Source: Stenotrophomonas maltophilia | GTDB taxonomy: Bacteria > Pseudomonadota > Gammaproteobacteria > Xanthomonadales > Xanthomonadaceae | Assembly: GCA_900113425.1 (NCBI GenBank) | Contig: FOZF01000002.1 | Span: forward strand, 761,027-825,026 | Direction of reading: 5' to 3' | Length of the DNA: 64,000 bases | Part shown: positions 1 to 64,000 of the stretch, one piece after another | Position numbering within the stretch: the stretch's first letter is position 1 | Layout: each line of letters starts with the position of its first letter | Translations under genes and position numbers: made by a program | The notes under the pieces: model-generated | What the model was told of the DNA's origin: nothing | What the model saw: the letters and a program-made list of their open reading frames with translations, nothing else | Databases searched by the model: none

Positions 1-1195
1 TCATCTGCTTCGGGGTGAGGTTCTGTGCCTCGTCCAGGATCAGGTAGCGCGACAGGAAGGTGCGGCCGCGCATGAAGTTCATCGAGCGGATCTTGATGCG
101 GCTGGCCAGCAGATCGTTGGTTGCCTGGCGTCCCCAGGTGCCGCCTTCCTGGTTGTGCGTGAGCACTTCCAGGTTGTCGGTCAGCGCGCCCATCCACGGT
201 GTCATCTTCTCTTCCTCGGTGCCCGGCAGGAAGCCGATGTCCTCGCCGACGCTGACGGTGGCCCGGGTCATGATGATCTCGCGGTAGCGCTGCTGGTCCA
301 TCGTCTGCGCCAGCCCCGCGGCCAGTGCCAGCAGGGTCTTGCCGGTGCCGGCGGTGCCGAGCAGGGTGACGAAGTCGATCTCCGGGTCCATCAGCGCATT
401 GAGCGCGAAGTTCTGCTCGCGGTTGCGCGCGCTGATGCCCCACACGGCATGGCTGCCGTGGCGGAAATCATCAACCAGCGACAGCACCACCTTGCCATCG
501 CCGACCACGCGGCTGACGCGAAGCTCCACCTCGTCCTCGCCCGGCAGGTAGACGTACTGGTTCGGATACCACTCCTCGTCGTCCCTGGCCAGGATCTCGT
601 AATGGGTGCGGCCCTTGTCGCTCCAGCTGCGCAGGTCATCGCCATGGAGCTTCCAGAAATCCTCCGGCAGCTCGGTGGCGCCGGTGTAGAGCAGGCTGAA
701 ATCGTCCAGCGCGCGGTCGTTCTCGTAATCTTCCGAAACGATGCCGGCGATGGCCGCCTTGATCCGCAGGTTGATGTCCTTGGAGACGAACACCACCGGG
801 ATCTCCGGGGTCTGCTCCTTCAGCGCCAGGATGGCACCGAGGATGGCATTGTCCGGGATGACCTGGCCGAAGCTCTTGCCGGCATCGAAATGACTGGTCT
901 GGAACCGCAGCTTGCCGGCGCTGTGCTTGCCACGCAGCTGCAGGCCCTGTGGCCGTTGCAGCGGAATGCCGTCGGCCAGATTGTCCAGGCCGGAGGCCTG
1001 CACCAGCTCGTTGAGGAAGCGGCTCACCTGGCGGGCGTTGCGGCTCGCCTCGGACGTGCCCTTCTTGCCGTTGTCCAGCTCCTCGATCACCTGCATTGGC
1101 AGGTAGACGTCATGCTCCTCGAATTTGAACAGCGCGGTCGGATCGTGCATCAGCACGTTGGTATCCAGCACGTAGATGCGCTTGCCTCGGGTCAT
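1..1195 (-). CDS. phoH: PhoH-family ATPase with N-terminal PIN domain (C-terminus cut by window edge)
   Basis: Partial gene: 398 codons are visible from the ATG at 1195 and the frame is open to base 1. The N-terminus carries a PIN-type nuclease domain beginning VLDTNVLMHDP (about residues 9-19). A PhoH ATPase domain follows, with Walker A GTAGTGKT near residue 280 and Walker B YLILDEAQN near 384. This PIN-PhoH architecture (PhoH2/YlaK type) is generally thought to be RNA-related (helicase plus RNase); the exact substrate in this group is not settled. It lies downstream of bcp on the same strand after about 80 bp, so it may be read from the gcvR-bcp transcript. Family assignment is secure; function in detail is inferred. 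Confidence 0.93.
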   Translation of the reverse strand, partial: MTRGKRIYVLDTNVLMHDPTALFKFEEHDVYLPMQVIEELDNGKKGTSEASRNARQVSRFLNELVQASGLDNLADGIPLQRPQGLQLRGKHSAGKLRFQTSHFDAGKSFGQVIPDNAILGAILALKEQTPEIPVVFVSKDINLRIKAAIAGIVSEDYENDRALDDFSLLYTGATELPEDFWKLHGDDLRSWSDKGRTHYEILARDDEEWYPNQYVYLPGEDEVELRVSRVVGDGKVVLSLVDDFRHGSHAVWGISARNREQNFALNALMDPEIDFVTLLGTAGTGKTLLALAAGLAQTMDQQRYREIIMTRATVSVGEDIGFLPGTEEEKMTPWMGALTDNLEVLTHNQEGGTWGRQATNDLLASRIKIRSMNFMRGRTFLSRYLILDEAQNLTPKQM

Positions 1196-1276
1196 CGTCG
1201 ATTCCTGGTTACGGACAGGGAAAAACCACCACGACCTGCGGGGCAGGGTGATGGCGGACAAAGTGGGCGATGGGAA

Positions 1277-1756
1277 TCACTTGGATTGGGCGGCCTTCAG
1301 TTCGGCAAGCACGGCGTCGGCATGGCCGGCGACCTTGACCTTGCGCCAGGACTGCGCGATGCGGCTGTCGGGAGAAATCAGGAAGGTGCTGCGCTCGATG
1401 CCACGTACCTGCTTGCCGTACATGTTCTTCATCCGGATCACATCGAAGGCGTTGCACAGCGCTTCGTCGCCATCGCTGACCAGCGGGAACGCGAAGCCCT
1501 GTTTGGCACAGAAGTTGTCGTGTGATTTCACCGAGTCACGGGAGACGCCCAGTACGGTGGCGCCTGCCTTGCGGAACTCCGGCAGCAGCGCGTTGAAGTC
1601 GATGCCTTCGGTGGTGCACCCCGGGGTGCTGTCCTTGGGGTAGAAGTACAGCACCAGCCATTGGCCCGCGAGGTCGCCGAGGGTGGTGTGTTCGCCGCCT
1701 GACAGGGCCAGCGGGAGCGAGAGGGTGGTGCGGTCCAGGGTATCGCCGTTGTTCAT
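1277..1756 (-). CDS. bcp: Thiol peroxidase BCP / PrxQ (peroxiredoxin)
   Basis: A 159-residue peroxiredoxin that reduces hydrogen and organic peroxides in the cytosol using thioredoxin. The peroxidatic cysteine is C47 in PKDSTPGCTTE. The usual E. coli BCP resolving cysteine five residues later is missing (GIDF there). A cysteine at position 83 (NFCAK) takes its place, as in the Xylella PrxQ, where C47 and C83 form the disulfide. The gene follows gcvR on the minus strand. The gcvR-bcp pair divergent from dapA-bamC is the same order as in E. coli, which supports the assignment. Confidence 0.95.
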   Translation of the reverse strand: MNNGDTLDRTTLSLPLALSGGEHTTLGDLAGQWLVLYFYPKDSTPGCTTEGIDFNALLPEFRKAGATVLGVSRDSVKSHDNFCAKQGFAFPLVSDGDEALCNAFDVIRMKNMYGKQVRGIERSTFLISPDSRIAQSWRKVKVAGHADAVLAELKAAQSK

Positions 1757-1837
1757 GAGGTCCTTGGTTCCGGAGCCTGGGGTATTTCTACGACAGTTGC
1801 ATGAAACGCCGCGCGCCCGTGACGAACGCGCGAAAAA

Positions 1838-2398
1838 TCAGAACTTCATCGGATCCATGATCGCGTCCAGGTTCAGGTGGTCGCAGAATTCGAGGAAATC
1901 ATCGCGCAGGGCGGCGATGTGCATGTTGGCCGGCACGCCGATGGTGACCTGCGCGCTGAACATTTCCGCACCGGTCTGCATGGCGCGATAGCGCGTGCTC
2001 TGCAGGGTCTCGATGGTGATGCCCTGGCGGTCGAAGAAGTCGGCCAGCTGGAACAGGATGCCCGGCTTGTCAGCGGCGATCACTTCGACGATGTACGGCA
2101 GCAGATTGGACTGCGCCTGCTTGGCCTCCGTGCGGTACCAGACCAGTTTCAGGCCTTCCTCGCGCTCGAGCCGGGTCAGCATCGCTTCCAGCTTGGCGAC
2201 CGAGTCCCACGACCCGGTGGCCAGCGCGGTGACCGATACATCGCGGCCAACCGTGGCCAGGCGCGCGTCCACCAGATTGCAGCCGCTGTCGGCAATGCGT
2301 CGGGTGACGGACAGCAGTGGGGACTCCGGATGCGTCGTATAGGCGTTGATCAGGAGGTGGTTTTCGCTCGGCGCGGGGCGCGGGGTGGTGTCGGTCAA
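1838..2398 (-). CDS. gcvR: Glycine cleavage system regulator GcvR (two ACT domains)
   Basis: An ACT-domain protein of about 186 residues. The first ACT begins around NHLLINAYTTHPESPLLSVT and the second around YIVEVIAADKPGILFQLADFF, the double-ACT layout of GcvR. In E. coli GcvR antagonises GcvA to repress the glycine cleavage genes when glycine is low. The open frame extends to 2500, but the added N-terminal residues are not family-like. I choose the TTG at 2398, preceded by a GGA Shine-Dalgarno-like triplet, giving MTDTTPRPAPSENHLL. That start also leaves room for the divergent dapA promoter. Confidence 0.85.
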   Translation of the reverse strand: MTDTTPRPAPSENHLLINAYTTHPESPLLSVTRRIADSGCNLVDARLATVGRDVSVTALATGSWDSVAKLEAMLTRLEREEGLKLVWYRTEAKQAQSNLLPYIVEVIAADKPGILFQLADFFDRQGITIETLQSTRYRAMQTGAEMFSAQVTIGVPANMHIAALRDDFLEFCDHLNLDAIMDPMKF

Positions 2399-2470
2399 GG
2401 CGATTCCGGGTAATGCATGCGTGAGTCTGAATGCCCGCCAGAGGCGGGGATCCACCGGAGTGCAGCATAC

Positions 2471-2500
2471 TTGCCCGTGCTTTCGCGCCGCAAGTAACAT
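2471..2500 (+). promoter_or_regulatory. Candidate sigma-70 promoter of dapA
   Basis: TTGCCC at 2471-2476 and TAACAT at 2495-2500 are separated by 18 bases, placing a start near 2507. It sits in the gcvR-dapA divergent gap and directly precedes a hairpin. Confidence 0.4.
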
Positions 2501-2510
2501 TCAAGTCGCC

Positions 2511-2537
2511 CCCGCCCTTTCGTGGCGGGCGTTTTCC
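2511..2537 (+). terminator. Terminator-like hairpin in the dapA leader
   Basis: CCCGCC (2511-2516) pairs with GGCGGG (2524-2529) around a 7-base loop and is followed by a run containing TTTT. It lies between the candidate dapA promoter and the dapA start, so it could be an attenuator, a 5' stabilising stem or a fortuitous structure. Confidence 0.35.
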
Positions 2538-2562
2538 CTTCCCAGCCAAGAGCAGCACGTCC

Positions 2563-3456
2563 TTGTCCCTTTCCGGCCTCATCACCGCGCTGGCGACCCC
2601 GTTCCGGGCCGACGGTGCCCTCGATCCCGACGGTTGGCAGCGCCTGCTGCATCTGCAACTGGAAGGTGGCGTCCATGGTGTTGTCGTCGCCGGCTCGACC
2701 GGCGAAGCGGCGACGCTGTCCGATGCCGAGTACGACCAGCTGCTGGCCAGTGCGGTCGAACGCATCGGCGGACGCATCCCGGTCCTGGCCGGTACCGGCC
2801 TGTCCGGCACCGCCAAGACCATCGAACAGACCCGTCGCGCTGCCGCGCAGGGTGCCAGTCACGCTCTGGTGGTGACACCGCCTTACGTGCGTCCGACGCA
2901 GGCCGGGCTGATCGCGCACTACCGGGCTGTGGCCGACCACGGCGGGTTGCCCGTGGTGCTGTACAACGTGCCGGGGCGCACCGGATGCGACATGCTGCCG
3001 GAGACCGTGGCCGAGCTGGCGGATCATCCCAACATTGTCGGCATCAAGGAGGCCGTCGGCGACATCGGGCGCGTGAAGGCCCTGCTGGCGCTGCGCAGTT
3101 CCACGTTCGCCGTGCTCAGTGGCGACGACGGCACGGCTGCGCGCTCGATCCAGGCCGGTATCGACGGGCTGATCTCGGTCGGCTCCAACGCGCTGCCCGG
3201 TGCGTACCGCCGGATGTGCGAGCTGGCTGCCGCCCACGACCATGACGCCACCGGATCCTGGGACGCGCGCCTGCAGCCGTACCACGATTTCTGCGGCATC
3301 GAATCCAATCCGATCCCGGTCAAGGCGCTGCTGCGCCGTATCGGCATCGGCCACGACCTGCGCCTGCCGCTGCTGCCACTGTCGGCAGCGCATCATCCGG
3401 CAGCCGATCATCTGGCCGGCGACATCGCCGCGCTTGAAGCCCTTTCCAGCCACTGA
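2563..3456 (+). CDS. dapA: 4-hydroxy-tetrahydrodipicolinate synthase
   Basis: First committed enzyme of lysine and diaminopimelate synthesis, condensing pyruvate with aspartate semialdehyde in the cytosol. The sequence shows the DHDPS TIM barrel: [13 protein letters not shown] (phosphate/pyruvate loop), [11 protein letters not shown], the [10 protein letters not shown] segment with the catalytic tyrosine, and [11 protein letters not shown] with the Schiff-base lysine. About 297 residues, normal for the family. The frame is open from 2431, but the family N-terminus [13 protein letters not shown] points to the TTG at 2563. Followed after about 30 bp by the bamC-like lipoprotein gene, as in E. 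coli. Confidence 0.95.
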
Positions 3457-3488
3457 CCTTCCGTCTTGGTCTGATCCAGGAGATCCAC

Positions 3489-4013
3489 ATGCGTCAATCC
3501 GTTTCCGCCGTCCGCCTACTGTCCTTCGCGCTCATCGCCCTCACCACGGTCGTGACCACCACCGGCTGCTTCAAGCGCGGCGCCAAGGGCGACTACGCCC
3601 TGGCCCCGGAGATGCGTCCGCTGGAAGTGCCGCCGGACCTGAACCTGCCGTCCGCGTCGGGCGAGAACCAGGTGCCGAGACTGGCCTCGACCACCGCCCC
3701 GGCTGCTGCTGCTGCGGCCGCCCCGGCTGCCCCGGCCGTGGGCAATACCGGATTCACCATTCCGGGCAGCAAGGACGAGGCGTTCGCCAAGGTCGGCACC
3801 GCGCTGGAAGGGGTGCAGGGCGTGACCATCGCCAGCCGTGCCCAGCTGCTGGGCTCCTACGACGTGGCCTATGGAGGCAGCAACTTCCTGGTGCGCGTGG
3901 TGGCCGTCGATGCCGGCGCCTATGTCTCTGCGGTCGATCCGCGTGGCCTGCCGGCGACCGCCGAGGCCCCGGTGAAGCTGATTGCCGCACTGAAGGCCGC
4001 GCTGGCGAAGTAA
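3489..4013 (+). CDS. bamC: Short BamC-like outer-membrane lipoprotein
   Basis: A 174-residue protein with a lipoprotein signal (TTVVTTTGC, cysteine about residue 27). It then has a disordered stretch holding PLEVPPDLNLP, the segment typical of BamC, which in E. coli lies along BamD. An alanine-rich linker follows (about residues 72-84), then one alpha/beta domain of about 80 residues (FTIPGSKDEAFAKVGTALEG onward). BamC of E. coli is about 340 residues with two such domains, so this copy keeps only one. Position directly after dapA matches E. coli dapA-bamC (nlpB). The assignment rests on that synteny and the PPDL segment; loss of one domain makes function less certain. Confidence 0.7.
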   Translation: MRQSVSAVRLLSFALIALTTVVTTTGCFKRGAKGDYALAPEMRPLEVPPDLNLPSASGENQVPRLASTTAPAAAAAAAPAAPAVGNTGFTIPGSKDEAFAKVGTALEGVQGVTIASRAQLLGSYDVAYGGSNFLVRVVAVDAGAYVSAVDPRGLPATAEAPVKLIAALKAALAK

Positions 4014-4084
4014 GCGGCCGCCGCTGCGGACCCGGGCCGCGCGCCCGGGTTCGGCCGGGCAGGGCCCGGCACTGCCGGAACAGG

Positions 4085-4110
4085 AAAAGGGCGCCTATGG
4101 CGCCCTTTTT
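4085..4110. terminator. Bidirectional rho-independent terminator between bamC and fdxA
   Basis: AAAAGGGCGCC, a 3-base loop and GGCGCCCTTTTT form a strong stem with A and T runs on either side. It can end transcripts from both converging genes. Confidence 0.85.
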
Positions 4111-4132
4111 CATGGCCGTGGGTGCTGGCGCC

Positions 4133-4456
4133 TCAGCGCTCGAGCAGCTTCAGTTTGTCCGGTTTGCCATCCCACTCACCGGCGTCCGCCGGCGGGTCCT
4201 TGCGCACGGTCAGTACCGGCCAGGCCTTGGCCAGTTCGGCATTGAGGGCGACGAAACCCTCCTGTCCGGCGGGGACGTCGTCCTCGGGGAAGATCGCGTT
4301 GACCGGGCATTCCGGCTCGCAGAGGGTGCAGTCGATGCACTCATCCGGGTCGATCACCAGGAAGTTCGGGCCTTCGTGGAAGCAATCCACGGGGCACACT
4401 TCCACGCAATCGGTGTGCTTGCACTTGATGCAGTTTTCGGTGACGACAAAGGGCAT
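4133..4456 (-). CDS. fdxA: 7Fe ferredoxin FdxA ([3Fe-4S][4Fe-4S])
   Basis: A 107-residue FdxA-type electron carrier. The N-terminal [17 protein letters not shown] and the [12 protein letters not shown] segment supply the cluster cysteines, and the C-terminal tail of about 45 residues is typical of Azotobacter-type 7Fe ferredoxins. The long minus-strand frame reaching 5746 is an artefact; the ATG at 4456 begins the canonical [20 protein letters not shown] box reads on the minus strand at 4491-4496, about 35 bases upstream of the ATG. The gene is divergent from the MFS transporter. Confidence 0.95.
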
Positions 4457-4648
4457 GGGCTTGGGGGTGGATCGATTCCTGAACCCGCCAATTCTAGAAC
4501 AGGTTGCCCCCCGGTGTCGGCGCGGGCCTGAAAAGGGGCATCTGCCGGGCTCGAGGGCACGGCCCATTGGCGATGGGGCGGCGCCTGTGCGAGGCTGCGC
4601 GCTGCTGGCTGCCGTGGCAGCCGGACTGTCCTCCCTTCTGGAATGCCC

Positions 4649-6070
4649 ATGTCCCCAGCTCAGCCTGCCGCCGCCGATGGCGGAGAGAACACCGCGTTCA
4701 TCGTCCTGATCAGCTGCGTGGCCACCTTGGGAGGCTTCCTGTTCGGATTCGACAGCGGCGTGATCAACGGCACGGTTGATGGCCTGCGGCAGGCCTTCAA
4801 TTCCAGCGAGGCGGCCTTGGGCTTCGAGGTTGCCTCGATGCTGCTGGGCTGCGCGATCGGCGCGTTTCTCGCCGGCTGGCTGGGCGACCGCCTGGGCCGA
4901 CGCGGCGTGCTGATCGTGGCGGCGGTGCTGTTCCTGCTGTCGGCGCTGGGTGCAGGCGCGGCGCACGCCTCCTGGCTGTTCGTGACCGCTCGCGTGCTGG
5001 GCGGTTTCGCCGTCGGTGCGGCCAGCGTGATGTCGCCGGCCTACATCGCCGAGGTCGCTTCCGCACGCTATCGAGGCCGCCTGGCGACGGTGCAGCAGAT
5101 GGCGATCATCTGCGGCCTGTTCGCCGCTTTCCTCAGCAACTACCTGCTGGCCCGTGCGGCAGGCACCTCCACCGAGCCGCTGTGGTTCGGGCAGGAGGCC
5201 TGGCGCTGGATGTTCTGGATGCAGGCGCTGCCGTCGGCGCTGTTCCTGTTGCTGCTGCTGGTGATTCCGGAAAGCCCGCGCTTCCTGGTGGTGAAGGGGC
5301 GCCAGGCGCAGGCCAGGGTGGTTCTGTCGCGGCTGTACGGCGACGCCGCGGCGGCCGCCAAACAGGCGGAGATCGAGGCCAGCCTGGACCAGGACCAGCA
5401 CAAGCCGCGCTTCGGCGACCTGCTGGACAAGGCCACCGGCAGGCTTCGGCCGATCATCTGGGTCGGCATCGGCCTGGCGATGTTCCAGCAGCTGGTCGGC
5501 ATCAATGTGGTGTTCTACTACGGCGCGGTCCTGTGGCAGGCCGTCGGCTTCTCGGAAAGCGATGCGCTGCTGATCAACGTTCTTTCCGGTGCGCTGAGCA
5601 TCGGCGCCTGCCTGTTGACGGTGATGCTGATCGATCGGATCGGGCGCAAGCCGCTGCTGTGGGTCGGTTCGGTCGGCATGTCGGTCGCCCTGGTGCTGAT
5701 GGTCGTGGCGTTCGCCAGCGGCAGCCTGGTCGAAGGGCGCCTGCACCTGTCCGATGGCATGGGCCGGCTGGCGCTTGTGGCGGCCAACGTCTACGTGGTG
5801 TTCTTCAACATGTCCTGGGGCCCGGTGATGTGGGTCATGCTGGGCGAGATGTTCCCGAACCAGATCCGCGGACCGGCGCTCGCGGTGGCCGGTGCGGCGC
5901 AGTGGACGTCCAACTTCGCCATCACCGTGACCTTCCCGCTGCTGCTGGCGGGTATCGGCCTGGCCGGTGCCTATGGCATCTACACGGTTGCGGCGATCCT
6001 CTCGATCTTCTTCGTCGTCCGCTACGTCCGCGAGACCAAGGGCAAGGAGCTGGAGCAGATGGAAGGCTGA
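4649..6070 (+). CDS. MFS sugar porter (sugar:H+ symporter family)
   Basis: About 473 residues with twelve predicted membrane segments, of the glucose/xylose/arabinose:H+ symporter family. Family signatures are visible: [14 protein letters not shown] in segment 1, GDRLGRRG in the 2-3 loop, [16 protein letters not shown] after segment 4, PESPRFL before the central loop, [12 protein letters not shown] in segment 7, DRIGRKPLL and the C-terminal [12 protein letters not shown]. The exact sugar cannot be read. The start could be the ATG at 4643 or 4649; the GGA at 4640-4642 fits 4649 better. It stands alone, divergent from fdxA and followed by a terminator. Confidence 0.9.
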
Positions 6071-6198
6071 TGGCGCCGCCCTGGTTTCCAGCGCCTTCCT
6101 GTTCCGTGGCGGCGGCAGGCCTGCCGCTCCAAGACAGGCCGGGGCGGCTCGCCCCCGAGGCGACCCGCTCGACGCAACAGGCCGACCCCGGGAAACAG

Positions 6199-6224
6199 AA
6201 AAGCCCGCACGAGGCGGGCTTTTT
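6199..6224. terminator. Rho-independent terminator between MFS gene and tRNA-Glu
   Basis: AAAAGCCCGC, a 5-base loop and GCGGGCTTTTT. With A and T runs on both sides it can serve both the plus-strand transporter and the minus-strand tRNA. Confidence 0.85.
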
Positions 6225-6243
6225 CGGTTCCTGCTGTGGCGAC

Positions 6244-6318
6244 TGGCGCTCCCTAGGGGACTCGAACCCCTGTTTTAGCCTTGAGAGGGCCACGTCCTAA
6301 CCACTAGACGAAGGGAGC
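6244..6318 (-). tRNA. tRNA-Glu (anticodon CTC)
   Basis: A 75-base cloverleaf on the minus strand with encoded CCA. The acceptor stem GCTCCC pairs with GGGAGC, the T arm holds GGTTCGAGTCC and the D arm holds TCTAGTGGTTAGGA. The anticodon loop is CTCTCAA, closed by TGGCC/GGCTA, so the anticodon is CTC and it reads GAG. A matching promoter lies upstream at 6350-6378. Confidence 0.95.
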
Positions 6319-6349
6319 GTATATGTGTCGCTGCCGAGGCAGGAGCGCT

Positions 6350-6378
6350 AGTATATGCACCTCGATGCCATTGGGCAA
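6350..6378 (-). promoter_or_regulatory. Promoter of tRNA-Glu
   Basis: On the minus strand, TTGCCC (6373-6378) and TATACT (6350-6355) are spaced by 17 bases, giving a start near 6343 and a leader of about 25 bases. It overlaps the first codons of pcnB on the other strand. Confidence 0.65.
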
Positions 6379-7750
6379 TCCCGAAACTTCAACCGGAAGC
6401 GCCAACATCATTTCTCCTGCTCCATCACCGTTCAGCCTGCGCGTCATCCCGCGCGACCAGCACACCATTTCCCGCAAGGACATCAGCCCGAACGCCCTGC
6501 GCGTGCTTTATCGCCTGCGCGATGCCGGCTTCGGCGCCTACCTTGTCGGCGGCGCGGTGCGCGACCTGCTGGTCAATGGTCAACCCAAGGATTTCGACGT
6601 GGCCACCGATGCCACGCCCGAACAGGTCAAACAGCTGTTCCGCAACTGCCGCCTGATCGGCCGCCGATTCCGCCTCGCCCATGTGGTGTTCGGCCGCGAG
6701 ATCATCGAAGTCGCCACCTTCCGCGCCAACGTCGATGACGGCAGCGGCGACCGCGAAATGGAAAACGGCATGCTCGTGCGCGACAACGTGTACGGCAGCA
6801 TCGAAGACGACGCGGTGCGCCGCGACTTCACCTGCAATGCCCTGTACTACGCGATCGAGGATTTCTCGGTGCGCGACTACGTCGGAGGTTTCGAAGACGT
6901 CCAGGCGCGCCTGATGAAGCTGATCGGCGACCCCGAACAGCGCTATCGCGAGGACCCGGTGCGCATGCTGCGCGCGGTGCGCCTGGCGGCCAAGCTCGGC
7001 TTCCAGATCGAAGAGGGCACCGCCGCGCCGATCCCGCGCCTGGCAGGCCTGCTGAACGAAGCCGCGCCCGCGCGGCTGTTCGAGGAAGTGCTGAAGCTGT
7101 TCCTGTCCGGCCACGGCGTTGCCAGTTTCGAAGGCCTGGAGCGCTACGGCCTGCTCGATGTCCTGTTCCCTGAAAGTGGCAGGGCGCTGAAGGCGAACCG
7201 CACAGGTGCACTGCGCCGCATGCTGGTCGAGGGCCTGGCCAACACCGATGCACGCGTGGCCAACGATGAGCCTGTCTCGCCTGCGTTCCTGTTCGCGCTG
7301 CTGCTGTGGCCGGCGTTCTGCCGGGCGCAGGCCACCCTGCTCAAGCAGGGCGTGGCGCCGGAAGAAGCGCAGCGTCGTGCTGCCGACCGCGTGACGGTGC
7401 AGCAGCTGAGCACCATCGCGCTGCCGCGCCGTTTCTCGCTGCCGATGCAGGAGATCTGGCTGTTGCAGTCGCGTTTCGGCTCGCGCCAGCGCAAGCGCGT
7501 GTTCCGCACGCTCACCCACCCGCGTTTCCGTGCCGCGTTCGATTTCCTGACGCTGCGCCAGGTCGCGTCGGCCGAACACGAGGCAGATGTGGCGTTCTGG
7601 CGTGAGGCGCAGGTGCAACCGGGCCGCGAGCTGGAATCGGCGCTGGATGCGATGCATGCCGAACCGGGCGACGAGGAGGAGGGCGCGCCGCGCAAGCGCC
7701 GGCGCCGCCGTCGGCGCTCCGGTGCCACGGCCGGCAGCGCTGGCGAGTAA
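6365..7750 (+). CDS. pcnB: Poly(A) polymerase I
   Basis: Class II CCA-adding/poly(A) polymerase superfamily enzyme that adds 3' A-tails to RNAs and speeds their decay. The nucleotidyltransferase head shows YLVGGAVRDLLVNGQPKDFDVATDATP with the catalytic DFD, then RRFRLAHV and RRDFTCNALYY, followed by RYREDPVRMLRAVRLAAKLGF. The C-terminus is basic (KRRRRRRRR), as in PcnB and unlike CCA transferases. The frame opens at 6323; I take the ATG at 6365 (about 461 residues), but an internal or non-standard start is possible, since E. coli pcnB uses AUU. folK follows after 3 bases. Confidence 0.93.
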   Translation: MPLGNPETSTGSANIISPAPSPFSLRVIPRDQHTISRKDISPNALRVLYRLRDAGFGAYLVGGAVRDLLVNGQPKDFDVATDATPEQVKQLFRNCRLIGRRFRLAHVVFGREIIEVATFRANVDDGSGDREMENGMLVRDNVYGSIEDDAVRRDFTCNALYYAIEDFSVRDYVGGFEDVQARLMKLIGDPEQRYREDPVRMLRAVRLAAKLGFQIEEGTAAPIPRLAGLLNEAAPARLFEEVLKLFLSGHGVASFEGLERYGLLDVLFPESGRALKANRTGALRRMLVEGLANTDARVANDEPVSPAFLFALLLWPAFCRAQATLLKQGVAPEEAQRRAADRVTVQQLSTIALPRRFSLPMQEIWLLQSRFGSRQRKRVFRTLTHPRFRAAFDFLTLRQVASAEHEADVAFWREAQVQPGRELESALDAMHAEPGDEEEGAPRKRRRRRRRSGATAGSAGE

Positions 7751-7753
7751 GCC

Positions 7754-8239
7754 ATGACGCTGGCCTGGATCGGCCTGGGCGCCAATCTTGGCGACGCGGC
7801 CGCGACCGTCCGTGCGGCGATTGCCGCACTGGACGCGCTCCCTGGCACGCGGCGCTGCCAGGCGTCGCGCCTGTATGCCACGCCGGCCTGGGGCAACGAG
7901 GATCAGCCGCCGTTCGTCAACGCGGTGGCGTCGGTGGAAACGCGCCTGCCGGCTGCCGGATTGCTGCGGGCGATGCTGGAGCTGGAGCAGCATTTCGGTC
8001 GGGTGCGCGATCCGGCCGTGCACTGGGGACCGCGGGCGCTGGACCTCGACCTGCTGCTGTATGGCGCGCAGGTACTGGACGAACCCGGTCTGCAGGTGCC
8101 GCATCCCTACCTGCACGAGCGTGCCTTCGTGTTGGTGCCGCTGGCCGAAATCGCGCCGGATCTGGCCATTCCCGGCCATGGCCGCGTGCGGGATGCAGTG
8201 ATGCGGGTGGATGCCTGCGGGATTGCGCCGATAGGGTGA
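7754..8239 (+). CDS. folK: 6-hydroxymethyl-dihydropterin pyrophosphokinase
   Basis: Transfers pyrophosphate from ATP to 6-hydroxymethyl-dihydropterin in folate synthesis. 161 residues, normal length. Signatures: [10 protein letters not shown] at the N-terminus, [15 protein letters not shown], and the HPPK signature [14 protein letters not shown], ending with [20 protein letters not shown]. Starts 3 bases after pcnB stops, the same pcnB-folK pairing as in E. coli, and precedes panB, so folate and pantothenate synthesis share a cluster. Confidence 0.97.
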
Positions 8240-8273
8240 TAATGCCCGGGTTATCTCCCCCGGTTATCAGCAC

Positions 8274-9089
8274 ATGAGCACCCACGCAGACAGCAAGCCC
8301 TGGACCGTTCCCGCCTTGGCCGAGGCCAAGCGGAATGGCCAGAAGCTGGTCATGTTGACCGCCTACGACGCTGGCTTCGCCCGCACCTTCGACGCCAACG
8401 GCGTCGACCTGATCCTGATCGGTGATTCGCTGGGCATGGTCGTGCAGGGGCACGATTCCACCCTGCCGGTGACCGTGGCCGACATGGTCTATCACACCCG
8501 CGCCGTGGCCCGCGTGCTGCAGCGCGCGCTGCTGGTGGCCGATCTGCCGTTCGGTGCCGATGCAACCCCGGAACGCGCCCTCGATGCGTCGCTGCAGCTG
8601 CTGCAGGCAGGCGCGGAGATGGTCAAGATCGAGGGGGCCGGCTTCAAGGTCGATATCATCCGTTACCTGGTCGAACGCGAGATTCCGGTCTGCTCGCATC
8701 TGGGCCTGACCCCGCAGTCGGTGCTGCGCCTGGGCGGGTTCAAGATCCAGGGCCGTGGCGATGCGGCCCGGCAGCTGGTGGAGGACGCCAGGGCCGTGGC
8801 CGACGCGGGCGCCAGCATCATGGTGCTGGAATGCGTGCCGACCCCGGTCGCGGCCGAGGTCACCGCTGCGGTGCCGGTGCCCACCATCGGCATCGGTGCC
8901 GGTCCGCAGTGCGATGGCCAGGTGCTGGTCCTGCATGACTTCCTGGGCCTGGACAGCGGCCACCGCCGACCGAAATTCGTCAAGGATTTCCTGGCCGAAG
9001 GAGGCTCGGTGGCCGGAGCCACCCGCGCCTATGCCGACGCCGTGCGTGACGGCAGCTTCCCCGACGAACAGCACGCGTACGCCCAATGA
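8274..9089 (+). CDS. panB: 3-methyl-2-oxobutanoate hydroxymethyltransferase
   Basis: First step of pantothenate synthesis: adds a hydroxymethyl group from methylene-tetrahydrofolate to ketoisovalerate, giving ketopantoate. 271 residues. Conserved segments include [14 protein letters not shown], the metal-site loop [37 protein letters not shown] and [18 protein letters not shown]. It overlaps panC by ATGA (9086-9089), so the two are translationally coupled. A TGATAAT box at about 8237-8243 may provide a local promoter. Confidence 0.97.
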
Positions 9090-9925
9090 TCCAGACCTTC
9101 AATGAGCTCGGCGCGCTGCGCGGGCAGATCGCCCAGTGGAAGCGCGAAGGCCTGCGCGTGGCGCTGGTGCCGACCATGGGCAACCTGCACGGTGGCCATC
9201 ACGCGCTGGTGAGCCTGGCCCGCCAGTACGCCGACAGGGTGGTGGCCAGCATCTTCGTCAATCCGACCCAGTTCGGGCCCAACGAGGACTTCAGCCGGTA
9301 CCCGCGCACGCCCGAGGCCGATGTCGCGGGCCTGGAGCAGGTCGGTTGCGATGCAGTGTGGCTGCCGAGCGTCGAGGCGATGTATCCGCTGGGCGTGGAC
9401 AAGACCACGCGCATGCATGCGCCCGGCATCAGCGAGGTGCTGGAAGGCGCCAGCCGTCCGGGCCATTTCGATGGCGTCTGCACGGTGGTCGCCCGCCTGT
9501 TCCTGCAGGTGCAGCCGGACGTGGCTGTGTTCGGCCGCAAGGATTACCAGCAACTGGCGGTGATCCGCCAGATGGTGGCCGAGCTGTCGTTCCCGGTCCA
9601 GATCGTCGGTGCGGAGATCGTCCGTGATGACGATGGGCTGGCCAAGAGTTCGCGCAACCAGTATCTGAGCCCGGAACAGCGCCCCGTCGCGACGACCCTT
9701 CATCGGACCCTGCTGGCCATGCGCGAAGGCTATGTGGCCGGCCAGCCGCGCGAGCGCATCGAGGCCGATGCCACCGCCGCGCTGCAGGCGGCTGGTTTCC
9801 AGGTCGACTACGCCGTGCTGCGCACGCCCGAGCTGGCCGAGCCGGCATTCGAGGGCGGCGGCCGGGTGGCGCTGATCGCCGCGCGGCTGGGCACGACCCG
9901 GCTGATCGACAACCTGGAGTTCTGA
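9086..9925 (+). CDS. panC: Pantoate--beta-alanine ligase
   Basis: Joins pantoate and beta-alanine at the expense of ATP to form pantothenate. 279 residues with the expected motifs: [14 protein letters not shown] (HxGH nucleotide site), [33 protein letters not shown], and [13 protein letters not shown] matching the KMSKS-like loop. It starts inside the panB stop codon. A SMAG dimer separates it from panD, which has its own -10 box. Confidence 0.97.
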
Positions 9926-9939
9926 GTTCCGCTGTGATG

Positions 9940-10010
9940 GTAGCGCCGGGCCATGCCCGGCGGATGAGGGGCCGCTGCCGCTGCGCTCGCCGGGCATGGC
10001 CCGGCGCTAC
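9940..10010. repeat. SMAG/REP inverted dimer between panC and panD
   Basis: Two copies of a 22-base unit, GTAGCGCCGGGC followed by CATGCCCGGC (the second copy inverted), face each other with GTAG heads outward across about 27 bases. This matches the GTAG-headed REP family described in S. maltophilia. The whole 71-base block can fold into one long hairpin or two small ones. No REP-associated transposase lies in this window. Confidence 0.85.
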
Positions 10011-10051
10011 CTGAACGGTTTGCCGGTCGTGATGCCCCGCGTTGCGCGGGT

Positions 10052-10059
10052 GCTAGAAT
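10052..10059 (+). promoter_or_regulatory. Candidate -10 box of panD
   Basis: Box at 10054-10059 reading TAGAAT with an upstream TGC (10051-10053), 29 bases before the panD ATG. It would let panD-pgi be read independently of panBC across the SMAG dimer. No good -35 is visible. Confidence 0.35.
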
Positions 10060-10088
10060 CCACGCTTTCCTCTGCGTTGTACCGTGCC

Positions 10089-10469
10089 ATGCACCTGTCC
10101 CTGCTCAAGACCAAGATCCACCGCGCCACCGTCACCCACTCCGAGCTCAACTACGAAGGCTCGATCGCCATCGATGACAACCTGCTGGCTGCCACCGGCA
10201 TCCGCGAGTTCGAGCAGGTGCACATCTGGGACGTGACCAACGGTGCGCGCTTCTCGACCTATGCGATCCGCGCCGAAGCCGGCAGCGGCATCGTCTCGCT
10301 CAATGGTGGCGCCGCGCGCCACGTGCAGGTCGGCGACATCATCATCATCGCCGCCTTCGCCAGCATGACCGAGCAGGAAGCGGACAGCTTCAAGCCGAAG
10401 CTGGTGTACGTGGATGGCAGCAACCAGATCACCCACACCAACGACACGATCCCGACCCAGGCCGCATGA
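10089..10469 (+). CDS. panD: Aspartate 1-decarboxylase (pyruvoyl enzyme)
   Basis: Makes beta-alanine from aspartate for pantothenate synthesis. 126 residues. It is made as a proenzyme cleaved between G24 and S25; the sequence [13 protein letters not shown] places Gly-Ser at exactly those positions, so self-processing should give the pyruvoyl group. The ATG at 10089 gives the canonical [20 protein letters not shown]; the upstream frame from 9996 is SMAG read-through. It overlaps pgi by ATGA (10466-10469). Confidence 0.97.
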
Positions 10470-11980
10470 CAACGAACAACGGATTCGACTCGCTGCACTC
10501 CCACGCCCAGCGCCTGAAGGGCGCAAGCATCCCCAGCCTGCTCGCCGCCGAACCTGGCCGTGTGCAGGAGCTGGCGCTGCGGGTCGGTCCGTTGTACGTG
10601 AACTTTGCCCGGCAGAAGTACGACGCCGCGGCGCTGCAGGCGCTGCTGGCGCTGGCAGCCGAACGCGATGTCGGGGGCGCCATCAACCGCCTGATGCGCG
10701 GCGAGCAGGTCAACCTGACCGAAGGCCGCGCGGCGCTGCACACGGCGCTGCGTGGTGACGTGGTCGACGCGCCGGTGGCCGCCGATGCCCATGCCACCGC
10801 ACGCGGGATCCGTCAGCGCATGGGAGTCCTCGTGCGTGCGCTGGAAGACAGCGGCGTGACCGACGTGGTGAGCGTCGGCATCGGGGGATCCGATCTTGGC
10901 CCGCGGCTGGTCGCCGATGCGCTGCGCCCGGTCAGCGGCGCGCGTCTGCGCGTGCATTTCGTATCGAACGTGGACGGCGCGGCCATGCAGCGCACGCTGG
11001 CCACGCTTGACCCGGCGCGCACTGCCGGCATCCTGATCTCCAAGACGTTTGGTACCCAGGAGACCCTGCTCAACGGCCAGATCCTGCACGATTGGCTGGG
11101 TGGCAGTGAACGCCTGTATGCGGTCAGCGCCAATCCCGAGCGCGCAGCGAAGGCCTTCGCCATCGCCGCAGAGCGCGTGCTGCCGATGTGGGACTGGGTC
11201 GGTGGCCGCTACTCGCTGTGGTCGGCGGTCGGCTTCCCGATTGCGCTGGCGATCGGCTTCGAGCGTTTCGAACAGCTGCTGGAGGGTGCGGCGCAGATGG
11301 ACGCGCACGCACTGGATGCACCGCTGGAGCGCAATCTGCCGGTGCTGCATGGCCTGACCGACATCTGGAACCGCAACCTGCTGGGCTGCGCCACCCATGC
11401 GGTGATGACCTACGACCAGCGCCTGGCGTTGCTGCCGGCCTACCTGCAGCAGCTGGTGATGGAAAGCCTGGGCAAGCGCGTGCAGCGTGACGGCCAGCCG
11501 GTGACCACCGATACCGTGCCGGTGTGGTGGGGCGGTGCGGGCACCGATGTGCAGCACAGTTTCTTCCAGGCGCTGCACCAGGGCACCAGCATCGTCCCGG
11601 CCGATTTCATCGGCTGTGTGCACAACGACGATCCCTATACCGTCAACCACCAGGCGCTGCTGGCCAACCTGCTGGCGCAGACCGAAGCGCTGGCCAATGG
11701 CCAGGGCAGCGACGACCCGCACCGCGACTACCCGGGCGGTCGTCCGAGTACGCTGATCCTGCTCGATGCACTGACGCCGCAGGCGCTGGGTGCGCTGATC
11801 GCCATGTACGAGCACGCGGTGTACGTGCAGTCGGTGATCTGGAACATCAACGCCTTCGACCAGTTCGGGGTCGAGCTGGGCAAGCAGCTGGCCAACCAGT
11901 TGTTGCCGGCATTGCAGGGCGAGGGCGTGGCGATCGCCGACCCGATGACCCGCGAGATCCTGGCGCAGCTGAAGGGCTGA
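10466..11980 (+). CDS. pgi: Glucose-6-phosphate isomerase
   Basis: Interconverts glucose-6-phosphate and fructose-6-phosphate. 504 residues, slightly shorter than the E. coli enzyme (549). Signatures: [61 protein letters not shown] with active-site residues, and [15 protein letters not shown]. The gene starts within the panD stop codon. An isomerase in the pantothenate cluster is unusual in function; in this group it links the gluconate/Entner-Doudoroff genes nearby to fructose-6-phosphate. Confidence 0.97.
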
Positions 11981-11998
11981 GCCAGATCGGGGATGTGT

Positions 11999-12018
11999 CG
12001 CCGGGCGTTGGCCCGGCG
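11999..12018. repeat. REP-like hairpin between pgi and regA
   Basis: CGCCGGGC, GTTG, GCCCGGCG form a perfect 8-bp stem in the gap between converging genes. The core resembles the SMAG units but no GTAG head is present. It may act as a terminator. Confidence 0.5.
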
Positions 12019-12026
12019 TGCCGGGC

Positions 12027-12596
12027 TCAACGGCTTGGATCGCGTTCCGGGCTTGGCCGCTTGGCCAGTTTGCGCTGCAGCGACCGCCGGTGCATGCCGA
12101 GCAGACGGGCGGCAGCGGACACGTTGCCGCCCGTCTCGTGCATCGCCTGCTGGATGTGTTCCCACTGCAGGCGACTGATCGGCGTCATCGCGTCGGGGAC
12201 TTCCATCTCGCCGTCGTCGGCCGGGCCGTCGTCCTCTTCGCCCAGCGCGCGCAGGATCATCGGTACCGTTGCCGGCTTGGGCAGATAATCGTCTGCGCCC
12301 AGCTTGATGGCTTCCACGGCTGTGGCGATGCTGGCATAACCGGTGACCAGCAGGATCCGCATGTCCGCACGCAGGGCACGCAGGGGCTGGATCAGGGTCA
12401 GGCCGGAATCACTGCCGAGCTTGAGGTCGATCAGCGCGAAGGCCGGTGGATGCTGGCGGGCCAGCATCAGCGCAGTGGCCGCGTCCTGCGCGGTCTGCGT
12501 TTCGAGTCCCTTGCGGGCCAGGCTGCGCTGCAGGGTGCGCAGGTACAGCTCGTCGTCGTCGACCAGCAGGCCCTGGGTGGAGTGGTGCAGGCTCAT
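12027..12596 (-). CDS. regA: RegA/ActR/PrrA-type response regulator
   Basis: Two-component output protein of 189 residues. The receiver has acidic DDD near residue 13, the phosphoacceptor D57 in FALIDLKLG, T85 and K107. A short linker leads to a Fis-type helix-turn-helix (about 144-180) with GNVSAAARLLGMHRRSLQRKL, the pattern typical of RegA/PrrA/ActR/RoxR. These control respiration and redox genes. The ATG at 12596 overlaps the regB stop (ATGA). The frame open to 12671 is only upstream read-through. Confidence 0.9.
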   Translation of the reverse strand: MSLHHSTQGLLVDDDELYLRTLQRSLARKGLETQTAQDAATALMLARQHPPAFALIDLKLGSDSGLTLIQPLRALRADMRILLVTGYASIATAVEAIKLGADDYLPKPATVPMILRALGEEDDGPADDGEMEVPDAMTPISRLQWEHIQQAMHETGGNVSAAARLLGMHRRSLQRKLAKRPSPERDPSR

Positions 12597-13819
12597 GGGG
12601 TGTCCTCGCGTGGGGCCAGCGGCAGGCGGAAGCCGACGCGACTGCCGGCCCCCTGGGCCGGGCGCATCCACATCTCGCCGTCGAGGCGTTCGATGGTGGC
12701 ATGGGACAGGGCCAGGCCGACGCCCATGCCCTCGCTCTTGCTGCTGCCGAACAGTGTGCCCGGCAGCACGGCGGCACGGGCATCGAAGCCGTGGCCGTAG
12801 TCGCGGACTTCACCGATCAGGTCGTCGCCGTCGATGCGCAGGCTCAGGTCCACGCGCGGGCGCCCGGCCTGTTCTCCGGCATCGGCAGCATTGTTGAGCA
12901 GGACCATCAGCAGGTGGCCCACGCCGGGGTCCAGCGGCAGCCGCAGCGGCGCATCGTCGTTGCGGTGCAGGTCGATGGTCGGCCGCACCAGCCGCCATTG
13001 TTCCAGCACCTGCTGGGCGCTGGAGCGGCTGCGTCCGGGCATGTCGGCCGATGCCGGCGCGGCCAGCGCCAGCACCCGTTCGCGGCACTGCACGAGCAGT
13101 TCGCGCAGGGTTTCCATGTCCTCGCGCACTTCCGGCTCCTCGCTGCGCTCGGCAACGTCGTCGGCCAGCAGGGTCATGGTCGCCAGCGGCGTGTTCAGTT
13201 CATGCGCCACCGAGGCGGCGTGGGTGGCGAGAGCGACGATGCCCTCATTGCGGGCGAAGCGTTCACGCAGTGCCGAGAGCTCCAGTTCCCGTTGCCGCAG
13301 GGCCAGGGCCAGGCGCGTGGAGAACGTCAGCACGACGGCGGCGGAGATCAGGAAGTTGGCGACCACGCCCCAGCGGTTCAGGTCCTGCGCACGGAAGTAG
13401 CCGTCCGGCAGCGGCTGGCCGAACAGGCCGCTGGCCGCGTAGCCGAGCAGGCAGGCCAGGGCCACCGCCAACGCCCAGCGCAGAGGCAGGGCGAAGGCGG
13501 CCAATGCAATCAGGATCAGGAACAGGGAGCTGAACGGATTGGCCATGCCGCCGCTCCAGCCGATCATCCAGGTCAGGATGATCACGTCCACCAGGATGTG
13601 GCCGAAGGCTGTCAGTGGCGCGGTATCGGCCGCTTCCGGCCGCAGCTGGGTGTAGACGTTGAACAGCGCGAGCACGGCGACGCCAGCCCACAGCGGCAGT
13701 GGCGGCAGCGGCAGGCCCAGCACCCAGGTGGCGACCAGGATGGTGGCGGCCTGGCCGGCCACGGCCAGCCATCGCAGGCTGCACAGGGTGCGGAGAAACG
13801 GGGCATCGGGACCGGTCAT
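12593..13819 (-). CDS. regB: RegB/PrrB/RoxS-type redox-sensing histidine kinase
   Basis: 408 residues with about six N-terminal membrane helices (to about residue 170), then a kinase core. The quinone-sensing RegB signature GG-x2-NPF is present as GGMANPF (residues 90-96) between helices. The H-box is VAHELNTPLA with H206. The N-box is LLNNAADAG (309-315) and the G-boxes are around DYGHGFD and GMGVGLALSHA. C245 in LLVQCRERVLAL matches the redox cysteine (C265 in Rhodobacter RegB) in the dimer helix. The start is the ATG at 13819; regA follows with a 4-base overlap. Confidence 0.9.
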   Translation of the reverse strand: MTGPDAPFLRTLCSLRWLAVAGQAATILVATWVLGLPLPPLPLWAGVAVLALFNVYTQLRPEAADTAPLTAFGHILVDVIILTWMIGWSGGMANPFSSLFLILIALAAFALPLRWALAVALACLLGYAASGLFGQPLPDGYFRAQDLNRWGVVANFLISAAVVLTFSTRLALALRQRELELSALRERFARNEGIVALATHAASVAHELNTPLATMTLLADDVAERSEEPEVREDMETLRELLVQCRERVLALAAPASADMPGRSRSSAQQVLEQWRLVRPTIDLHRNDDAPLRLPLDPGVGHLLMVLLNNAADAGEQAGRPRVDLSLRIDGDDLIGEVRDYGHGFDARAAVLPGTLFGSSKSEGMGVGLALSHATIERLDGEMWMRPAQGAGSRVGFRLPLAPREDTP

Positions 13820-13921
13820 TCGCGCCCATCGTATGCGTTCGCGGGCGGGTGTGCCTGCGACAATCGGCCGCAGCCGTGCCGGCGGCTGAATGCGAGTCAC
13901 CCGGAAACCGGAGGCGGGCGC

Positions 13922-13927
13922 TAGAAT
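13922..13927 (+). promoter_or_regulatory. -10 box immediately upstream of ispG
   Basis: TAGAAT ends 6 bases before the ispG ATG, so transcription would begin at or next to the start codon (leaderless mRNA). No convincing -35 is present. Confidence 0.35.
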
Positions 13928-13933
13928 GCCCGC

Positions 13934-15199
13934 ATGCACGACGCCGTTACCCGCCCGACCCCGCCTTCCGAGCCCACCGCCTGGTCCCGTCGCCAGACCC
14001 ACGCCGTCCAGATCGGCGGAGTCACCGTCGGCGGCGGCAGGCCGGTGGTGGTGCAGTCGATGACCAATACCGACACCTCCGATGTGGCCTCCAGCGTGAA
14101 GCAGGTGGCCGAGCTCTGGCGCGCCGGTTCGGAAATGGTGCGGTTGACCGTCAACACCGTCGAGGCCGCGGCCGCGATCCCGCGCATCGTCGACAAGCTG
14201 GCGATGATGGGCATCGACGTGCCGCTGATCGGTGATTTCCACTACAACGGCCATCAGTTGCTGACCGCTGAACCCGCGTGTGCCGAAGCACTGGCCAAGT
14301 ACCGCATCAATCCGGGCAATGTGGGCTTCGGCAAGAAGAAGGACCTGCAGTTCGCGCAGTTGATCGAGTTCGCCATCCGCTACAACAAGCCGGTGCGCAT
14401 CGGCGCCAACTGGGGCTCGCTGGACCAGGCGCTGGCGGCCAGGCTGATGGATGAGAACAACGAGCGCGAGCAGCCCTGGGACGCCGGACGTGTCCTGCGC
14501 GAGGCGCTGATCCGGTCCGCGCTCGATTCGGCCGAACAGGCCGTGGAGCTGGGCCTGCCGCGCGACCGTATCGTGCTGTCGGCCAAGGTCAGTGGTGTGC
14601 AGGAGCTGATCGCGGTCTACCGTGACCTGGCACAGCGTTCGGAGTTCGCTCTGCATCTGGGCCTGACCGAAGCCGGCATCGGCAGCAAGGGCATCGTCGC
14701 GTCGGCAGCGGCGCTGAGCGTGCTGCTGCAGGAAGGCATCGGCGACACCATCCGCATCTCGCTGACGCCCGAGCCGGGCCAGTCGCGGACGCAGGAAGTG
14801 ATCGTCGCCCAGGAACTGCTGCAGACCACCGGCCAGCGCGCCTTCACGCCGCTGGTCACGGCCTGCCCGGGATGCGGCCGCACCACCTCCGAGTTCTTCC
14901 AGGAGCTGGCCAAGGTGGTGCAGAACCACGTGCGCGAGAAGATGCCGCTGTGGAAAGTGCAGCACCCGGGGGCGGAAAACATGACCCTGGCGGTGATGGG
15001 CTGCGTGGTCAACGGCCCGGGCGAATCGCGGCATGCCAACATCGGCATCTCGCTGCCGGGAACCGGGGAGGCGCCGACGGCGCCGGTGTTCGTCGATGGC
15101 GAGAAGAAGGTGACCCTGCGTGGCGAGAACATTGCCCAGGAATTCGTCGCCCTGATCGACGACTACGTCGAACGCACCTATGTCCGAAGCGCAGGATAA
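13934..15199 (+). CDS. ispG: 4-hydroxy-3-methylbut-2-enyl diphosphate synthase (flavodoxin/ferredoxin)
   Basis: Penultimate enzyme of the MEP isoprenoid pathway, reducing ME-cPP to HMBPP with a [4Fe-4S] cluster. 421 residues. The N-terminal barrel holds [34 protein letters not shown] and [10 protein letters not shown]. The cluster cysteines lie in TACPGCGRT and [11 protein letters not shown]. The ATG at 13934 has no obvious Shine-Dalgarno but a TAGAAT box just upstream. The 3' end overlaps the PAP2 gene by 20 bases. Confidence 0.97.
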
Positions 15200-15929
15200 G
15201 CCCGCGATCCTTGCCGCGCCGGAGCCGGCCTCCGGCTTCCGTCACTGGATGGCCCGCAATGCGTGGCGCCTGGTCCTGCTGTTCGCCGGCGTGCTGTTGC
15301 CGCTGGCCGGTTTCGTCGCGCTGGCCGACGAGGTGCATGAGTTTGAATCGTTCCATTTCGACGCGCCGCTGCTGTGGCAGATGTACGGCCTGCATTCGCC
15401 GTGGCTGGACCGGTTCTTCGTGCTGCTGTCCCGGCTGGGCTACGAGTGGTTCCTGATTCCTGCCGATGTGCTGATCGTCGCGGCACTGCTGGGCTATCGC
15501 CGCTGGCGCGAGGCCACCTTCGTGGCCGTCAGTTTCCTCGGATCGGCACTGCTGAACATGGGCAGCAAGCAGTTCTTCCAGCGGGACCGCCCCAGCCTGT
15601 GGGAGTCCATCGCACCGGAATCGACGTTCAGTTTCCCCAGCGGTCACGCCATGGGCTCGATGACCCTGGCGGCAACCCTGGTGCTTCTGGCCTGGAATAC
15701 CCGCTGGCGCTGGCCGGTGCTGGTGCTGGCCCCTGCGTTCAGCTTGCTGGTCAGCGTGTCCCGGGTCTATCTCGGGGTCCATTACCCGTCGGATATCCTG
15801 GCCGGATGGTGTGCAGCGCTGGTTTGGGTGGTAGGGTGCTACCTGGTCATGTTCAGTCGTCGGCATCCCTGGCGACGCCGCGATTCGCCGCCATCGACGG
15901 CCAGCGAAGCATCAACACAGGGGGAGTGA
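15180..15929 (+). CDS. PAP2-family membrane phosphatase
   Basis: 249 residues with about six membrane helices. All three PAP2 motifs are visible: KQFFQRDRP (motif 1), [11 protein letters not shown] (motif 2, general acid His) and [16 protein letters not shown] (motif 3, nucleophile His). Such enzymes remove phosphate from lipid phosphates, for example undecaprenyl diphosphate, phosphatidic acid or lipid A; the substrate cannot be read. It overlaps ispG by 20 bases, so it is probably co-translated; a role in recycling an isoprenoid diphosphate would fit that context but is inference. Confidence 0.9.
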
Positions 15930-16130
15930 CGTGGATGGCTCTTCGCGGGCGTCTACGTGATAGATGAGCTGTTTCGTTGCAGCGGGTTCTGCAAGACAGG
16001 GGGTAAGTACAATGCGTGAGACTGTGATCAACCCGGCACTCTTGCCTGGTATGCACTTCGACCGCGCTTGCGAGGGTTCGGCACCCTGCCTAGCTTGACC
16101 CGCAATGGCCGCATTCGAAGAGGTACGTGA

Positions 16131-16778
16131 ATGACGATTCGAGTCTACCTGGTGGACGACCACGCACTGGTCCGCACCGGGATGAAGATGATCCTGTCGG
16201 GTGAGACCGACATCGAGGTGGTGGGCGAGGCCGAGACCGGCGAGGACGCGCTGCGCGAGATCCGCCAGCTGCAGCCGGACGTGGTGCTGTGCGACCTCCA
16301 CCTGCCGGGTGTCAGCGGCATGGAAGTGACCGAGCGCATCGTGCGCGGTCATCGCAGCACGCGCGTGGTGATCGTGTCCGTCCTGGAGGACGGCCCGCTG
16401 CCGAAGCGACTGCTGGAAGCCGGCGCGGCCGGGTACATCGGCAAGGGCTGCGACGCCCAGGAACTGCTGCGCGCGGTGCGCGACGTGGCAGGCGGGCGCC
16501 GCTACCTGGGCACCAGCATCGCGCAGAATCTGGCGCTGTCGACGGTGGAGGGGAATGGTTCGCCGTTCGACACCCTGTCTCCGCGCGAACTGGAAGTGGC
16601 GCTGCTGCTGACCCAGGGATTGCGCCAGGAAGACATCGCGCGCCGCCTGAGCCTCAGCGCCAAGACCGTCAACACGCACAAGGCGCGCCTGTTCGAGAAG
16701 ATGGGTATCCACGACAACATCGCGCTGGCGCGCATGGCCAGCCAGTACGGGCTGGTGGATCCGGCACGGCCGTTGTGA
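16131..16778 (+). CDS. gacA: LuxR/NarL-family response regulator (GacA/UvrY-like)
   Basis: 215 residues. Receiver domain with DD at 9-10, phosphoacceptor D55 in VVLCDLHLPG and K104 in GYIGKGCD, then a LuxR-type helix-turn-helix (about 147-205) with LSPRELEVALLLTQG and LSLSAKTVNTHKARLFEKMGI. Overall shape and length fit GacA/UvrY, the partner of GacS/BarA that drives Csr-binding small RNAs. No kinase gene is adjacent, as expected for GacA. The upstream 200 bp holds no other gene; an AGAGG element precedes the ATG. Confidence 0.8.
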   Translation: MTIRVYLVDDHALVRTGMKMILSGETDIEVVGEAETGEDALREIRQLQPDVVLCDLHLPGVSGMEVTERIVRGHRSTRVVIVSVLEDGPLPKRLLEAGAAGYIGKGCDAQELLRAVRDVAGGRRYLGTSIAQNLALSTVEGNGSPFDTLSPRELEVALLLTQGLRQEDIARRLSLSAKTVNTHKARLFEKMGIHDNIALARMASQYGLVDPARPL

Positions 16779-16885
16779 AGATTCCAGCCAACGGCTGAGG
16801 TGGTTCGCGCGCCCGGAATGTGTCCTCCAGTTCCGGCCCGCGGTCGCGGAGCCGAGCGTCGGCCCCGCGTCCAGCTATCGGGCGC

Positions 16886-17545
16886 TCAGGTGCCGCGCAC
16901 GCGCTTGACGATGGCCGCCGCCTGCGCGGCGCTGGCGCGCACCTTGTCCCAGTCGCCGTCCGCAATCCAGTTGCCGGGCACCATCCATGAGCCACCGATG
17001 CAGACGACGTTCTTCTGCTCGAGGTACTCGGCGGCGGTGTTTTCCGTGATGCCGCCGGTCGGGCACAGCTTCAGATCGGCAATCGGACCGGCCACGCCCT
17101 TGATCATCGCCAGGCCGCCGACCGCCGTGGCCGGGAACAGCTTGCACACCCGGAATCCGCGCGCATGCAGTGACAGCAGCTCGGTCGGCGTCGCCGCTCC
17201 CGGCACCACCGGCAGCGGCGCAGCGGCCAGCGCATCGGCCAGCGCGGGCGGCGTGCCCGGGGTCACCAGGAAGTCCGCGCCCGCATCAATCGACTGCTGC
17301 ATCTGCTCAACGGTCAGCACCGTACCGGCACCCACCACCACGTCCGGCAGCTCGCGCTTGAGCATGGCCAACGCCTCCATCGCCACCGGCGTGCGCAACG
17401 TCAGCTCGATCGCCGGCAGACCGCCTTCCAGCAGCGCCGCACTCACCGCGCGGGCCTGGTCCAGCGTATGAATCGTCACCACCGGCAGGATGCCCGCCGC
17501 ATGCAACAGCTCCGCCGCCTTCACCTGATGTTGTTCGATACCCAT
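16886..17545 (-). CDS. eda: KDPG aldolase (2-dehydro-3-deoxy-phosphogluconate aldolase)
   Basis: Final Entner-Doudoroff enzyme, splitting KDPG to pyruvate and glyceraldehyde-3-phosphate. 219 residues. Conserved pieces: ILPVVTIHTLDQA, GLPAIELTLRTP with the catalytic Glu, VVGAGTVLT, DFLVTPGTPP, RVCKLFPATAVGG with the Schiff-base lysine, and LCPTGGITENTAAEYLE. It is last in the zwf-glk-pgl-edd-eda series, 146 bp after edd, a looser spacing than the others, so it may also have its own promoter. Confidence 0.97.
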   Translation of the reverse strand: MGIEQHQVKAAELLHAAGILPVVTIHTLDQARAVSAALLEGGLPAIELTLRTPVAMEALAMLKRELPDVVVGAGTVLTVEQMQQSIDAGADFLVTPGTPPALADALAAAPLPVVPGAATPTELLSLHARGFRVCKLFPATAVGGLAMIKGVAGPIADLKLCPTGGITENTAAEYLEQKNVVCIGGSWMVPGNWIADGDWDKVRASAAQAAAIVKRVRGT

Positions 17546-17691
17546 AGCTCTGCTTCTGCCTTTGCTTCCGAATTTGATTTTCAGTGATCACTTCGTGGCG
17601 TTGATGCGCCGGAAAGTGTGACGCGGCGGCCTGTACTCCGCCGCCACCAGCACACTCACCGCCGCAACACACCCGCAGCGCTCTTCAACCC

Positions 17692-19608
17692 TCAGGCGTC
17701 CTTCGCCTCATGCGGCGCTGCCGCAGCCGCCGCATCGTGTCCCAGTTCGTACTCGGCGTCGTAATCCCACGGCCCGCCATCGGCCGCTGCCGGCCCACAC
17801 GAAATCGAAATGGCCCCCTGATCGGCCGGCCCGACCACACGACGGTTGATCGCGAACAGGTTGCGGCCCAGATCATTCGCCGCGGGCGCGGTGTTCGGAG
17901 CCTGCGTGCGTGCTGCCCATTCGGCAGCGTCCACCAGGACGTCCAGCGTGCCTGCCTCGCCATCCAGGCGGATGATGTCGCCTTCGCGGACTTTCGCCAG
18001 CGGACCACCACGCGCGGCTTCCGGCGTGACATGGATCGCCGCCGGGATCTTGCCCGACGCCCCGGACAGCCGGCCATCGGTGACCAGGGCAACGCGTCGG
18101 CCCTGGTTCTGCAGAAGGCCCAGCAGCGGCGCCAGCGAATGCAGCTCCGGCATGCCGTTCGCGCGCGGGCCCTGGTAGCGCACCACCGCCACGAAATCCT
18201 GGGGAAGCAGCCCGGCGGCATGCAGCTTGTTGAGCACCTGGGGCGCGTCAACGACAACGGCCGGTGCTTCAATCGAACGGTATTGCGGCTTCACCGCCGA
18301 CAGTTTGATCAACGACCGGCCCAGGTTGCCGCGCAGCAGTCGCAGGCCACCCTGGCTCTCGAACGGAGCGTCGACGCCGCGCACCACCTCCTCGTCGGCA
18401 CTGCGCTCCAGCCCGGGCAGATAGACCAGGGTGCCGTCACGCAGCTGCGGTTCGCGGGCGTAATCGGCCATGCCGCCGCGCGCCACACTGACCAGATCAC
18501 CGTGCATCAGCCCGGCCCGGATCAGTTCGCCGAACACGAAAGCCGGGCCGCCGGCCGCCGCGAAGCGGTTCACGTCGGCATCGCCGTTCGGATAGACGCG
18601 GGCCAGCAGGGGAATCAGCTGCGACAGCTCGTCGAAGTCGTCCCAGGTCAGCACGATGCCGGCGGCACGCGCGACCGCGATCCAGTGGATGGTGTGGTTG
18701 GTCGAGCCGCCGGTAGCCATCAGGGCGATGACGGCGTTGATGATCGCGCGCTCGTCGATGATCCGGCCGAGCGGGCGGAAATCCTCGCCCAGCGCGGTGA
18801 TCTCCAGCGCACGCTCGGTGGCCTCGCGGGTGAGCGCATCGCGCAGGGCAGTGCCCGGGTTGACGAAGGATGCGCCTGGCAGCTGCACGCCCATCGCTTC
18901 CAGCAGTACCTGGTTGGAGTTGGCGGTACCGTAGAAGGTGCAGGTGCCTGCGCCATGGTACGAGGCCGACTCGGCTTCCAGCAGTTCTTCGCGGGTGGCT
19001 TCGCCGGCCGCATAGCGTTCGCGCACCTCGGCCTTCTGCTTGTTCGGAATGCCCGGTGTCATCGGACCGGCCGGAATGAACACCGCCGGCAGGTGGCCGA
19101 ACGCGAGCGCGCCGATCAGCAGGCCGGGCACGATCTTGTCGCACACGCCAAGGTAGACCGTGGTATCGAACATGTCGTGGCTGAGGCCGATCGCGGTGGC
19201 CTGTGCGATCACATCGCGCGAGAACAGCGACAGTTCCATGCCGCCGCGGCCCTGAGTGACGCCGTCGCACATCGCCGGCACACCGCCGGCCACCTGCGCG
19301 GTGGCGCCCAGTTCACGGGCGATCTCGCGGATCTGCTCCGGATAGGTCTCGAACGGCTGGTGGGCCGACAACATGTCGTTGTAGGCGGTGATGATGCCCA
19401 GGTTCGGCGTCACTCCACCGCGCAGGCGGCTCTTGTCAGTGCCGCCGCAGGCAGCGAAACCATGGGCGAGATTGCCGCAGCTCAGGCGGCTGCGGAAGGG
19501 GCCTTCGCGCAGGGCGGCGTCGACTGCGGCAAGGTAGGCCGCGCGCGAGGCAGCGCTGCGACGGATGACGCGGTCGGTGATGGCTTGCAGTTGCGGATGG
19601 AGGCTCAT
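17692..19608 (-). CDS. edd: Phosphogluconate dehydratase
   Basis: Dehydrates 6-phosphogluconate to KDPG; IlvD/Edd family with an iron-sulfur cluster. 638 residues, slightly longer than the E. coli enzyme. Visible signatures: [63 protein letters not shown], and [14 protein letters not shown] near the end. It starts 58 bases after pgl stops. Confidence 0.97.
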
Positions 19609-19666
19609 TGGCTACCGGCGTTCGAGGTGGCGAGAGGTGGGCGGCGGCGATATGCCGCCACCGACA

Positions 19667-20389
19667 TCAATCTGCCCAGTGGACGCGCAGGCGCGCGCCT
19701 TCCAGGTGGATTGCGTTGAGGATCGGGTACTGTTGGGCATTGTTGCTGTCCAGCGCCTGCCGCAGCACCTGCAGCTTCTGCTTGCCGCGAAGCAGCAGCA
19801 GGCGCTGGCGGCACTGGCGCAGGCCGTGCGGGGTCAGCGTGATCCGCAGCGGCCACTGGTTGGCGCCCGGGCAACCGGTCGCATCCAGTGCGGCATAGGG
19901 CAGGGGGCTTTCCAGCGCACGGGCAAGGTCCTTCGAACCGGGGAACAACGAGGCCGTGTGGCCATCATTGCCCATGCCGAGCGCGACCAGGCTGGGCGGC
20001 TGGCTGTGCTGCGCCTGCAGATTGGCGGTGTACACGCATTCCGGAAGCGGCTTGCCGATGCGCACCAGCGGGTCGAAATGCGCACCTTCGGCCCGCTTGA
20101 GCAGGTGCTCGCGTACCAGCCAGGCATTGCTGTCGCGATCCTGCGGTGACAGCCAGCGCTCATCGGCCAGGCTTACTTCCACGCGGTCCCAGTGCACTTC
20201 CATTTCCGCCAGCGCCTGGTAGACCGGTGCCGGAGTGGTGCCACCGGACAAGAGGATGCGGGCGCGGCCGACTTCGTTGATGTCGCGGTTGATGATCTGT
20301 GCCATTTCGGTGGCCACTGCTTCGATCCAGCCATCGGCATCGCCGTGGCTGACGAAATCGATGCGGTCGTCCTGGAAGGCAGGGCTCAT
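19667..20389 (-). CDS. pgl: 6-phosphogluconolactonase
   Basis: Hydrolyses 6-phosphogluconolactone to 6-phosphogluconate. 240 residues of the SOL/DevB/NagB-like family: ILLSGGTTPAPVYQAL, VSLADERWLSPQDRDSN and SLVALGMGNDGHTASLFPG. Starts within the glk stop codon (ATGA overlap at 20386-20389), so it is translationally coupled, and precedes edd. Confidence 0.95.
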   Translation of the reverse strand: MSPAFQDDRIDFVSHGDADGWIEAVATEMAQIINRDINEVGRARILLSGGTTPAPVYQALAEMEVHWDRVEVSLADERWLSPQDRDSNAWLVREHLLKRAEGAHFDPLVRIGKPLPECVYTANLQAQHSQPPSLVALGMGNDGHTASLFPGSKDLARALESPLPYAALDATGCPGANQWPLRITLTPHGLRQCRQRLLLLRGKQKLQVLRQALDSNNAQQYPILNAIHLEGARLRVHWAD

Positions 20390-21393
20390 GCGGCAACTCC
20401 CGGTGCGTCACGTTCGGCATCGGCTGCATAGGCGGCTGCGCCCAGCAGGCCGGGGCAGGGGTGCATGATCGCCAGCGAAGGCACCCGCGCCATGATCGAG
20501 GAAAAACGGCCCTTGTGCTCGAAGCGCTGGCGGAAGCCGGAGTGCTGCAGCGAATCCAGCATCTTGGGTACCAGGCCGCCGGTCAGGAACACGCCATCCC
20601 AGGCACCCTGGATCAGCACCAGGTCGCCGGCAATGGCGCCGAACACCGCGCAGAACACATCCACGGTGCGCATCGCCTGCGGATCGCCGAGGGCGGCACG
20701 GGCGGTGACGTCGGCCGGCTGCAGATGGCCCGGATCGACACCGGCCATCTCACAGACCGCACGATGGATGTTGACCAGGCCGGGACCGCAGATGAGACGC
20801 TCGTTGGACACCCGGCCGAACTGCTCGGACAGGATCTCCAGGATCCGCACTTCTTCCGGCGTGCCCGGCGGGAAGCTGACGTGACCGCCTTCGGTTTCCA
20901 GCGGGTAGCTGCGCCCGTGGCGCACCACCAGGCCACCGACGCCCAGGCCCGTGCCGGGGCCGATCACTCCGTAGTTGCGTGGCTGGCCCGGCGCGGCCGG
21001 CGTCCAGTGCGCACCACCGATCTGCACCACATCCTGCGGTTGCAGCAGGGCGACCGCCATCGCCTGTGCGGCGAAGTCGTTGATCAGGTGCAGCTCGTCG
21101 AAGCCGAGCATCGCTGCGGTGCGGCTGCGCGAGATCACCCACGGATGGTTGGTGATGCGTGCCTCGTCGCCATCGACGCGGCCGGCCACTGCAAACACGC
21201 CGCGGCGCGCGCTGGCCCCGGCCTGCTCAAGGTAGTGGCGGGCGGCATCGCCCAGCGACGGGAACTCGGCGACTGCGAACTCGCGGATGCTGTCCTTCTG
21301 CAGGGGCGCATCCAGCGAAGTGTCGGCCAGTGCGAAGCGGGCATTGGTGCCGCCGATGTCGGCGACCAGAACCGGCTGCGAGCTGCCACTCAT
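20386..21393 (-). CDS. glk: Glucokinase (Glk family)
   Basis: Phosphorylates glucose with ATP, feeding zwf. About 335 residues. Motifs of the E. coli Glk type (not ROK): VADIGGTNARFAL near the N-terminus, LHLINDFAAQAMAV with the catalytic Asp, VIGPGTGLGVGGLV, LETEGGHVSFPP and FLTGGLVPKM. The open frame extends to 22125 only because it reads antisense of zwf; the ATG at 21393 overlaps the zwf stop (ATGA). Confidence 0.96.
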   Translation of the reverse strand: MSGSSQPVLVADIGGTNARFALADTSLDAPLQKDSIREFAVAEFPSLGDAARHYLEQAGASARRGVFAVAGRVDGDEARITNHPWVISRSRTAAMLGFDELHLINDFAAQAMAVALLQPQDVVQIGGAHWTPAAPGQPRNYGVIGPGTGLGVGGLVVRHGRSYPLETEGGHVSFPPGTPEEVRILEILSEQFGRVSNERLICGPGLVNIHRAVCEMAGVDPGHLQPADVTARAALGDPQAMRTVDVFCAVFGAIAGDLVLIQGAWDGVFLTGGLVPKMLDSLQHSGFRQRFEHKGRFSSIMARVPSLAIMHPCPGLLGAAAYAADAERDAPGVAA

Positions 21394-22826
21394 GCCGAAG
21401 CTCCGGTGTCCGGCGCATCCACGCCCTGCGGCAGGAAGCCGGTGGCATCGGCCGGACCCCATTGGCCTGCAGGGTAAGGCTGGAGCGGCAGGCCGGCTGC
21501 CTTCCATGCATCGGCGACGCTGTCGATCCACGCCCAGGCGGCGCGCACTTCGTCGTCGCGCACGAACAGCGCATGGTTGCCGTTGAAGGCGTCCAGGAAC
21601 AGGCGCTCGTAAGCGATGCGGCGGTGCAGTCCCGTCGGCACCGACAGCTCCAGTTCCAGCGGATGCAGTTCCAGCGCGCCCCATTCCGGACCGGCCAGGC
21701 TGCTCATCAGGCCCAGCTCGATGTTCTCCTGCGGCTGCAGCTGGAACACCAGGCGATTGGGTGCGGCCTGCGCGCGCTGCGGGCGCTCGAACAGCCAATG
21801 GGTGACCGGCTTGAGGGTCACCACCACGCGGGTGGTGCGCTCGGGCAGGCGCTTGCCGGTGACCAGATGGAAGGGAACGCCGGACCAGCGCCAGTTGTCG
21901 ATGTGCGCGGTGACGCCGGCAAAGGTTTCCACGTCGCTGCCTTCCGGCGGCTGGTAGGCCTGTGCCGGCTGGCCGTTGATGGTGCCGGCGGTATAGCGGC
22001 CGCGCAAGCTGTCGCGGGCCGCATGCTGGGCGTCGAGGGGGCGCAGGGCGCGCAGCACCTTGACCTTCTCGTCGCGGATGCGGTCGGCTTCGAGCGAAGC
22101 CGGTGGTTCCATCGCCACCAGGCACAGCAGCTGCAGGATATGGCTCTGCACCATGTCACGCAGGGCGCCGGAGCGCGCGTAGTACGCATCGCGGCCGTCC
22201 ACGCCTTCGCTCTCTGCGACCAGGATGTGCACCGACTCGATGTAGTTGCGGTTCCACACCGCCTCCAGCAGGGTGTTGCCGAAGCGCAGGGCGATCAGGT
22301 TCTGCACCGCAGCCTTGCCCAGATAGTGATCCAGGCGGAACACGCGGTCTTCGTCGATCCACTGGCCGATGGTGCTGATGATTTCCTCGGCACTTTCGCT
22401 GTCGCTGCCGATCGGCTTCTCCAGCATCAGCCGGGCCGGTGCGGCGAGGGCGCCGCCCTTGGCCAGGCCTTCGCAGGTGGAGATGTACAGGCCCGGCGGA
22501 ATGGCCAGGTAGCTCACGCACCGACGGTCCACCAGATCGGAGACGGCGGCGGCGACCGAGTCGACATCGCGCAGGTCCACCGAACGGTAGTCGATGCGGC
22601 GCAGCAGCGCGGCGATGTCGTCCTGCGAGGCCATCGGCATGGCCTGCTGCAGGCGCGGACGCAGGATGTCATGGAAGGCTTCGGTGTCATGGCCGGACAG
22701 GGCCAGCGCACGGATGCGGAAATCCTCCGGCAGCAGACCATCGCCAAGCAGGCGCAGCAGCGAAGGGAACAGGTAGCGCTGGGCCAGATCACCTGTGGCA
22801 CCGAACAGGAAGAGGGTGTCGTGCAT
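21390..22826 (-). CDS. zwf: Glucose-6-phosphate 1-dehydrogenase
   Basis: First enzyme of the oxidative Entner-Doudoroff branch. About 478 residues. N-terminal nucleotide fold LFGATGDLAQRYLFPSL, then AIPPGLYISTC, LMLEKPIGSDSESA and the active-site signature RLDHYLGKAAVQNL, followed by FGNTLLEAVWNRNYIESV. The frame opens at 23120 but the family begins at MHDTLFLFGATGDL (ATG 22826). It is the first gene of the zwf-glk-pgl-edd-eda series. The region upstream is shared with a divergent ABC ATPase gene. Confidence 0.96.
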   Translation of the reverse strand: MHDTLFLFGATGDLAQRYLFPSLLRLLGDGLLPEDFRIRALALSGHDTEAFHDILRPRLQQAMPMASQDDIAALLRRIDYRSVDLRDVDSVAAAVSDLVDRRCVSYLAIPPGLYISTCEGLAKGGALAAPARLMLEKPIGSDSESAEEIISTIGQWIDEDRVFRLDHYLGKAAVQNLIALRFGNTLLEAVWNRNYIESVHILVAESEGVDGRDAYYARSGALRDMVQSHILQLLCLVAMEPPASLEADRIRDEKVKVLRALRPLDAQHAARDSLRGRYTAGTINGQPAQAYQPPEGSDVETFAGVTAHIDNWRWSGVPFHLVTGKRLPERTTRVVVTLKPVTHWLFERPQRAQAAPNRLVFQLQPQENIELGLMSSLAGPEWGALELHPLELELSVPTGLHRRIAYERLFLDAFNGNHALFVRDDEVRAAWAWIDSVADAWKAAGLPLQPYPAGQWGPADATGFLPQGVDAPDTGASA

Positions 22827-23180
22827 CGCTCGAGTTTCAGATCCGGGTGACATCGTTGTCAATCGCTTCATGGCTGGGTTCGGGGGACATCCGCGCAACT
22901 GCCTGTCCGAGGTTCGCGGAACGCGATCTGCAGGGGATACCGGCAGGCCGTTCCATTCGAAACCACCGCACCGGCGAACGTTCCATTGTCCGCCGACGCA
23001 GGTCGGTGCGCACCGACCATCGGATAGTGCCACGTGAAAACGTTTACATGGCAGAATGGGCAACTGTATTCGATTGCAGTGCTCGCCGTCATGCGGCAGG
23101 CGCGCAATCATTGCTGCCATCGGGAGGGCCGAGGCAGTCCCAAAAGACAGCCCGGCGTCGGGCAGACCGGATCAGGTGAT
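22827..23180. other. 354-bp divergent regulatory region, zwf / ABC ATPase
   Basis: No gene is supported here. It holds a perfect 18-bp palindrome at 23001-23018 (GGTCGGTGC and its complement) and a LacI-family-like operator at 23035-23048. I see no clear HexR-type site. The palindrome lies about 175 bp from each start codon. Confidence 0.6.
23035..23048. promoter_or_regulatory. LacI-family-like operator overlapping a -35 element
   Basis: TGAAAACGTTTACA is one mismatch from a perfect palindrome with the central CG typical of LacI/GalR operators. Its right half (TTTACA) could be the -35 of a promoter with TATTCG about 18 bases downstream, reading toward the ABC ATPase gene. Confidence 0.4.
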
Positions 23181-24263
23181 ATGGCAAAAGTGCAGTTGCA
23201 GGGTGTACGCAAGGTCTACGACAACGGCCAGGTTGCGGTGAAGGACGCCACCTTCGAGGTCGCCGATGGCGAACTGATGGTGCTGGTCGGGCCTTCCGGC
23301 TGTGGCAAGTCGACCCTGCTGCGGATGGTGGCGGGCCTGGAGGAGATCAGCGGTGGCACGCTGAGCATCGGTGACCGCGTGGTCAACGATGTGGCACCGA
23401 AGGATCGCGACATCGCCATGGTGTTCCAGAGTTATGCGCTGTACCCGCACATGACCGTGGCCGAGAACCTGGCGTTCGGCCTGAAGCTGCGTGGCCACGA
23501 CAAGGCCACCATTGACAGGCGGATTGCCGAAGCGGCGCAGACGCTGGGCCTGACCGAGATGATGGACAAGCTGCCCAAGGCGATGTCAGGTGGCCAGCGC
23601 CAGCGTGTTGCGCTGGGGCGCGCGCTGGTGCGCGAACCAGCGGTGTTCCTGCTCGACGAGCCGCTGTCCAATCTCGATGCCAAGCTGCGCCACAGCGTGC
23701 GTACCGAGATCGCGCAGCTGCACCGCAAGCTGGGTACGACCATGATCTATGTGACGCACGACCAGGTCGAAGCGATGACGCTGGGCCAGCGCATCGTGGT
23801 GCTCAAGGACGGCATCATCCAGCAGATCGATACGCCGATGGCGCTGTATGACCGCCCGGCCAACCTGTTCGTGGCCGGTTTCCTCGGCAGCCCGGCAATG
23901 AACGTGCTGCGCGGGACGTTGCAGGGCGATGCGGGCGGCGTGACGGTGGTCGAGGGTCAGTGGCGCGCGCCGCTGGGCCAGGCCACGATCGACCCGGCGT
24001 GGCTGCAGAAGCCGATCAACGTCGGCGTGCGTCCGGAGCACCTGCAGCCGGCGACGAGCGATGACGCGCATGCGTTCACTGCGCGCATCGAGGGCATCGA
24101 GCCGGTCGGCAACGAGATCTTCGTCAACCTCAGCAGCGGCCAGCATGCACTGACCATGCGGGTGGCGCCGCAGGCGCTGCCGGCCGTGGGCGAGGACATC
24201 CGCGTGGCGATCCATCCGCAGGGCCTGCACTTCTTCAACCCGGAAACCGGCGAGCGCCTGTAA
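23181..24263 (+). CDS. ugpC: MalK/UgpC-type sugar ABC transporter ATPase
   Basis: 360 residues. ABC domain with Walker A GPSGCGKST, Q-loop MVFQSYALYPHMTV, signature LSGGQ variant MSGGQRQRVALGRA, Walker B VFLLDEPLSNLDAKLR and H-loop VTHDQVEAMTLG. The C-terminal OB/TOBE-like regulatory part (about residues 240-360) contains VGVRPEHLQ, typical of MalK/UgpC/MsmK. No permease or binding-protein gene is adjacent, so it probably serves transporters encoded elsewhere. The ATG at 23181 has AGGTG 4 bases upstream. The longer frame from 23034 runs through the operator. Confidence 0.9.
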   Translation: MAKVQLQGVRKVYDNGQVAVKDATFEVADGELMVLVGPSGCGKSTLLRMVAGLEEISGGTLSIGDRVVNDVAPKDRDIAMVFQSYALYPHMTVAENLAFGLKLRGHDKATIDRRIAEAAQTLGLTEMMDKLPKAMSGGQRQRVALGRALVREPAVFLLDEPLSNLDAKLRHSVRTEIAQLHRKLGTTMIYVTHDQVEAMTLGQRIVVLKDGIIQQIDTPMALYDRPANLFVAGFLGSPAMNVLRGTLQGDAGGVTVVEGQWRAPLGQATIDPAWLQKPINVGVRPEHLQPATSDDAHAFTARIEGIEPVGNEIFVNLSSGQHALTMRVAPQALPAVGEDIRVAIHPQGLHFFNPETGERL

Positions 24264-24269
24264 GGACCG

Positions 24270-24292
24270 GTGGCGCCGGGCCATGCCCGGCG
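24270..24292 (+). repeat. SMAG-like REP monomer after the ABC ATPase gene
   Basis: GTGGCGCCGGGCCATGCCCG, 6 bases after the stop codon: the same hairpin core as the panC-panD dimer but with a GTGG head. It could act as a terminator or mRNA 3' end stabiliser. Confidence 0.65.
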
Positions 24293-24332
24293 TCATCAGC
24301 AGTTCCACGCCCTGCGTGGATGGGACGCAGCC

Positions 24333-25202
24333 TCAGCGCGCCAGTCCATCCAGCAGCGGAATCCGCTGCGCGGGCGCATTGCCGACCTGCAGCGCAGCGT
24401 CGCTCGTTTCAAGCGGCAGCACCGCCAGCGCCAGATCGCCGGCTACGCTGGCGATCGTGCCCAGCGCCGCGCCGTCCTGCTGCACGCCGTCACCGGCCTG
24501 CGCCGGCGCATGGGTATGCAGCAGCTGCACCGCGCGCTTGGCCTTGCCGAGGAAGTGGGTGCGGGCGACGATTTCCTGGCCGGGGTAGCAGCCTTTCTTC
24601 ACGCTGTAGCCGTTCAGGCGGTCCAGCCCCAACTGCTGCGGCGTCCATACCTCGCGCTGGCTCTGCTCCAGCCGGGGCAGGCCATAGCGCAGGTCAGCCT
24701 GGCGCCAGGCCAGTGCAAAGGCCGCGTCGTCCGGCCCACCGGCCGGGAAGGCGTCAGCGGCACCGATGCGCAGCGCGCGCGGCAATGCGTCGCTGCCCAG
24801 GTCCAGCTCCCAGCCGCCTCCATTGGCTGCGATCGCCGCGCCGGTGGCCGCCTCCGGTGCGGTGAACGCGCCGGCCACGGCCAGGTCGTCGCGCACCTGC
24901 ACCTTGACCTTGCGGCGGAACACGAAACGCTGCAGTTGCGACGCAGTCGCATCCGCGTCGCCATCGGCGAACACCAGCATCACGTGATCCTCAGCCAGCC
25001 GGAGCAGCTGGAACACCGCCAGGGTGCGGCCCTTGGCACTCAGCCAGGCGCTCCACTGCCAGTGCTGCTGGGGCAGGGCGAGGACATCGCTGCTGAACTG
25101 GGCATGGGCGAAGGCAGCTGCGTCCACGCCCTGCAGGCTCACCAACTGGTGGCCCCGAAGGCGTGGATATCCGACGAAAGCAGGGGGCAGGTTGTCAGGC
25201 AC
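24333..25202 (-). CDS. ygfZ: YgfZ/GcvT-like folate-binding Fe-S maturation protein
   Basis: About 289 residues with the YgfZ signature VKKGCYPGQEIVARTHFLGK, containing the conserved cysteine motif KGCYxGQE. YgfZ is a tetrahydrofolate-dependent factor needed for some Fe-S enzymes. Its position back to back with the succinate dehydrogenase operon fits that role, since SdhB carries three clusters. The frame opens with a TTG at 25253, but that would overlap the divergent SdhAF4-like start. A GTG at 25202 gives VPDNLPPAFVGYP; the exact start is uncertain. Confidence 0.88.
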   Translation of the reverse strand: MPDNLPPAFVGYPRLRGHQLVSLQGVDAAAFAHAQFSSDVLALPQQHWQWSAWLSAKGRTLAVFQLLRLAEDHVMLVFADGDADATASQLQRFVFRRKVKVQVRDDLAVAGAFTAPEAATGAAIAANGGGWELDLGSDALPRALRIGAADAFPAGGPDDAAFALAWRQADLRYGLPRLEQSQREVWTPQQLGLDRLNGYSVKKGCYPGQEIVARTHFLGKAKRAVQLLHTHAPAQAGDGVQQDGAALGTIASVAGDLALAVLPLETSDAALQVGNAPAQRIPLLDGLAR

Positions 25203-25220
25203 GTGAACGAGGTCTAAAAT
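25192..25220 (+). promoter_or_regulatory. Sigma-70 promoter of the sdh operon
   Basis: TTGTCA (25192-25197) and TAAAAT (25215-25220) with an ideal 17-base spacer; the predicted start is about 15 bases before the ATG of the first gene. It overlaps the 5' end of ygfZ on the other strand. Confidence 0.7.
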
Positions 25221-25241
25221 TTGTGCGTTGCGAGACCGACC

Positions 25242-25412
25242 ATGATAGGCCAAACAACCCCCACTCCCGACGACGAAACTGAAGCCCCGCTGGTCCCCGC
25301 GGCACCCGTGCCCGTGGAACAGGAAAAGGCAGAGGAATTCGGCGGCCGCGGCGGACTCGATCCGGTGCGGTACGGCGATTGGGAGAAAAACGGACGCTGC
25401 ATCGATTTCTGA
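25242..25412 (+). CDS. SDHAF4-like succinate dehydrogenase assembly factor (DUF1674)
   Basis: A 56-residue protein. The acidic, proline-rich N-terminus is followed by the C-terminal DUF1674 signature GGLDPVRYGDWEKNGRCIDF (last 20 residues). In mitochondria the homologue SDHAF4/Sdh8 binds flavinylated SdhA and protects it before it joins SdhB. It is the first gene of the sdh operon, 56 bp before sdhC, which supports the same role in bacteria. Start: ATG 25242; an in-frame TTG at 25221 is less likely. Confidence 0.85.
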   Translation: MIGQTTPTPDDETEAPLVPAAPVPVEQEKAEEFGGRGGLDPVRYGDWEKNGRCIDF

Positions 25413-25468
25413 TCAGCATTGAGCCAACGCGGCCGCGTGCCGCCCAGCCGAGACAACGAGCCCAGCGA

Positions 25469-25861
25469 ATGGCGACCAGACAACGCCCACTTTCCCCGCA
25501 CCTTCAGGTGTATCGCTGGCAGATTCAGATGGCCACCTCGATCCTGCATCGAGCCACGGGCGTCTTTCTGTCTGTTGGTGCCCTCATCATTGCTGCGGGC
25601 CTGCTGGCCCTGATGATGGGGCCCGATTCCTGGAACTGCTTCACCGGTCATGCCGGGGCCTGGTATGGCCGCGTGTTCCTGTTTGCGTGGACATGGTCGT
25701 TCGCCTATCACCTGTGCAATGGCATCCGCCATGTGGTGCAGGACTTCGCCATCGGCTTCAGCATCCCCGCCTTCATCCGCAGCAGCTGGCTGTCGGTCAT
25801 CGGCAGCCTGGTGATCACCCTGCTGGTGTGGGCCTACGTGATGTTTGGAGGTGCCGCGTGA
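25469..25861 (+). CDS. sdhC: Succinate dehydrogenase cytochrome b556 subunit
   Basis: 130-residue membrane anchor of complex II. It begins RPLSPHLQVYRWQIQMATSILHRATGVFLSVG, with the quinone-site Ser and Arg in SILHRATG. Three helices follow. The heme-ligand His lies in AYHLCNGIRHVVQDF. The ATG at 25469 gives the canonical family start; the longer frame from 25379 is upstream read-through. It overlaps sdhD by GTGA. Confidence 0.96.
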   Translation: MATRQRPLSPHLQVYRWQIQMATSILHRATGVFLSVGALIIAAGLLALMMGPDSWNCFTGHAGAWYGRVFLFAWTWSFAYHLCNGIRHVVQDFAIGFSIPAFIRSSWLSVIGSLVITLLVWAYVMFGGAA

Positions 25862-26244
25862 GCAAGTTCCGTACTCCGCTGAAGAACGTGCGTGGCCTGG
25901 GTTCGGCCAAGACCGGCACCGAGCACTTCGTGCACCAGCGCCTGACCGCCGCCGCCCTGGTGGTGCTGGGGATCTGGTTCCTGGTCTTCGTGCTGGGCCT
26001 GCTGGGTTCCGACTACGCGACCGCCACCGCTGCCATCGCCAAGCCGTGGAACGCGGTGCCGCTGATCGGCCTGCTGATCGCCATGTTCTGGCACGCACAG
26101 CTCGGCATGCAGGTCGTGCTGGAAGATTACATCCACGAATCGCTGCTGGCCCTGGTGCTGCAGACCGCGGTGAAGTTCGTCGCCGTGCTCGGCATGATCG
26201 TCAGTGTGTTCGCGGTGGGCCGCATCGCCCTCGGCGTTGCCTGA
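25858..26244 (+). CDS. sdhD: Succinate dehydrogenase membrane anchor subunit
   Basis: 128 residues, three membrane helices. Family markers are GTEHFVHQRLTAAALV and HAQLGMQVVLEDYIH, which carries the heme and quinone-site residues. The start is a GTG at 25858 overlapping the sdhC stop, so translation is coupled. Confidence 0.95.
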   Translation: MSKFRTPLKNVRGLGSAKTGTEHFVHQRLTAAALVVLGIWFLVFVLGLLGSDYATATAAIAKPWNAVPLIGLLIAMFWHAQLGMQVVLEDYIHESLLALVLQTAVKFVAVLGMIVSVFAVGRIALGVA

Positions 26245-26275
26245 GCCCAGGCACCTACACAGGAATCCAGACTAG

Positions 26276-28066
26276 ATGTCCGCTTACAAGATCACCGAAC
26301 ACAAGTACGACATGGTCGTGGTGGGCGCCGGCGGCGCCGGCCTGCGTGCCACGTTCGGCCTGGCCGCCAAGGGCCTGCAGACCGTGTGCCTGACCAAGGT
26401 ATTCCCGACCCGTTCGCACACCGTCGCCGCCCAGGGCGGTATCTCCGCCGCGCTCGGCAACATGGGTGAGGACGACTGGCGTTACCACTTCTTCGACACC
26501 ATCAAGGGGTCGGACTGGCTGGGCGACCAGGACGCCATCGAGTACATGTGCCGTGAGGCCATTCCGGCCATCATCGAGCTCGAGCACTACGGCGTGCCGT
26601 TCTCGCGTACCGCCGAAGGCAAGATCTACCAGCGCCCGTTCGGTGGCATGACCACCAAGTACGGCGAAGGCCCGGCGGCGCAGCGCACCTGCGCGGCGGC
26701 CGACCGTACCGGCCACGCGATGCTGCATACGCTGTACCAGCAGTCGCTGAAGCACGACGCGCGCTTCATGATCGAGTACTTCGCGCTCGACCTGATCTTC
26801 GACGACGAAGGCGTCTGCCGCGGCGTGCTGGCCCTGGACATGTCCGACGGCACGCTGCACCTGTTCCGCGCCCAAGGCGTGGTGCTGGCCACCGGCGGCT
26901 ACGGCCGTGCCTATTTCAGCGCAACCTCCGCGCATACCTGCACCGGCGACGGTGGCGGCCTGGCCATGCGTGCCGGCATCGCCATGCAGGACATGGAGTT
27001 CGTGCAGTTCCACCCGACCGGCATCTACGGCGCCGGCTGCCTGATCACCGAGGGGGTCCGCGGTGAAGGTGGCATCCTGCGCAACAGCAGCGGCGAGCGT
27101 TTCATGGAGCGCTATGCACCGCATTACAAGGATCTGGCGTCGCGCGACGTGGTCAGCCGTTCGATGACCATCGAGATCCGCGAAGGCCGCGGTGTCGGCG
27201 AGCACAAGGATCACATCCTGCTCGACCTGACCCACCTGGGCCCGGGCGTGATCGACGACAAGCTGCCGGGCATCGCCGAGAGCGCCCGCATCTTCGCCGG
27301 CGTCGACGTGCACAAGCAGCCGATCCCGGTCATCCCGACCGTGCACTACAACATGGGTGGCATCCCGACCAACTACCACGGTGAAGTGGTGCGCAAGGTC
27401 GGCGACAACCCCGATGCCGTGGTGCCGGGCCTGTACGCCATCGGCGAAGCCGCCTGCGTGTCCGTGCACGGTGCCAACCGCCTGGGCTCCAACTCGCTGC
27501 TGGATCTGGTGGTGTTCGGCCGCGCGGTGGCCAACCGCTGTGCCGAGACCATCAAGCCGGGCGCGGCGCACAAGCCGCTGCCGGCCGATGCCTGCGACAA
27601 GGCGCTGGGCCTGCTGGACAAGCTGCGCCACGCCAACGGCGATACCCCGACCTCGGTCATCCGCGACCGCATGCAGCGCACCATGCAGGCCGACGCGGCC
27701 GTCTTCCGCACCAGCCAGACGCTGAAGGAAGGCTGCGAGAAGATGGACAAGATCTTCGATTCGTTCCAGGACGTGAAGGTCTCGGACCGTTCGCTGGTGT
27801 GGAACTCGGACCTGATCGAGACCTACGAGCTGAACAACCTGCTGCTCAACGCGGTGGCGACGATCAACTCGGCCGAACAGCGCAAGGAAAGCCGTGGCGC
27901 GCACGCGCATGAGGACTATCCGGACCGCGACGACGTCAACTGGCAGAAGCACACCCTGGTCAGCGTCGACGAGAAGGGCAAGTGCAGCTTCGACTACCGT
28001 CCGGTGCACATGTACACGTTGACCGATGACGTGTCCGTGGTGCCGCCGAAGCCGCGCGTGTACTGA
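26276..28066 (+). CDS. sdhA: Succinate dehydrogenase flavoprotein subunit
   Basis: 596-residue catalytic subunit that oxidises succinate with covalent FAD. Markers: [12 protein letters not shown] dinucleotide fold, [20 protein letters not shown] with the FAD-linking His, [49 protein letters not shown] and [17 protein letters not shown]. Ends with the usual RPVHMYTL tail. An AGGA element precedes the ATG at 26276. Confidence 0.98.
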
Positions 28067-28133
28067 TCCGACCCCGCCTACCATGCAATCCGCGCCTTGA
28101 GGGCGCGGGCCGCCTGAGCCAACGAGAGCAGCC

Positions 28134-28919
28134 ATGGCCGAGTTTTCACTCCCCAAGAATTCCAAGATCACGAAGGGCCAGCACTTCCCCGTCAAGAATG
28201 GCGGCAAGAATGTGCGTACCTTCAAGATCTACCGCTGGAGTCCGGACGACGACAGCAATCCGCGCACCGATACCTATGAGGTCGATCTGGACGCCTGCGG
28301 TCCGATGGTCCTGGACGCGCTGATCAAGATCAAGAACGAGATCGATCCGACCCTGACCTTCCGTCGCTCCTGCCGCGAAGGCATCTGCGGTTCGTGCGCG
28401 ATGAACATCGACGGCACCAACACGCTGGCCTGCACCCGGGCCATCGCGGACTGCGGCAAGAAGGAAGTGCCGATCTACCCGCTGCCGCACATGAACGTGG
28501 TCAAGGATCTGGTTCCGGACCTGACCCACTTCTACGCGCAGTACGCCTCGATCAAGCCGTGGATCCGCACGCAGACCCCGGCGCCGCCGGATCGCGAGCG
28601 CCTGCAGTCGCCGGAAGACCGCAAGAAGCTCGATGGCCTGTATGAGTGCATCCTGTGCGCCTGCTGCTCGACCAGCTGCCCGAGCTACTGGTGGAACGGC
28701 GAGCGTTACCTGGGTCCGGCGATCCTGCTGCAGGCCTACCGCTGGATCATCGACTCGCGCGATGAGGACACCGGTGCGCGCCTGGACGATCTGGAAGATC
28801 CGTTCAAGCTGTACCGCTGCCACACCATCATGAACTGCGCCCGCACCTGCCCGAAGGGCCTGAACCCGGCGCTGGCGATTGCCGAGATCAAGAAGCTCAT
28901 GATGGAGCGTCGCGCCTGA
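28134..28919 (+). CDS. sdhB: Succinate dehydrogenase iron-sulfur subunit
   Basis: 261 residues. The plant-type [2Fe-2S] cysteines lie in [18 protein letters not shown] and TLACT. The C-terminal [4Fe-4S] and [3Fe-4S] ligands are in [33 protein letters not shown]. It transfers electrons from SdhA to quinone. The N-terminus is about 20 residues longer than E. coli SdhB. 67 bp after sdhA and 90 bp before sdhE. Confidence 0.98.
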
Positions 28920-29009
28920 TCCATCCCGCATGCGGCCGCATCGACGGCGGCCGCACGCACCCCAGCCGAGCCACGCCATGCGTGGCTTCGCTGTATCTGG
29001 AGGCCTGCA

Positions 29010-29258
29010 ATGGATGAAGAGACCCTGCTGAAGAAGCTGCGCTGGCGCTGCCGGCGTGGCATGCGCGAGCTGGACCAGCTGCTCGAGCGTTACCTCGACC
29101 GCGAATGGAGCACTGCGCCGACCGAAGAGCGCGAGGTTTTCCTGTTCCTGCTCGACTGTGAGGACGATAAATTGTGGCGCTGGTTCATGGGCTACGAGGT
29201 CTGCCCGCATGCGCACGCCATCCCGCTCATGGACAGGATCCGCGCCCTCAAGCCTTGA
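29010..29258 (+). CDS. sdhE: SdhE (YgfY) FAD assembly factor
   Basis: 82-residue helical protein with the RGMxExD motif as [16 protein letters not shown]. SdhE promotes covalent flavinylation of SdhA and is the bacterial counterpart of SDHAF2. Here it is inside the sdh operon. A GGAGG element lies about 8 bases before the ATG. The ygfX gene begins inside its 3' end. Confidence 0.96.
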
Positions 29259-29658
29259 GTGGCGCCCTTCACGGCTGCAGGCGGGTGCCCAGCTGGCGGT
29301 ACTGATCGCCGCCCCCTGGCTGCTGCGCGCTTCGGATCTGCCCCGAGACGCCCTGGTTCCCGCCGTACTGCTGGTCTGGGCGCTGGGCTTGGCCGAGCTC
29401 TTCTGGCGCCTGCGCCGGCCGAAGGTGAAGGTGTGCCTGCCGGCGTTGCCCGCTCCGCTGCAGGTGGCGGGGCAGGCGCTGGACGCTCCGCAGCTGGTGA
29501 TCCGCGGCCCGTGGCTGCTGCTGCACGGGCGCCAGGGACGGCGGCAGCGACGCCTGCTGTTCTGGCCGGATGTGCTCGATGCCCGGCAGCGACGTGAACT
29601 GCGACTGGCCGTAGCCGCACGCGCCGTTTCCCGTCGAGCCCGGTCGATGGCACCATAG
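29209..29658 (+). CDS. ygfX: YgfX-like membrane protein (CptA homologue)
   Basis: About 149 residues. Two predicted membrane helices ([14 protein letters not shown] and [18 protein letters not shown]) precede a soluble tail ending [20 protein letters not shown], the pattern of YgfX. In E. coli ygfX overlaps sdhE (ygfY) and the pair has been described as CptAB. The ATG at 29209 lies 50 bases inside sdhE in another frame; no other good start is seen before the first helix. Low sequence conservation makes the start uncertain. Confidence 0.7.
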
Positions 29659-29681
29659 GCTGAATCGTCCGGCGTGCCTGC

Positions 29682-30923
29682 ATGTTCAAACCCATTCCCG
29701 TGGCCATCGGCCTGCGCTACCTGCGCGCCAAGCGCCGCAACGGCTTCATCTCCTTCATTTCGATGGCATCGATCCTGGGCATCGCGCTCGGCGTTACGGT
29801 GCTGATCACCACCCTGGCGGTGATGAGCGGCTTCCAGAAGGAAATCCGCAGCCGCCTGCTGCAGATGACGGCGCATACCACCATCAGCCGCGACGGCGAG
29901 CCCATGCCGGACTGGATGCGCGTGGTGGACGTGGCCAACAAGGACCCGCGCGTGGCGGGCGCCGCACCCTATATCGAGATCCAGTCGATGATCAGCGGCC
30001 CGCGCGTGCAGGGGGCGATCATCCAGGGCATCGATCCGGCGCTGGAGCCGAAGGTGTCGGTGATCGACCAGAAGGTGGTCAAGGGCAGCTACGACAGCCT
30101 GAAGCCCGGCAGCTTCAATCTGCTGCTGGGCAAGGAACTGGCGATCTGGCTGGGCGTCGATGTCGGCGACCAGGTGCTGGTGACCTTCGCCGAAGTGCAG
30201 GGCACACCTGCAGGCGCCGTTCCGCGGATGAAGCGCTTCACCGTCAGTGGCATCTTCGAGGCCGGCTACAACGAGGTCGACCGCGGCGTCGGCTTCGCCA
30301 ACATGAAGGATCTCGAGCGCGTACTGCGCGCCGATGGCGCGACCGGCGTGCGCCTGAAACTGCATGACATGGACCGCTCGCTGGAAGTCGGCGTGGACCT
30401 CGCGCAGAACCTCGGCGGCGCCTATCGCGTAAGTGACTGGACCCAGCAGAACGCCAATCTGTACCACTCGCTGCGCATGGAGAAGGTGGTGATGGGCATC
30501 CTGCTGTCGCTGATCATCGCCATGGGCGCGTTCAATCTGGTGTCCTCGCAGGTGATGCTGGTCACCGACAAGCAGGCTGACATCGCCATTCTGCGCACGC
30601 TCGGCCTGACCCCGGCCGGGGTGATGCAGGTGTTCATGGTGCAGGGTTCGTTGATCGGCATCTTCGGCACGCTGGCCGGACTGATCGGCGGCATCACCCT
30701 GACCTTCAACCTGGAACGCATCCTCGGCGCCATCGAGCGCGTGTTCAACGTCAAGCTGCTGCCGGAGGACGTGTACTACATCACCGGCCTGCCGACGGAC
30801 ATGCAGACCGGCGACGTGGTGGTGATCACCGTGGTCGCACTGCTGATGAGCTTCCTGGCCACCCTGTATCCCGCCTGGCGGGCGGCACGCACCCAGCCGG
30901 CGGAGGCCCTGCGCTATGAATGA
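29682..30923 (+). CDS. lolC: Lipoprotein-releasing ABC transporter permease LolC/LolE
   Basis: 413 residues. N-terminal helix after the Lol signature [24 protein letters not shown], a periplasmic domain of about 210 residues, then three C-terminal helices with [24 protein letters not shown]. It forms the inner-membrane complex that releases outer-membrane lipoproteins to LolA. Only one LolC/E gene is here, next to lolD, as in species using a single LolF-type permease homodimer, though another copy elsewhere cannot be excluded. Overlaps lolD by 8 bases. Confidence 0.93.
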
Positions 30924-31734
30924 AGCCTTTGACCGCGGCCAGGAAGTGATCCGCGCCGAGCACCTCGGCAAGATCTATGCCGAAGGGCGCATGCAGACCC
31001 CGGTGTTCGACGGCCTGAACCTGACCGTCACCGCGGGTGAAACCGTGGCCATCATCGGCGCGTCCGGTGCAGGCAAGAGCACGCTGCTGCACCTGCTGGG
31101 GGGACTGGACGTACCCAGTGCCGGCGAGGTGTACGTGGCCGGCCAACGCATGTCCGCGCTGTCGGATACCGCACGTGGCCTGCTGCGCAACCAGGCGCTG
31201 GGCTTCGTCTACCAGTTCCATCACCTGCTGCCGGAATTCACCGCGCTGGAAAACGTGATGATGCCGCTGCTGCTGTCCCGCTCGCATTCGCCGATGTCAC
31301 AGCGGGCGATGTTCGCCGGCCTGGGCGTGGTGGGGACGGCGCTGGCCAGCATCGTCAACGGCGCCACCGCCTTCGTCCGTGGTCGTCCTGAGGTCGAGGA
31401 GGCGGCCGCGCGCGCGACCCTGCTGCTGGAGTCGGTCGGGCTGGGCCATCGTCTGGACCACAAACCGGGCGAACTTTCCGGTGGCGAGCGCCAGCGTGCG
31501 GCGGTGGCGCGCGCGCTGGTGAACCATCCGGCCTGCGTGCTGGGCGACGAGCCGACCGGCAACCTGGACGATCGCACGGCCGGCACCGTGTTCGACCTGA
31601 TGCTCGAACTCAATCGTGCCCGCCATACCAGCCTGGTGCTGGTCACCCACGACCGCGGCCTGGCGCGGCGCCTGGACCGGGTGCTGGAACTGCGCGAAGG
31701 GCGCCTGCACGAGCTGGCCCACGCCGACGTCTGA
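30916..31734 (+). CDS. lolD: Lipoprotein-releasing ABC ATPase LolD with internal insertion
   Basis: 272 residues, about 35-40 longer than usual LolD. Walker [10 protein letters not shown] (48-56), Q-loop [22 protein letters not shown], signature [15 protein letters not shown], Walker [14 protein letters not shown] and H-loop VTHDRG are all intact. Between the Q-loop helix and the helix before the signature there is an extra stretch (about residues 122-160). It contains a hydrophobic run [16 protein letters not shown]. All catalytic motifs remain, so the enzyme is probably active. Confidence 0.93.
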
Positions 31735-31841
31735 GCGGCCGGCAACATGCACCTCCCGGCGCCTGAACGGTGGCGCCGGGACTCTCGCCGCCCACACCCG
31801 GGCAGGCGCATGATGGCCGCCGGTTCCCCGTGGAGATCGAC

Positions 31842-32291
31842 ATGAAGACCCCGCTTGTGATCGCAGGGCTCTGCCTTGCCCTGGCCGCGTGTGCGACCAC
31901 CGGCCGCCTGAGCAGTGCCGAGCGGCTGGACCTGTACCGGGCGCACGCCGGCGCACCGCAGAACGACATGCAGTTCTTCGGCAGCCTCAACGGCTGGACC
32001 GAACTGGGCGACAGTGCACTGGCAGTATGGACCCGGCCCAGCGAGGCCTATCTGCTGGAATTGAACGGCCCCTGCCAGGATCTGTCGTTTGCGACCGCCA
32101 TCGGCCTGACCAGCCGCATGAACCGCGTGTCGGCCCGCTTCGACAAGGTGCTGGTCCGTGACCCGACCGGAGGCCCACGCCTGCCGTGCTTCATCAGCAG
32201 CATCCGCAAGCTTGACGTGAAGGCGCTGCGTGCTTCGGAACAGGAGCTGCGGCAGGCGCAGGTGCAGGAGCGCGAGGAGCCGGCGAACTAG
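31842..32291 (+). CDS. Small lipoprotein, DUF6491-like
   Basis: 149 residues. Signal MKTPLVIAGLCLALAAC ends in a clear lipobox (LAAC), so the mature protein is lipid-anchored. The rest resembles the Xanthomonadaceae/Caulobacterales family DUF6491: a segment with a tryptophan-containing start (FFGSLNGWTELGDSALAVWT) and two cysteines (NGPCQDL and RLPCFISSI) that may form a disulfide. Function unknown. The upstream frame from 31770 is not used; the ATG at 31842 gives the signal peptide. It stands between lolD and the convergent yggX. Confidence 0.8.
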   Translation: MKTPLVIAGLCLALAACATTGRLSSAERLDLYRAHAGAPQNDMQFFGSLNGWTELGDSALAVWTRPSEAYLLELNGPCQDLSFATAIGLTSRMNRVSARFDKVLVRDPTGGPRLPCFISSIRKLDVKALRASEQELRQAQVQEREEPAN

Positions 32292-32295
32292 GCCG

Positions 32296-32350
32296 GCAGC
32301 GCCGGGCCACGGCGGCAGATGCAGGGACGCCGGGCACGACCCGGCGCCAT
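32296..32350. repeat. Degenerate SMAG-like hairpins between converging genes
   Basis: An inverted SMAG-type unit (GCCGGGCACGACCCGGCGCC, 32329-32348) preceded by a decayed copy. Likely bidirectional transcript end between the lipoprotein gene and yggX. Confidence 0.5.
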
Positions 32351-32357
32351 CCCCGGA

Positions 32358-32627
32358 TCAGGCTTCCGGGACGAAGCCTGCGGGCTTCTCCGCGTCTTTC
32401 TCGAACAGGAACTTGACCAGTTCCCCCTCCAGGAACGCGCGGTGCTTCGGATCGCGGGGTGACAGGCGGTTCTCGTTGATCAGCATGGTCTGGTGCGCCA
32501 GCCATGCCGCCCAGGCCTGCTTGCCGATGTGGTTGAAGATGCGCTGGCCCAGTTCACCTGGATAGGGCACGAAGTCCAGGCCCTCGGCATCGCGTTGTTC
32601 GTACTGGCAGAAGACGGTTCGGGGCAT
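32358..32627 (-). CDS. yggX: YggX Fe(II)-trafficking / oxidative damage protection protein
   Basis: 89 residues beginning [18 protein letters not shown], with the conserved cysteine at position 6, [21 protein letters not shown] and [12 protein letters not shown], all YggX hallmarks. It protects Fe-S clusters and lowers Fenton damage. It follows mutY closely, the same pairing as in E. coli. Two starts compete: GTG at 32636 overlapping the mutY stop, or ATG at 32627, which gives the usual family N-terminus. Confidence 0.95.
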
Positions 32628-32632
32628 GGCGC

Positions 32633-33745
32633 TCACTCGTGGTTGCGGAATTTCTTGGATCTGCGTCGTGGCGGCTTGATCGCGGTGCCATCGAGCAGCT
32701 TGCGGATGGGGGCCGGCAGGCCCAGCGCCGGCAGTTCGTCGGCGGCGACCCAGCGCAGCGAGGATTCTTCCACGCGCAGGCCGCGTACCTGTCGCGACAG
32801 GATCTGCAGGTGCAGCCTGTAGTGGCTGAAGGTGTGCTGCAGCACCGGCAGCTCGTCGGCATCTTCCAGCGAGCCGTCCACGTGTGCATCGAACCAGTCC
32901 TGCAGCGCTTCACCCGCGTCGGCCTGCGGCAGGGTCCACAGTTGCGCCCAGATGCCGGTCTCCGGTCGCTTCTGCAGCAGCACGCGCTGCTGGGCATCGC
33001 GCAGCAGCAGGGCCACGGCCTCGCGTTCGGGCAGGGTCCTGCCGGGCTTCGGCGTGGGCAGCTCGGCGGTCCGGCCTTCGCGGCGCGCCATGCAGTCCTG
33101 CTGCTGTGGGCAGATCACGCAGGCGGGCCTGGCGCGGCTGCACACGGTGGCACCGAGGTCCATCTGTGCCTGCGTGTAGTCGGCCATCCGGCCGTCCGGC
33201 ACCTGGGCCGCATGCGCTTCGGCGATGGCCCACAACTGCTTTTCGACGGCCGGCAGGCCAGGGAAGCCTTCGATGCCGTGATAGCGGCTGAGCACGCGCT
33301 TGACGTTGCCGTCGAGGATCGGGAACCGGTCGTTCCAGGCCTGGCTGAGGATCGCGCCTGCGGTACTGCGGCCGATGCCAGGCAGCGCATGCAGCGCGTC
33401 GAAATCACGCGGCAGTTCGCCGTCATGCAGTTCCACGCAGCGCTGGGCCGCCGCATGCAGGTTGCGCGCACGGGCGTAGTAACCCAGCCCGGCCCACTGC
33501 GCCATCACCGCATCGTTGCTGGCCGCGGCCAGCGCGGGCAGGGTCGGGAAATGCTGCAGGAACCGCTGGAAGTACGGGATGACCGTGGCCACCTGGGTCT
33601 GCTGCAGCATGATCTCCGACAGCCAGACCCGATAGGGGCTGCGCGGATGCTGCCAGGGCAGGTCGTGGCGGCCGTGGTCGTCGAACCAGTGCAGCAGGCG
33701 GGCGACGAACGGGTCGCCCGCGGGCACGACGGTGGCCTCAGGCAC
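32633..33745 (-). CDS. mutY: A/G-specific adenine glycosylase
   Basis: Removes adenine mispaired with 8-oxoguanine. About 370 residues. Catalytic Glu in [12 protein letters not shown], helix-hairpin-helix [14 protein letters not shown], catalytic Asp in [12 protein letters not shown], and the [4Fe-4S] loop [19 protein letters not shown]-terminal NUDIX-like 8-oxoG recognition domain follows, and the end is basic (PPRRRSKKF). The GTG at 33745 overlaps the ftsY stop; a TTG at 33751 is an alternative. The longer frame to 33820 is antisense-free read-through of ftsY. Confidence 0.95.
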
Positions 33746-35039
33746 TGCCAAGCGCTTCGGGCAGCAGCGCGTCGACGAAGGCTTCCGGGTCGAATTCACG
33801 CAGATCTTCCGGGCGTTCACCGATGCCGGCGAAACGGATCGGAATGCCGAACTCGCGGGCCAGTGCGAACACCACGCCGCCCTTTGCGGTGCCGTCCAGC
33901 TTGGTCACCACCAGGCCGGTCACGTTCACCGCGGCGTTGAACTGGCGCAGCTGCGACAGCGCGTTCTGGCCGGTGGTGCCGTCGATCACCATCAGCACCT
34001 CGTGCGGCGCAGCGGGATCGATCTTGCCGAGCACGCGACGGATCTTGCCCAGCTCGTTCATCAGGCCGGACTGGGTATGCAGGCGGCCGGCGGTATCGGC
34101 AATCAGCACCGACGTGCCGCGCGCCTTGCCGGCCTGCAGCGCGTCGTAGGCCACCGAGGCGGCGTCGGCGTTCTGGCCCTGGGCCACCACGGCCACGCCG
34201 TTGCGCTCGCCCCAGGCCTGCAGCTGGGCCACGGCAGCGGCACGGAAGGTATCGCCGGCGGCCAGCATCAGGCTGTGACCGTCGTCCTTGAAGCGCTTGG
34301 CCAGCTTGCCGATGGTGGTGGTCTTGCCGACCCCGTTGACGCCAACGGTCAGCACCACGAAGGGCCTGGCGTTGCGATCGATCACCAGTGGCCTGGCGAC
34401 CGGCTGCAGGATCGCGATCAGTTCGGCACGCAATGCGCCCAGCAGTGCGTTGGCATCGGTGAACTCACGTGCCTTCATGCGCCTGCGCAGGCCTTCCACC
34501 AGCTCGGTGGTGGCACCGACGCCGACATCGGCGGTGATCAGCGCGGTTTCCAGTTCGTCCAGCAGGTCATCGTCGAGCTTGGGATTGCGCGAGAACAGGC
34601 CGCCAAAGCTGCGCGCGATGACGCTGTTGCGCAGGCGTTCGCGCCAGCCGGACTTGCCGGCCGGTGCCGGTGCGGCATCCACCAGCACCGGTAGGTCGGC
34701 GGCCGGTGCGGAGGGCTGCTGTGCGGGAATCACCGGAGCCAGCGGGGCGAGCACGGCGGCGGCGGCACGTGCCTCGGCCTCGAAGTCTTCCGGTGCCAGG
34801 ACGCGTTCGGCCGCTGCCGGCTCCGGCGGGGACGCCGGGGCAGCGGCGGGCGCTGCCGGGGCGGGCACCGCCTCAGCCGGAGCTACCGCTGGCGGGGCGT
34901 CGGCTACAACCGTGGTGTCCTCGACGGGCGCGGCCGACGGGAATGCCGCCGCCAGCTCTTCAGCCGAGTAGTGCTGGGTCTTGGGCGCGTCCGGTGTGGC
35001 GGCGTCCTGGGGCTTCTTGCGGCGGAAAAAACTGAGCAT
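33738..35039 (-). CDS. ftsY: Signal recognition particle receptor FtsY
   Basis: 433 residues. The N-terminus MLSFFRRKK starts an acidic, alanine/proline-rich A domain (to about residue 130), followed by the NG domain. The GTPase motifs are GVNGVGKTTTIGKLA (G1), GDTFRAAAVAQL, DTAGRLHTQSGLMNEL (G3) and TKLDGTAKGG (G4). It receives ribosome-nascent-chain-SRP complexes at the inner membrane. The ATG at 35039 is chosen over an in-frame TTG 6 bases upstream. Confidence 0.97.
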   Translation of the reverse strand: MLSFFRRKKPQDAATPDAPKTQHYSAEELAAAFPSAAPVEDTTVVADAPPAVAPAEAVPAPAAPAAAPASPPEPAAAERVLAPEDFEAEARAAAAVLAPLAPVIPAQQPSAPAADLPVLVDAAPAPAGKSGWRERLRNSVIARSFGGLFSRNPKLDDDLLDELETALITADVGVGATTELVEGLRRRMKAREFTDANALLGALRAELIAILQPVARPLVIDRNARPFVVLTVGVNGVGKTTTIGKLAKRFKDDGHSLMLAAGDTFRAAAVAQLQAWGERNGVAVVAQGQNADAASVAYDALQAGKARGTSVLIADTAGRLHTQSGLMNELGKIRRVLGKIDPAAPHEVLMVIDGTTGQNALSQLRQFNAAVNVTGLVVTKLDGTAKGGVVFALAREFGIPIRFAGIGERPEDLREFDPEAFVDALLPEALGSA

Positions 35040-35168
35040 TGGCAAAAGGCGCTGAAATCAGAGGGATATGCTACCACCCAGGCCCGTCTGCCCGATGTGG
35101 ACTCAAGGTCGCGGCCGGCCAGCCGCTAATGGCTTCGGAGGGCTGCACCGGGCGGCCCGGAGACCGCC

Positions 35169-35468
35169 ATGGACAACGTGATGGCAACGGCCTGGGGCGG
35201 CATGCGGGCAGCAGGACAAGGCGTGCAGGTGGCCGCGCACAACGTGGCCAACCTGGCGACAGCCGACGCGACGCGCCTGCAGTTGCAGCGCGCGGCGGTG
35301 GAGCAGGGTGGAGTGCAGACCCGGGTGACAGCTGCCGGCGCCGATCCCGCCGCGCCGCTGGCGGATCTGCTGGCGGCAAACGCGGAGGTGGTGGCCTTCG
35401 CCGCCAATGCCTCGCTGGTTCGCCGCCAGGACCAGATGCTGGGGTCGCTGCTGGATCGCCGGGCCTGA
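35169..35468 (+). CDS. Mini flagellar-rod/hook-like protein (D0 termini only)
   Basis: 99 residues. The N-terminus (ATAWGGMRAAGQGVQVAAHNVANLAT) resembles the Flg_bb_rod motif (Asn-x-x-Asn style helix of FlgB/FlgC/FlgG). The C-terminus (DLLAANAEVVAFAANASLVRRQDQMLGSLL) resembles the Flg_bbr_C helix. There is only a short linker of about 25 residues between them, so a real FlgC (about 135 residues) or FlgG would be larger. No flagellar genes are nearby; its neighbours are ftsY and htpG. Function unknown. Confidence 0.75.
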   Translation: MDNVMATAWGGMRAAGQGVQVAAHNVANLATADATRLQLQRAAVEQGGVQTRVTAAGADPAAPLADLLAANAEVVAFAANASLVRRQDQMLGSLLDRRA

Positions 35469-35503
35469 GCAGCCCGGCCTGGCAGATGCCAGCCACCGCC
35501 CGG

Positions 35504-35525
35504 CAGCGCCGGGCCATGCCCGGCG
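35504..35525. repeat. SMAG-like hairpin between converging genes
   Basis: CAGCGCCGGGCCATGCCCGG, between the stop codons of the rod-like gene and htpG; same core as the panC-panD dimer, GTAG head lost. Confidence 0.65.
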
Positions 35526-35538
35526 ACCACCCTGCGTG

Positions 35539-37431
35539 TCAGGCCGACAGCTCCAGCAGCAGCTTGTTCAGGCGCGCAACGTAGGCGCCCGGGTCCTTCA
35601 GGCTGTCGCCGGCCGCGAGCGCGGCCTGGTCGAACAGCACGCGGCCGAGGTCGTCGAAACGATCACCATCGGCCTCGCCATCGAGCTTGGCGATCAACGG
35701 GTGCCCCGGGTTGATCTCCAGCACCGGCTTGCTGTCAGGCACCTTCTGGCCGCTGGCTTCCAGGATCTGGCGCATCTGCAGGCCCAGATCCTGTTCGCCG
35801 ATGGCCAGCACCGCTGGCGAATCGGTCAGCCGGTGCGACACGCGGACTTCGGCCACATCGTCGCCAAGCACGGCCTTCAGCCGTTCGATCAGGGCCTGCT
35901 TGTCCTTGGCCGCCGCTTCCTGTTCCTGCTTGTCCGACTCGGTCTCCAGCGCGCCGAGGTCGAGGTCGCCACGGGCGATGTCGACAAAGCCCTTGCCGTC
36001 GAAGTCGGTCAGGTAACCCATCAACCATTCGTCGATGCGGTCGGTCAGCAGCAGCACTTCCACGCCCTTCTTGCGGAACACTTCCAGGTGCGGGCTGTTG
36101 CGGACCTGGCTGTAGCTCTCGCCGGTCAGGTAGTAGATCTTGTCCTGGCCTTCGGCCAGGCGACCGATGTAGTCGGCCAGCGAGACGGTCTGGGCATCGC
36201 CCTCGCCACGGGTGGAGGCGAAGCGCAGCAGGCCGGCCACCTTCTCGCGGTTGTTGTAGTCCTCGGCCGGTCCTTCCTTCAGCACCTGGCCGAATTCCTT
36301 CCAGAACGTGGCGTACTGCTCGGGCTTGTCGGCTGCCAGCTTCTCCAGCATGTCCAGCGAGCGCTTGGTCAGCGCGGCCTTCATCGAATCGATGACCGGG
36401 CCGGACTGCAGGATCTCGCGCGAGACGTTCAGCGACAGGTCGTTGGAATCGACCACGCCCTTGATGAAGCGCAGGTACAGCGGCAGGAACTGCTCGGCCT
36501 GGTCCATCACGAACACGCGCTGGACATACAGCTTCAGGCCCTTGGGCGCATCGCGGTGATACAGATCGAACGGTGCACGGCCCGGCACGTACAGCAGCGA
36601 GGTGTACTCCAGCTTGCCTTCGACCTTGTTGTGGCTCCACGCCAACGGATCGCTGTGGTCGTGCGCCACGTGCTTGTAGAACTCGCTGTACTCGGCGTCG
36701 CTGATCTCGGTGCGCGGACGGGTCCACAGCGCGCTGGCACGGTTGACGGTTTCCCATTCGACCGCCGCGCCCTCTTCACCCCCTTCCTTCGGCATCTGGA
36801 TGGGCAGGCCGATGTGGTCGGAGTACTTCTTGAGGATGCTGCGCAGGCGCCAGCCATCGGCGAAGTCGTGTTCGCCGTCCCTCAGGTGCAGCACGATGCG
36901 GGTGCCGCGCTCGGGCTTGTCGAGGGTCGCGACGTCGAAGTCGCCTTCGCCGCGCGAGGTCCAGCGCACGCCTTCGCTGCTGGCCAGGCCGGCCCGCCGC
37001 GAGGTGACTTCGACTTCGTCGGCGACGATGAACGCGCTGTAGAAGCCGACACCGAACTGGCCGATCAGCTGCGAGTCCTTCTTCTGGTCGCCGGACAGCT
37101 GGCGCAGGAAGTCGCCGGTGCCGGACTTGGCAATGGTGCCGAGGTGGGCGATGGCCTCGGCGCGGCTCATGCCGATGCCGTTGTCCTCGATGGTGATGGT
37201 GTGGGCGGCCGGGTCGAAACTGACGCGCACGCGCAGGTCGCTGTCGTCTTCCAGCAGGGACGGCTGGGTCAGCGCCTCGAAGCGCAGCTTGTCGGCCGCG
37301 TCGGCGGCATTGGACACCAGCTCGCGCAGGAAGATCTCCTTGTTGGAGTACAGCGAGTGGATCATCAACTGCAGCAGCTGCTTGACTTCGGTCTGGAAGC
37401 CAAGGGTTTCGGTCTGGGTCGTCTCGGTCAT
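35539..37431 (-). CDS. htpG: Chaperone HtpG (Hsp90)
   Basis: 630 residues. The GHKL ATPase N-domain shows [22 protein letters not shown] (catalytic Glu), [20 protein letters not shown] and [11 protein letters not shown]. The middle domain has the catalytic arginine in LNVSREILQ, and the C-terminal dimer domain ends [11 protein letters not shown]-dependent chaperone induced by heat. The ATG at 37431 gives [16 protein letters not shown]; the longer frame to 37707 runs through a repeat. A sigma-32-like promoter lies upstream. Confidence 0.97.
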
Positions 37432-37484
37432 CGATAGGGCTCCGTGTGCAATGCCGCGCCAGCGCGTGCGGCCTCGCCAAGGGG

Positions 37485-37509
37485 TAGGGGTGATTGTCCC
37501 GAAATCAAG
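37485..37509 (-). promoter_or_regulatory. Sigma-32-like (heat shock) promoter of htpG
   Basis: On the minus strand CTTGAT (37504-37509) and CCCCTA (37485-37490) are spaced by 13 bases, close to the sigma-32 pattern CTTGAA-N13ish-CCCCAT. It lies about 55 bases before the htpG ATG. Confidence 0.55.
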
Positions 37510-37701
37510 GGGGTTGGTCGGGCAGGGCGGCGCCCTGCACCTGCAGAGGCCAGAGCAAAAGCCAGGGCCAAAGCGGCTCTGGGTTGTCTGCTTGCTTGGC
37601 GGGGCGGTGTGGGGTGGCATGACACGCCGTAAACCCGTCCATGGGGGCTCGATGGCGCCATCCATAGCGCCAACGGTCCTGCCACCCCACACCGCCCCGC
37701 C
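37510..37701 (-). repeat. Long-hairpin composite repeat, copy A
   Basis: A perfect 22-bp inverted repeat (37598-37619 and 37680-37701) flanks a 60-base loop. On the minus strand the loop contains ATGGATG, AGCCCCC and the end ACGGCGT. It is followed by a tail (to 37510) with TTGCTCTGGC and a small GGGCGCCGCCC hairpin. Copy B has the same loop core and tail but different arm sequences. Not a SMAG element; no coding function is evident. Confidence 0.75.
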
Positions 37702-37776
37702 TCTCACAGGTCACCGGTGACGGTGACAACGGCTGGACTTCTGATCTGATCAAATCCTTCGATATCTGACAGATGT

Positions 37777-37797
37777 TCATCCACGCATGGCGTGGAT
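37777..37797. repeat. REP-like hairpin (ATCCACGC/GCGTGGAT)
   Basis: ATCCACGC, ATG, GCGTGGAT form a perfect 8-bp stem between the two composite repeats. It looks like a SMAG-type REP lacking a proper GTAG head. Confidence 0.55.
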
Positions 37798-37822
37798 CCG
37801 CAGATCGCAGCGAACTGTCGAA

Positions 37823-38001
37823 GGCGGGGTGGGTCAGGTTGTGGGGGTGTCCACGGCATGGATGCCGCGGCCAAGCCCCCAGGGATGGGTTCACGGCGTC
37901 CCCCACAACCTGACCCACCCCGCCAACCCACAGGAAACCAGCCTTTGCCGGTGCTCCAGCCGTTGCTCTGGCTTCTGCCGGTGCCGGGCGCCGCCCGGCC
38001 G
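37823..38001 (+). repeat. Long-hairpin composite repeat, copy B
   Basis: A perfect 25-bp inverted repeat (37823-37847 and 37900-37924) around a 52-base loop with ATGGATG, AGCCCCC and ACGGCGT. A tail with TTGCTCTGGC and GGGCGCCGCCC follows, in opposite orientation to copy A. The arms differ from copy A at several positions yet remain perfectly paired. Confidence 0.75.
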
Positions 38002-38004
38002 AAC

Positions 38005-38010
38005 TACAAT
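38005..38010 (+). promoter_or_regulatory. -10 box upstream of the rsmD leader frame
   Basis: TACAAT lies 7 bases before the ATG of a 13-codon frame, at the end of composite repeat copy B. No clear -35 is present. Confidence 0.35.
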
Positions 38011-38017
38011 CCCGCTC

Positions 38018-38055
38018 ATGCTGAAATTCTCGAACACCCCCCGCTGGTGGCGCCG

Positions 38056-38059
<4 letters not shown>
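38018..38059 (+). CDS. Possible 13-residue leader peptide overlapping rsmD start
   Basis: An ATG-to-TGA frame encoding MLKFSNTPRWWRR. Its stop overlaps the rsmD ATG (ATGA), and its start lies 7 bases after a TACAAT box. This arrangement would let its translation feed ribosomes to rsmD. It is too short to judge by composition; it may be chance. Confidence 0.3.
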
Positions 38060-39170
<1,111 letters not shown>

Positions 39171-39228
39171 GCCCCGCCGTACCCGCACCCCTTACGTACA
39201 ACACCACGCACCATTCCGGGAGGAAACC

Positions 39229-39720
39229 ATGAACACCACCATGCGCGCGATGCTGATCGCCTCGTTGGCCCTGGCCTTCACCGCCTGCAAGAAGGAAGAG
39301 GCCGCTCCGGTCGACGAAGCCAAGCAGGCGCTGGTCGCCCCGTCCAAGGACGACGATGCAGGCTGGAAGAAGTACCTGCAGGAAGTCGCCATCCAGAACA
39401 TGGGCAACATCTCCAACAGCCCGTTCCTGTACTACCTCTCGCCGGAATCGGACCCGGACTTCCAGGCCAAGTACGAGCGCCAGACCGAGAGCGCGACCCA
39501 GGCCGTGGCCCGTGGCGTGCAGCCGGGCAACATGCTGGCCTTCGGTTCGTCGGCCTCGGGCAAGATGGCGGACATGATCCAGGCCGTGTTCAAGGACGTG
39601 TCGCCGGATTCGATGAAGGGCGTGCGCGTCGTCTTCATCGGCCAGTCGGCCGACAACGCCCGCGTGCAGGCGGCCGTGCAGCCGACCGGTGCCGAGTACA
39701 TTTTCGTCGAAGCCAAGTAA
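39229..39720 (+). CDS. Putative lipoprotein of unknown function
   Basis: 163 residues. Hydrophobic signal MNTTMRAMLIASLALAFTAC ends in a lipobox-like FTAC, followed by charged KKEEAAPVDEAK. The mature part has no motif I recognise. Features: a W-K-K-Y-L segment and a C-terminal part VRVVFIGQSADNARVQAAV that looks like a small alpha/beta fold. A strong GGGAGGAAACC ribosome site precedes the ATG. It stands alone between coaD and the ferredoxin gene. Function unknown. Confidence 0.8.
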   Translation: MNTTMRAMLIASLALAFTACKKEEAAPVDEAKQALVAPSKDDDAGWKKYLQEVAIQNMGNISNSPFLYYLSPESDPDFQAKYERQTESATQAVARGVQPGNMLAFGSSASGKMADMIQAVFKDVSPDSMKGVRVVFIGQSADNARVQAAVQPTGAEYIFVEAK

Positions 39721-39734
39721 GACCGAGCCGTGGC

Positions 39735-39754
39735 GGCCACGTTGCAACGTGGCC
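39735..39754. repeat. Perfect 20-bp palindrome after the lipoprotein gene
   Basis: GGCCACGTTGCAACGTGGCC, 15 bases after the stop codon. A second hairpin (GGTGGCGCC/GGGCGCCACC around 39757-39781) and a third (GACCGGCC/GGCCGGTC, then TTTG) follow, probably ending transcription before the ferredoxin gene. Confidence 0.55.
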
Positions 39755-39852
39755 CGGGTGGCGCCTGTAGCGGGCGCCACCGATGACCTGACCGGCCCGC
39801 GCGCCCGCGCTGGCCGGTCCTTTGTCCCAAGGCGCGGGCGAGGAGTATCGCC

Positions 39853-40134
39853 ATGTCGCTGAAAATCAATGAGCTCTGCGTCAACTGCGACGTCTGCGAG
39901 CCGGCCTGCCCGAACCAGGCCATTGCGATGGGTGAAACCATCTACGTGATCGACCCCGCCCGTTGTACCGAGTGCGTGGGCCATTTCGACGAGCCACAGT
40001 GCGTGGTCGTCTGCCCGGTCGAATGCATCGATCCGGACCCGGAGATCGTGGAAACGGAAGACCAGCTGCTGGCCAAACTGCGCCGGCTGCAGCACGATCA
40101 TCCCGAACTCTACGCGGAGCCCCCATCCGAATGA
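39853..40134 (+). CDS. YfhL-type 2[4Fe-4S] ferredoxin
   Basis: 93 residues. First cluster CVNCDVCEPACPNQAI; second cluster CTECVGHFDEPQCVVVCPVECI, where the longer spacing between the second and third cysteines is the mark of the YfhL/Allochromatium type with low-potential clusters. The usual C-terminal helix follows. It overlaps ggt by ATGA. The electron partner is unknown; it is distinct from the 7Fe ferredoxin at 4.1 kb. Confidence 0.93.
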   Translation: MSLKINELCVNCDVCEPACPNQAIAMGETIYVIDPARCTECVGHFDEPQCVVVCPVECIDPDPEIVETEDQLLAKLRRLQHDHPELYAEPPSE

Positions 40135-41861
40135 AGACGCTGCTCGTCCGTCCCGTGTTGCTGCTCGGCCTGTTGCTGAGCCCGCTGACCTGGGCCGATG
40201 CGCCGGCCCGTGCCGAACGTCCCGATGGCGCTGCCATTGCCAGTGGCCACGCGCTGGCCACGCAGGCTGGCGTCGACATCCTTGCGCAGGGAGGCAACGC
40301 GTTCGACGCCGCAGTGGCGGTGTCCTCGACGCTGGCGGTGGTCGAGCCGATCAGTTCCGGCCTGGGCGGTGGCGGCTTCTTCCTGCTGCATGACGCGGCC
40401 ACCGGCAAGGACGTGATGCTGGATGCACGCGAGACCGCGCCGGCCGCCGCCACGCCGCAGGCCTTCCTCGATGGGAAGGGCAACCTGGACCGCGACCGCT
40501 CGGTCAACGGCGCCTGGTCGGCCGGTATCCCCGGCCTGCCTGCGGCGCTGGTGGAGCTTTCGGCCCGGCACGGCAGGCTGCCCCTGGCGGTCTCGCTGCA
40601 ACCGGCCATCCGCATCGCCCGCGAGGGCTTCCCGGTGTACGAGCGGATGGCCAAGGGCTATGCCTCGCGCCGCGAGGTGATGGAGCGGTACCCCGGGACC
40701 CGCGAGGTGTACCTGCGCAACGGCAGGCCGATCGCCACCGGTGATGTGTTCCGGCAGCCGGAACTGGCGCAGACACTGGAGCGGCTGGCGGCCGGTGGCT
40801 TCGATGGCTTCTACAAGGGCCAGACCGGCAAGCTGCTGCTGGCCGGAGTGAAGCAGGCCGGTGGCCGCTGGACCGCCGAGGAGCTGGCCGGCTACCGGGT
40901 GAAGCAGCGCGAGCCGATCGTCTTCGACTACAACGGCTGGAAGATCACCACGGCGCCGCCGCCGTCGTCCGGTGGCATCGCCCTGGCCAGCATGCTGCAG
41001 ATCCTGGAAGGCTGGGACATCAAGCAGATGGACCCGGCGCACCGCGCCCATCTGGTAGTCGAATCGATGCGGCGCGCCTACCGCGACCGCACGTTCTTCC
41101 TGGGCGATCCGGACTTCGTGCAGATCCCGCAGAAAGTGCTGACCAGCAAGGATTATGCACAGGGCCTGCGTGCCACGATCCATCCGGAGAAGGCCACGCC
41201 CAGCGACCTGCTGTCGGGCAATCCGACGCCGCTGGAGGACGACGAGACCACCCATTTCTCGATCATCGACCGTGATGGCAACCGCGTCGGCGCCACCCAG
41301 ACCGTCAACCTGCTGTACGGCTCGGGCCTGATACCCAAGGGCACCGGTGTGCTGCTGAACAACGAGATGGACGATTTCGCGCTGAAGCCGGGCACGCCCA
41401 ATGCGTTCGGCGTGATGGGCTACGAGGCCAACGCACCGAAGCCGGGCAAGCGCATGCTCAGCTCGATGACGCCGACCTTCATGGAGAACGACGACAAGGT
41501 CGTGGTGCTGGGCACCCCCGGCGGCAGCCGCATCATCACCATGGTGCTGCTGGGCATCCTTGGTTACGACGCCGGCCTGGACGCGCAGCAGGTGGCGGCG
41601 TTGCCGCGCTATCACCACCAGTGGTTGCCGGACCTGATCGAGGCCGAGGACAACGCGTTCGACGCGGCCACCGTGAAGCAGCTGCAGGCGATGGGCCACA
41701 AGATCGATCTGCCGGGGGATGTCGCCGCCGGTGGCCGCGGCTCCAGCCACGTCTGGGGCAATCTGCAGACGGTGGAATGGGATCGCAGGAGCAACCGGTT
41801 GTTCGGCGGCAGCGATCCGCGCAACCCGGTCGGCAGCGCGCAGGTGGTGCCCGGCAGGTAA
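40131..41861 (+). CDS. ggt: Gamma-glutamyltranspeptidase (periplasmic)
   Basis: 576 residues. N-terminal signal peptide (LLVRPVLLLGLLLSPLTWADA). It is made as a single chain that self-cleaves before the catalytic Thr, T373, in DETTHFSIIDRDGNRVGATQ. Other signatures are ISSGLGGGGFFLLHD, LNNEMDDF and LSSMTPTF. It removes glutamyl groups from glutathione in the periplasm. Translation starts inside the ferredoxin stop codon; the frame from 39963 is read-through. A terminator follows. Confidence 0.96.
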   Translation: MKTLLVRPVLLLGLLLSPLTWADAPARAERPDGAAIASGHALATQAGVDILAQGGNAFDAAVAVSSTLAVVEPISSGLGGGGFFLLHDAATGKDVMLDARETAPAAATPQAFLDGKGNLDRDRSVNGAWSAGIPGLPAALVELSARHGRLPLAVSLQPAIRIAREGFPVYERMAKGYASRREVMERYPGTREVYLRNGRPIATGDVFRQPELAQTLERLAAGGFDGFYKGQTGKLLLAGVKQAGGRWTAEELAGYRVKQREPIVFDYNGWKITTAPPPSSGGIALASMLQILEGWDIKQMDPAHRAHLVVESMRRAYRDRTFFLGDPDFVQIPQKVLTSKDYAQGLRATIHPEKATPSDLLSGNPTPLEDDETTHFSIIDRDGNRVGATQTVNLLYGSGLIPKGTGVLLNNEMDDFALKPGTPNAFGVMGYEANAPKPGKRMLSSMTPTFMENDDKVVVLGTPGGSRIITMVLLGILGYDAGLDAQQVAALPRYHHQWLPDLIEAEDNAFDAATVKQLQAMGHKIDLPGDVAAGGRGSSHVWGNLQTVEWDRRSNRLFGGSDPRNPVGSAQVVPGR

Positions 41862-41902
41862 CGGCCGGGCTCGCCGGGTGCAGCCCCGCCGACGGTGAAC
41901 CG

Positions 41903-41940
41903 CAGCGCCCTGCCCGCAACGGCAGGGCGCTGTGGTTTCG
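41903..41940 (+). terminator. Hairpin terminator after ggt
   Basis: CAGCGCCCTGCC, a 6-base loop and GGCAGGGCGCTG, then TGGTTTCG. A strong 12-bp stem. Confidence 0.75.
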
Positions 41941-41969
41941 TTCTAGCGATTATTTAACGGCCTGCCGCC

Positions 41970-41975
41970 GATAAT
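41970..41975 (+). promoter_or_regulatory. -10 box just before the MBL-fold hydrolase
   Basis: GATAAT ends 6 bases before the ATG; no Shine-Dalgarno is present, so a leaderless mRNA is possible. Confidence 0.35.
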
Positions 41976-41981
41976 CAGCGC

Positions 41982-42869
41982 ATGAAACTCTGGTCGATTC
42001 GTGGTAACTCGCAACGCCTCGATGGCGGTGCGATGTTCGGCAACGCACCCCGTGCGTTGTGGGAAAAATGGGCGGCACCGGATGAGCTGAACCGCATCGA
42101 GCTGGCATGCCGCGCGCTGCTGGCCAGCCCGCTGGAAGGCAAGACGGTCCTGTTTGAAACCGGCATCGGCGCGTTCTTCGATCCGCGCATGCGCGAGCGC
42201 TATGGCGTGCAGGAAAGCCAGCACGTGCTGATCGATTCGCTGCGCGAGGCGGGCTTCGAGCACGAGGACATTGATGTCGTGGTCCTCAGCCACCTGCACT
42301 TCGACCACGCCGGTGGCCTGCTGGCAGCATGGAGCGAGGGGCGCGAGCCCGAACTGCTGTTTCCCAATGCCACCTATGTGGTGGGTGCACAGCACTGGCA
42401 GCGCGCACTTCAGCCGCACCCGCGTGACCGGGCAAGTTTCATCCCGGAGCTGCCCGGGCTGTTGCAGGCCAGTGGGCGCCTGGAAGTGGTCGACGGCGAG
42501 TTCTCCCGGGCACTGGGGCGCAGCGTGCGTTTCAGCTACAGCGATGGCCATACGCCGGGGCTGATGCTGGCCGAGATCGTCGGCCATGGGCATGCAGGCG
42601 AGGTCGCGCGCGGCGGCGTGGTGTTCTGCGCTGACCTGATTCCGGGTCGCTCGTGGGTGCATGTGCCGATCACCATGGGATATGACCGCAATGCGGAACT
42701 GCTGATCGACGAGAAGCGGCAGTTCCTGGAGGACAAGCTGGCGCGCAACGTGCATCTGTTCTTCACCCACGACCCGCAGGTCGCACTGGCCCAGCTGGGT
42801 CGCGACGACAAGGGGCGTTTCGTGACCCTGCACGAGCAGGGTGAACTGAAGGCGCGCGCGCTGGGCTGA
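41982..42869 (+). CDS. Metallo-beta-lactamase-fold hydrolase
   Basis: 295 residues. The metal-binding motif is [10 protein letters not shown] (HxHxDH), with further ligands HTPG, AD and H near the C-terminus. The layout resembles lactonase-like or YtnP-like MBL hydrolases. The substrate cannot be read; an acyl-homoserine lactonase role is possible but unsupported by any specific motif I can see. Single gene between the ggt terminator and a hairpin preceding upp. Confidence 0.88.
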
Positions 42870-42874
42870 GTGCC

Positions 42875-42911
42875 GGGGTCGGAGCCCTTTCTGCGAAAGG
42901 GACCTGACCCC
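42875..42911. repeat. GGGGTC...GACCCC hairpin repeat between MBL hydrolase and upp
   Basis: A 16-bp imperfect stem, GGGGTCGGAGCCCTTT and AAAGGGACCTGACCCC, around CTGCG. I recognise this as a common intergenic hairpin type in Xanthomonadaceae; it probably ends both converging transcripts. Confidence 0.6.
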
Positions 42912-42921
42912 GTCGCGCCGG

Positions 42922-43554
42922 TCAGCCGACGCGGGTGCCGAAGATGCGGTCGCCCGCGTCGCCGAGGCCCGGCAGGATGTAGCCCTTTTCGTTGAGCTGG
43001 GCGTCGATTGCCGCCGTGTAGATCTCCACATCCGGATGCGCTGCCTTGACCGCGTCGATGCCCTCCGGAGCGGCGACCAGGAAAATGCCCTTGATGCGGC
43101 GCGCACCGGCCCGCTTGAGCATGTCGATGGTGGCGATCAGGGTGCCGCCCGTAGCCAGCATCGGGTCCAGGATCAGCGCGTCGCGCTCTTCCAGGCGTCC
43201 GGTGAGGCGCTCGAAGTAGGGCACTGGCTGCAGCGTTTCCTCATCGCGCTGCAGGCCGACCACACTCACGCGGGCGGCAGGGATCAGCGACAGCACGCCG
43301 CTGAGCATGCCCAGGCCGGCGCGCAGGATCGGCACCACGGTGATCTTGGCGCCAGCGATGCGCTGCACGGTCACCGGACCGGCCCAGCCGGACAGGGTGT
43401 GCGGCTCGGTGTCCAGGTCAGCGGTGGCCTCATAGGCCAGCAGCGTGCCCAGCTCGTTGGCCAGTTCGCGGAAATCCTTGGTGCTGAGCGCAGCGTTGCG
43501 CATCAGGCCGATCTTGTGCTGCACCAGCGGGTGGCGCACTTCGACGATCTTCAT
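42922..43554 (-). CDS. upp: Uracil phosphoribosyltransferase
   Basis: 210 residues; salvages uracil to UMP. Family markers [31 protein letters not shown], the PRPP loop [14 protein letters not shown], and [16 protein letters not shown] near the C-terminus. The ATG at 43554 begins the canonical sequence; the frame to 43662 is read-through. Divergent from the TonB-receptor operon. Confidence 0.97.
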
Positions 43555-43649
43555 GGTCGGGAAGGGGGGAAGGGAGAGGCGATCATTCTGCCGGATCGGG
43601 GTGCGGAACCCCAAACGGAGCGCAGCCAGCGGGCGCGGATCGGGGGCGT

Positions 43650-43667
43650 CTGTCATGGCCATGCAAC
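43650..43667 (+). promoter_or_regulatory. Pho-box-like element upstream of the phytase operon
   Basis: CTGTCAT is an exact half site, then 4 bases and a weak second half ATGCAAC, the 11-base spacing expected for PhoB. It lies about 50 bases before the GTG of the TonB-dependent receptor. Only one half is a good match. Confidence 0.3.
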
Positions 43668-43717
43668 CTTGCGGACATACCGTCCAGACCCATTCTTAAC
43701 AGGAATGGGGATTCCCA

Positions 43718-46282
43718 GTGCATATCAAGACTCCGTTGGCGGTTGCCATCACGCTGACCCTGGCGATGGGGGCCAGCGCTCCGCTGCAGGCCGCCGCCGC
43801 GCAGCAGACGGTCGCCGCCACGGGGGCAGCGGCCGTCGATGCGATCGATCTGGACCGTGTCGAGGTGCGTGCACAGCTCGAATCGCAGATCCGCGCGGTC
43901 GATCTGAAGCGCAGCAGCGACGCGATCGAAGACGCCGTGTCCTCCGACGCCCTCGGCCAATATCCGGACAAGAACGTGGCGGAATCGCTGCAGCGTCTGC
44001 CCGGCATCAGCGTCACCCGCGACCAGGGCGAAGGCCGTTTCGTGGTCATCCGCGGCCTGGACGCCAACCTCAACAGCGTCAGCGTCGATGGAATCGCCGT
44101 GGGCACGCCGGAGGACTCCAGCCGCGCTGCACCGCTGGATGTCATTCCCTCCGACTCCACCGAGCGCCTGCGCGTGGTCAAGTCGCCGACCCCGGACATG
44201 CCCGGCGACGCGATCGGCGGCGCGGTCCTGGTCGAATCGGCCTCCGCATTCGATCGCGACGGGCGCAGCCTGCGCGCCAAGATCGAGGGCAGCCACCAGC
44301 AGCTCTCGGGCAAAACCAGCCCGAAGGCCGCCTTCAACTACAGCGAAGTGTTCGCCGATACGTTCGGCATCGCGCTGGGCGTGAACTACCAGAAGCGCAG
44401 GTTTGAATCGGACAACACCGAAGTGGAGTACGACGGCGAGGATGATGCTGCGCCGGGTGATGTCACCGCGATCAACCTGCAGCACCGCAAGTACGAGATC
44501 GAGCGCAAGCGCATCGGCGCCAACCTCAACCTGGACTGGCGCCCGGACGAAGACAGCAAGTACTACCTGCGTACGCTGTACAGCCAGTTCGACGATGCCG
44601 AGACCCGCCAGCGGGTGATCTTCAATTTCGATGATGCCGACATGGTGCGCACTGGTACCGACCAGTTCCGTCTGGATGACATGCCGGGCGATGCGATCGA
44701 CAAGCGCATGCGTTACCGCACCAAGGAGGAGAACACCTTCGCAGCCAGTCTTGGTGGCGAGAACCGGCTGACCAGCGCGGTGGTCGATTACCGGATCGGC
44801 TACACCCGCACCGAGGAGCGGGTGAACGACGAGATGGAGGCGCGGTTCACGCTGGACGGTGATGACTTCAACGGCACCCTGGACCAGCGCAGCCGCCTGC
44901 CGACCTACAGCTTCGACAACCCGCAGTGGCTGGACAACGGCAACTACGCCTTCGACCGCATCGTGCTTTCGCCCAAGCAGGTCAACGACAAGGAGCACAG
45001 CGCGCAGGTCAACGTACGCTTCGACGGCGACAGCAGCAGCCTGAAGTTCGGCCTGCTGGGCCGCTGGCGCGACCGCGATGTCAATACCGACGAGCGCGAG
45101 CTGCGGGTGGGCCCGAAGGTGGCACTGTCGAGCTGGACCACGTCGTCCCCCGAGCATCGCCATGGCAATCTGGGCGATGGCATGGATTCGGCGGCGATGC
45201 GGGCCTACTGGGCGGCCAATGGCAGCCAGTACAGCGCCCGGCCGCAGGATGCCGGCGCCAATGCCCTGGCATCGCTGGAAGAAGACTACGTGGCCAGCGA
45301 AGACATCTTCGCCAGCTATGTGATGGGGACCTGGGATATCGGCGCGCTGCGCATCATCGGCGGCGCACGCGTGGAGAACACACGCTTCAAGGCGGTGGGC
45401 AACCAGGTCGAGGTGGCGGCCAACGGACGCAGCTTCACCGTCACCCCGCGCGTGGCCAACAACAGCTACACCAATGTGCTGCCGGGCCTGCATCTGCGCT
45501 ACGACGCAGCCGACGACTGGGTGCTGCGCGCCTCCGCCAACAAGACCGTCTCGCGCCCGTCCTTCGGCGACGTTTCACCGCGCGTGGGCTACAGCCGCGG
45601 TGACGAGGAGGTGCGGCTGGGCAATCCCGAGCTGGATCCGTACGAGTCGAAGAACATCGACCTGTCGGTGGAGAAGTACATCGGCAGCACCGGCATCGTT
45701 TCGCTTGGCCTGTTCCACAAGTCGATCGACGGCTATATCGTGGAAACCGTGCGCACCAACGATCCGGACTACGACGGCTTCGACGTGACCCAGCCGATCA
45801 ACGGCCGCAAGGCCACGGTGCGCGGCGCCGAGTTCAACTGGCAGCAGCAGCTGGCCTTCCTGCCGGCAGGCTTCGACGGTCTGCTGGTCGGGGCCAGCGG
45901 CACCTGGCTGGATACCGAATTCGATGCAGGCATCGCGGACCGTGCCGGCGAGGACTTCACGCTGCCGCGTGCCTCCAAGCATGTGTACAGCGCGCATGTC
46001 GGCTACGAGAAATATGGCCTGAGCACCCGCCTGGCTGCGGTGTACCGCAGCGAATACCTGGACAGCATCGGCAAGGGCCGTGCATTCGACATCTACGTGG
46101 CACCCAACACGCAGCTCGACTTCTCGCTGGATTATCGCTTCAGCCCGCGCGTCAGCCTGTACTTCGAGGCGCAGAACCTGCTGGACAAGCCGTTGGAGCT
46201 GTACCAGGGCACGCGCTCGCGCACCTTGCAGATGGAAGAATATGGCCGCACCTACGCGCTGGGCCTGAAGGTGGCGCTGTGA
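43718..46282 (+). CDS. TonB-dependent receptor (Xanthomonas/Caulobacter type)
   Basis: 854 residues. Signal peptide (MHIKTPLAVAITLTLAMGASA...), a TonB-box-like IDLDRVEV, then plug domain with DALGQYPDKNVAESLQRLPGISVTRDQGEG and VVIRGL, and a long beta barrel ending in LGLKVAL. It is the TIGR01782 type often linked to carbohydrate or phosphate uptake. The start is a GTG at 43718 with GGGGA upstream. It heads the operon with phytase; the stop overlaps the phytase start by a single base. A phytate or phosphorylated-compound substrate is inferred from context. Confidence 0.93.
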   Translation: MHIKTPLAVAITLTLAMGASAPLQAAAAQQTVAATGAAAVDAIDLDRVEVRAQLESQIRAVDLKRSSDAIEDAVSSDALGQYPDKNVAESLQRLPGISVTRDQGEGRFVVIRGLDANLNSVSVDGIAVGTPEDSSRAAPLDVIPSDSTERLRVVKSPTPDMPGDAIGGAVLVESASAFDRDGRSLRAKIEGSHQQLSGKTSPKAAFNYSEVFADTFGIALGVNYQKRRFESDNTEVEYDGEDDAAPGDVTAINLQHRKYEIERKRIGANLNLDWRPDEDSKYYLRTLYSQFDDAETRQRVIFNFDDADMVRTGTDQFRLDDMPGDAIDKRMRYRTKEENTFAASLGGENRLTSAVVDYRIGYTRTEERVNDEMEARFTLDGDDFNGTLDQRSRLPTYSFDNPQWLDNGNYAFDRIVLSPKQVNDKEHSAQVNVRFDGDSSSLKFGLLGRWRDRDVNTDERELRVGPKVALSSWTTSSPEHRHGNLGDGMDSAAMRAYWAANGSQYSARPQDAGANALASLEEDYVASEDIFASYVMGTWDIGALRIIGGARVENTRFKAVGNQVEVAANGRSFTVTPRVANNSYTNVLPGLHLRYDAADDWVLRASANKTVSRPSFGDVSPRVGYSRGDEEVRLGNPELDPYESKNIDLSVEKYIGSTGIVSLGLFHKSIDGYIVETVRTNDPDYDGFDVTQPINGRKATVRGAEFNWQQQLAFLPAGFDGLLVGASGTWLDTEFDAGIADRAGEDFTLPRASKHVYSAHVGYEKYGLSTRLAAVYRSEYLDSIGKGRAFDIYVAPNTQLDFSLDYRFSPRVSLYFEAQNLLDKPLELYQGTRSRTLQMEEYGRTYALGLKVAL

Positions 46283-47394
46283 TGGGGCGGCACGTTCCGG
46301 TACTCGTGGCAGCAATCGCAACCGCCCTGGTGGCGGGCTGCACGCCAGCGGCCGACCGCGCGGCGGCGGCGCATGCGGCGTCGCCGACGCCTCCGGCGCG
46401 CACGGTGGCCACCGTTGCCGAGGCGTTCGTCTCGCCACTCACGCCCGCCGACAACATCGATTCGCCTGCAAGCTGGCGGACGCCGGACGGGCAGATCTGG
46501 CTGATCGCCACCGCCAAGGCCACCGACAAACTGGTGGTGTACGACGGCAGCACCGGTCATCACCTGCGCGACGTCGGTGCCACCGGTACCGGCCTGGGAC
46601 AGTTCGATCGCCCCAATGGCATCGCCGTGACCGACGACCTGCTGTGGATCGTGGAGCGCGACAATCACCGGGTCCAGGTCCTGTCCCTGCCGGACTTCAC
46701 ACCGTTGGCGACGTTCGCTGCGGAAGATCTGCGCAAGCCCTATGGGCTGTGGGTCGATCGCAGGGCGGACGGCTACAGCGTCTACGTCACGGACTCATGG
46801 GACAACGGCGAGGACGCACAGGGCCGCGACATCCTGCCGCCGCTGGCGGAACTGGACAAGCGCGTGCGCCAGTACCACGTTTCCCGCGACGGCGCGAAGA
46901 TCGACGCGAAGCGCATCGCCGACATCGGCGACACCAGTGAGGCCGGTGCGCTGCGCGTGGTCGAATCGATCTGGGGCGATCCGGCCAACGACCGTCTGCT
47001 GATTGCCGAAGAGGATGAGAGCTACGCCAGCGAGTTCAAGGTCTATACGCTGGCAGGCCGCTTCACCGGCACCACCTTCGGCCGTGACGTGTTCAAGGCG
47101 CAGGCCGAAGGGGTGACCCTGCGGACCTGCGGCAAGGACGGCTGGTGGATCACCACCGAGCAGGGCAAGCAGCGCAGCGTGTTCCATCTGTTCGATCGGC
47201 ACACGCTGAAGCCGGTCGGTGCCTTCCAGGGCAATACCGTGGCCAATACCGATGGCATCTGGCTGATGCAGCAGCCCAGCACGCGGTTCCCGCACGGTGC
47301 GCTGTATGCAGTGCATGACGATCAGGGCGTGGTCGCCTTTGACTGGGAGAGCATCGCCAGGCAGCTGGCGCTGCCGCTGGAGTGTGGCGCATGA
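46282..47394 (+). CDS. Beta-propeller phytase, lipoprotein
   Basis: 370 residues. A signal ending LVAGC indicates lipid anchoring in the periplasm or outer membrane. The catalytic domain carries the beta-propeller phytase pattern: TPADNIDSPASWRTPDGQIW, LIATAKATDKLVVYDG, NGIAV and repeating blades with acidic calcium ligands (EEDESYASEF). Removes phosphates from phytate. Starts at the last base of the receptor stop; a GTG 3 bases earlier is also possible. It overlaps the metallophosphoesterase gene by ATGA. BPP genes next to TonB receptors have been reported in other Gram-negatives. Confidence 0.88.
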   Translation: MGRHVPVLVAAIATALVAGCTPAADRAAAAHAASPTPPARTVATVAEAFVSPLTPADNIDSPASWRTPDGQIWLIATAKATDKLVVYDGSTGHHLRDVGATGTGLGQFDRPNGIAVTDDLLWIVERDNHRVQVLSLPDFTPLATFAAEDLRKPYGLWVDRRADGYSVYVTDSWDNGEDAQGRDILPPLAELDKRVRQYHVSRDGAKIDAKRIADIGDTSEAGALRVVESIWGDPANDRLLIAEEDESYASEFKVYTLAGRFTGTTFGRDVFKAQAEGVTLRTCGKDGWWITTEQGKQRSVFHLFDRHTLKPVGAFQGNTVANTDGIWLMQQPSTRFPHGALYAVHDDQGVVAFDWESIARQLALPLECGA

Positions 47395-48755
47395 GGCGGC
47401 ACAGCACGCGCGCGCTCGTCGCCAGCCTGCTGCTGGCCCTGCCTCTGTTGGCCACCGCGGCGGTCGAACCCAACACGCAGGTACCTGCAGGCAGCCGCCA
47501 CTATGCGGCATCGCCACTGCCGGACCGCATCGTCGCCTCGCCATCGGCCGACCCCAGCCACGGATTCGCCGTGGCCTGGCGCACGGATGGCAGCGTGCAG
47601 GCGCCACTGCTGGAGATCGCGCGTGCCGGAGACTCGCCGGCCATCGAAGGCATCCGCGCGCTGCACGCCACCACGCAGGCGCTGCAGACCGAGAACGGCC
47701 TGTCCCACCATCATCGCGTCGACATCGATGGCCTGCAGCCGGATACCACCTATATCTACCGGGTGCAGGGCAAGGCGGGCTGGAGTGCATGGAACCAGCT
47801 GCGCACGCTGGCGGCCGCCGGGCAGCCGCTGACGCTGCTGTACTTCGGCGATACCCAGAACAAGAACCTCAGTCACGTCAGCCGCGTGGTCCGGGCCGCG
47901 CAGAAGGCGGCACCGGACGCTCGCCTGAGCCTGTTCGCGGGTGACCTGGTCAGCGGCGGCGACGGTGTCGACGACAGTGAATGGGGCGAATGGTTCGCGG
48001 CCACCGGCTGGCTTGCGCAGGAAACACTGGTGGCGCCTGCAATCGGCAATCACGAGTATTTCGAGGAGTTCGAGGACACCCCGCAGGAACGCCGCGTGCT
48101 GGGCCGGCACTGGCCGGTGACCTTCGCACTGCCGGGCAATGGCGCCGCTGCCGCGCAGCAGACCAGCTACTGGTTCGATGCGCAGGGCGTGCGCGTGGCC
48201 GTGCTTGATGGAACCTCGGCACTCGATCTGGGCACTGCCCAGGCCCAGGCGCAATGGCTGGACAAGGTGCTGTCCGGCAATCCGCAGCCGTGGACCATCG
48301 TACTGCTGCACCAGCCGTTCTACTCGCCGCGCGAAGGCCGCGAGAACGCCGCATTGCGTGATGTGCTGCTGCCGGTGGTGCGTCGTCACCAGGTGGACCT
48401 GGTGCTGCAGGGGCACGACCACACCTATGGCCGCCGTGGCGAAGGACAGGCCGCGATACCGCAGTACGTGGTGACCGTGGCGGGACCGAAGCAGTACCGT
48501 CTTTCCGATGAAGCCCGAAGGACGATGGCCCCGGTGGCCGAGGACACCCAGCTGTTCCAGGTGCTGCGCATCGATCCGCAGCACCTGCGCTATGAGGCGC
48601 GCACGGTGACCGGGCAGCTGTACGATGCCTTCGAGCTGCGCCGCGACGCCAGCGGGGGCAAGCAGCGTACGGAGCTGACCGAAGGCCGCATCACGCCACG
48701 CGACTGCCCGCGCGCGCAGACTGCCAAGGGTCGTGCCGACCGTTGCTGGGAATAA
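47391..48755 (+). CDS. Exported purple-acid-phosphatase-like metallophosphoesterase
   Basis: 454 residues. Signal peptide, then a fibronectin-like domain (about 50-140, ending HHHRVDIDGLQPDTTYIYRVQ) as in purple acid phosphatases. The metallophosphoesterase core has FGDTQ, GDLVSGG, GNHEYFEEF, LHQPFYSPREGRE and GHDHTYGR. The two-metal pattern is present, though the first block lacks the common DxH histidine. Probably removes phosphate from phosphomonoesters such as partly dephosphorylated inositol phosphates. Coupled to the phytase gene by ATGA. Confidence 0.9.
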   Translation: MRRHSTRALVASLLLALPLLATAAVEPNTQVPAGSRHYAASPLPDRIVASPSADPSHGFAVAWRTDGSVQAPLLEIARAGDSPAIEGIRALHATTQALQTENGLSHHHRVDIDGLQPDTTYIYRVQGKAGWSAWNQLRTLAAAGQPLTLLYFGDTQNKNLSHVSRVVRAAQKAAPDARLSLFAGDLVSGGDGVDDSEWGEWFAATGWLAQETLVAPAIGNHEYFEEFEDTPQERRVLGRHWPVTFALPGNGAAAAQQTSYWFDAQGVRVAVLDGTSALDLGTAQAQAQWLDKVLSGNPQPWTIVLLHQPFYSPREGRENAALRDVLLPVVRRHQVDLVLQGHDHTYGRRGEGQAAIPQYVVTVAGPKQYRLSDEARRTMAPVAEDTQLFQVLRIDPQHLRYEARTVTGQLYDAFELRRDASGGKQRTELTEGRITPRDCPRAQTAKGRADRCWE

Positions 48756-48765
48756 GGAGACGCCG

Positions 48766-49386
48766 ATGACCATGCCTCGACGCATCGTTCCTCTCGCTGC
48801 CATCGGTGCCGCCCTGCTGTTGCTGGCCGGTGCGGTGACCGCCGCCGATGCGGTGCTGCATCCGTTCCTGGTGGCCCAGCCGCCGCAGGCGCCGCAGGAA
48901 GTGAATCTGGCGGTGGAAATTCCCGCCGGCAGCTTCACCAAGTATGAGATCAAGGACGACGGGCTGGTCCACGTCGACCGCTTCCAGTCGATGCCGGTGG
49001 CCTATCCGGCCAACTATGGTTCGATGCCGCGCACGCTGGCGGGTGACAACGATCCGCTGGACGCGCTGGTGCTGACCCGTGAACCCCTGCATCCCGGCGT
49101 GATCATCCGCTTCCGCCCGATCGGCTATCTGAAGATGATCGATGGCGGCGAACATGACGAGAAGGTCATCGGCGTGCCGACCGACAAGGTGGATCCGAGC
49201 TATGCAGGCGTCCGCGATCTGGCCGATCTGCCGGAGATCGAGCGGCAGCGCATCGAGGCGTTCTTCCGCGTGTACAAGGATCTGCCAGCCGGACGCAACC
49301 CGGTGCAGCTGCAGGGCTGGGGCAACGCGGCCGAGGCGCGTACGCTGATCCGCGAGGCCATGCAGCGTTTCGACGCCGGGAAGTAG
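48766..49386 (+). CDS. Exported inorganic pyrophosphatase (family I)
   Basis: 206 residues. A signal peptide (LAAIGAALLLLAGAVTA) precedes a soluble PPase domain with VDRFQSMPVAYPANYGSMPRT, the catalytic signature GDNDPLDALVL (DxDPxD), RPIGYLKMIDGGEHDEKVIGV and FFRVYKDLPAGR. Family I PPases are normally cytosolic, so export is unusual. An AAGGAGA ribosome site lies 5 bases before the ATG. Last gene of the operon; presumably splits pyrophosphate in the periplasm to phosphate for uptake. Confidence 0.9.
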   Translation: MTMPRRIVPLAAIGAALLLLAGAVTAADAVLHPFLVAQPPQAPQEVNLAVEIPAGSFTKYEIKDDGLVHVDRFQSMPVAYPANYGSMPRTLAGDNDPLDALVLTREPLHPGVIIRFRPIGYLKMIDGGEHDEKVIGVPTDKVDPSYAGVRDLADLPEIERQRIEAFFRVYKDLPAGRNPVQLQGWGNAAEARTLIREAMQRFDAGK

Positions 49387-49471
49387 TCCGGCTGCAGACG
49401 GCGTTGCACCCCTGCGCGGTCTTCACCTGTGCTGGCTATCATGGCCGCCTTCCACAGCAAAGGCGGTGCAC

Positions 49472-50887
49472 GTGTCGGTAGCGTTGGTCTGGTTCCGTCG
49501 CGACCTGCGGCTGCAGGACAATCCGGCCCTGCAGGCTGCACTGGATGCGGGGCACGATGTGGTCCCGGTGTACATCCACGCGCCGCACGAAGAAGGCGAG
49601 TGGGCGCCGGGAGCGGCGTCCAACGCGTGGCGTCATCGCTCTCTTGCCGCGCTGGATGCGGATCTGCGTGACCGCGGTTCTTCCCTGGTGCTGCAGATCG
49701 GCGACAGCCTGCCGGTGCTGCAGGCACTGATCGCGCGGACCGGTGCCACGGCGGTGTACTGGAACCGCAAGTACGAACCCATCACGCAGCCACGTGATGC
49801 CTCCATCAAGCGCACGCTGCGCGAGCAGGGCATCGACGCGCAGAGCTGCAACGGCAGCCTGCTGTTCGAGCCGTGGGATATCGCCACCCAGCAGGGGCAC
49901 CCGTACAAGGTGTTCACCCCTTACTGGCGCAACGTGCTCAGTCACTGGCGCCTGCCCGGGCTGCAGGCGGCGCCCGCGGCACTGGCGGCGCATGCCGTCG
50001 AAGGCGAGTCGCTGCAGGCGCTCGGGCTGGCACCGGTGCTCGGCTGGGACGGCGGCTTCTGGGAGCACTGGCAGCCGGGAGAGGCCGGCGCGCTGGAGGC
50101 GCTTTCGGTGTTCGAGGACGGCGCGCTGCGAGGCTATCGCGCGCAGCGCGACCTGCCGGACCGGGTCGGTACCTCGCGGCTGTCACCGCACCTGCACTTC
50201 GGCGAGATCGCGCCCTGGCGCATCGCCCAGGCGCTGGAAGGGTTGCGCAGCGCCGGCACCGACGCCGACATCGACGGTTACCTGCGGCAACTGGGCTGGC
50301 GTGACTTCGCCTACCACCTGCTGCATCACTTTCCGGAGACCCCGACCGGCAACCTCAACCCGCGCTTCGACCGCTTTCCATGGGCCACCCCCAGCGCCGG
50401 CCAGCTGCATGACTGGCAGCGCGGCAACACCGGTGTACCGATCGTGGATGCCGGCCTGCGCGAGCTGTGGCATACCGGCTACATGCACAACCGGGTGCGG
50501 ATGATCGTCGCCAGCTATCTGTGCAAGCACCTGCGCGCGCACTGGCTGCATGGCGCACGCTGGTTCTGGGACACACTGGTCGATGCCGACCTGGCCAACA
50601 ACACGATGGGCTGGCAGTGGGTGGCCGGCACCGGTGCGGATGCAGCGCCTTACTTCCGCGTGTTCAATCCGGTCACCCAGGCCGAAAAGTTCGATCCTCA
50701 GGCGCGTTACATCACCCGCTGGGTACCGGAACTGGCGGCGTTGCCGGTGAAGGCGCGGTTCGCGCCGTGGCAGCATCCGCAGTGGCTGGCCGAGCACGCG
50801 CCGGAGTATCCGCGCAGCCCCCTGGTGGATCTGGCCGCGGGCCGGGATGCGGCGCTCGCCGCCTACCGCCAGTCGGGAGCGGGGTAA
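49472..50887 (+). CDS. phrB: Cryptochrome/photolyase (CPD photolyase class I)
   Basis: About 471 residues. N-terminal alpha/beta domain starts SVALVWFRRDLRLQDNPAL. The FAD domain shows TSRLSPHLHFGEIAPWR, LGWRDFAYHLLHHFP, GNTGVPIVDAGLRELWHTGYMHNRVRM and the photolyase signature NNTMGWQWVAGTGADAAPYFR. Repairs cyclobutane pyrimidine dimers using light. GTG at 49472 is chosen (AAAGG 8 bases upstream); an in-frame GTG at 49466 is closer to that site. Confidence 0.95.
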   Translation: MSVALVWFRRDLRLQDNPALQAALDAGHDVVPVYIHAPHEEGEWAPGAASNAWRHRSLAALDADLRDRGSSLVLQIGDSLPVLQALIARTGATAVYWNRKYEPITQPRDASIKRTLREQGIDAQSCNGSLLFEPWDIATQQGHPYKVFTPYWRNVLSHWRLPGLQAAPAALAAHAVEGESLQALGLAPVLGWDGGFWEHWQPGEAGALEALSVFEDGALRGYRAQRDLPDRVGTSRLSPHLHFGEIAPWRIAQALEGLRSAGTDADIDGYLRQLGWRDFAYHLLHHFPETPTGNLNPRFDRFPWATPSAGQLHDWQRGNTGVPIVDAGLRELWHTGYMHNRVRMIVASYLCKHLRAHWLHGARWFWDTLVDADLANNTMGWQWVAGTGADAAPYFRVFNPVTQAEKFDPQARYITRWVPELAALPVKARFAPWQHPQWLAEHAPEYPRSPLVDLAAGRDAALAAYRQSGAG

Positions 50888-51028
50888 AGCGCCGCCGCGG
50901 GGTTCCAGACAGCTAGCTGAACAAGGCCCTGTCGAGCGGCGTGTTCATCATCCCGGCATCGCGTCCCGCTGTTTATTCTCTGGGCGGCCCGCAAGCCGCC
51001 GGCCCGACCGGAAACCAAGGAGACCATC

Positions 51029-51724
51029 ATGATCCGCAACACCACCCGCAATGTCGCACTGGCCCTGATGAGCGCGGCCGTCCTGTCGGCCTGCGCCACC
51101 GGCGGTTCCTACGTGCAGAGCGATCAGTACGGCAACCCGACCGAGCAGCAGAATCGTACCGGTCGCAACGCGCTGATCGGTACCGCCATTGGCGTGGCCG
51201 CCGGCCTGCTCAGCGGCGACAGTGCGACCGAGCGCCGCCAGCACGCGCTGATCGGTGCAGGTATCGGCGCGCTCAGTGGTGCGGCCGTGGGCCAGTACCA
51301 GGATCGCCAGGAACGCGCGCTGCGCGAGCGCACCGCCAACACCGGCATCGATGTGCAGCGCCAGGGCGACAACATCATGCTGAACCTGCCCGACGGCATC
51401 ACCTTCGATTTCGGCAAGTCGGCACTGAAGCCGCAGTTCTACGGCGCGCTCAACGGCGTGGCCGGCACCCTGCGCGACTACAACCAGACCATGATCGAAG
51501 TGGTCGGCCACACCGACAGCATCGGCAGCGATGCGGTCAACAACCGCCTGTCCAAGGAGCGCGCCGATTCGGTCGCCCAGTACCTGATCGGGCAGGGCGT
51601 GCAGAGCGTGCGTATCGAAACGCTGGGCGCCGGCAAGGCGTACCCGATTGCCGACAACAGCACCGATGCTGGCCGTGCCAAGAACCGCCGTGTTGAAATC
51701 CGCGTGATTCCGCTGCAGCAGTAA
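51029..51724 (+). CDS. OmpA-family lipoprotein (YiaD/Pal-like)
   Basis: 231 residues. Signal ending LSAC (lipobox), then two glycine-zipper segments (about 46-95: LIGTAIGVAAGLLSG and LIGAGIGALSGAAVG). The C-terminal OmpA domain binds peptidoglycan: FDFGKSALKP, VVGHTDSIGSDAVNNRLSKERADSV and GAGKAYPIADNSTDAGRAKNRRVEI. Anchors the outer membrane to peptidoglycan. A single gene; a strong hairpin terminator follows. Confidence 0.92.
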   Translation: MIRNTTRNVALALMSAAVLSACATGGSYVQSDQYGNPTEQQNRTGRNALIGTAIGVAAGLLSGDSATERRQHALIGAGIGALSGAAVGQYQDRQERALRERTANTGIDVQRQGDNIMLNLPDGITFDFGKSALKPQFYGALNGVAGTLRDYNQTMIEVVGHTDSIGSDAVNNRLSKERADSVAQYLIGQGVQSVRIETLGAGKAYPIADNSTDAGRAKNRRVEIRVIPLQQ

Positions 51725-51766
51725 CGCGCGCGGCGCGTGCGTGCAGGTCCGGCACGGCCGGAACGG

Positions 51767-51793
51767 AAATGCCGCCCTTGCAGGCGGCATTTT
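51767..51793 (+). terminator. Rho-independent terminator after the OmpA-like gene
   Basis: AAATGCCGCC, 6-base loop, GGCGGCATTTT: a 10-bp stem with a T tail. Confidence 0.85.
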
Positions 51794-51838
51794 CGTTGGC
51801 GGCGACGCGTGGCGCCTACCGCAGGAGAGGCGGCCGGG

Positions 51839-52564
51839 TCATGCCGCGGCCGTCGGCCGCACCACGATCTCGTTCACGTCCACGTCGTCGGGTTGCTCGA
51901 TGGCGAACCGCACCGCACGTCCGATCGCATCCGGCTGCAGGGCGATGGCGCGATAGCCGACCATCATTTCGGCGGCAACCGGGTCGGTGATGCTGTCCGC
52001 CAGCTCGCTTTCCACCACGCCGGGGTGGATGCAGGTGACCCGCAGCTCGCGGTGCTCCTGGCGCAGGCCCTCCGAGATCGCGCGCACCGCATGCTTGGTG
52101 GCGCAGTAGACCGCAGCGGTCGGTACGACCGACAGCGCGCCGATGGAGGCGATGTTGATGATCTGTCCGCGGCCGCGTGCGCACATATGCGGCAACACTG
52201 CCGCGATCCCGTGCAGTACACCGCGGATGTTGACGTCGATCATCCGGTCCCATTCGTCCACCTTCAGCGATGCCATCGGCGACAGGGGCATTACACCGGC
52301 ATTGTTGACGATCACATCAAGGGCGCCGAATTCCTCCAGGGCTGACGCGGCGAATGCCTCGACCTGCGCGTGCTGCGTCACGTCCAGCGCATGCACGCGT
52401 ACTTCGGCGCCGTGCTGGCGCAGTTCATCCGCCAGTGCCTGCAACCGTTCGAGGCGGCGCGCGCCCAACACCAGGCGCGCACCCGGCTGCGCCAGGGAGC
52501 GGGCGATGCCGGCGCCTATGCCGCTGGAGGCACCGGTGATCAGGATGGTTCGGGAATGGCTCAT
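51839..52564 (-). CDS. Short-chain dehydrogenase/reductase
   Basis: 241 residues of the classical SDR type: TILITGASSGIGAGIARSLA (NAD(P) site), NNAGVMPLSPM, NIASIGA and YCATKHAVRAI (catalytic YxxxK). NADP preference is suggested by ARRLERL. Substrate unknown. Divergent from a LysR-family regulator 119 bp away, which probably controls it. Confidence 0.9.
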   Translation of the reverse strand: MSHSRTILITGASSGIGAGIARSLAQPGARLVLGARRLERLQALADELRQHGAEVRVHALDVTQHAQVEAFAASALEEFGALDVIVNNAGVMPLSPMASLKVDEWDRMIDVNIRGVLHGIAAVLPHMCARGRGQIINIASIGALSVVPTAAVYCATKHAVRAISEGLRQEHRELRVTCIHPGVVESELADSITDPVAAEMMVGYRAIALQPDAIGRAVRFAIEQPDDVDVNEIVVRPTAAA

Positions 52565-52683
52565 GGCAGGTCTCCGGAAGGGCGGGGGAATGCCGGGTCG
52601 TGCCCGGTGCAGCCACGGTAGACGGCCTGCCTCGTCGCGATAAGATGGCGACTGCTGACTACCTTGTATAGATCCGCTAACCA

Positions 52684-53580
52684 ATGTCCGTCGATCTCAA
52701 TGCCCTCGCGGTGTTCCAGCGGGTAGCCGACTGCAGCAGCTTCACTGCGGCGGCCCAGCAACTGGGCGTGACCCGTTCGGCCGTCAGCCAGACCATCGCC
52801 CGGCTGGAGCAGTCGCTGGGTGTCGCTCTGGTGCTGCGCACGACGCGCAGCGTCAACCTCACCGATGCCGGGCAGGCGCTGCTTGCGGCGGTCAGACCCG
52901 CCTTGGCTGAGCTGGGCAGTGCCGTGGAGTCCACGCTGCGTCGCGGCAGCACCCTCAAGGGCCAGCTGCGCCTGGCCGTGTCCTCCATTGCCGAGCATTT
53001 CCTGGCCGGTCCCCTGCTGGCCAGCTTCGCCGCCCGGCACCCGGACCTGCAGCTGGACATCACGGTGACCGACGAGGAGTTCGACATCGTCGAGGCGGGT
53101 TTCGACGCGGGCGTGCGGCTGGGCGAGGTGATCGCCCAGGACATGGTGGCGATTCCGGTGTCCGGCCGGCAGCGGCAGGTGGTGGTGTGCACTCCGCGGT
53201 ATGGGCAGCAGCACGGCGTGCCCACGCACCCGCGCGAGCTGCCCGGGCACCGTTGCATCGGCTGGCGCGCCGCACCACGCAAGGCGCCCTATCGCTGGGA
53301 ATTCGAAGAGCGCGGACGCGAGTTCAGCGTCGATGTACAGCCGGAGATCACCAGCAACGACATGGCCACGATGACCCGCCTGGCATTGGCGGGCGCCGGA
53401 CTGGCCTTCGGCATGGAGGACACATGGCGCCCGTGGCTGCAGCGTGGGGAACTGGTCAGCGTGCTGGAGCCGTACTGCCCATGGTTCGCAGGGTTCTTCC
53501 TGTATTACCCCAGCCGGCGCCAGGCCGAGCCGAAGCTGCGGGCACTGATCGAGCATCTGCTGGAACAGCGCACCGCATGA
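52684..53580 (+). CDS. LysR-family transcriptional regulator
   Basis: 298 residues. N-terminal winged helix DLNALAVFQRVADCSSFTAAAQQLGVTRSAVSQTIARLEQ, then an effector domain from about residue 90 with VCTPRYGQQHG. The divergent SDR gene is the likely target. Effector unknown. The intergenic region is 119 bp and starts with the SDR start codon. Confidence 0.9.
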   Translation: MSVDLNALAVFQRVADCSSFTAAAQQLGVTRSAVSQTIARLEQSLGVALVLRTTRSVNLTDAGQALLAAVRPALAELGSAVESTLRRGSTLKGQLRLAVSSIAEHFLAGPLLASFAARHPDLQLDITVTDEEFDIVEAGFDAGVRLGEVIAQDMVAIPVSGRQRQVVVCTPRYGQQHGVPTHPRELPGHRCIGWRAAPRKAPYRWEFEERGREFSVDVQPEITSNDMATMTRLALAGAGLAFGMEDTWRPWLQRGELVSVLEPYCPWFAGFFLYYPSRRQAEPKLRALIEHLLEQRTA

Positions 53581-53598
53581 CGCTGGGCAGGCCCCGCC

Positions 53599-54630
53599 TC
53601 ACGCCGCCGGCGCGGCCACCTTCTCCAGGATCCGCTTGCCGCTGATCTCCAGCGCGGCATCTTCCTGCTCCTGCTGCTGCCGCGCCAGCTTCGCGCCAGG
53701 GCACTGCGCCAGCATGTAATTGGCGTCGAAGTTGAGCTTCTCCACCAGGAAGTCGACGAATGCGCGCACCTTCGGCGAGACCAGGCGGCCGCCGGCAAAG
53801 ACCGCGTTGAAATCCACCTCCGGACCTGTCCACCCGGCAAGCACGCGACGGACCATGCCTGACTCGACGAACGGCTTGGCCATCACATCGCCGGTCAGCA
53901 GCAGGCCTTCGCCGCACACCAGCGCGCCGTTGAGCGCGGACATGTCGTTGGCCGTCATCAGCGGCGTCACCGGGAAGTCACGCAGTTCCCCACCGTTCTC
54001 GCCCAGCTGCCAGGTAAAGCGCGGTGAATTGCCGGTGTGGTAGGGCTTGCGCATGGCCAGGATGCGATGGAACTGAAGCTCTTCCGGGTGCAGGGGCTCA
54101 CCGTAGCGCTCGATGTAGGCCGGGCTGGCGAACACCTGCGTGCGCAGGCTGCCGAGCTTGCGTGCGACCAGGTTGGAATCGGGCAGGGCGCCGACGCGCA
54201 GGGCCAGATCGGCTTCACCGGCGATCAGGTCGAGCTTCTCGTTGCCCATGTGCATGTCCAGGCGGATTTCCGGGTACTGCGCATGGAACTGGCCCAGCAA
54301 CGGCGCGATCCAGGTGATGCCGATGGAGTAGGGCACAGTGAAGCGCAGCCAGCCGCGCGGGCCGGACTGCAGCTGGCTCACCGCGCTCTCGGCTTCTTCC
54401 AGCTCGCGCGCGATGCGCTGGCAGTGCTCGTGGTAGATCGAGCCGGCCTCGGTCAGGCCAAGGCGGCGCGTAGTCCGGTGCAGCAGGCGCGCGCCCAGCC
54501 GCGTCTCCAGCTCCTGCACCTTGCGGCTGACGGTGGTCTTGGGCAGGCCGAGCGCTTTGGCAGCTGCGATGAAGCTGCCCTGCTCGACCACTTTGACGAA
54601 GATCAGCGTTTCATTGAGATCGTGGGACAT
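53599..54630 (-). CDS. smeRv: LysR-family regulator SmeRv of the SmeVWX efflux operon
   Basis: 343 residues. Winged helix HDLNETLIFVKVVEQGSFIAAAKALGLPKTTVSRKVQELE, then an effector domain. The position, divergent from smeU1VWU2X, identifies it as SmeRv. SmeRv is known to activate the operon when altered and to restrain it otherwise. Substitutions at Gly266 have been reported in overproducers (from memory); here G266 is intact (AGW). Cysteines are at 70, 239 and 310. Start at the ATG 54630, preferring MSHDLNETL over an upstream frame from 54663. Confidence 0.88.
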   Translation of the reverse strand: MSHDLNETLIFVKVVEQGSFIAAAKALGLPKTTVSRKVQELETRLGARLLHRTTRRLGLTEAGSIYHEHCQRIARELEEAESAVSQLQSGPRGWLRFTVPYSIGITWIAPLLGQFHAQYPEIRLDMHMGNEKLDLIAGEADLALRVGALPDSNLVARKLGSLRTQVFASPAYIERYGEPLHPEELQFHRILAMRKPYHTGNSPRFTWQLGENGGELRDFPVTPLMTANDMSALNGALVCGEGLLLTGDVMAKPFVESGMVRRVLAGWTGPEVDFNAVFAGGRLVSPKVRAFVDFLVEKLNFDANYMLAQCPGAKLARQQQEQEDAALEISGKRILEKVAAPAA

Positions 54631-55001
54631 GGTCGGGAGTCCTGGACGTCGGGGGTGGGACAATCGTGACAGATCGATTGGACCGGGAACGGGATGATTA
54701 TTCCCCTTAATCAGGACTAATCAAGTAAAGGTTTGAGGTCTATCGTGGCGCCATTCGTGAAATGGAGTCCCCCCGCCATGAGCCTGCGCAACATTCTTGC
54801 CCGTTTCCGGCATGCCGGCCAGAACGCCCTGGATCTGGCGATGACCGTTGAGATCCGCCCGAGTTCCTTGGTGCACAAGGATTTTCGTGAGTTTACCGCG
54901 CCCATGCGGCAACAGCGTGGCGGTGCCATCCGCATGGCGCCCCAGAAAGGCGACCGACTGCGCCGAATCGGGACTATCCCGGATTTGGGAGGAAATGTCC
55001 C
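54631..55001. promoter_or_regulatory. 371-bp smeRv/smeU1 divergent control region
   Basis: Contains GATTA-N7-TAATC (54696-54712), a dyad matching the LysR T-N11-A pattern, followed by another TAATC at about 54718. A small frame (54778-55005) leads into smeU1. I see no strong sigma-70 promoter. Confidence 0.5.
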
Positions 55002-55005
55002 GTGA
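54778..55005 (+). CDS. Possible small gene in the smeU1 leader
   Basis: A 75-residue frame from the ATG at 54778 (GGAG 10 bases upstream) to a TGA that overlaps the smeU1 GTG start (GTGA at 55002-55005). Composition is basic, with no recognisable domain. The stop-start overlap would allow coupling, but no homology is apparent, so it may be chance. Confidence 0.3.
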   Translation: MSLRNILARFRHAGQNALDLAMTVEIRPSSLVHKDFREFTAPMRQQRGGAIRMAPQKGDRLRRIGTIPDLGGNVP

Positions 55006-55772
55006 ATGGGATTCTGATGCCCGAAGTCCTGGTCCTCGGCGGCACCGGTGCCGTCGGCCAGGGTGTGGTCGGTGCGCTGCTGGAAGCCGGCAGCCCGGTG
55101 CTGGTGGTCGGCCGCGACCCGGGACGGCTGGCGTCGCTGGAAGCACAGTTCGCCGATGAGCCCGGCCTGCAGACCATGCTGGGTTCATTGGCAGACGACG
55201 GTTCGGCGCAGGTCCTGGCCGAGCGCGTCGCGCAGCGACCGCGGCCGCTGGCGGCGGTGATCGCGGCCATGGGCGGTCCTTACAACCGTGGCCGGGTGAT
55301 GGACCGCAAGGGCGACGAACTGCTCGGCGCACTGCAGGCCGACCTGATGCCCCATGTGCATGCGGTACGCCACCTGCTGCCGCTGCTGCGCGACAACGTG
55401 CATGCGCGGCGCTACGTGATGATCGGCAGCCCTGCCGGTCTCAAGCCCTGGGCAGGCTACGGCGAGACCTCGATCACCACCGCCGCCCTGCGCATGTACG
55501 CGCAGGTGGTGCACCAGGAAGCACAGGCGGTCGGTGTCCGTGCGCAGATGCTGGAGGTGTGCAGCCCGGTGTGTACGCCGGCCAACGCCGCCAACGCCTG
55601 CATCGAGTGGCCGAGCTCGCTGCTGGTCGGCCGGCGCGTGGTGTCGCTGCTTGATGGCTGCCGCGACAACCGCGCCATCGTTCGCTGCGACAGCAGCGAC
55701 GCGGAACTGCCACGAGGCCTGCTGCGACTGGAAGTTCCACCGCCGTGGCGCGACACCGTCGGTGTCGCTTGA
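55002..55772 (+). CDS. smeU1: SDR-type protein SmeU1
   Basis: 256 residues. N-terminal dinucleotide site LVLGGTGAVGQGVVGALLEAG, but the catalytic Tyr-xxx-Lys is not evident in the usual place (GYGETSITTAALRM near 158-171 instead). It fits SmeU1, the first gene of smeU1VWU2X. The start is a GTG at 55002 with GGGAGG 9 bases upstream; an internal ATG at 55020 would trim six residues. Role in efflux is unclear; possibly oxidises or reduces toxic compounds. Confidence 0.85.
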   Translation: MNGILMPEVLVLGGTGAVGQGVVGALLEAGSPVLVVGRDPGRLASLEAQFADEPGLQTMLGSLADDGSAQVLAERVAQRPRPLAAVIAAMGGPYNRGRVMDRKGDELLGALQADLMPHVHAVRHLLPLLRDNVHARRYVMIGSPAGLKPWAGYGETSITTAALRMYAQVVHQEAQAVGVRAQMLEVCSPVCTPANAANACIEWPSSLLVGRRVVSLLDGCRDNRAIVRCDSSDAELPRGLLRLEVPPPWRDTVGVA

Positions 55773-55861
55773 CCTTGACCTTGGTTGAGGTTGCAGCATA
55801 CGCCGCACTTTCTGATAGCCATTCTCATTAGCTGTACCACCCCTCCGTACGGATGCATGCC

Positions 55862-57085
55862 ATGACTTCCCCCAAAACCACCCCACATCGTTTCGGCCAT
55901 CGCATTGCGATGGCCGGCGTGTCGATCCTCGCCGCGGCGGTGCTCGCTGCCTGCAGTGGCGGCCATGCCGAAGAAGCCGGCGCACCGCCACCGCCGCAGG
56001 TCAGCGCAGCCCCGGTGCTGGTCAAGCAGATCAGCCAATGGGACGAGTTCAGCGGCCGCATCGAGGCGGTGCAGAGCGTTGAACTGCGTCCGCGCGTGTC
56101 CGGCTACATCGACAAGGTCAACTATGTCGAAGGCGATGAAGTGAAGAAGGGCGATGTGCTCTTCACCATCGACGCGCGCAGCTACCAGGCCGAGTACGAT
56201 CGCGCCGCCGCTGAACTGGCCCGCGCCCGCACCCAGGCGACCCTGGCCCGCAGTGAATCGGAGCGGGCCAAGCGCCTGGCCGAGCAGCAGGCGATCTCCA
56301 CCGAGACCGCCGAGCAGCGTCGCGCTGCGGCAGACCAGTCCGGCGCAGCCGTGCAGGCGGCGCAGGCGGCACTGGATGCTGCCCGCCTCAACCTGGAGTT
56401 CACCAAGGTGCGTGCGCCGATCGACGGCCGTGCCGGCCGCGCGATGGTCACTGCGGGCAACCTGGTCACTGCCGGCGACAGCGCCAGCGTGCTGACCACG
56501 CTGGTCTCGCTGGACACCGTGTTCGTCTACTTCGATGCCGACGAAAGCACTTTCCTGCGTTACGCGCAGATGGCACGCAAGGGCGAGCGCCCCAGCGAGC
56601 GCGACAGCGACCTGCCGGTAAAGGTTGGCCTGTCGGGTGAAGACGGCTACCCGCACGCGGGCAAGGTCGACTTCCTCGACAACCAGGTCGCACGCAGCAC
56701 CGGCACCATCCGCGTGCGTGCGCTGCTGGACAATGCCGACCGCCAGTTCACCCCGGGCCTGTTCGCCCGTGTGCAGCTGCTGGGCAGTGGCCAGTTCCAG
56801 GCGATGCTGATCGACGACAAGGCCGTGCTGACCGACCAGGACCGCAAGTACGTGTACGTGGTCGACAAGGATGGCAAGGCCCAGCGCCGCGACATCCGCC
56901 TTGGCCGCACGGCGGAAGGCCTGCGCATCGTCGAGCAGGGCCTGTCCGCAGGCGACAAGGTGATCATCGATGGCGTGCAGAAGGTCTTCATGCCGGGCAT
57001 GCCGGTGCAGGCCAAGGCGGTGGCGATGCAGCCGCCCGCGGCCGCCGCACCGGGCCGTGATGCCACTGCTGCGCTGAACCGCTGA
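55862..57085 (+). CDS. smeV: RND efflux membrane fusion protein SmeV
   Basis: About 407 residues. Lipoprotein signal ending VLAAC. Hairpin and lipoyl segments: GRIEAVQSVELRPRVSGYIDKVNYVEGDEVKKGDVLFTID, then a helical hairpin (about 105-175), KVRAPIDGRAG, and a beta-barrel with RVRALLDNADRQFTPGLFARV. It links SmeW to SmeX. An ATG at 55853 is an alternative start; GGA at 55851-55853 favours 55862. Confidence 0.92.
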   Translation: MTSPKTTPHRFGHRIAMAGVSILAAAVLAACSGGHAEEAGAPPPPQVSAAPVLVKQISQWDEFSGRIEAVQSVELRPRVSGYIDKVNYVEGDEVKKGDVLFTIDARSYQAEYDRAAAELARARTQATLARSESERAKRLAEQQAISTETAEQRRAAADQSGAAVQAAQAALDAARLNLEFTKVRAPIDGRAGRAMVTAGNLVTAGDSASVLTTLVSLDTVFVYFDADESTFLRYAQMARKGERPSERDSDLPVKVGLSGEDGYPHAGKVDFLDNQVARSTGTIRVRALLDNADRQFTPGLFARVQLLGSGQFQAMLIDDKAVLTDQDRKYVYVVDKDGKAQRRDIRLGRTAEGLRIVEQGLSAGDKVIIDGVQKVFMPGMPVQAKAVAMQPPAAAAPGRDATAALNR

Positions 57086-57212
57086 TCCGCCGTCTCCTGA
57101 TCCAAGTTTCCGCTTAGCTGCCGGCGCCAGCGGCGGCCTTCCCTGCCTTCGTCATATCGGCGAGGGGCAGGGTGGCTGTTGCCCGCCGGCGGCATTTCCC
57201 AGGAATTCCTCC

Positions 57213-60200
57213 ATGGACTTTTCCCGTTTCTTCATCGACAGGCCGATCTTCGCGGCGGTACTGTCGATCGTGATCTTCGCCGCAGGCCTGATCACGATTC
57301 CGATCCTGCCGATCAGCGAGTACCCGGAAGTGGTGCCGCCGTCGGTGGTCGTGCGCACGGTCTATCCGGGCGCCAATCCCAAGGTCATCGCCGAAACCGT
57401 CGCCACGCCGCTTGAAGAGGCGATCAACGGCGTCGAGGGCATGATGTACCTCAAGTCGGTCGCCGGTTCCGATGGCGTGCTGCAGATGACCGTCACCTTC
57501 CGTCCGGGCACCGATCCGGACGCGGCGGCGGTGAAGGTGCAGAACCGCGTGGCGCAGGCGCAGGCACGCCTGCCCGAGGACGTACGCCGGCAGGGCGTGA
57601 CTACGCAGAAGCAGTCGCCGACCTTCCTCATGGTCGTGCATCTGACTTCGCCCAATGGCAAGTACGACACCCTGTACCTGCGCAACTACGCCCGCCTGCA
57701 CGTCAAGGACGCGCTGGCACGCATTCCCGGCGTGGGCGACGCGCAGATCTTCGGTGGTGGTGACTACGCGATGCGCGCTTGGCTGGACCCGGACAAGGTC
57801 GCTTCGCGCGGCCTGACGGCCAGCGACGTGGTGCGTGCCATGCGTGAGCAGAACGTGCAGGTCTCTGCGGGCCAGCTTGGCGCCGAACCGCTGCCGAACA
57901 GCCAGTTCCTGACCCTGATCAATGCCCAGGGCCGCCTGCGCAGCGAGCAGGAGTTCGGCGACATCGTGCTCAAGAGCGGTGTCGACGGCGAGATCGTGCG
58001 CCTGTCCGATGTTGCCCGCCTGGAACTGGGCGCTGGCGACTACACCCTGCGCTCGCAGCTCGACGGCAAGAACGCGGTGGGTATCGGCATCTTCCAGTCG
58101 CCCGGTGCGAATGCACTGGAGATCCGCGACAAGGTCATCGCCACGATGGACGAGATGCAGAAGACCATGCCCGCCGACGTGAAGTACGAAGCGGTGTACG
58201 ACACCACCATCTTCGTGCGTGATTCGATCAAGGCGGTGGTCTCGACCCTGCTTGAAGCGATCGCCCTGGTGGTGCTGGTGGTGATCCTGTTCCTGCAGAC
58301 CTGGCGCGCGTCGATCATTCCGCTGATCGCGGTGCCGGTGTCGGTGGTCGGTACCTTTGCAGCACTGTACGTGCTGGGCTTCTCCATCAACACGCTGAGC
58401 CTGTTCGGCCTGGTGCTGGCGATCGGCATCGTGGTCGACGATGCGATCGTGGTGGTGGAGAACGTTGAACGCAACATCGAGGAAGGTCTGTCGCCGACCG
58501 CAGCCGCCCACCAGGCCATGCGCGAGGTGTCCGGCCCGATCGTTGCGATCGCACTGGTGCTGTGCGCGGTGTTCGTGCCGATGGCCTTCCTGTCCGGCGT
58601 CACCGGTCAGTTCTACAAGCAGTTCGCCGTCACCATCGCCATTTCCACGGTGATCTCGGCGATCAACTCGCTGACCCTGTCGCCGGCCCTGGCCGCCCGC
58701 CTGCTGAAGGCCCATGGCGCTCCGAAGGACGGCCCGAGCCGTCTGATCGATCGCCTGTTCGGCTGGGTGTTCCGCCCCTTCAACCGCTTCTTCAAGTCCA
58801 GCTCGGAGAAGTACGAGCGCGGCGTGGCGCGCATTCTCGGCCGCCGCGGCGCCGTGTTCGTGGTCTACGCGATCCTGCTGGTCGGTACTGGTGTGATCTT
58901 CAAGCTGGTGCCGCCGGGCTTCATCCCGACCCAGGACAAGCTGTACCTGATCGCGGGCGTGAAGCTGCCGGAAGGTTCGTCGATCGCACGTACCGATGAA
59001 ATGCTGCGCAAGGTCGCCAAGATCGCCCAGGAAACGGACGGCGTGGCGCATACCATTTCGTTCCCGGGCCTGAACGCGCTGCAGTTCACCAACACCCCGA
59101 ACACCGGTGTGGCGTTCATTCCGCTCAAGCCGTTCAACGAGCGCCATGGCCGGACCGCGGCGGAGATCAACGCCGAGATCAACCAGAAGATCGCAGGCCT
59201 GCAGGAAGGCTTCGCGTTCGCGATGATGCCGCCGCCGATCCTGGGCCTGGGTAACGGCAACGGCTACCAGATGTTCATCGAGGACCGCGGCAACCTGGGC
59301 TACGGCGCGCTGCAGAATGCCGTGCAGGCGATGCAGGGTACCGTTGCACAGACCCCGGGCATGGCCTTCCCGATCAGCAGCTACCAGGCCAACGTGCCGC
59401 AGCTGGATGCGGAAGTGGACCGTGTGAAAGCGAAGGCGCAGGGCGTGCAGCTGACCGAGCTGTTCGACACACTGCAGACCTACCTGGGCTCGGCGTACGT
59501 CAACGACTTCAACCAGTTCGGCCGCACCTGGCAGGTGATCGCCCAGGCGGACGGTCCGTTCCGTGAGAGCGTCGAGGACATCGCCAAGCTGCGCACCCGC
59601 AACGACCGCGGCGAGATGGTGCCGATCGGTTCGATGGTGACCATCAAGCAGACGTTCGGCCCGGACCCGGTGCTGCGCTTCAACGGCTATCCGGCAGCGG
59701 ACCTGGCCGGCGAAGCCGACCCGCGCCTGCTGTCCTCGGCGGAAGCGATGAACAAGCTGACCGAGATCGCCGGGCAGGTGCTGCCGGTCGGCATGGCCAC
59801 CGAATGGACCGACCTGAGCTACCAGCAGGCCACCCAGGGCAAGGCCGCGTTCATTGTGTTCCCGGTGGCGATCATGCTGGCCTTCCTCGTGCTGGCCGCG
59901 CTGTACGAGAGCTGGTCGCTGCCGCTGGCAGTGATCCTGATCGTGCCGATGACCCTGCTGTCGGCCCTGTTCGGCGTATGGCTGACCGGCGGCGACAACA
60001 ACGTGTTCGTACAGGTGGGCCTGGTGGTGCTGATGGGACTGGCATGCAAGAACGCGATCCTGATCGTCGAGTTCGCCCGTGAACTGGAGATGGGCGGCAA
60101 GGGCATCGTCGAGGCCGCGCTGGAAGCCTGCCGCCTGCGACTGCGCCCGATCGTGATGACCTCCATCGCGTTCATCGCCGGCACCGTGCCGCTGGTGCTT

Positions 60201-60383
60201 TCGCACGGTGCGGGTGCCGAGGTGCGCTCGGTGACCGGTATCACGGTGTTTGCCGGCATGCTGGGCGTAACCCTGTTCGGCCTGTTCCTGACCCCGGTGT
60301 TCTACGTCGCCCTGCGCAAGTTCGTCACCCGCAACGGCGGTGGCCAGCTGGTGCAGCACGGCGAGCCCACCATCCATCACTGA
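57213..60383 (+). CDS. smeW: RND multidrug efflux pump SmeW (MexF-type)
   Basis: 1056 residues, twelve membrane helices and two large periplasmic loops. N-terminus MDFSRFFIDRPIFAAVLSIVI. The proton relay aspartates are in LAIGIVVDDAIVVVENVER in helix 4, and the helix 10 region reads VLMGLACKNAILIVEFARE with the conserved lysine. HAE1 family, closest in style to MexF. SmeVWX expression is known to lower susceptibility to chloramphenicol, quinolones and tetracyclines in S. maltophilia. Confidence 0.95.
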   Translation: MDFSRFFIDRPIFAAVLSIVIFAAGLITIPILPISEYPEVVPPSVVVRTVYPGANPKVIAETVATPLEEAINGVEGMMYLKSVAGSDGVLQMTVTFRPGTDPDAAAVKVQNRVAQAQARLPEDVRRQGVTTQKQSPTFLMVVHLTSPNGKYDTLYLRNYARLHVKDALARIPGVGDAQIFGGGDYAMRAWLDPDKVASRGLTASDVVRAMREQNVQVSAGQLGAEPLPNSQFLTLINAQGRLRSEQEFGDIVLKSGVDGEIVRLSDVARLELGAGDYTLRSQLDGKNAVGIGIFQSPGANALEIRDKVIATMDEMQKTMPADVKYEAVYDTTIFVRDSIKAVVSTLLEAIALVVLVVILFLQTWRASIIPLIAVPVSVVGTFAALYVLGFSINTLSLFGLVLAIGIVVDDAIVVVENVERNIEEGLSPTAAAHQAMREVSGPIVAIALVLCAVFVPMAFLSGVTGQFYKQFAVTIAISTVISAINSLTLSPALAARLLKAHGAPKDGPSRLIDRLFGWVFRPFNRFFKSSSEKYERGVARILGRRGAVFVVYAILLVGTGVIFKLVPPGFIPTQDKLYLIAGVKLPEGSSIARTDEMLRKVAKIAQETDGVAHTISFPGLNALQFTNTPNTGVAFIPLKPFNERHGRTAAEINAEINQKIAGLQEGFAFAMMPPPILGLGNGNGYQMFIEDRGNLGYGALQNAVQAMQGTVAQTPGMAFPISSYQANVPQLDAEVDRVKAKAQGVQLTELFDTLQTYLGSAYVNDFNQFGRTWQVIAQADGPFRESVEDIAKLRTRNDRGEMVPIGSMVTIKQTFGPDPVLRFNGYPAADLAGEADPRLLSSAEAMNKLTEIAGQVLPVGMATEWTDLSYQQATQGKAAFIVFPVAIMLAFLVLAALYESWSLPLAVILIVPMTLLSALFGVWLTGGDNNVFVQVGLVVLMGLACKNAILIVEFARELEMGGKGIVEAALEACRLRLRPIVMTSIAFIAGTVPLVLSHGAGAEVRSVTGITVFAGMLGVTLFGLFLTPVFYVALRKFVTRNGGGQLVQHGEPTIHH

Positions 60384-60447
60384 TACGGAATCCCGTCGCC
60401 GCCGGTCGATGATCGGCGGCGGCTTCTCCCTCCAAAGGCATGAATCC

Positions 60448-61185
60448 ATGAACACCCATCAGAACAAGATCGCGCTGGTTACCGGCGCCACCCGTGGCAT
60501 CGGTGCCGAGACCGTGCGTCAGCTGGCGAAGGAAGGCGTACACACGCTGCTGGCCGGCCGCAAGCGTGAGACGGCGGTGGAGCAGGCACTGAAGCTGCAG
60601 GCGGAAGGCCTGCCGGTGGAAGCGCTGCAGCTGGACGTTACCGACGCTGCCAGCATCGCCGACGCGGTCGAGCAGGTGCGCCAGCGTCACGGCCGGCTGG
60701 ACATCCTGGTCAACAACGCCGGCATCATGATCGAGAACCCGGCACAGGCACCGTCGGAGCAATCGCTGGATACGTGGCGCCGCACCTTCGATACCAATGT
60801 GTATGCGCTGGTGGCGGTGACCCAGGCGTTCCTGCCGCTGCTGAAGCTGGCCAAGGCCGGGCGCATCGTCAACGTGTCCAGCATCCTCGGCTCGCAGACC
60901 CTGCACGCCGATCCGGGTTCGGGCATCTATGACTTCAAGATTCCGGCCTACAACGCCTCCAAGGCGGCGGTGAACAGCTGGACGCTGGCCCTGGCATACG
61001 AGCTCCGCAGCTCGCCGATCAAGGTGAACACCGTGCACCCGGGCTACGTCAAGACCGACATGAACGGTGGCCACGGCGAGATCGAGATCGCCGAAGGTGC
61101 GCGTTCCAGCGTGCAGATGGCGCTGATCGGCCCTGAAGGCCCGAGCGGCAGCTTCACCTATCTTGGCGAGGTGCTGCCATGGTGA
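60448..61185 (+). CDS. smeU2: SDR-type oxidoreductase SmeU2
   Basis: 245 residues of classical SDR type with ALVTGATRGIGAETVRQL, NNAGIMIENPAQ, VNVSSILGSQT and YNASKAAVNSWT (YxxxK intact). NADP preference is suggested by AGRKRET. It is the fourth gene of smeU1VWU2X. Unlike SmeU1, the catalytic residues are complete. It overlaps smeX by 7 bases. Substrate unknown. Confidence 0.92.
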   Translation: MNTHQNKIALVTGATRGIGAETVRQLAKEGVHTLLAGRKRETAVEQALKLQAEGLPVEALQLDVTDAASIADAVEQVRQRHGRLDILVNNAGIMIENPAQAPSEQSLDTWRRTFDTNVYALVAVTQAFLPLLKLAKAGRIVNVSSILGSQTLHADPGSGIYDFKIPAYNASKAAVNSWTLALAYELRSSPIKVNTVHPGYVKTDMNGGHGEIEIAEGARSSVQMALIGPEGPSGSFTYLGEVLPW

Positions 61186-62600
61186 TCCGCACCCTGGCGG
61201 TGGCCGTTTCCAGCCTCGTGCTGGCCGGCTGTGTCACCGTCGGTCCCAATTACAAGGCACCCCAGCAGGAGCCTGTCGTCCTGCAGGGCGCGGAGCAGCC
61301 GGTGTTCAGCACCACGTCGCCGGTTGCCAGCTGGTGGGCGCAGTTCGATGACCCGGTGCTGGAAGAACTGGTGCACGGCGCACTGTCGAGCAATCTTGAC
61401 CTGCGCGTGGCCGTAGCGCGTGTCAGCCAGGCCCGGGCGGTGTTCGTCGAAAGCCGGTTCGACCAGGCGCCGCACGTGACCGCAGGCGGCAGTTACGACC
61501 GCCGCAAGCAACCCGATCCGCAGCTGGGTGGGCAGCGGGTGTTCAGTGAAAGCTACCAGCTCGGCTTCGATGCGGGCTGGGAGCTGGATCTGTTCGGCCG
61601 CAAACGCCGTGCTGCCGAAGCGGCACGCGCCGATCTGGGGGCCGAACAGGCCAACCTGGCCGATGCGCAGGTGCTGGTCGCCGCCGAAGTGGCACGCAAC
61701 TACTTCGAGCTGCGCGGCACGCAGAAGCGCATCGCCGTGGCCCAGCACACACTGGTCAATCTGCGTGATACGCAGAAGCTGACCGAGGCGCGCTGGGAAC
61801 TGGGTGCCGGCAGCGAGCTGGATGTGCAGAGCAGCCGTGCCCGGCTGAAGGCGATCGAGGCCGATATTCCCCTGCTGGAAGTCGCCGAGACGCAGTCGCG
61901 CAATCGCCTGGCGGTGCTGCTGGGCCAGCGCCCGGAAGTACTGGCCGACATGCTCGCGCCGCATGAGGTGCCGGCGTTCGCCAAGCCGTTGCCGCTGGGC
62001 GATACCCGCGAGCTGCTGCGCCAGCGTGCCGACGTGCGTGCGGCCGAGCGACGGCTGGCAGCCGCCACGGCACGGGTGGGTGTGGCAACGGCCGATCTGT
62101 TCCCGCGGTTGTCGCTTTCCGGTTTCGTCGGCTTCCTCGGCGGCGACGCCAATGGCCTGGTCAACGGCAACAACAAGGCCTGGTCGCTGACGCCGTCGTT
62201 GAGCTGGGCGGCCTTCGATTTCGGAACCGTGCGCGCACGTCTGCGTGCCAGCAAGGCCGAGGCGGAGGGCGTTGCCGCGCAGTACGAGCAGACGGTGCTG
62301 CTGGCACTGGAAGACACCGAGAACGCGCTGACACGCTACTCCAAGCAGCAGGCACGGCTGGCGATCGTGGTGGAGCAGGCGCAGGCCGCACGACGGGCCG
62401 AGTCGCTGGCGCAGATCCGCTATCGCGAGGGCTCGGAAGACTTCCTGACCCTGCTCGACGCGCAGCGCACCCAGCTGGCCGCCGATGATGCACTGGCGGC
62501 CGCCGAGGCGGAGGTCAACGTCAGCGTAGTCGGCGTGTACAAGGCGCTGGGTGGTTGGGGCCAGTCTCCACAGGCGCCGAGCGTGGCACAGGTGAATTGA
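61179..62600 (+). CDS. smeX: Outer-membrane efflux channel SmeX (OprN/NodT family)
   Basis: 473 residues. Lipoprotein signal ending LVLAGC followed by VTVGPNYKAPQQ, the usual NodT-family start. Two repeated helical halves with LDLRVAVARVSQAR and ELDLFGRKRRAAEAARADLGAEQA. The channel completes the SmeVWX tripartite pump. It begins within the end of smeU2, and a strong hairpin follows the stop. Confidence 0.94.
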   Translation: MVIRTLAVAVSSLVLAGCVTVGPNYKAPQQEPVVLQGAEQPVFSTTSPVASWWAQFDDPVLEELVHGALSSNLDLRVAVARVSQARAVFVESRFDQAPHVTAGGSYDRRKQPDPQLGGQRVFSESYQLGFDAGWELDLFGRKRRAAEAARADLGAEQANLADAQVLVAAEVARNYFELRGTQKRIAVAQHTLVNLRDTQKLTEARWELGAGSELDVQSSRARLKAIEADIPLLEVAETQSRNRLAVLLGQRPEVLADMLAPHEVPAFAKPLPLGDTRELLRQRADVRAAERRLAAATARVGVATADLFPRLSLSGFVGFLGGDANGLVNGNNKAWSLTPSLSWAAFDFGTVRARLRASKAEAEGVAAQYEQTVLLALEDTENALTRYSKQQARLAIVVEQAQAARRAESLAQIRYREGSEDFLTLLDAQRTQLAADDALAAAEAEVNVSVVGVYKALGGWGQSPQAPSVAQVN

Positions 62601-62608
62601 CCGGACGG

Positions 62609-62638
62609 GGACGGAGGCAGTGGCCTCCGTCCTCTTTC
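62609..62638 (+). terminator. Terminator of the sme operon
   Basis: GGACGGAGG, 6-base loop, CCTCCGTCC then TCTTTCC, just after the smeX stop. Confidence 0.75.
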
Positions 62639-62902
62639 CGGTCAGGGTCACCGATGAGCGGGCGCCTGCCGCCCAGCGCGGCGGCGCGGAAGCGAGCGCC
62701 TTCGTCGGCGGCTGCGTCCTGGCCGTCGATGATGAGTACGGCCCGACAGCGCTGGTGTGCCATGCCGTCCTCCACACTTTGCGAACTCAGGCAGGGCAGC
62801 GCGGCGTGAGCCGTGGACACCGTCACATTCATGACGCTTCTGACTCTCCCGGAAGCGCCTTCTGCCGTGTAACAAGTGGGGCGGGCCACCAGAGGACAGG
62901 CG
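62639..62902. other. Gap between smeX terminator and small membrane protein
   Basis: About 260 bp. I see no gene with family resemblance on either strand; a minus-strand frame spanning it carries no recognisable motif. It may hold the promoter of the next gene. Confidence 0.4.
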
Positions 62903-63166
62903 ATGACGGACGGCAAGCGGGATACCCAACGAATGTTGTTCGGCGATCCGGGACCACCCGGTGCAGGACTGTCCGTCGCGGTGGTCGTGCTGCTGGTGCT
63001 GGCGATGCTGGCCGCGGCCATCGGCTTCGTACGGCTGCCGGACTCGATGCTGGGCCTGGGCCTGATCGGCGTGGCCGTGCTGCTCGCCATCGGCGCCCGC
63101 ATCTGCCAGGCGCGCGATCAGCACCAGGCGCTCTATCGCCTGTTGGCGCGGCAGCCGCCGCGGTGA
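62903..63166 (+). CDS. Small two-helix membrane protein of unknown function
   Basis: 87 residues with two hydrophobic segments (LSVAVVVLLVLAMLAAAIGFV and MLGLGLIGVAVLLAIGARI) and a charged C-terminal end. No known family recognised. AGAGGA lies 6 bases before the ATG. The open frame runs from 62876 but the ATG at 62903 is preferred. Its end is 18 bases from the convergent gene. Confidence 0.6.
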   Translation: MTDGKRDTQRMLFGDPGPPGAGLSVAVVVLLVLAMLAAAIGFVRLPDSMLGLGLIGVAVLLAIGARICQARDQHQALYRLLARQPPR

Positions 63167-63184
63167 ACGCGGCGGCAACCCGAC

Positions 63185-64000
63185 TCAGGGCCGGGGCCAG
63201 TCCAGCTCGACCACCAGCGGGAAGTGATCCGAGGGCAGCACGCCGTCGATGCGACGGTCATCGGTCAGGAAGCTGCGCGCACGAAAGCCTCTCACCAGTA
63301 CCCAGTCCAGCTGCGTGGTGGCCTTGCCGGTGAAATCATGGAAGGTCAGGCGCGGCCCGTGGGGAGACGCCACCTGGGTGCGCGTGTCCTGCAGAACGCG
63401 GGTGAGCGTCGCGTAGGTTCCGCCCCCGGGTTCACTGTTGAAGTCGCCCGTCAGCACCACCGGCAGATCCGGCGGCAGTGTCGCCACCCGCCTGCCGATC
63501 AGCTCGGCCCCCTTGACCCGGCGCGGTTCGTCTTCGTCGCGATAGGGCAGGTGAGTGTCCATGAAGTAGAAGCGGCGGCCATCGTCAAGGCGACGGAACA
63601 GGGCCCAGGTCACCATGCGCGGGTACAGGTTGCCCCAGGTGATGCTGCCGGCGACCTCCGGTGTATCGGACAGCCAGAAGTTGCCTGATTCCTCCACGGC
63701 CAGCACCCGCGTGTCATAGAACACGCCCATGTGCTCATCGCCGCTGCCGCCGCGCCGTCCTTCACCGAACCACGCGTAGCCGGGCAGGTGGCCGGCCAGA
63801 TAGTCGGCCTGTTCCTGCACCAGCTCCTGGGTGCCGATCACGGCCGGGCGGGCATCCAGGATGACCTTGACCATTGCATCGCGGCGATCCGGCCAGCGCT
63901 TGCCTGGCGCGGTATCGGCCGGGGTGCGGACATTGAAGGACATCACCTTCAGCGGCGCGGGGGCCGCCGCCCAGGCGATGGCGGGAAGAGCGAAGGCCAG
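63185..64000 (-). CDS. Endonuclease/exonuclease/phosphatase family protein (N-terminus cut)
   Basis: Partial: 271 residues visible, with the frame open to base 64000. The most N-terminal visible residues LAFALPAIAWAAA are the end of a signal peptide, so it is exported. EEP-fold motifs: VMSFNVRT, GTQELV (catalytic Glu), DTHLPYRDEDEP, LTGDFNSEPGG (Asp-Asn) and LPSDHFPLVVELDW (Asp-His). Could be a DNase, sphingomyelinase-like or phosphodiesterase; a nucleic acid role is not shown. Confidence 0.9.
   Translation of the reverse strand: MAFALPAIAWAAAPAPLKVMSFNVRTPADTAPGKRWPDRRDAMVKVILDARPAVIGTQELVQEQADYLAGHLPGYAWFGEGRRGGSGDEHMGVFYDTRVLAVEESGNFWLSDTPEVAGSITWGNLYPRMVTWALFRRLDDGRRFYFMDTHLPYRDEDEPRRVKGAELIGRRVATLPPDLPVVLTGDFNSEPGGGTYATLTRVLQDTRTQVASPHGPRLTFHDFTGKATTQLDWVLVRGFRARSFLTDDRRIDGVLPSDHFPLVVELDWPRP

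Follow-up and report, generated by a model that had tools for sequence, protein, structure and literature searches.

The intergenic region between htpG and rsmD in the window (the whole 64,000-nt stretch of Stenotrophomonas maltophilia DNA that was analysed) holds a head-to-head pair of stem-loop units, which we regard, with a probability of roughly 0.6, as a member of a non-autonomous mobile repeat family with a predicted double CsrA/RsmA recognition module as its head. Dispersal of the copies, turnover of their sites, similarity of whole pairs, strand-specific conservation of the fold and a double ANGGAN motif were all observed, and binding of RsmA by sense transcripts is predicted from the motif. 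The initial annotation of this region had reported two oppositely oriented copies of a hairpin repeat; that observation is confirmed, and it applies more widely than was stated there.

The intergenic span runs from the start of htpG (minus strand, ATG at 37431-37429) to that of rsmD (plus strand, ATG at 38056-38058), and two units of ~190 bp each occupy 37521-38000 in head-to-head order, the sense strand being the minus strand in unit A (about 37521-37712) and the plus strand in unit B (about 37815-38000). In unit A, an outward tail adjoining the htpG promoter (37521-37597, minus strand) carries a run of GTTGCC/TTTGCT-like hexamers and a terminal GCAGGGCGCCGCCCTGC hairpin, and is flanked by the stem-loop (37598-37701, minus strand) with its head (37616-37683, minus strand). 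In unit B, the stem-loop (37823-37924, plus strand) encloses the head (37840-37907, plus strand) and leads into a tail (37925-38000, plus strand) that ends in GCCGGGCGCCGCCCGGC and adjoins the rsmD start region. A 121-bp spacer (37702-37822) with a TCCACGCATGGCGTGGA palindrome separates the units, whose borders are CTGTGAGA and CTGTCGAA. Both tails point outward, as first described, and are mutually inverted (37521-37558 versus 37963-38000; 38 nt, 89%), and the arms of the GC hairpin that closes them change in step between units (GCAGGG/CCCTGC versus GCCGGG/CCCGGC). Perfect arms of 22 and 25 bp had been reported. This holds for unit B, where 37823-37847 pairs with 37900-37924 (25 nt, 100% complementary), whereas the 22 consecutive pairs of unit A belong to a 26-nt stem with further pairs past one mismatch (37598-37623 with 37676-37701; 96% complementary). 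The loop measures 52 nt in both units rather than 52-60 bases. Folding z-scores were -6.7 for unit A and -5.2 for unit B, and a search of the window with R1, a covariance model built from the 52-nt loop together with 8 bp of stem, returned exactly these two heads (80.0 bits for A, 88.0 bits for B).

A consensus scan of 37300-38200 for sigma-70-type promoters and intrinsic terminators, the two signal types it covered, detected neither around the pair. At the gathering threshold, the sole Rfam match in the window was a tRNA; under a permissive Rfam scan, a C4 antisense match (40.8 bits against a cut-off of 45) and numerous microRNA-precursor matches appeared, and were rejected as caused by the long stem. 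Upstream of htpG, CTTGATTT ... CCCCTA (37485-37509, minus strand) resembles a sigma-32 heat-shock promoter, and unit A ends ~12 bp upstream of it. On the opposite side, a 13-codon open frame starts at 38017 (38017-38059), its TGA overlapping the rsmD ATG as ATGA at 38056-38059; its ATGCTGAAATTC-like start recurs in several close relatives, and it is possibly a leader peptide translationally coupled to rsmD.

Similar elements are dispersed through the host genome. A BLAST search with unit B found about 45 places, and in the 4.14-Mb sequence R1 detected 61 heads at E<1e-10 and a further, weak one. Heads were arranged as 24 close pairs and 14 singles, with all 24 pairs in minus-plus order, i.e. 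divergent. The head-to-head pair recurs between unrelated gene pairs throughout the genome, and the element occupies about 37 other host sites, beside unrelated genes and in all gene arrangements (orientations were counted with a crude GC-position gene finder that miscalls some neighbours and missed htpG, so that the counts show mixed arrangements only). Whole pairs from unrelated sites could be aligned with one another along some 500-590 bp, and the mobile unit is therefore the pair. Other copies and covarying stems are thus present, and an origin of both units by one recent inverted duplication was ruled out.

At the htpG-rsmD site itself, most close relatives carried the pair or one recognisable unit, with differing stem alleles at the same place, and a fused element was found in one locus (L086). 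Several more distant Stenotrophomonas species showed 112-330 bp and no element. A cis-regulator specific to htpG and rsmD was rejected owing to the other copies, so that this part of the initial annotation, a paired divergent device, was not supported. In its general form, as a local regulatory device or bidirectional insulator that controls or separates the two divergent promoters, the idea would fit the location of the pair between the two start regions and its presence, with changing alleles, in most close relatives examined, but it is highly improbable given the recurrence at unrelated genes, the sites without the pair and the absence of a terminator-like site in the scanned interval.

Host copies differ in several accessory traits. 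Spacers of pairs often contain further palindromes (e.g. L034 2900-3049, L040 2952-3104), including a long GGGGTCAGATCCGTTTTCC...GGAAAACGGATCTGACCCC hairpin, GTAGGTGTCGACC...GGTCGACAC repeats and TCCACGC..GCGTGGA, as if nested REPs collected there. A second subtype has GGCCGGGCGGG arms (L033 2791-2896, L047 3290-3393, L056 3084-3187 and others) and a short tail, CCAGCCACGAGGGGCTGCGCCGTTGGCTGG, whose complement lies upstream in a CCGTGGCTGG stretch, giving an extra basal stem. Tails of the first subtype contain hexamer-like repeats (TTGACG, TTGATG, GCTCTG, GTTGCC) in variable number (e.g. L036 3465-3560, L037 3253-3340) that could be usable as strain markers.

The 52-nt loop on its long stem corresponds to a three-way junction with two hairpins, H1 (9 pairs including a mismatch) and H2 (6 pairs and a 5-nt bulge), both with ANGGAN loops (AUGGAU and AUGGAC in unit A, AUGGAU and AGGGAU in unit B); these covarying hairpins had been missed in the initial annotation. 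A set of 52 stem-loops was extracted from the host and aligned. In the head, 94.1% of cells were paired compared to 70.6% in shuffles, with 219 double-changed cells (65.9 expected) and a covariation score of 0.565 (0.160 in shuffles) that fell to 0.03-0.11 when the pairing was slid by 1-3 columns. In the 52 copies, the 25-bp outer stem was paired in 97.8% of cells and had 249 cells with double changes where 65.6 were expected (0/500 shuffles), confirming the earlier proposal that the stem is conserved in spite of arm differences. Every helix of the host copies showed covariation, and so did 20 of 23 pairs when heads from the whole class were compared. For the isolated window heads, another fold was slightly better by energy alone, and the covariation fold may thus depend on the long stem or on a protein.

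The fold also showed a strand preference. When host outer stems were read in the sense orientation (with GGA in the loops), wobble pairs exceeded A-C mismatches by 36:5, and the same excess was found class-wide (15:4) and in two distant genomes, G238 (10:4) and G403 (31:7), p-values for these counts being indicative only, as the copies share ancestry. There has therefore been selection on folding of the sense strand, either as RNA or as single-stranded DNA.

Heads were detected in 30 of 121 genomes of the order and in 48 of the 274 gammaproteobacterial genomes sampled, representing 42 genera. The exact H2 DNA pattern occurred, among the matches listed, in Stenotrophomonas, Rheinheimera, Marinobacter, Shewanella, Methylotuvimicrobium and Methylomonas, as well as in Halopseudomonas, Idiomarina and Yersinia similis. 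Four distant genomes contained 43, 107, 140 and at least 150 copies. An outer stem of roughly 25-30 bp, with arm sequences unrelated to those of the host, was seen again in many other genera. Nine close pairs from other genera of the order were also minus-plus, as were pairs in Halopseudomonas and Marinobacter, whereas close neighbours in G403 were mostly on the same strand and G238 copies were mostly single; the head-to-head pair is therefore a lineage feature. DNA similarity searches against plasmids and phages gave no match.

One relative is YPAL/RU-2, the Yersinia palindromic sequence reportedly described by De Gregorio in 2006 and Delihas in 2007. The RU-2/YPAL sequence printed in PMC2759123 has the head letter for letter, and in Y. 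similis R1 matched at 64.6 and 61.6 bits, with a 167-bp block common to two loci that corresponds to YPAL/RU-2. YPAL is intergenic and mobile, with empty and filled sites and internal inverted repeats (PMC2229807); mobility and empty and filled sites are shared by the Stenotrophomonas element. YPAL, however, stands as a single unit of 167-168 bp and its flanks are different, while in Stenotrophomonas two units sit head to head over ~500-590 bp, their tails are rich in hexamers and their arms change from copy to copy. Target-site duplications of YPAL/RU-2 are variable (3-26 bp), and the Stenotrophomonas empty sites are too diverged for exact ends to be fixed. A literature search, with many subscription papers outside its reach, returned no paper tying YPAL to CsrA and no description of the Stenotrophomonas repeat family.

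The Rfam family Ysr224 (RF02770) corresponds to the antisense strand of the Yersinia YPAL head (129.9 and 126.5 bits), and is the only annotated RNA here; its model differs in treating that opposite strand as one sRNA. Other genera were matched weakly, also on the antisense strand. As an observation apart, this sRNA family (L210 7888-7994, L246 1814-1920) is in truth a family of repeats, and the choice of strand in its model merits a check. Ysr224 makes it conceivable that the antisense strand is the functional RNA, an sRNA produced from neighbouring genes whose long stem would be cut by RNase III, and in G238 38 of 46 copies would be read as antisense from neighbouring genes, so that sense read-through would be rare there. 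We consider this improbable, since the counts of wobbles against mismatches favour folding of the sense strand and GGA is missing from the antisense loops.

A second relative is TwoAYGGAY RNA (Rfam RF01731), said to have been described by Weinberg in 2010. It is predicted to bind CsrA, and tandem GA pairs in one of its stems have been noted (PMC4333381). The present heads likewise consist of two hairpins with A-N-GGA-N loops on a common outer stem, and in H1 the corresponding position is occupied by G-A pairs in roughly one third of the aligned heads. In the host, the TwoAYGGAY model matched these elements only, with a best score of 41.3 bits (below the curated cut-off of 43), and within the window it gave no match at E<=5. 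Rfam labels this RNA cis-regulatory, and no account was found that treats it as a mobile repeat of high copy number.

The loops of the heads are those expected for CsrA/RsmA sites. Both hairpins present a C-ANGGAN-G hexaloop; across 45 aligned heads, A.GGA and the closing G that follows were invariant in both loops, and both N positions of the H2 loop varied freely. Taken over all copies, GGA was retained nearly throughout. The CsrA/RsmA consensus is (A/U)CANGGANG(U/A), with RUACARGGAUGU as the SELEX optimum in E. coli (PMC6692469), and by sequence the heads do place CANGGANG of this consensus in hairpin loops. The exact UACARGGAUGU was present in 9 of 60 class-wide heads and in none of the 45 of the Stenotrophomonas-based alignment. 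R1 was trained on ANGGAN heads and its matches are biased towards the motif; BLAST and a stem scan supplied most of the training copies, but of the eight taken from relatives, seven had been found by motif search. The host encodes a canonical single-copy RsmA. Co-occurrence with CsrA was uninformative (44/48 carriers versus 191/226 non-carriers, p 0.26).

GGA-bearing hairpins that are expected to bind CsrA/RsmA are also found in CsrB, RsmX, RsmY, RsmZ and RsmU, the latter being an RsmA binder derived from a 3'-UTR in Xanthomonas (PMC7694677). Each of those is a single RNA, dedicated or processed, that bears several GGA sites, whereas the Stenotrophomonas repeat is dispersed and offers two such sites in every copy. 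The promoter and terminator that a Csr/Rsm sponge sRNA gene would have of its own were not recognised in the sigma-70 and terminator consensus scan of 37300-38200. With SMAG/GTAG REPs and REPINs, the element shares a high-copy, intergenic, palindromic nature and the frequent arrangement as inverted pairs. Those repeats, however, are 20-40 bp long, GTAG-tagged and RAYT-linked, and the Stenotrophomonas element is none of these: no GTAG tag was found at the stem-loop ends, and no head lay within 1.5 kb of the 11 Y1 transposase genes of five genomes. Membership in SMAG/REP was accordingly rejected, in agreement with what had been noted from the sequence.

Evidence of movement and loss came from comparisons of sites. 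Of 20 element sites sampled in two other genomes (G021 and G001), 12 had flanks common to no element-bearing host site. One orthologous convergent site, compared across different Stenotrophomonas, had only 47 bp between flank anchors in four relatives (empty) and a full pair in others. At this same site the hairpins were deleted in the host (252 bp) and in L319, L325 and L326, while L320 had a fused element. Hairpin deletions are expected of long palindromes. The host copy at a convergent site (L332, G000:C4:283567-283819) keeps both tails and has lost both stem-loops, and is a natural remnant of hairpin deletion.

In G238, the sense strand was opposite to the leading strand, as defined by GC skew, in 45 of 46 copies (p about 1e-12), and three of the 45 polarised copies lay beside lagging-strand genes, following replication and not genes. 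This is a 2.4-Mb genome with a GC skew of about 0.1-0.2 (loci L340-L359). The polarity points to replication-coupled insertion, and favours a fork-coupled, strand-specific mode in at least one lineage; G403, by contrast, showed no replication bias (31:27).

An alternative is purely selfish DNA, in which the head would serve as a single-stranded DNA hairpin for a transposase (Y1/RAYT-like or of another kind) that works on one strand at the fork, its likeness to CsrA sites being coincidental. The polarity in G238, which did not depend on gene direction where the two disagreed in a few cases, speaks for this explanation, as do site turnover, palindrome-type deletions, perfect arms with few wobble intermediates and the tolerance of DNA hairpins for G-T pairs. 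We nonetheless judge it rather unlikely, as both loops obey the CsrA rule (A-N-GGA-N closed by C-G) and vary at the N positions only, and as neither a Y1 gene near a head, among the 11 examined, nor a GTAG tag was found.

The mobile repeat with a predicted CsrA/RsmA module would work as follows. Copies would multiply as DNA, tied to the replication fork, probably via single-stranded hairpins and with an enzyme supplied in trans. Upon sense transcription across a copy, the long stem would present both ANGGAN hairpins and a CsrA/RsmA dimer could bridge them; every copy that is transcribed would then act as a small decoy or as a UTR under RsmA control. Arms would be free to vary if a perfect stem were the sole requirement, and recombination between copies, together with palindrome instability, would reshuffle them. 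Several results weigh against this reading: the negative promoter and terminator scan around the pair, the antisense position of most G238 copies relative to neighbouring genes, the antisense strand of Ysr224, the non-significant co-occurrence with CsrA, the lack of a linked transposase among the Y1 genes examined, the unbiased orientation in G403 and the slight energy preference of the isolated window heads for another fold. Both alternatives raised at the outset, a non-autonomous mobile element and a structured RNA, are supported and probably both true. More tentatively, and somewhat short of even odds, YPAL, TwoAYGGAY-like RNAs and the Stenotrophomonas pairs may form a mobile superfamily throughout Gammaproteobacteria that spreads with replication and carries the predicted double module, in which case repeat number and transcription would tune the level of free regulator and rewire its targets as copies come and go.

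These results bring three elements together in one class-wide family: the mobile repeat YPAL, TwoAYGGAY as an orphan RNA with predicted CsrA binding, and the abundant repeat of Stenotrophomonas. The near-perfect polarity in G238 offers a handle on the movement of repeats that have no known enzyme. As judged from its motifs, this mobile repeat may scatter regulator-binding sites through many genomes, with the prediction that mobile DNA delivers from tens to more than 100 CsrA/RsmA sites per genome, an unusual and testable link between a mobile repeat and a global RNA-binding regulator.
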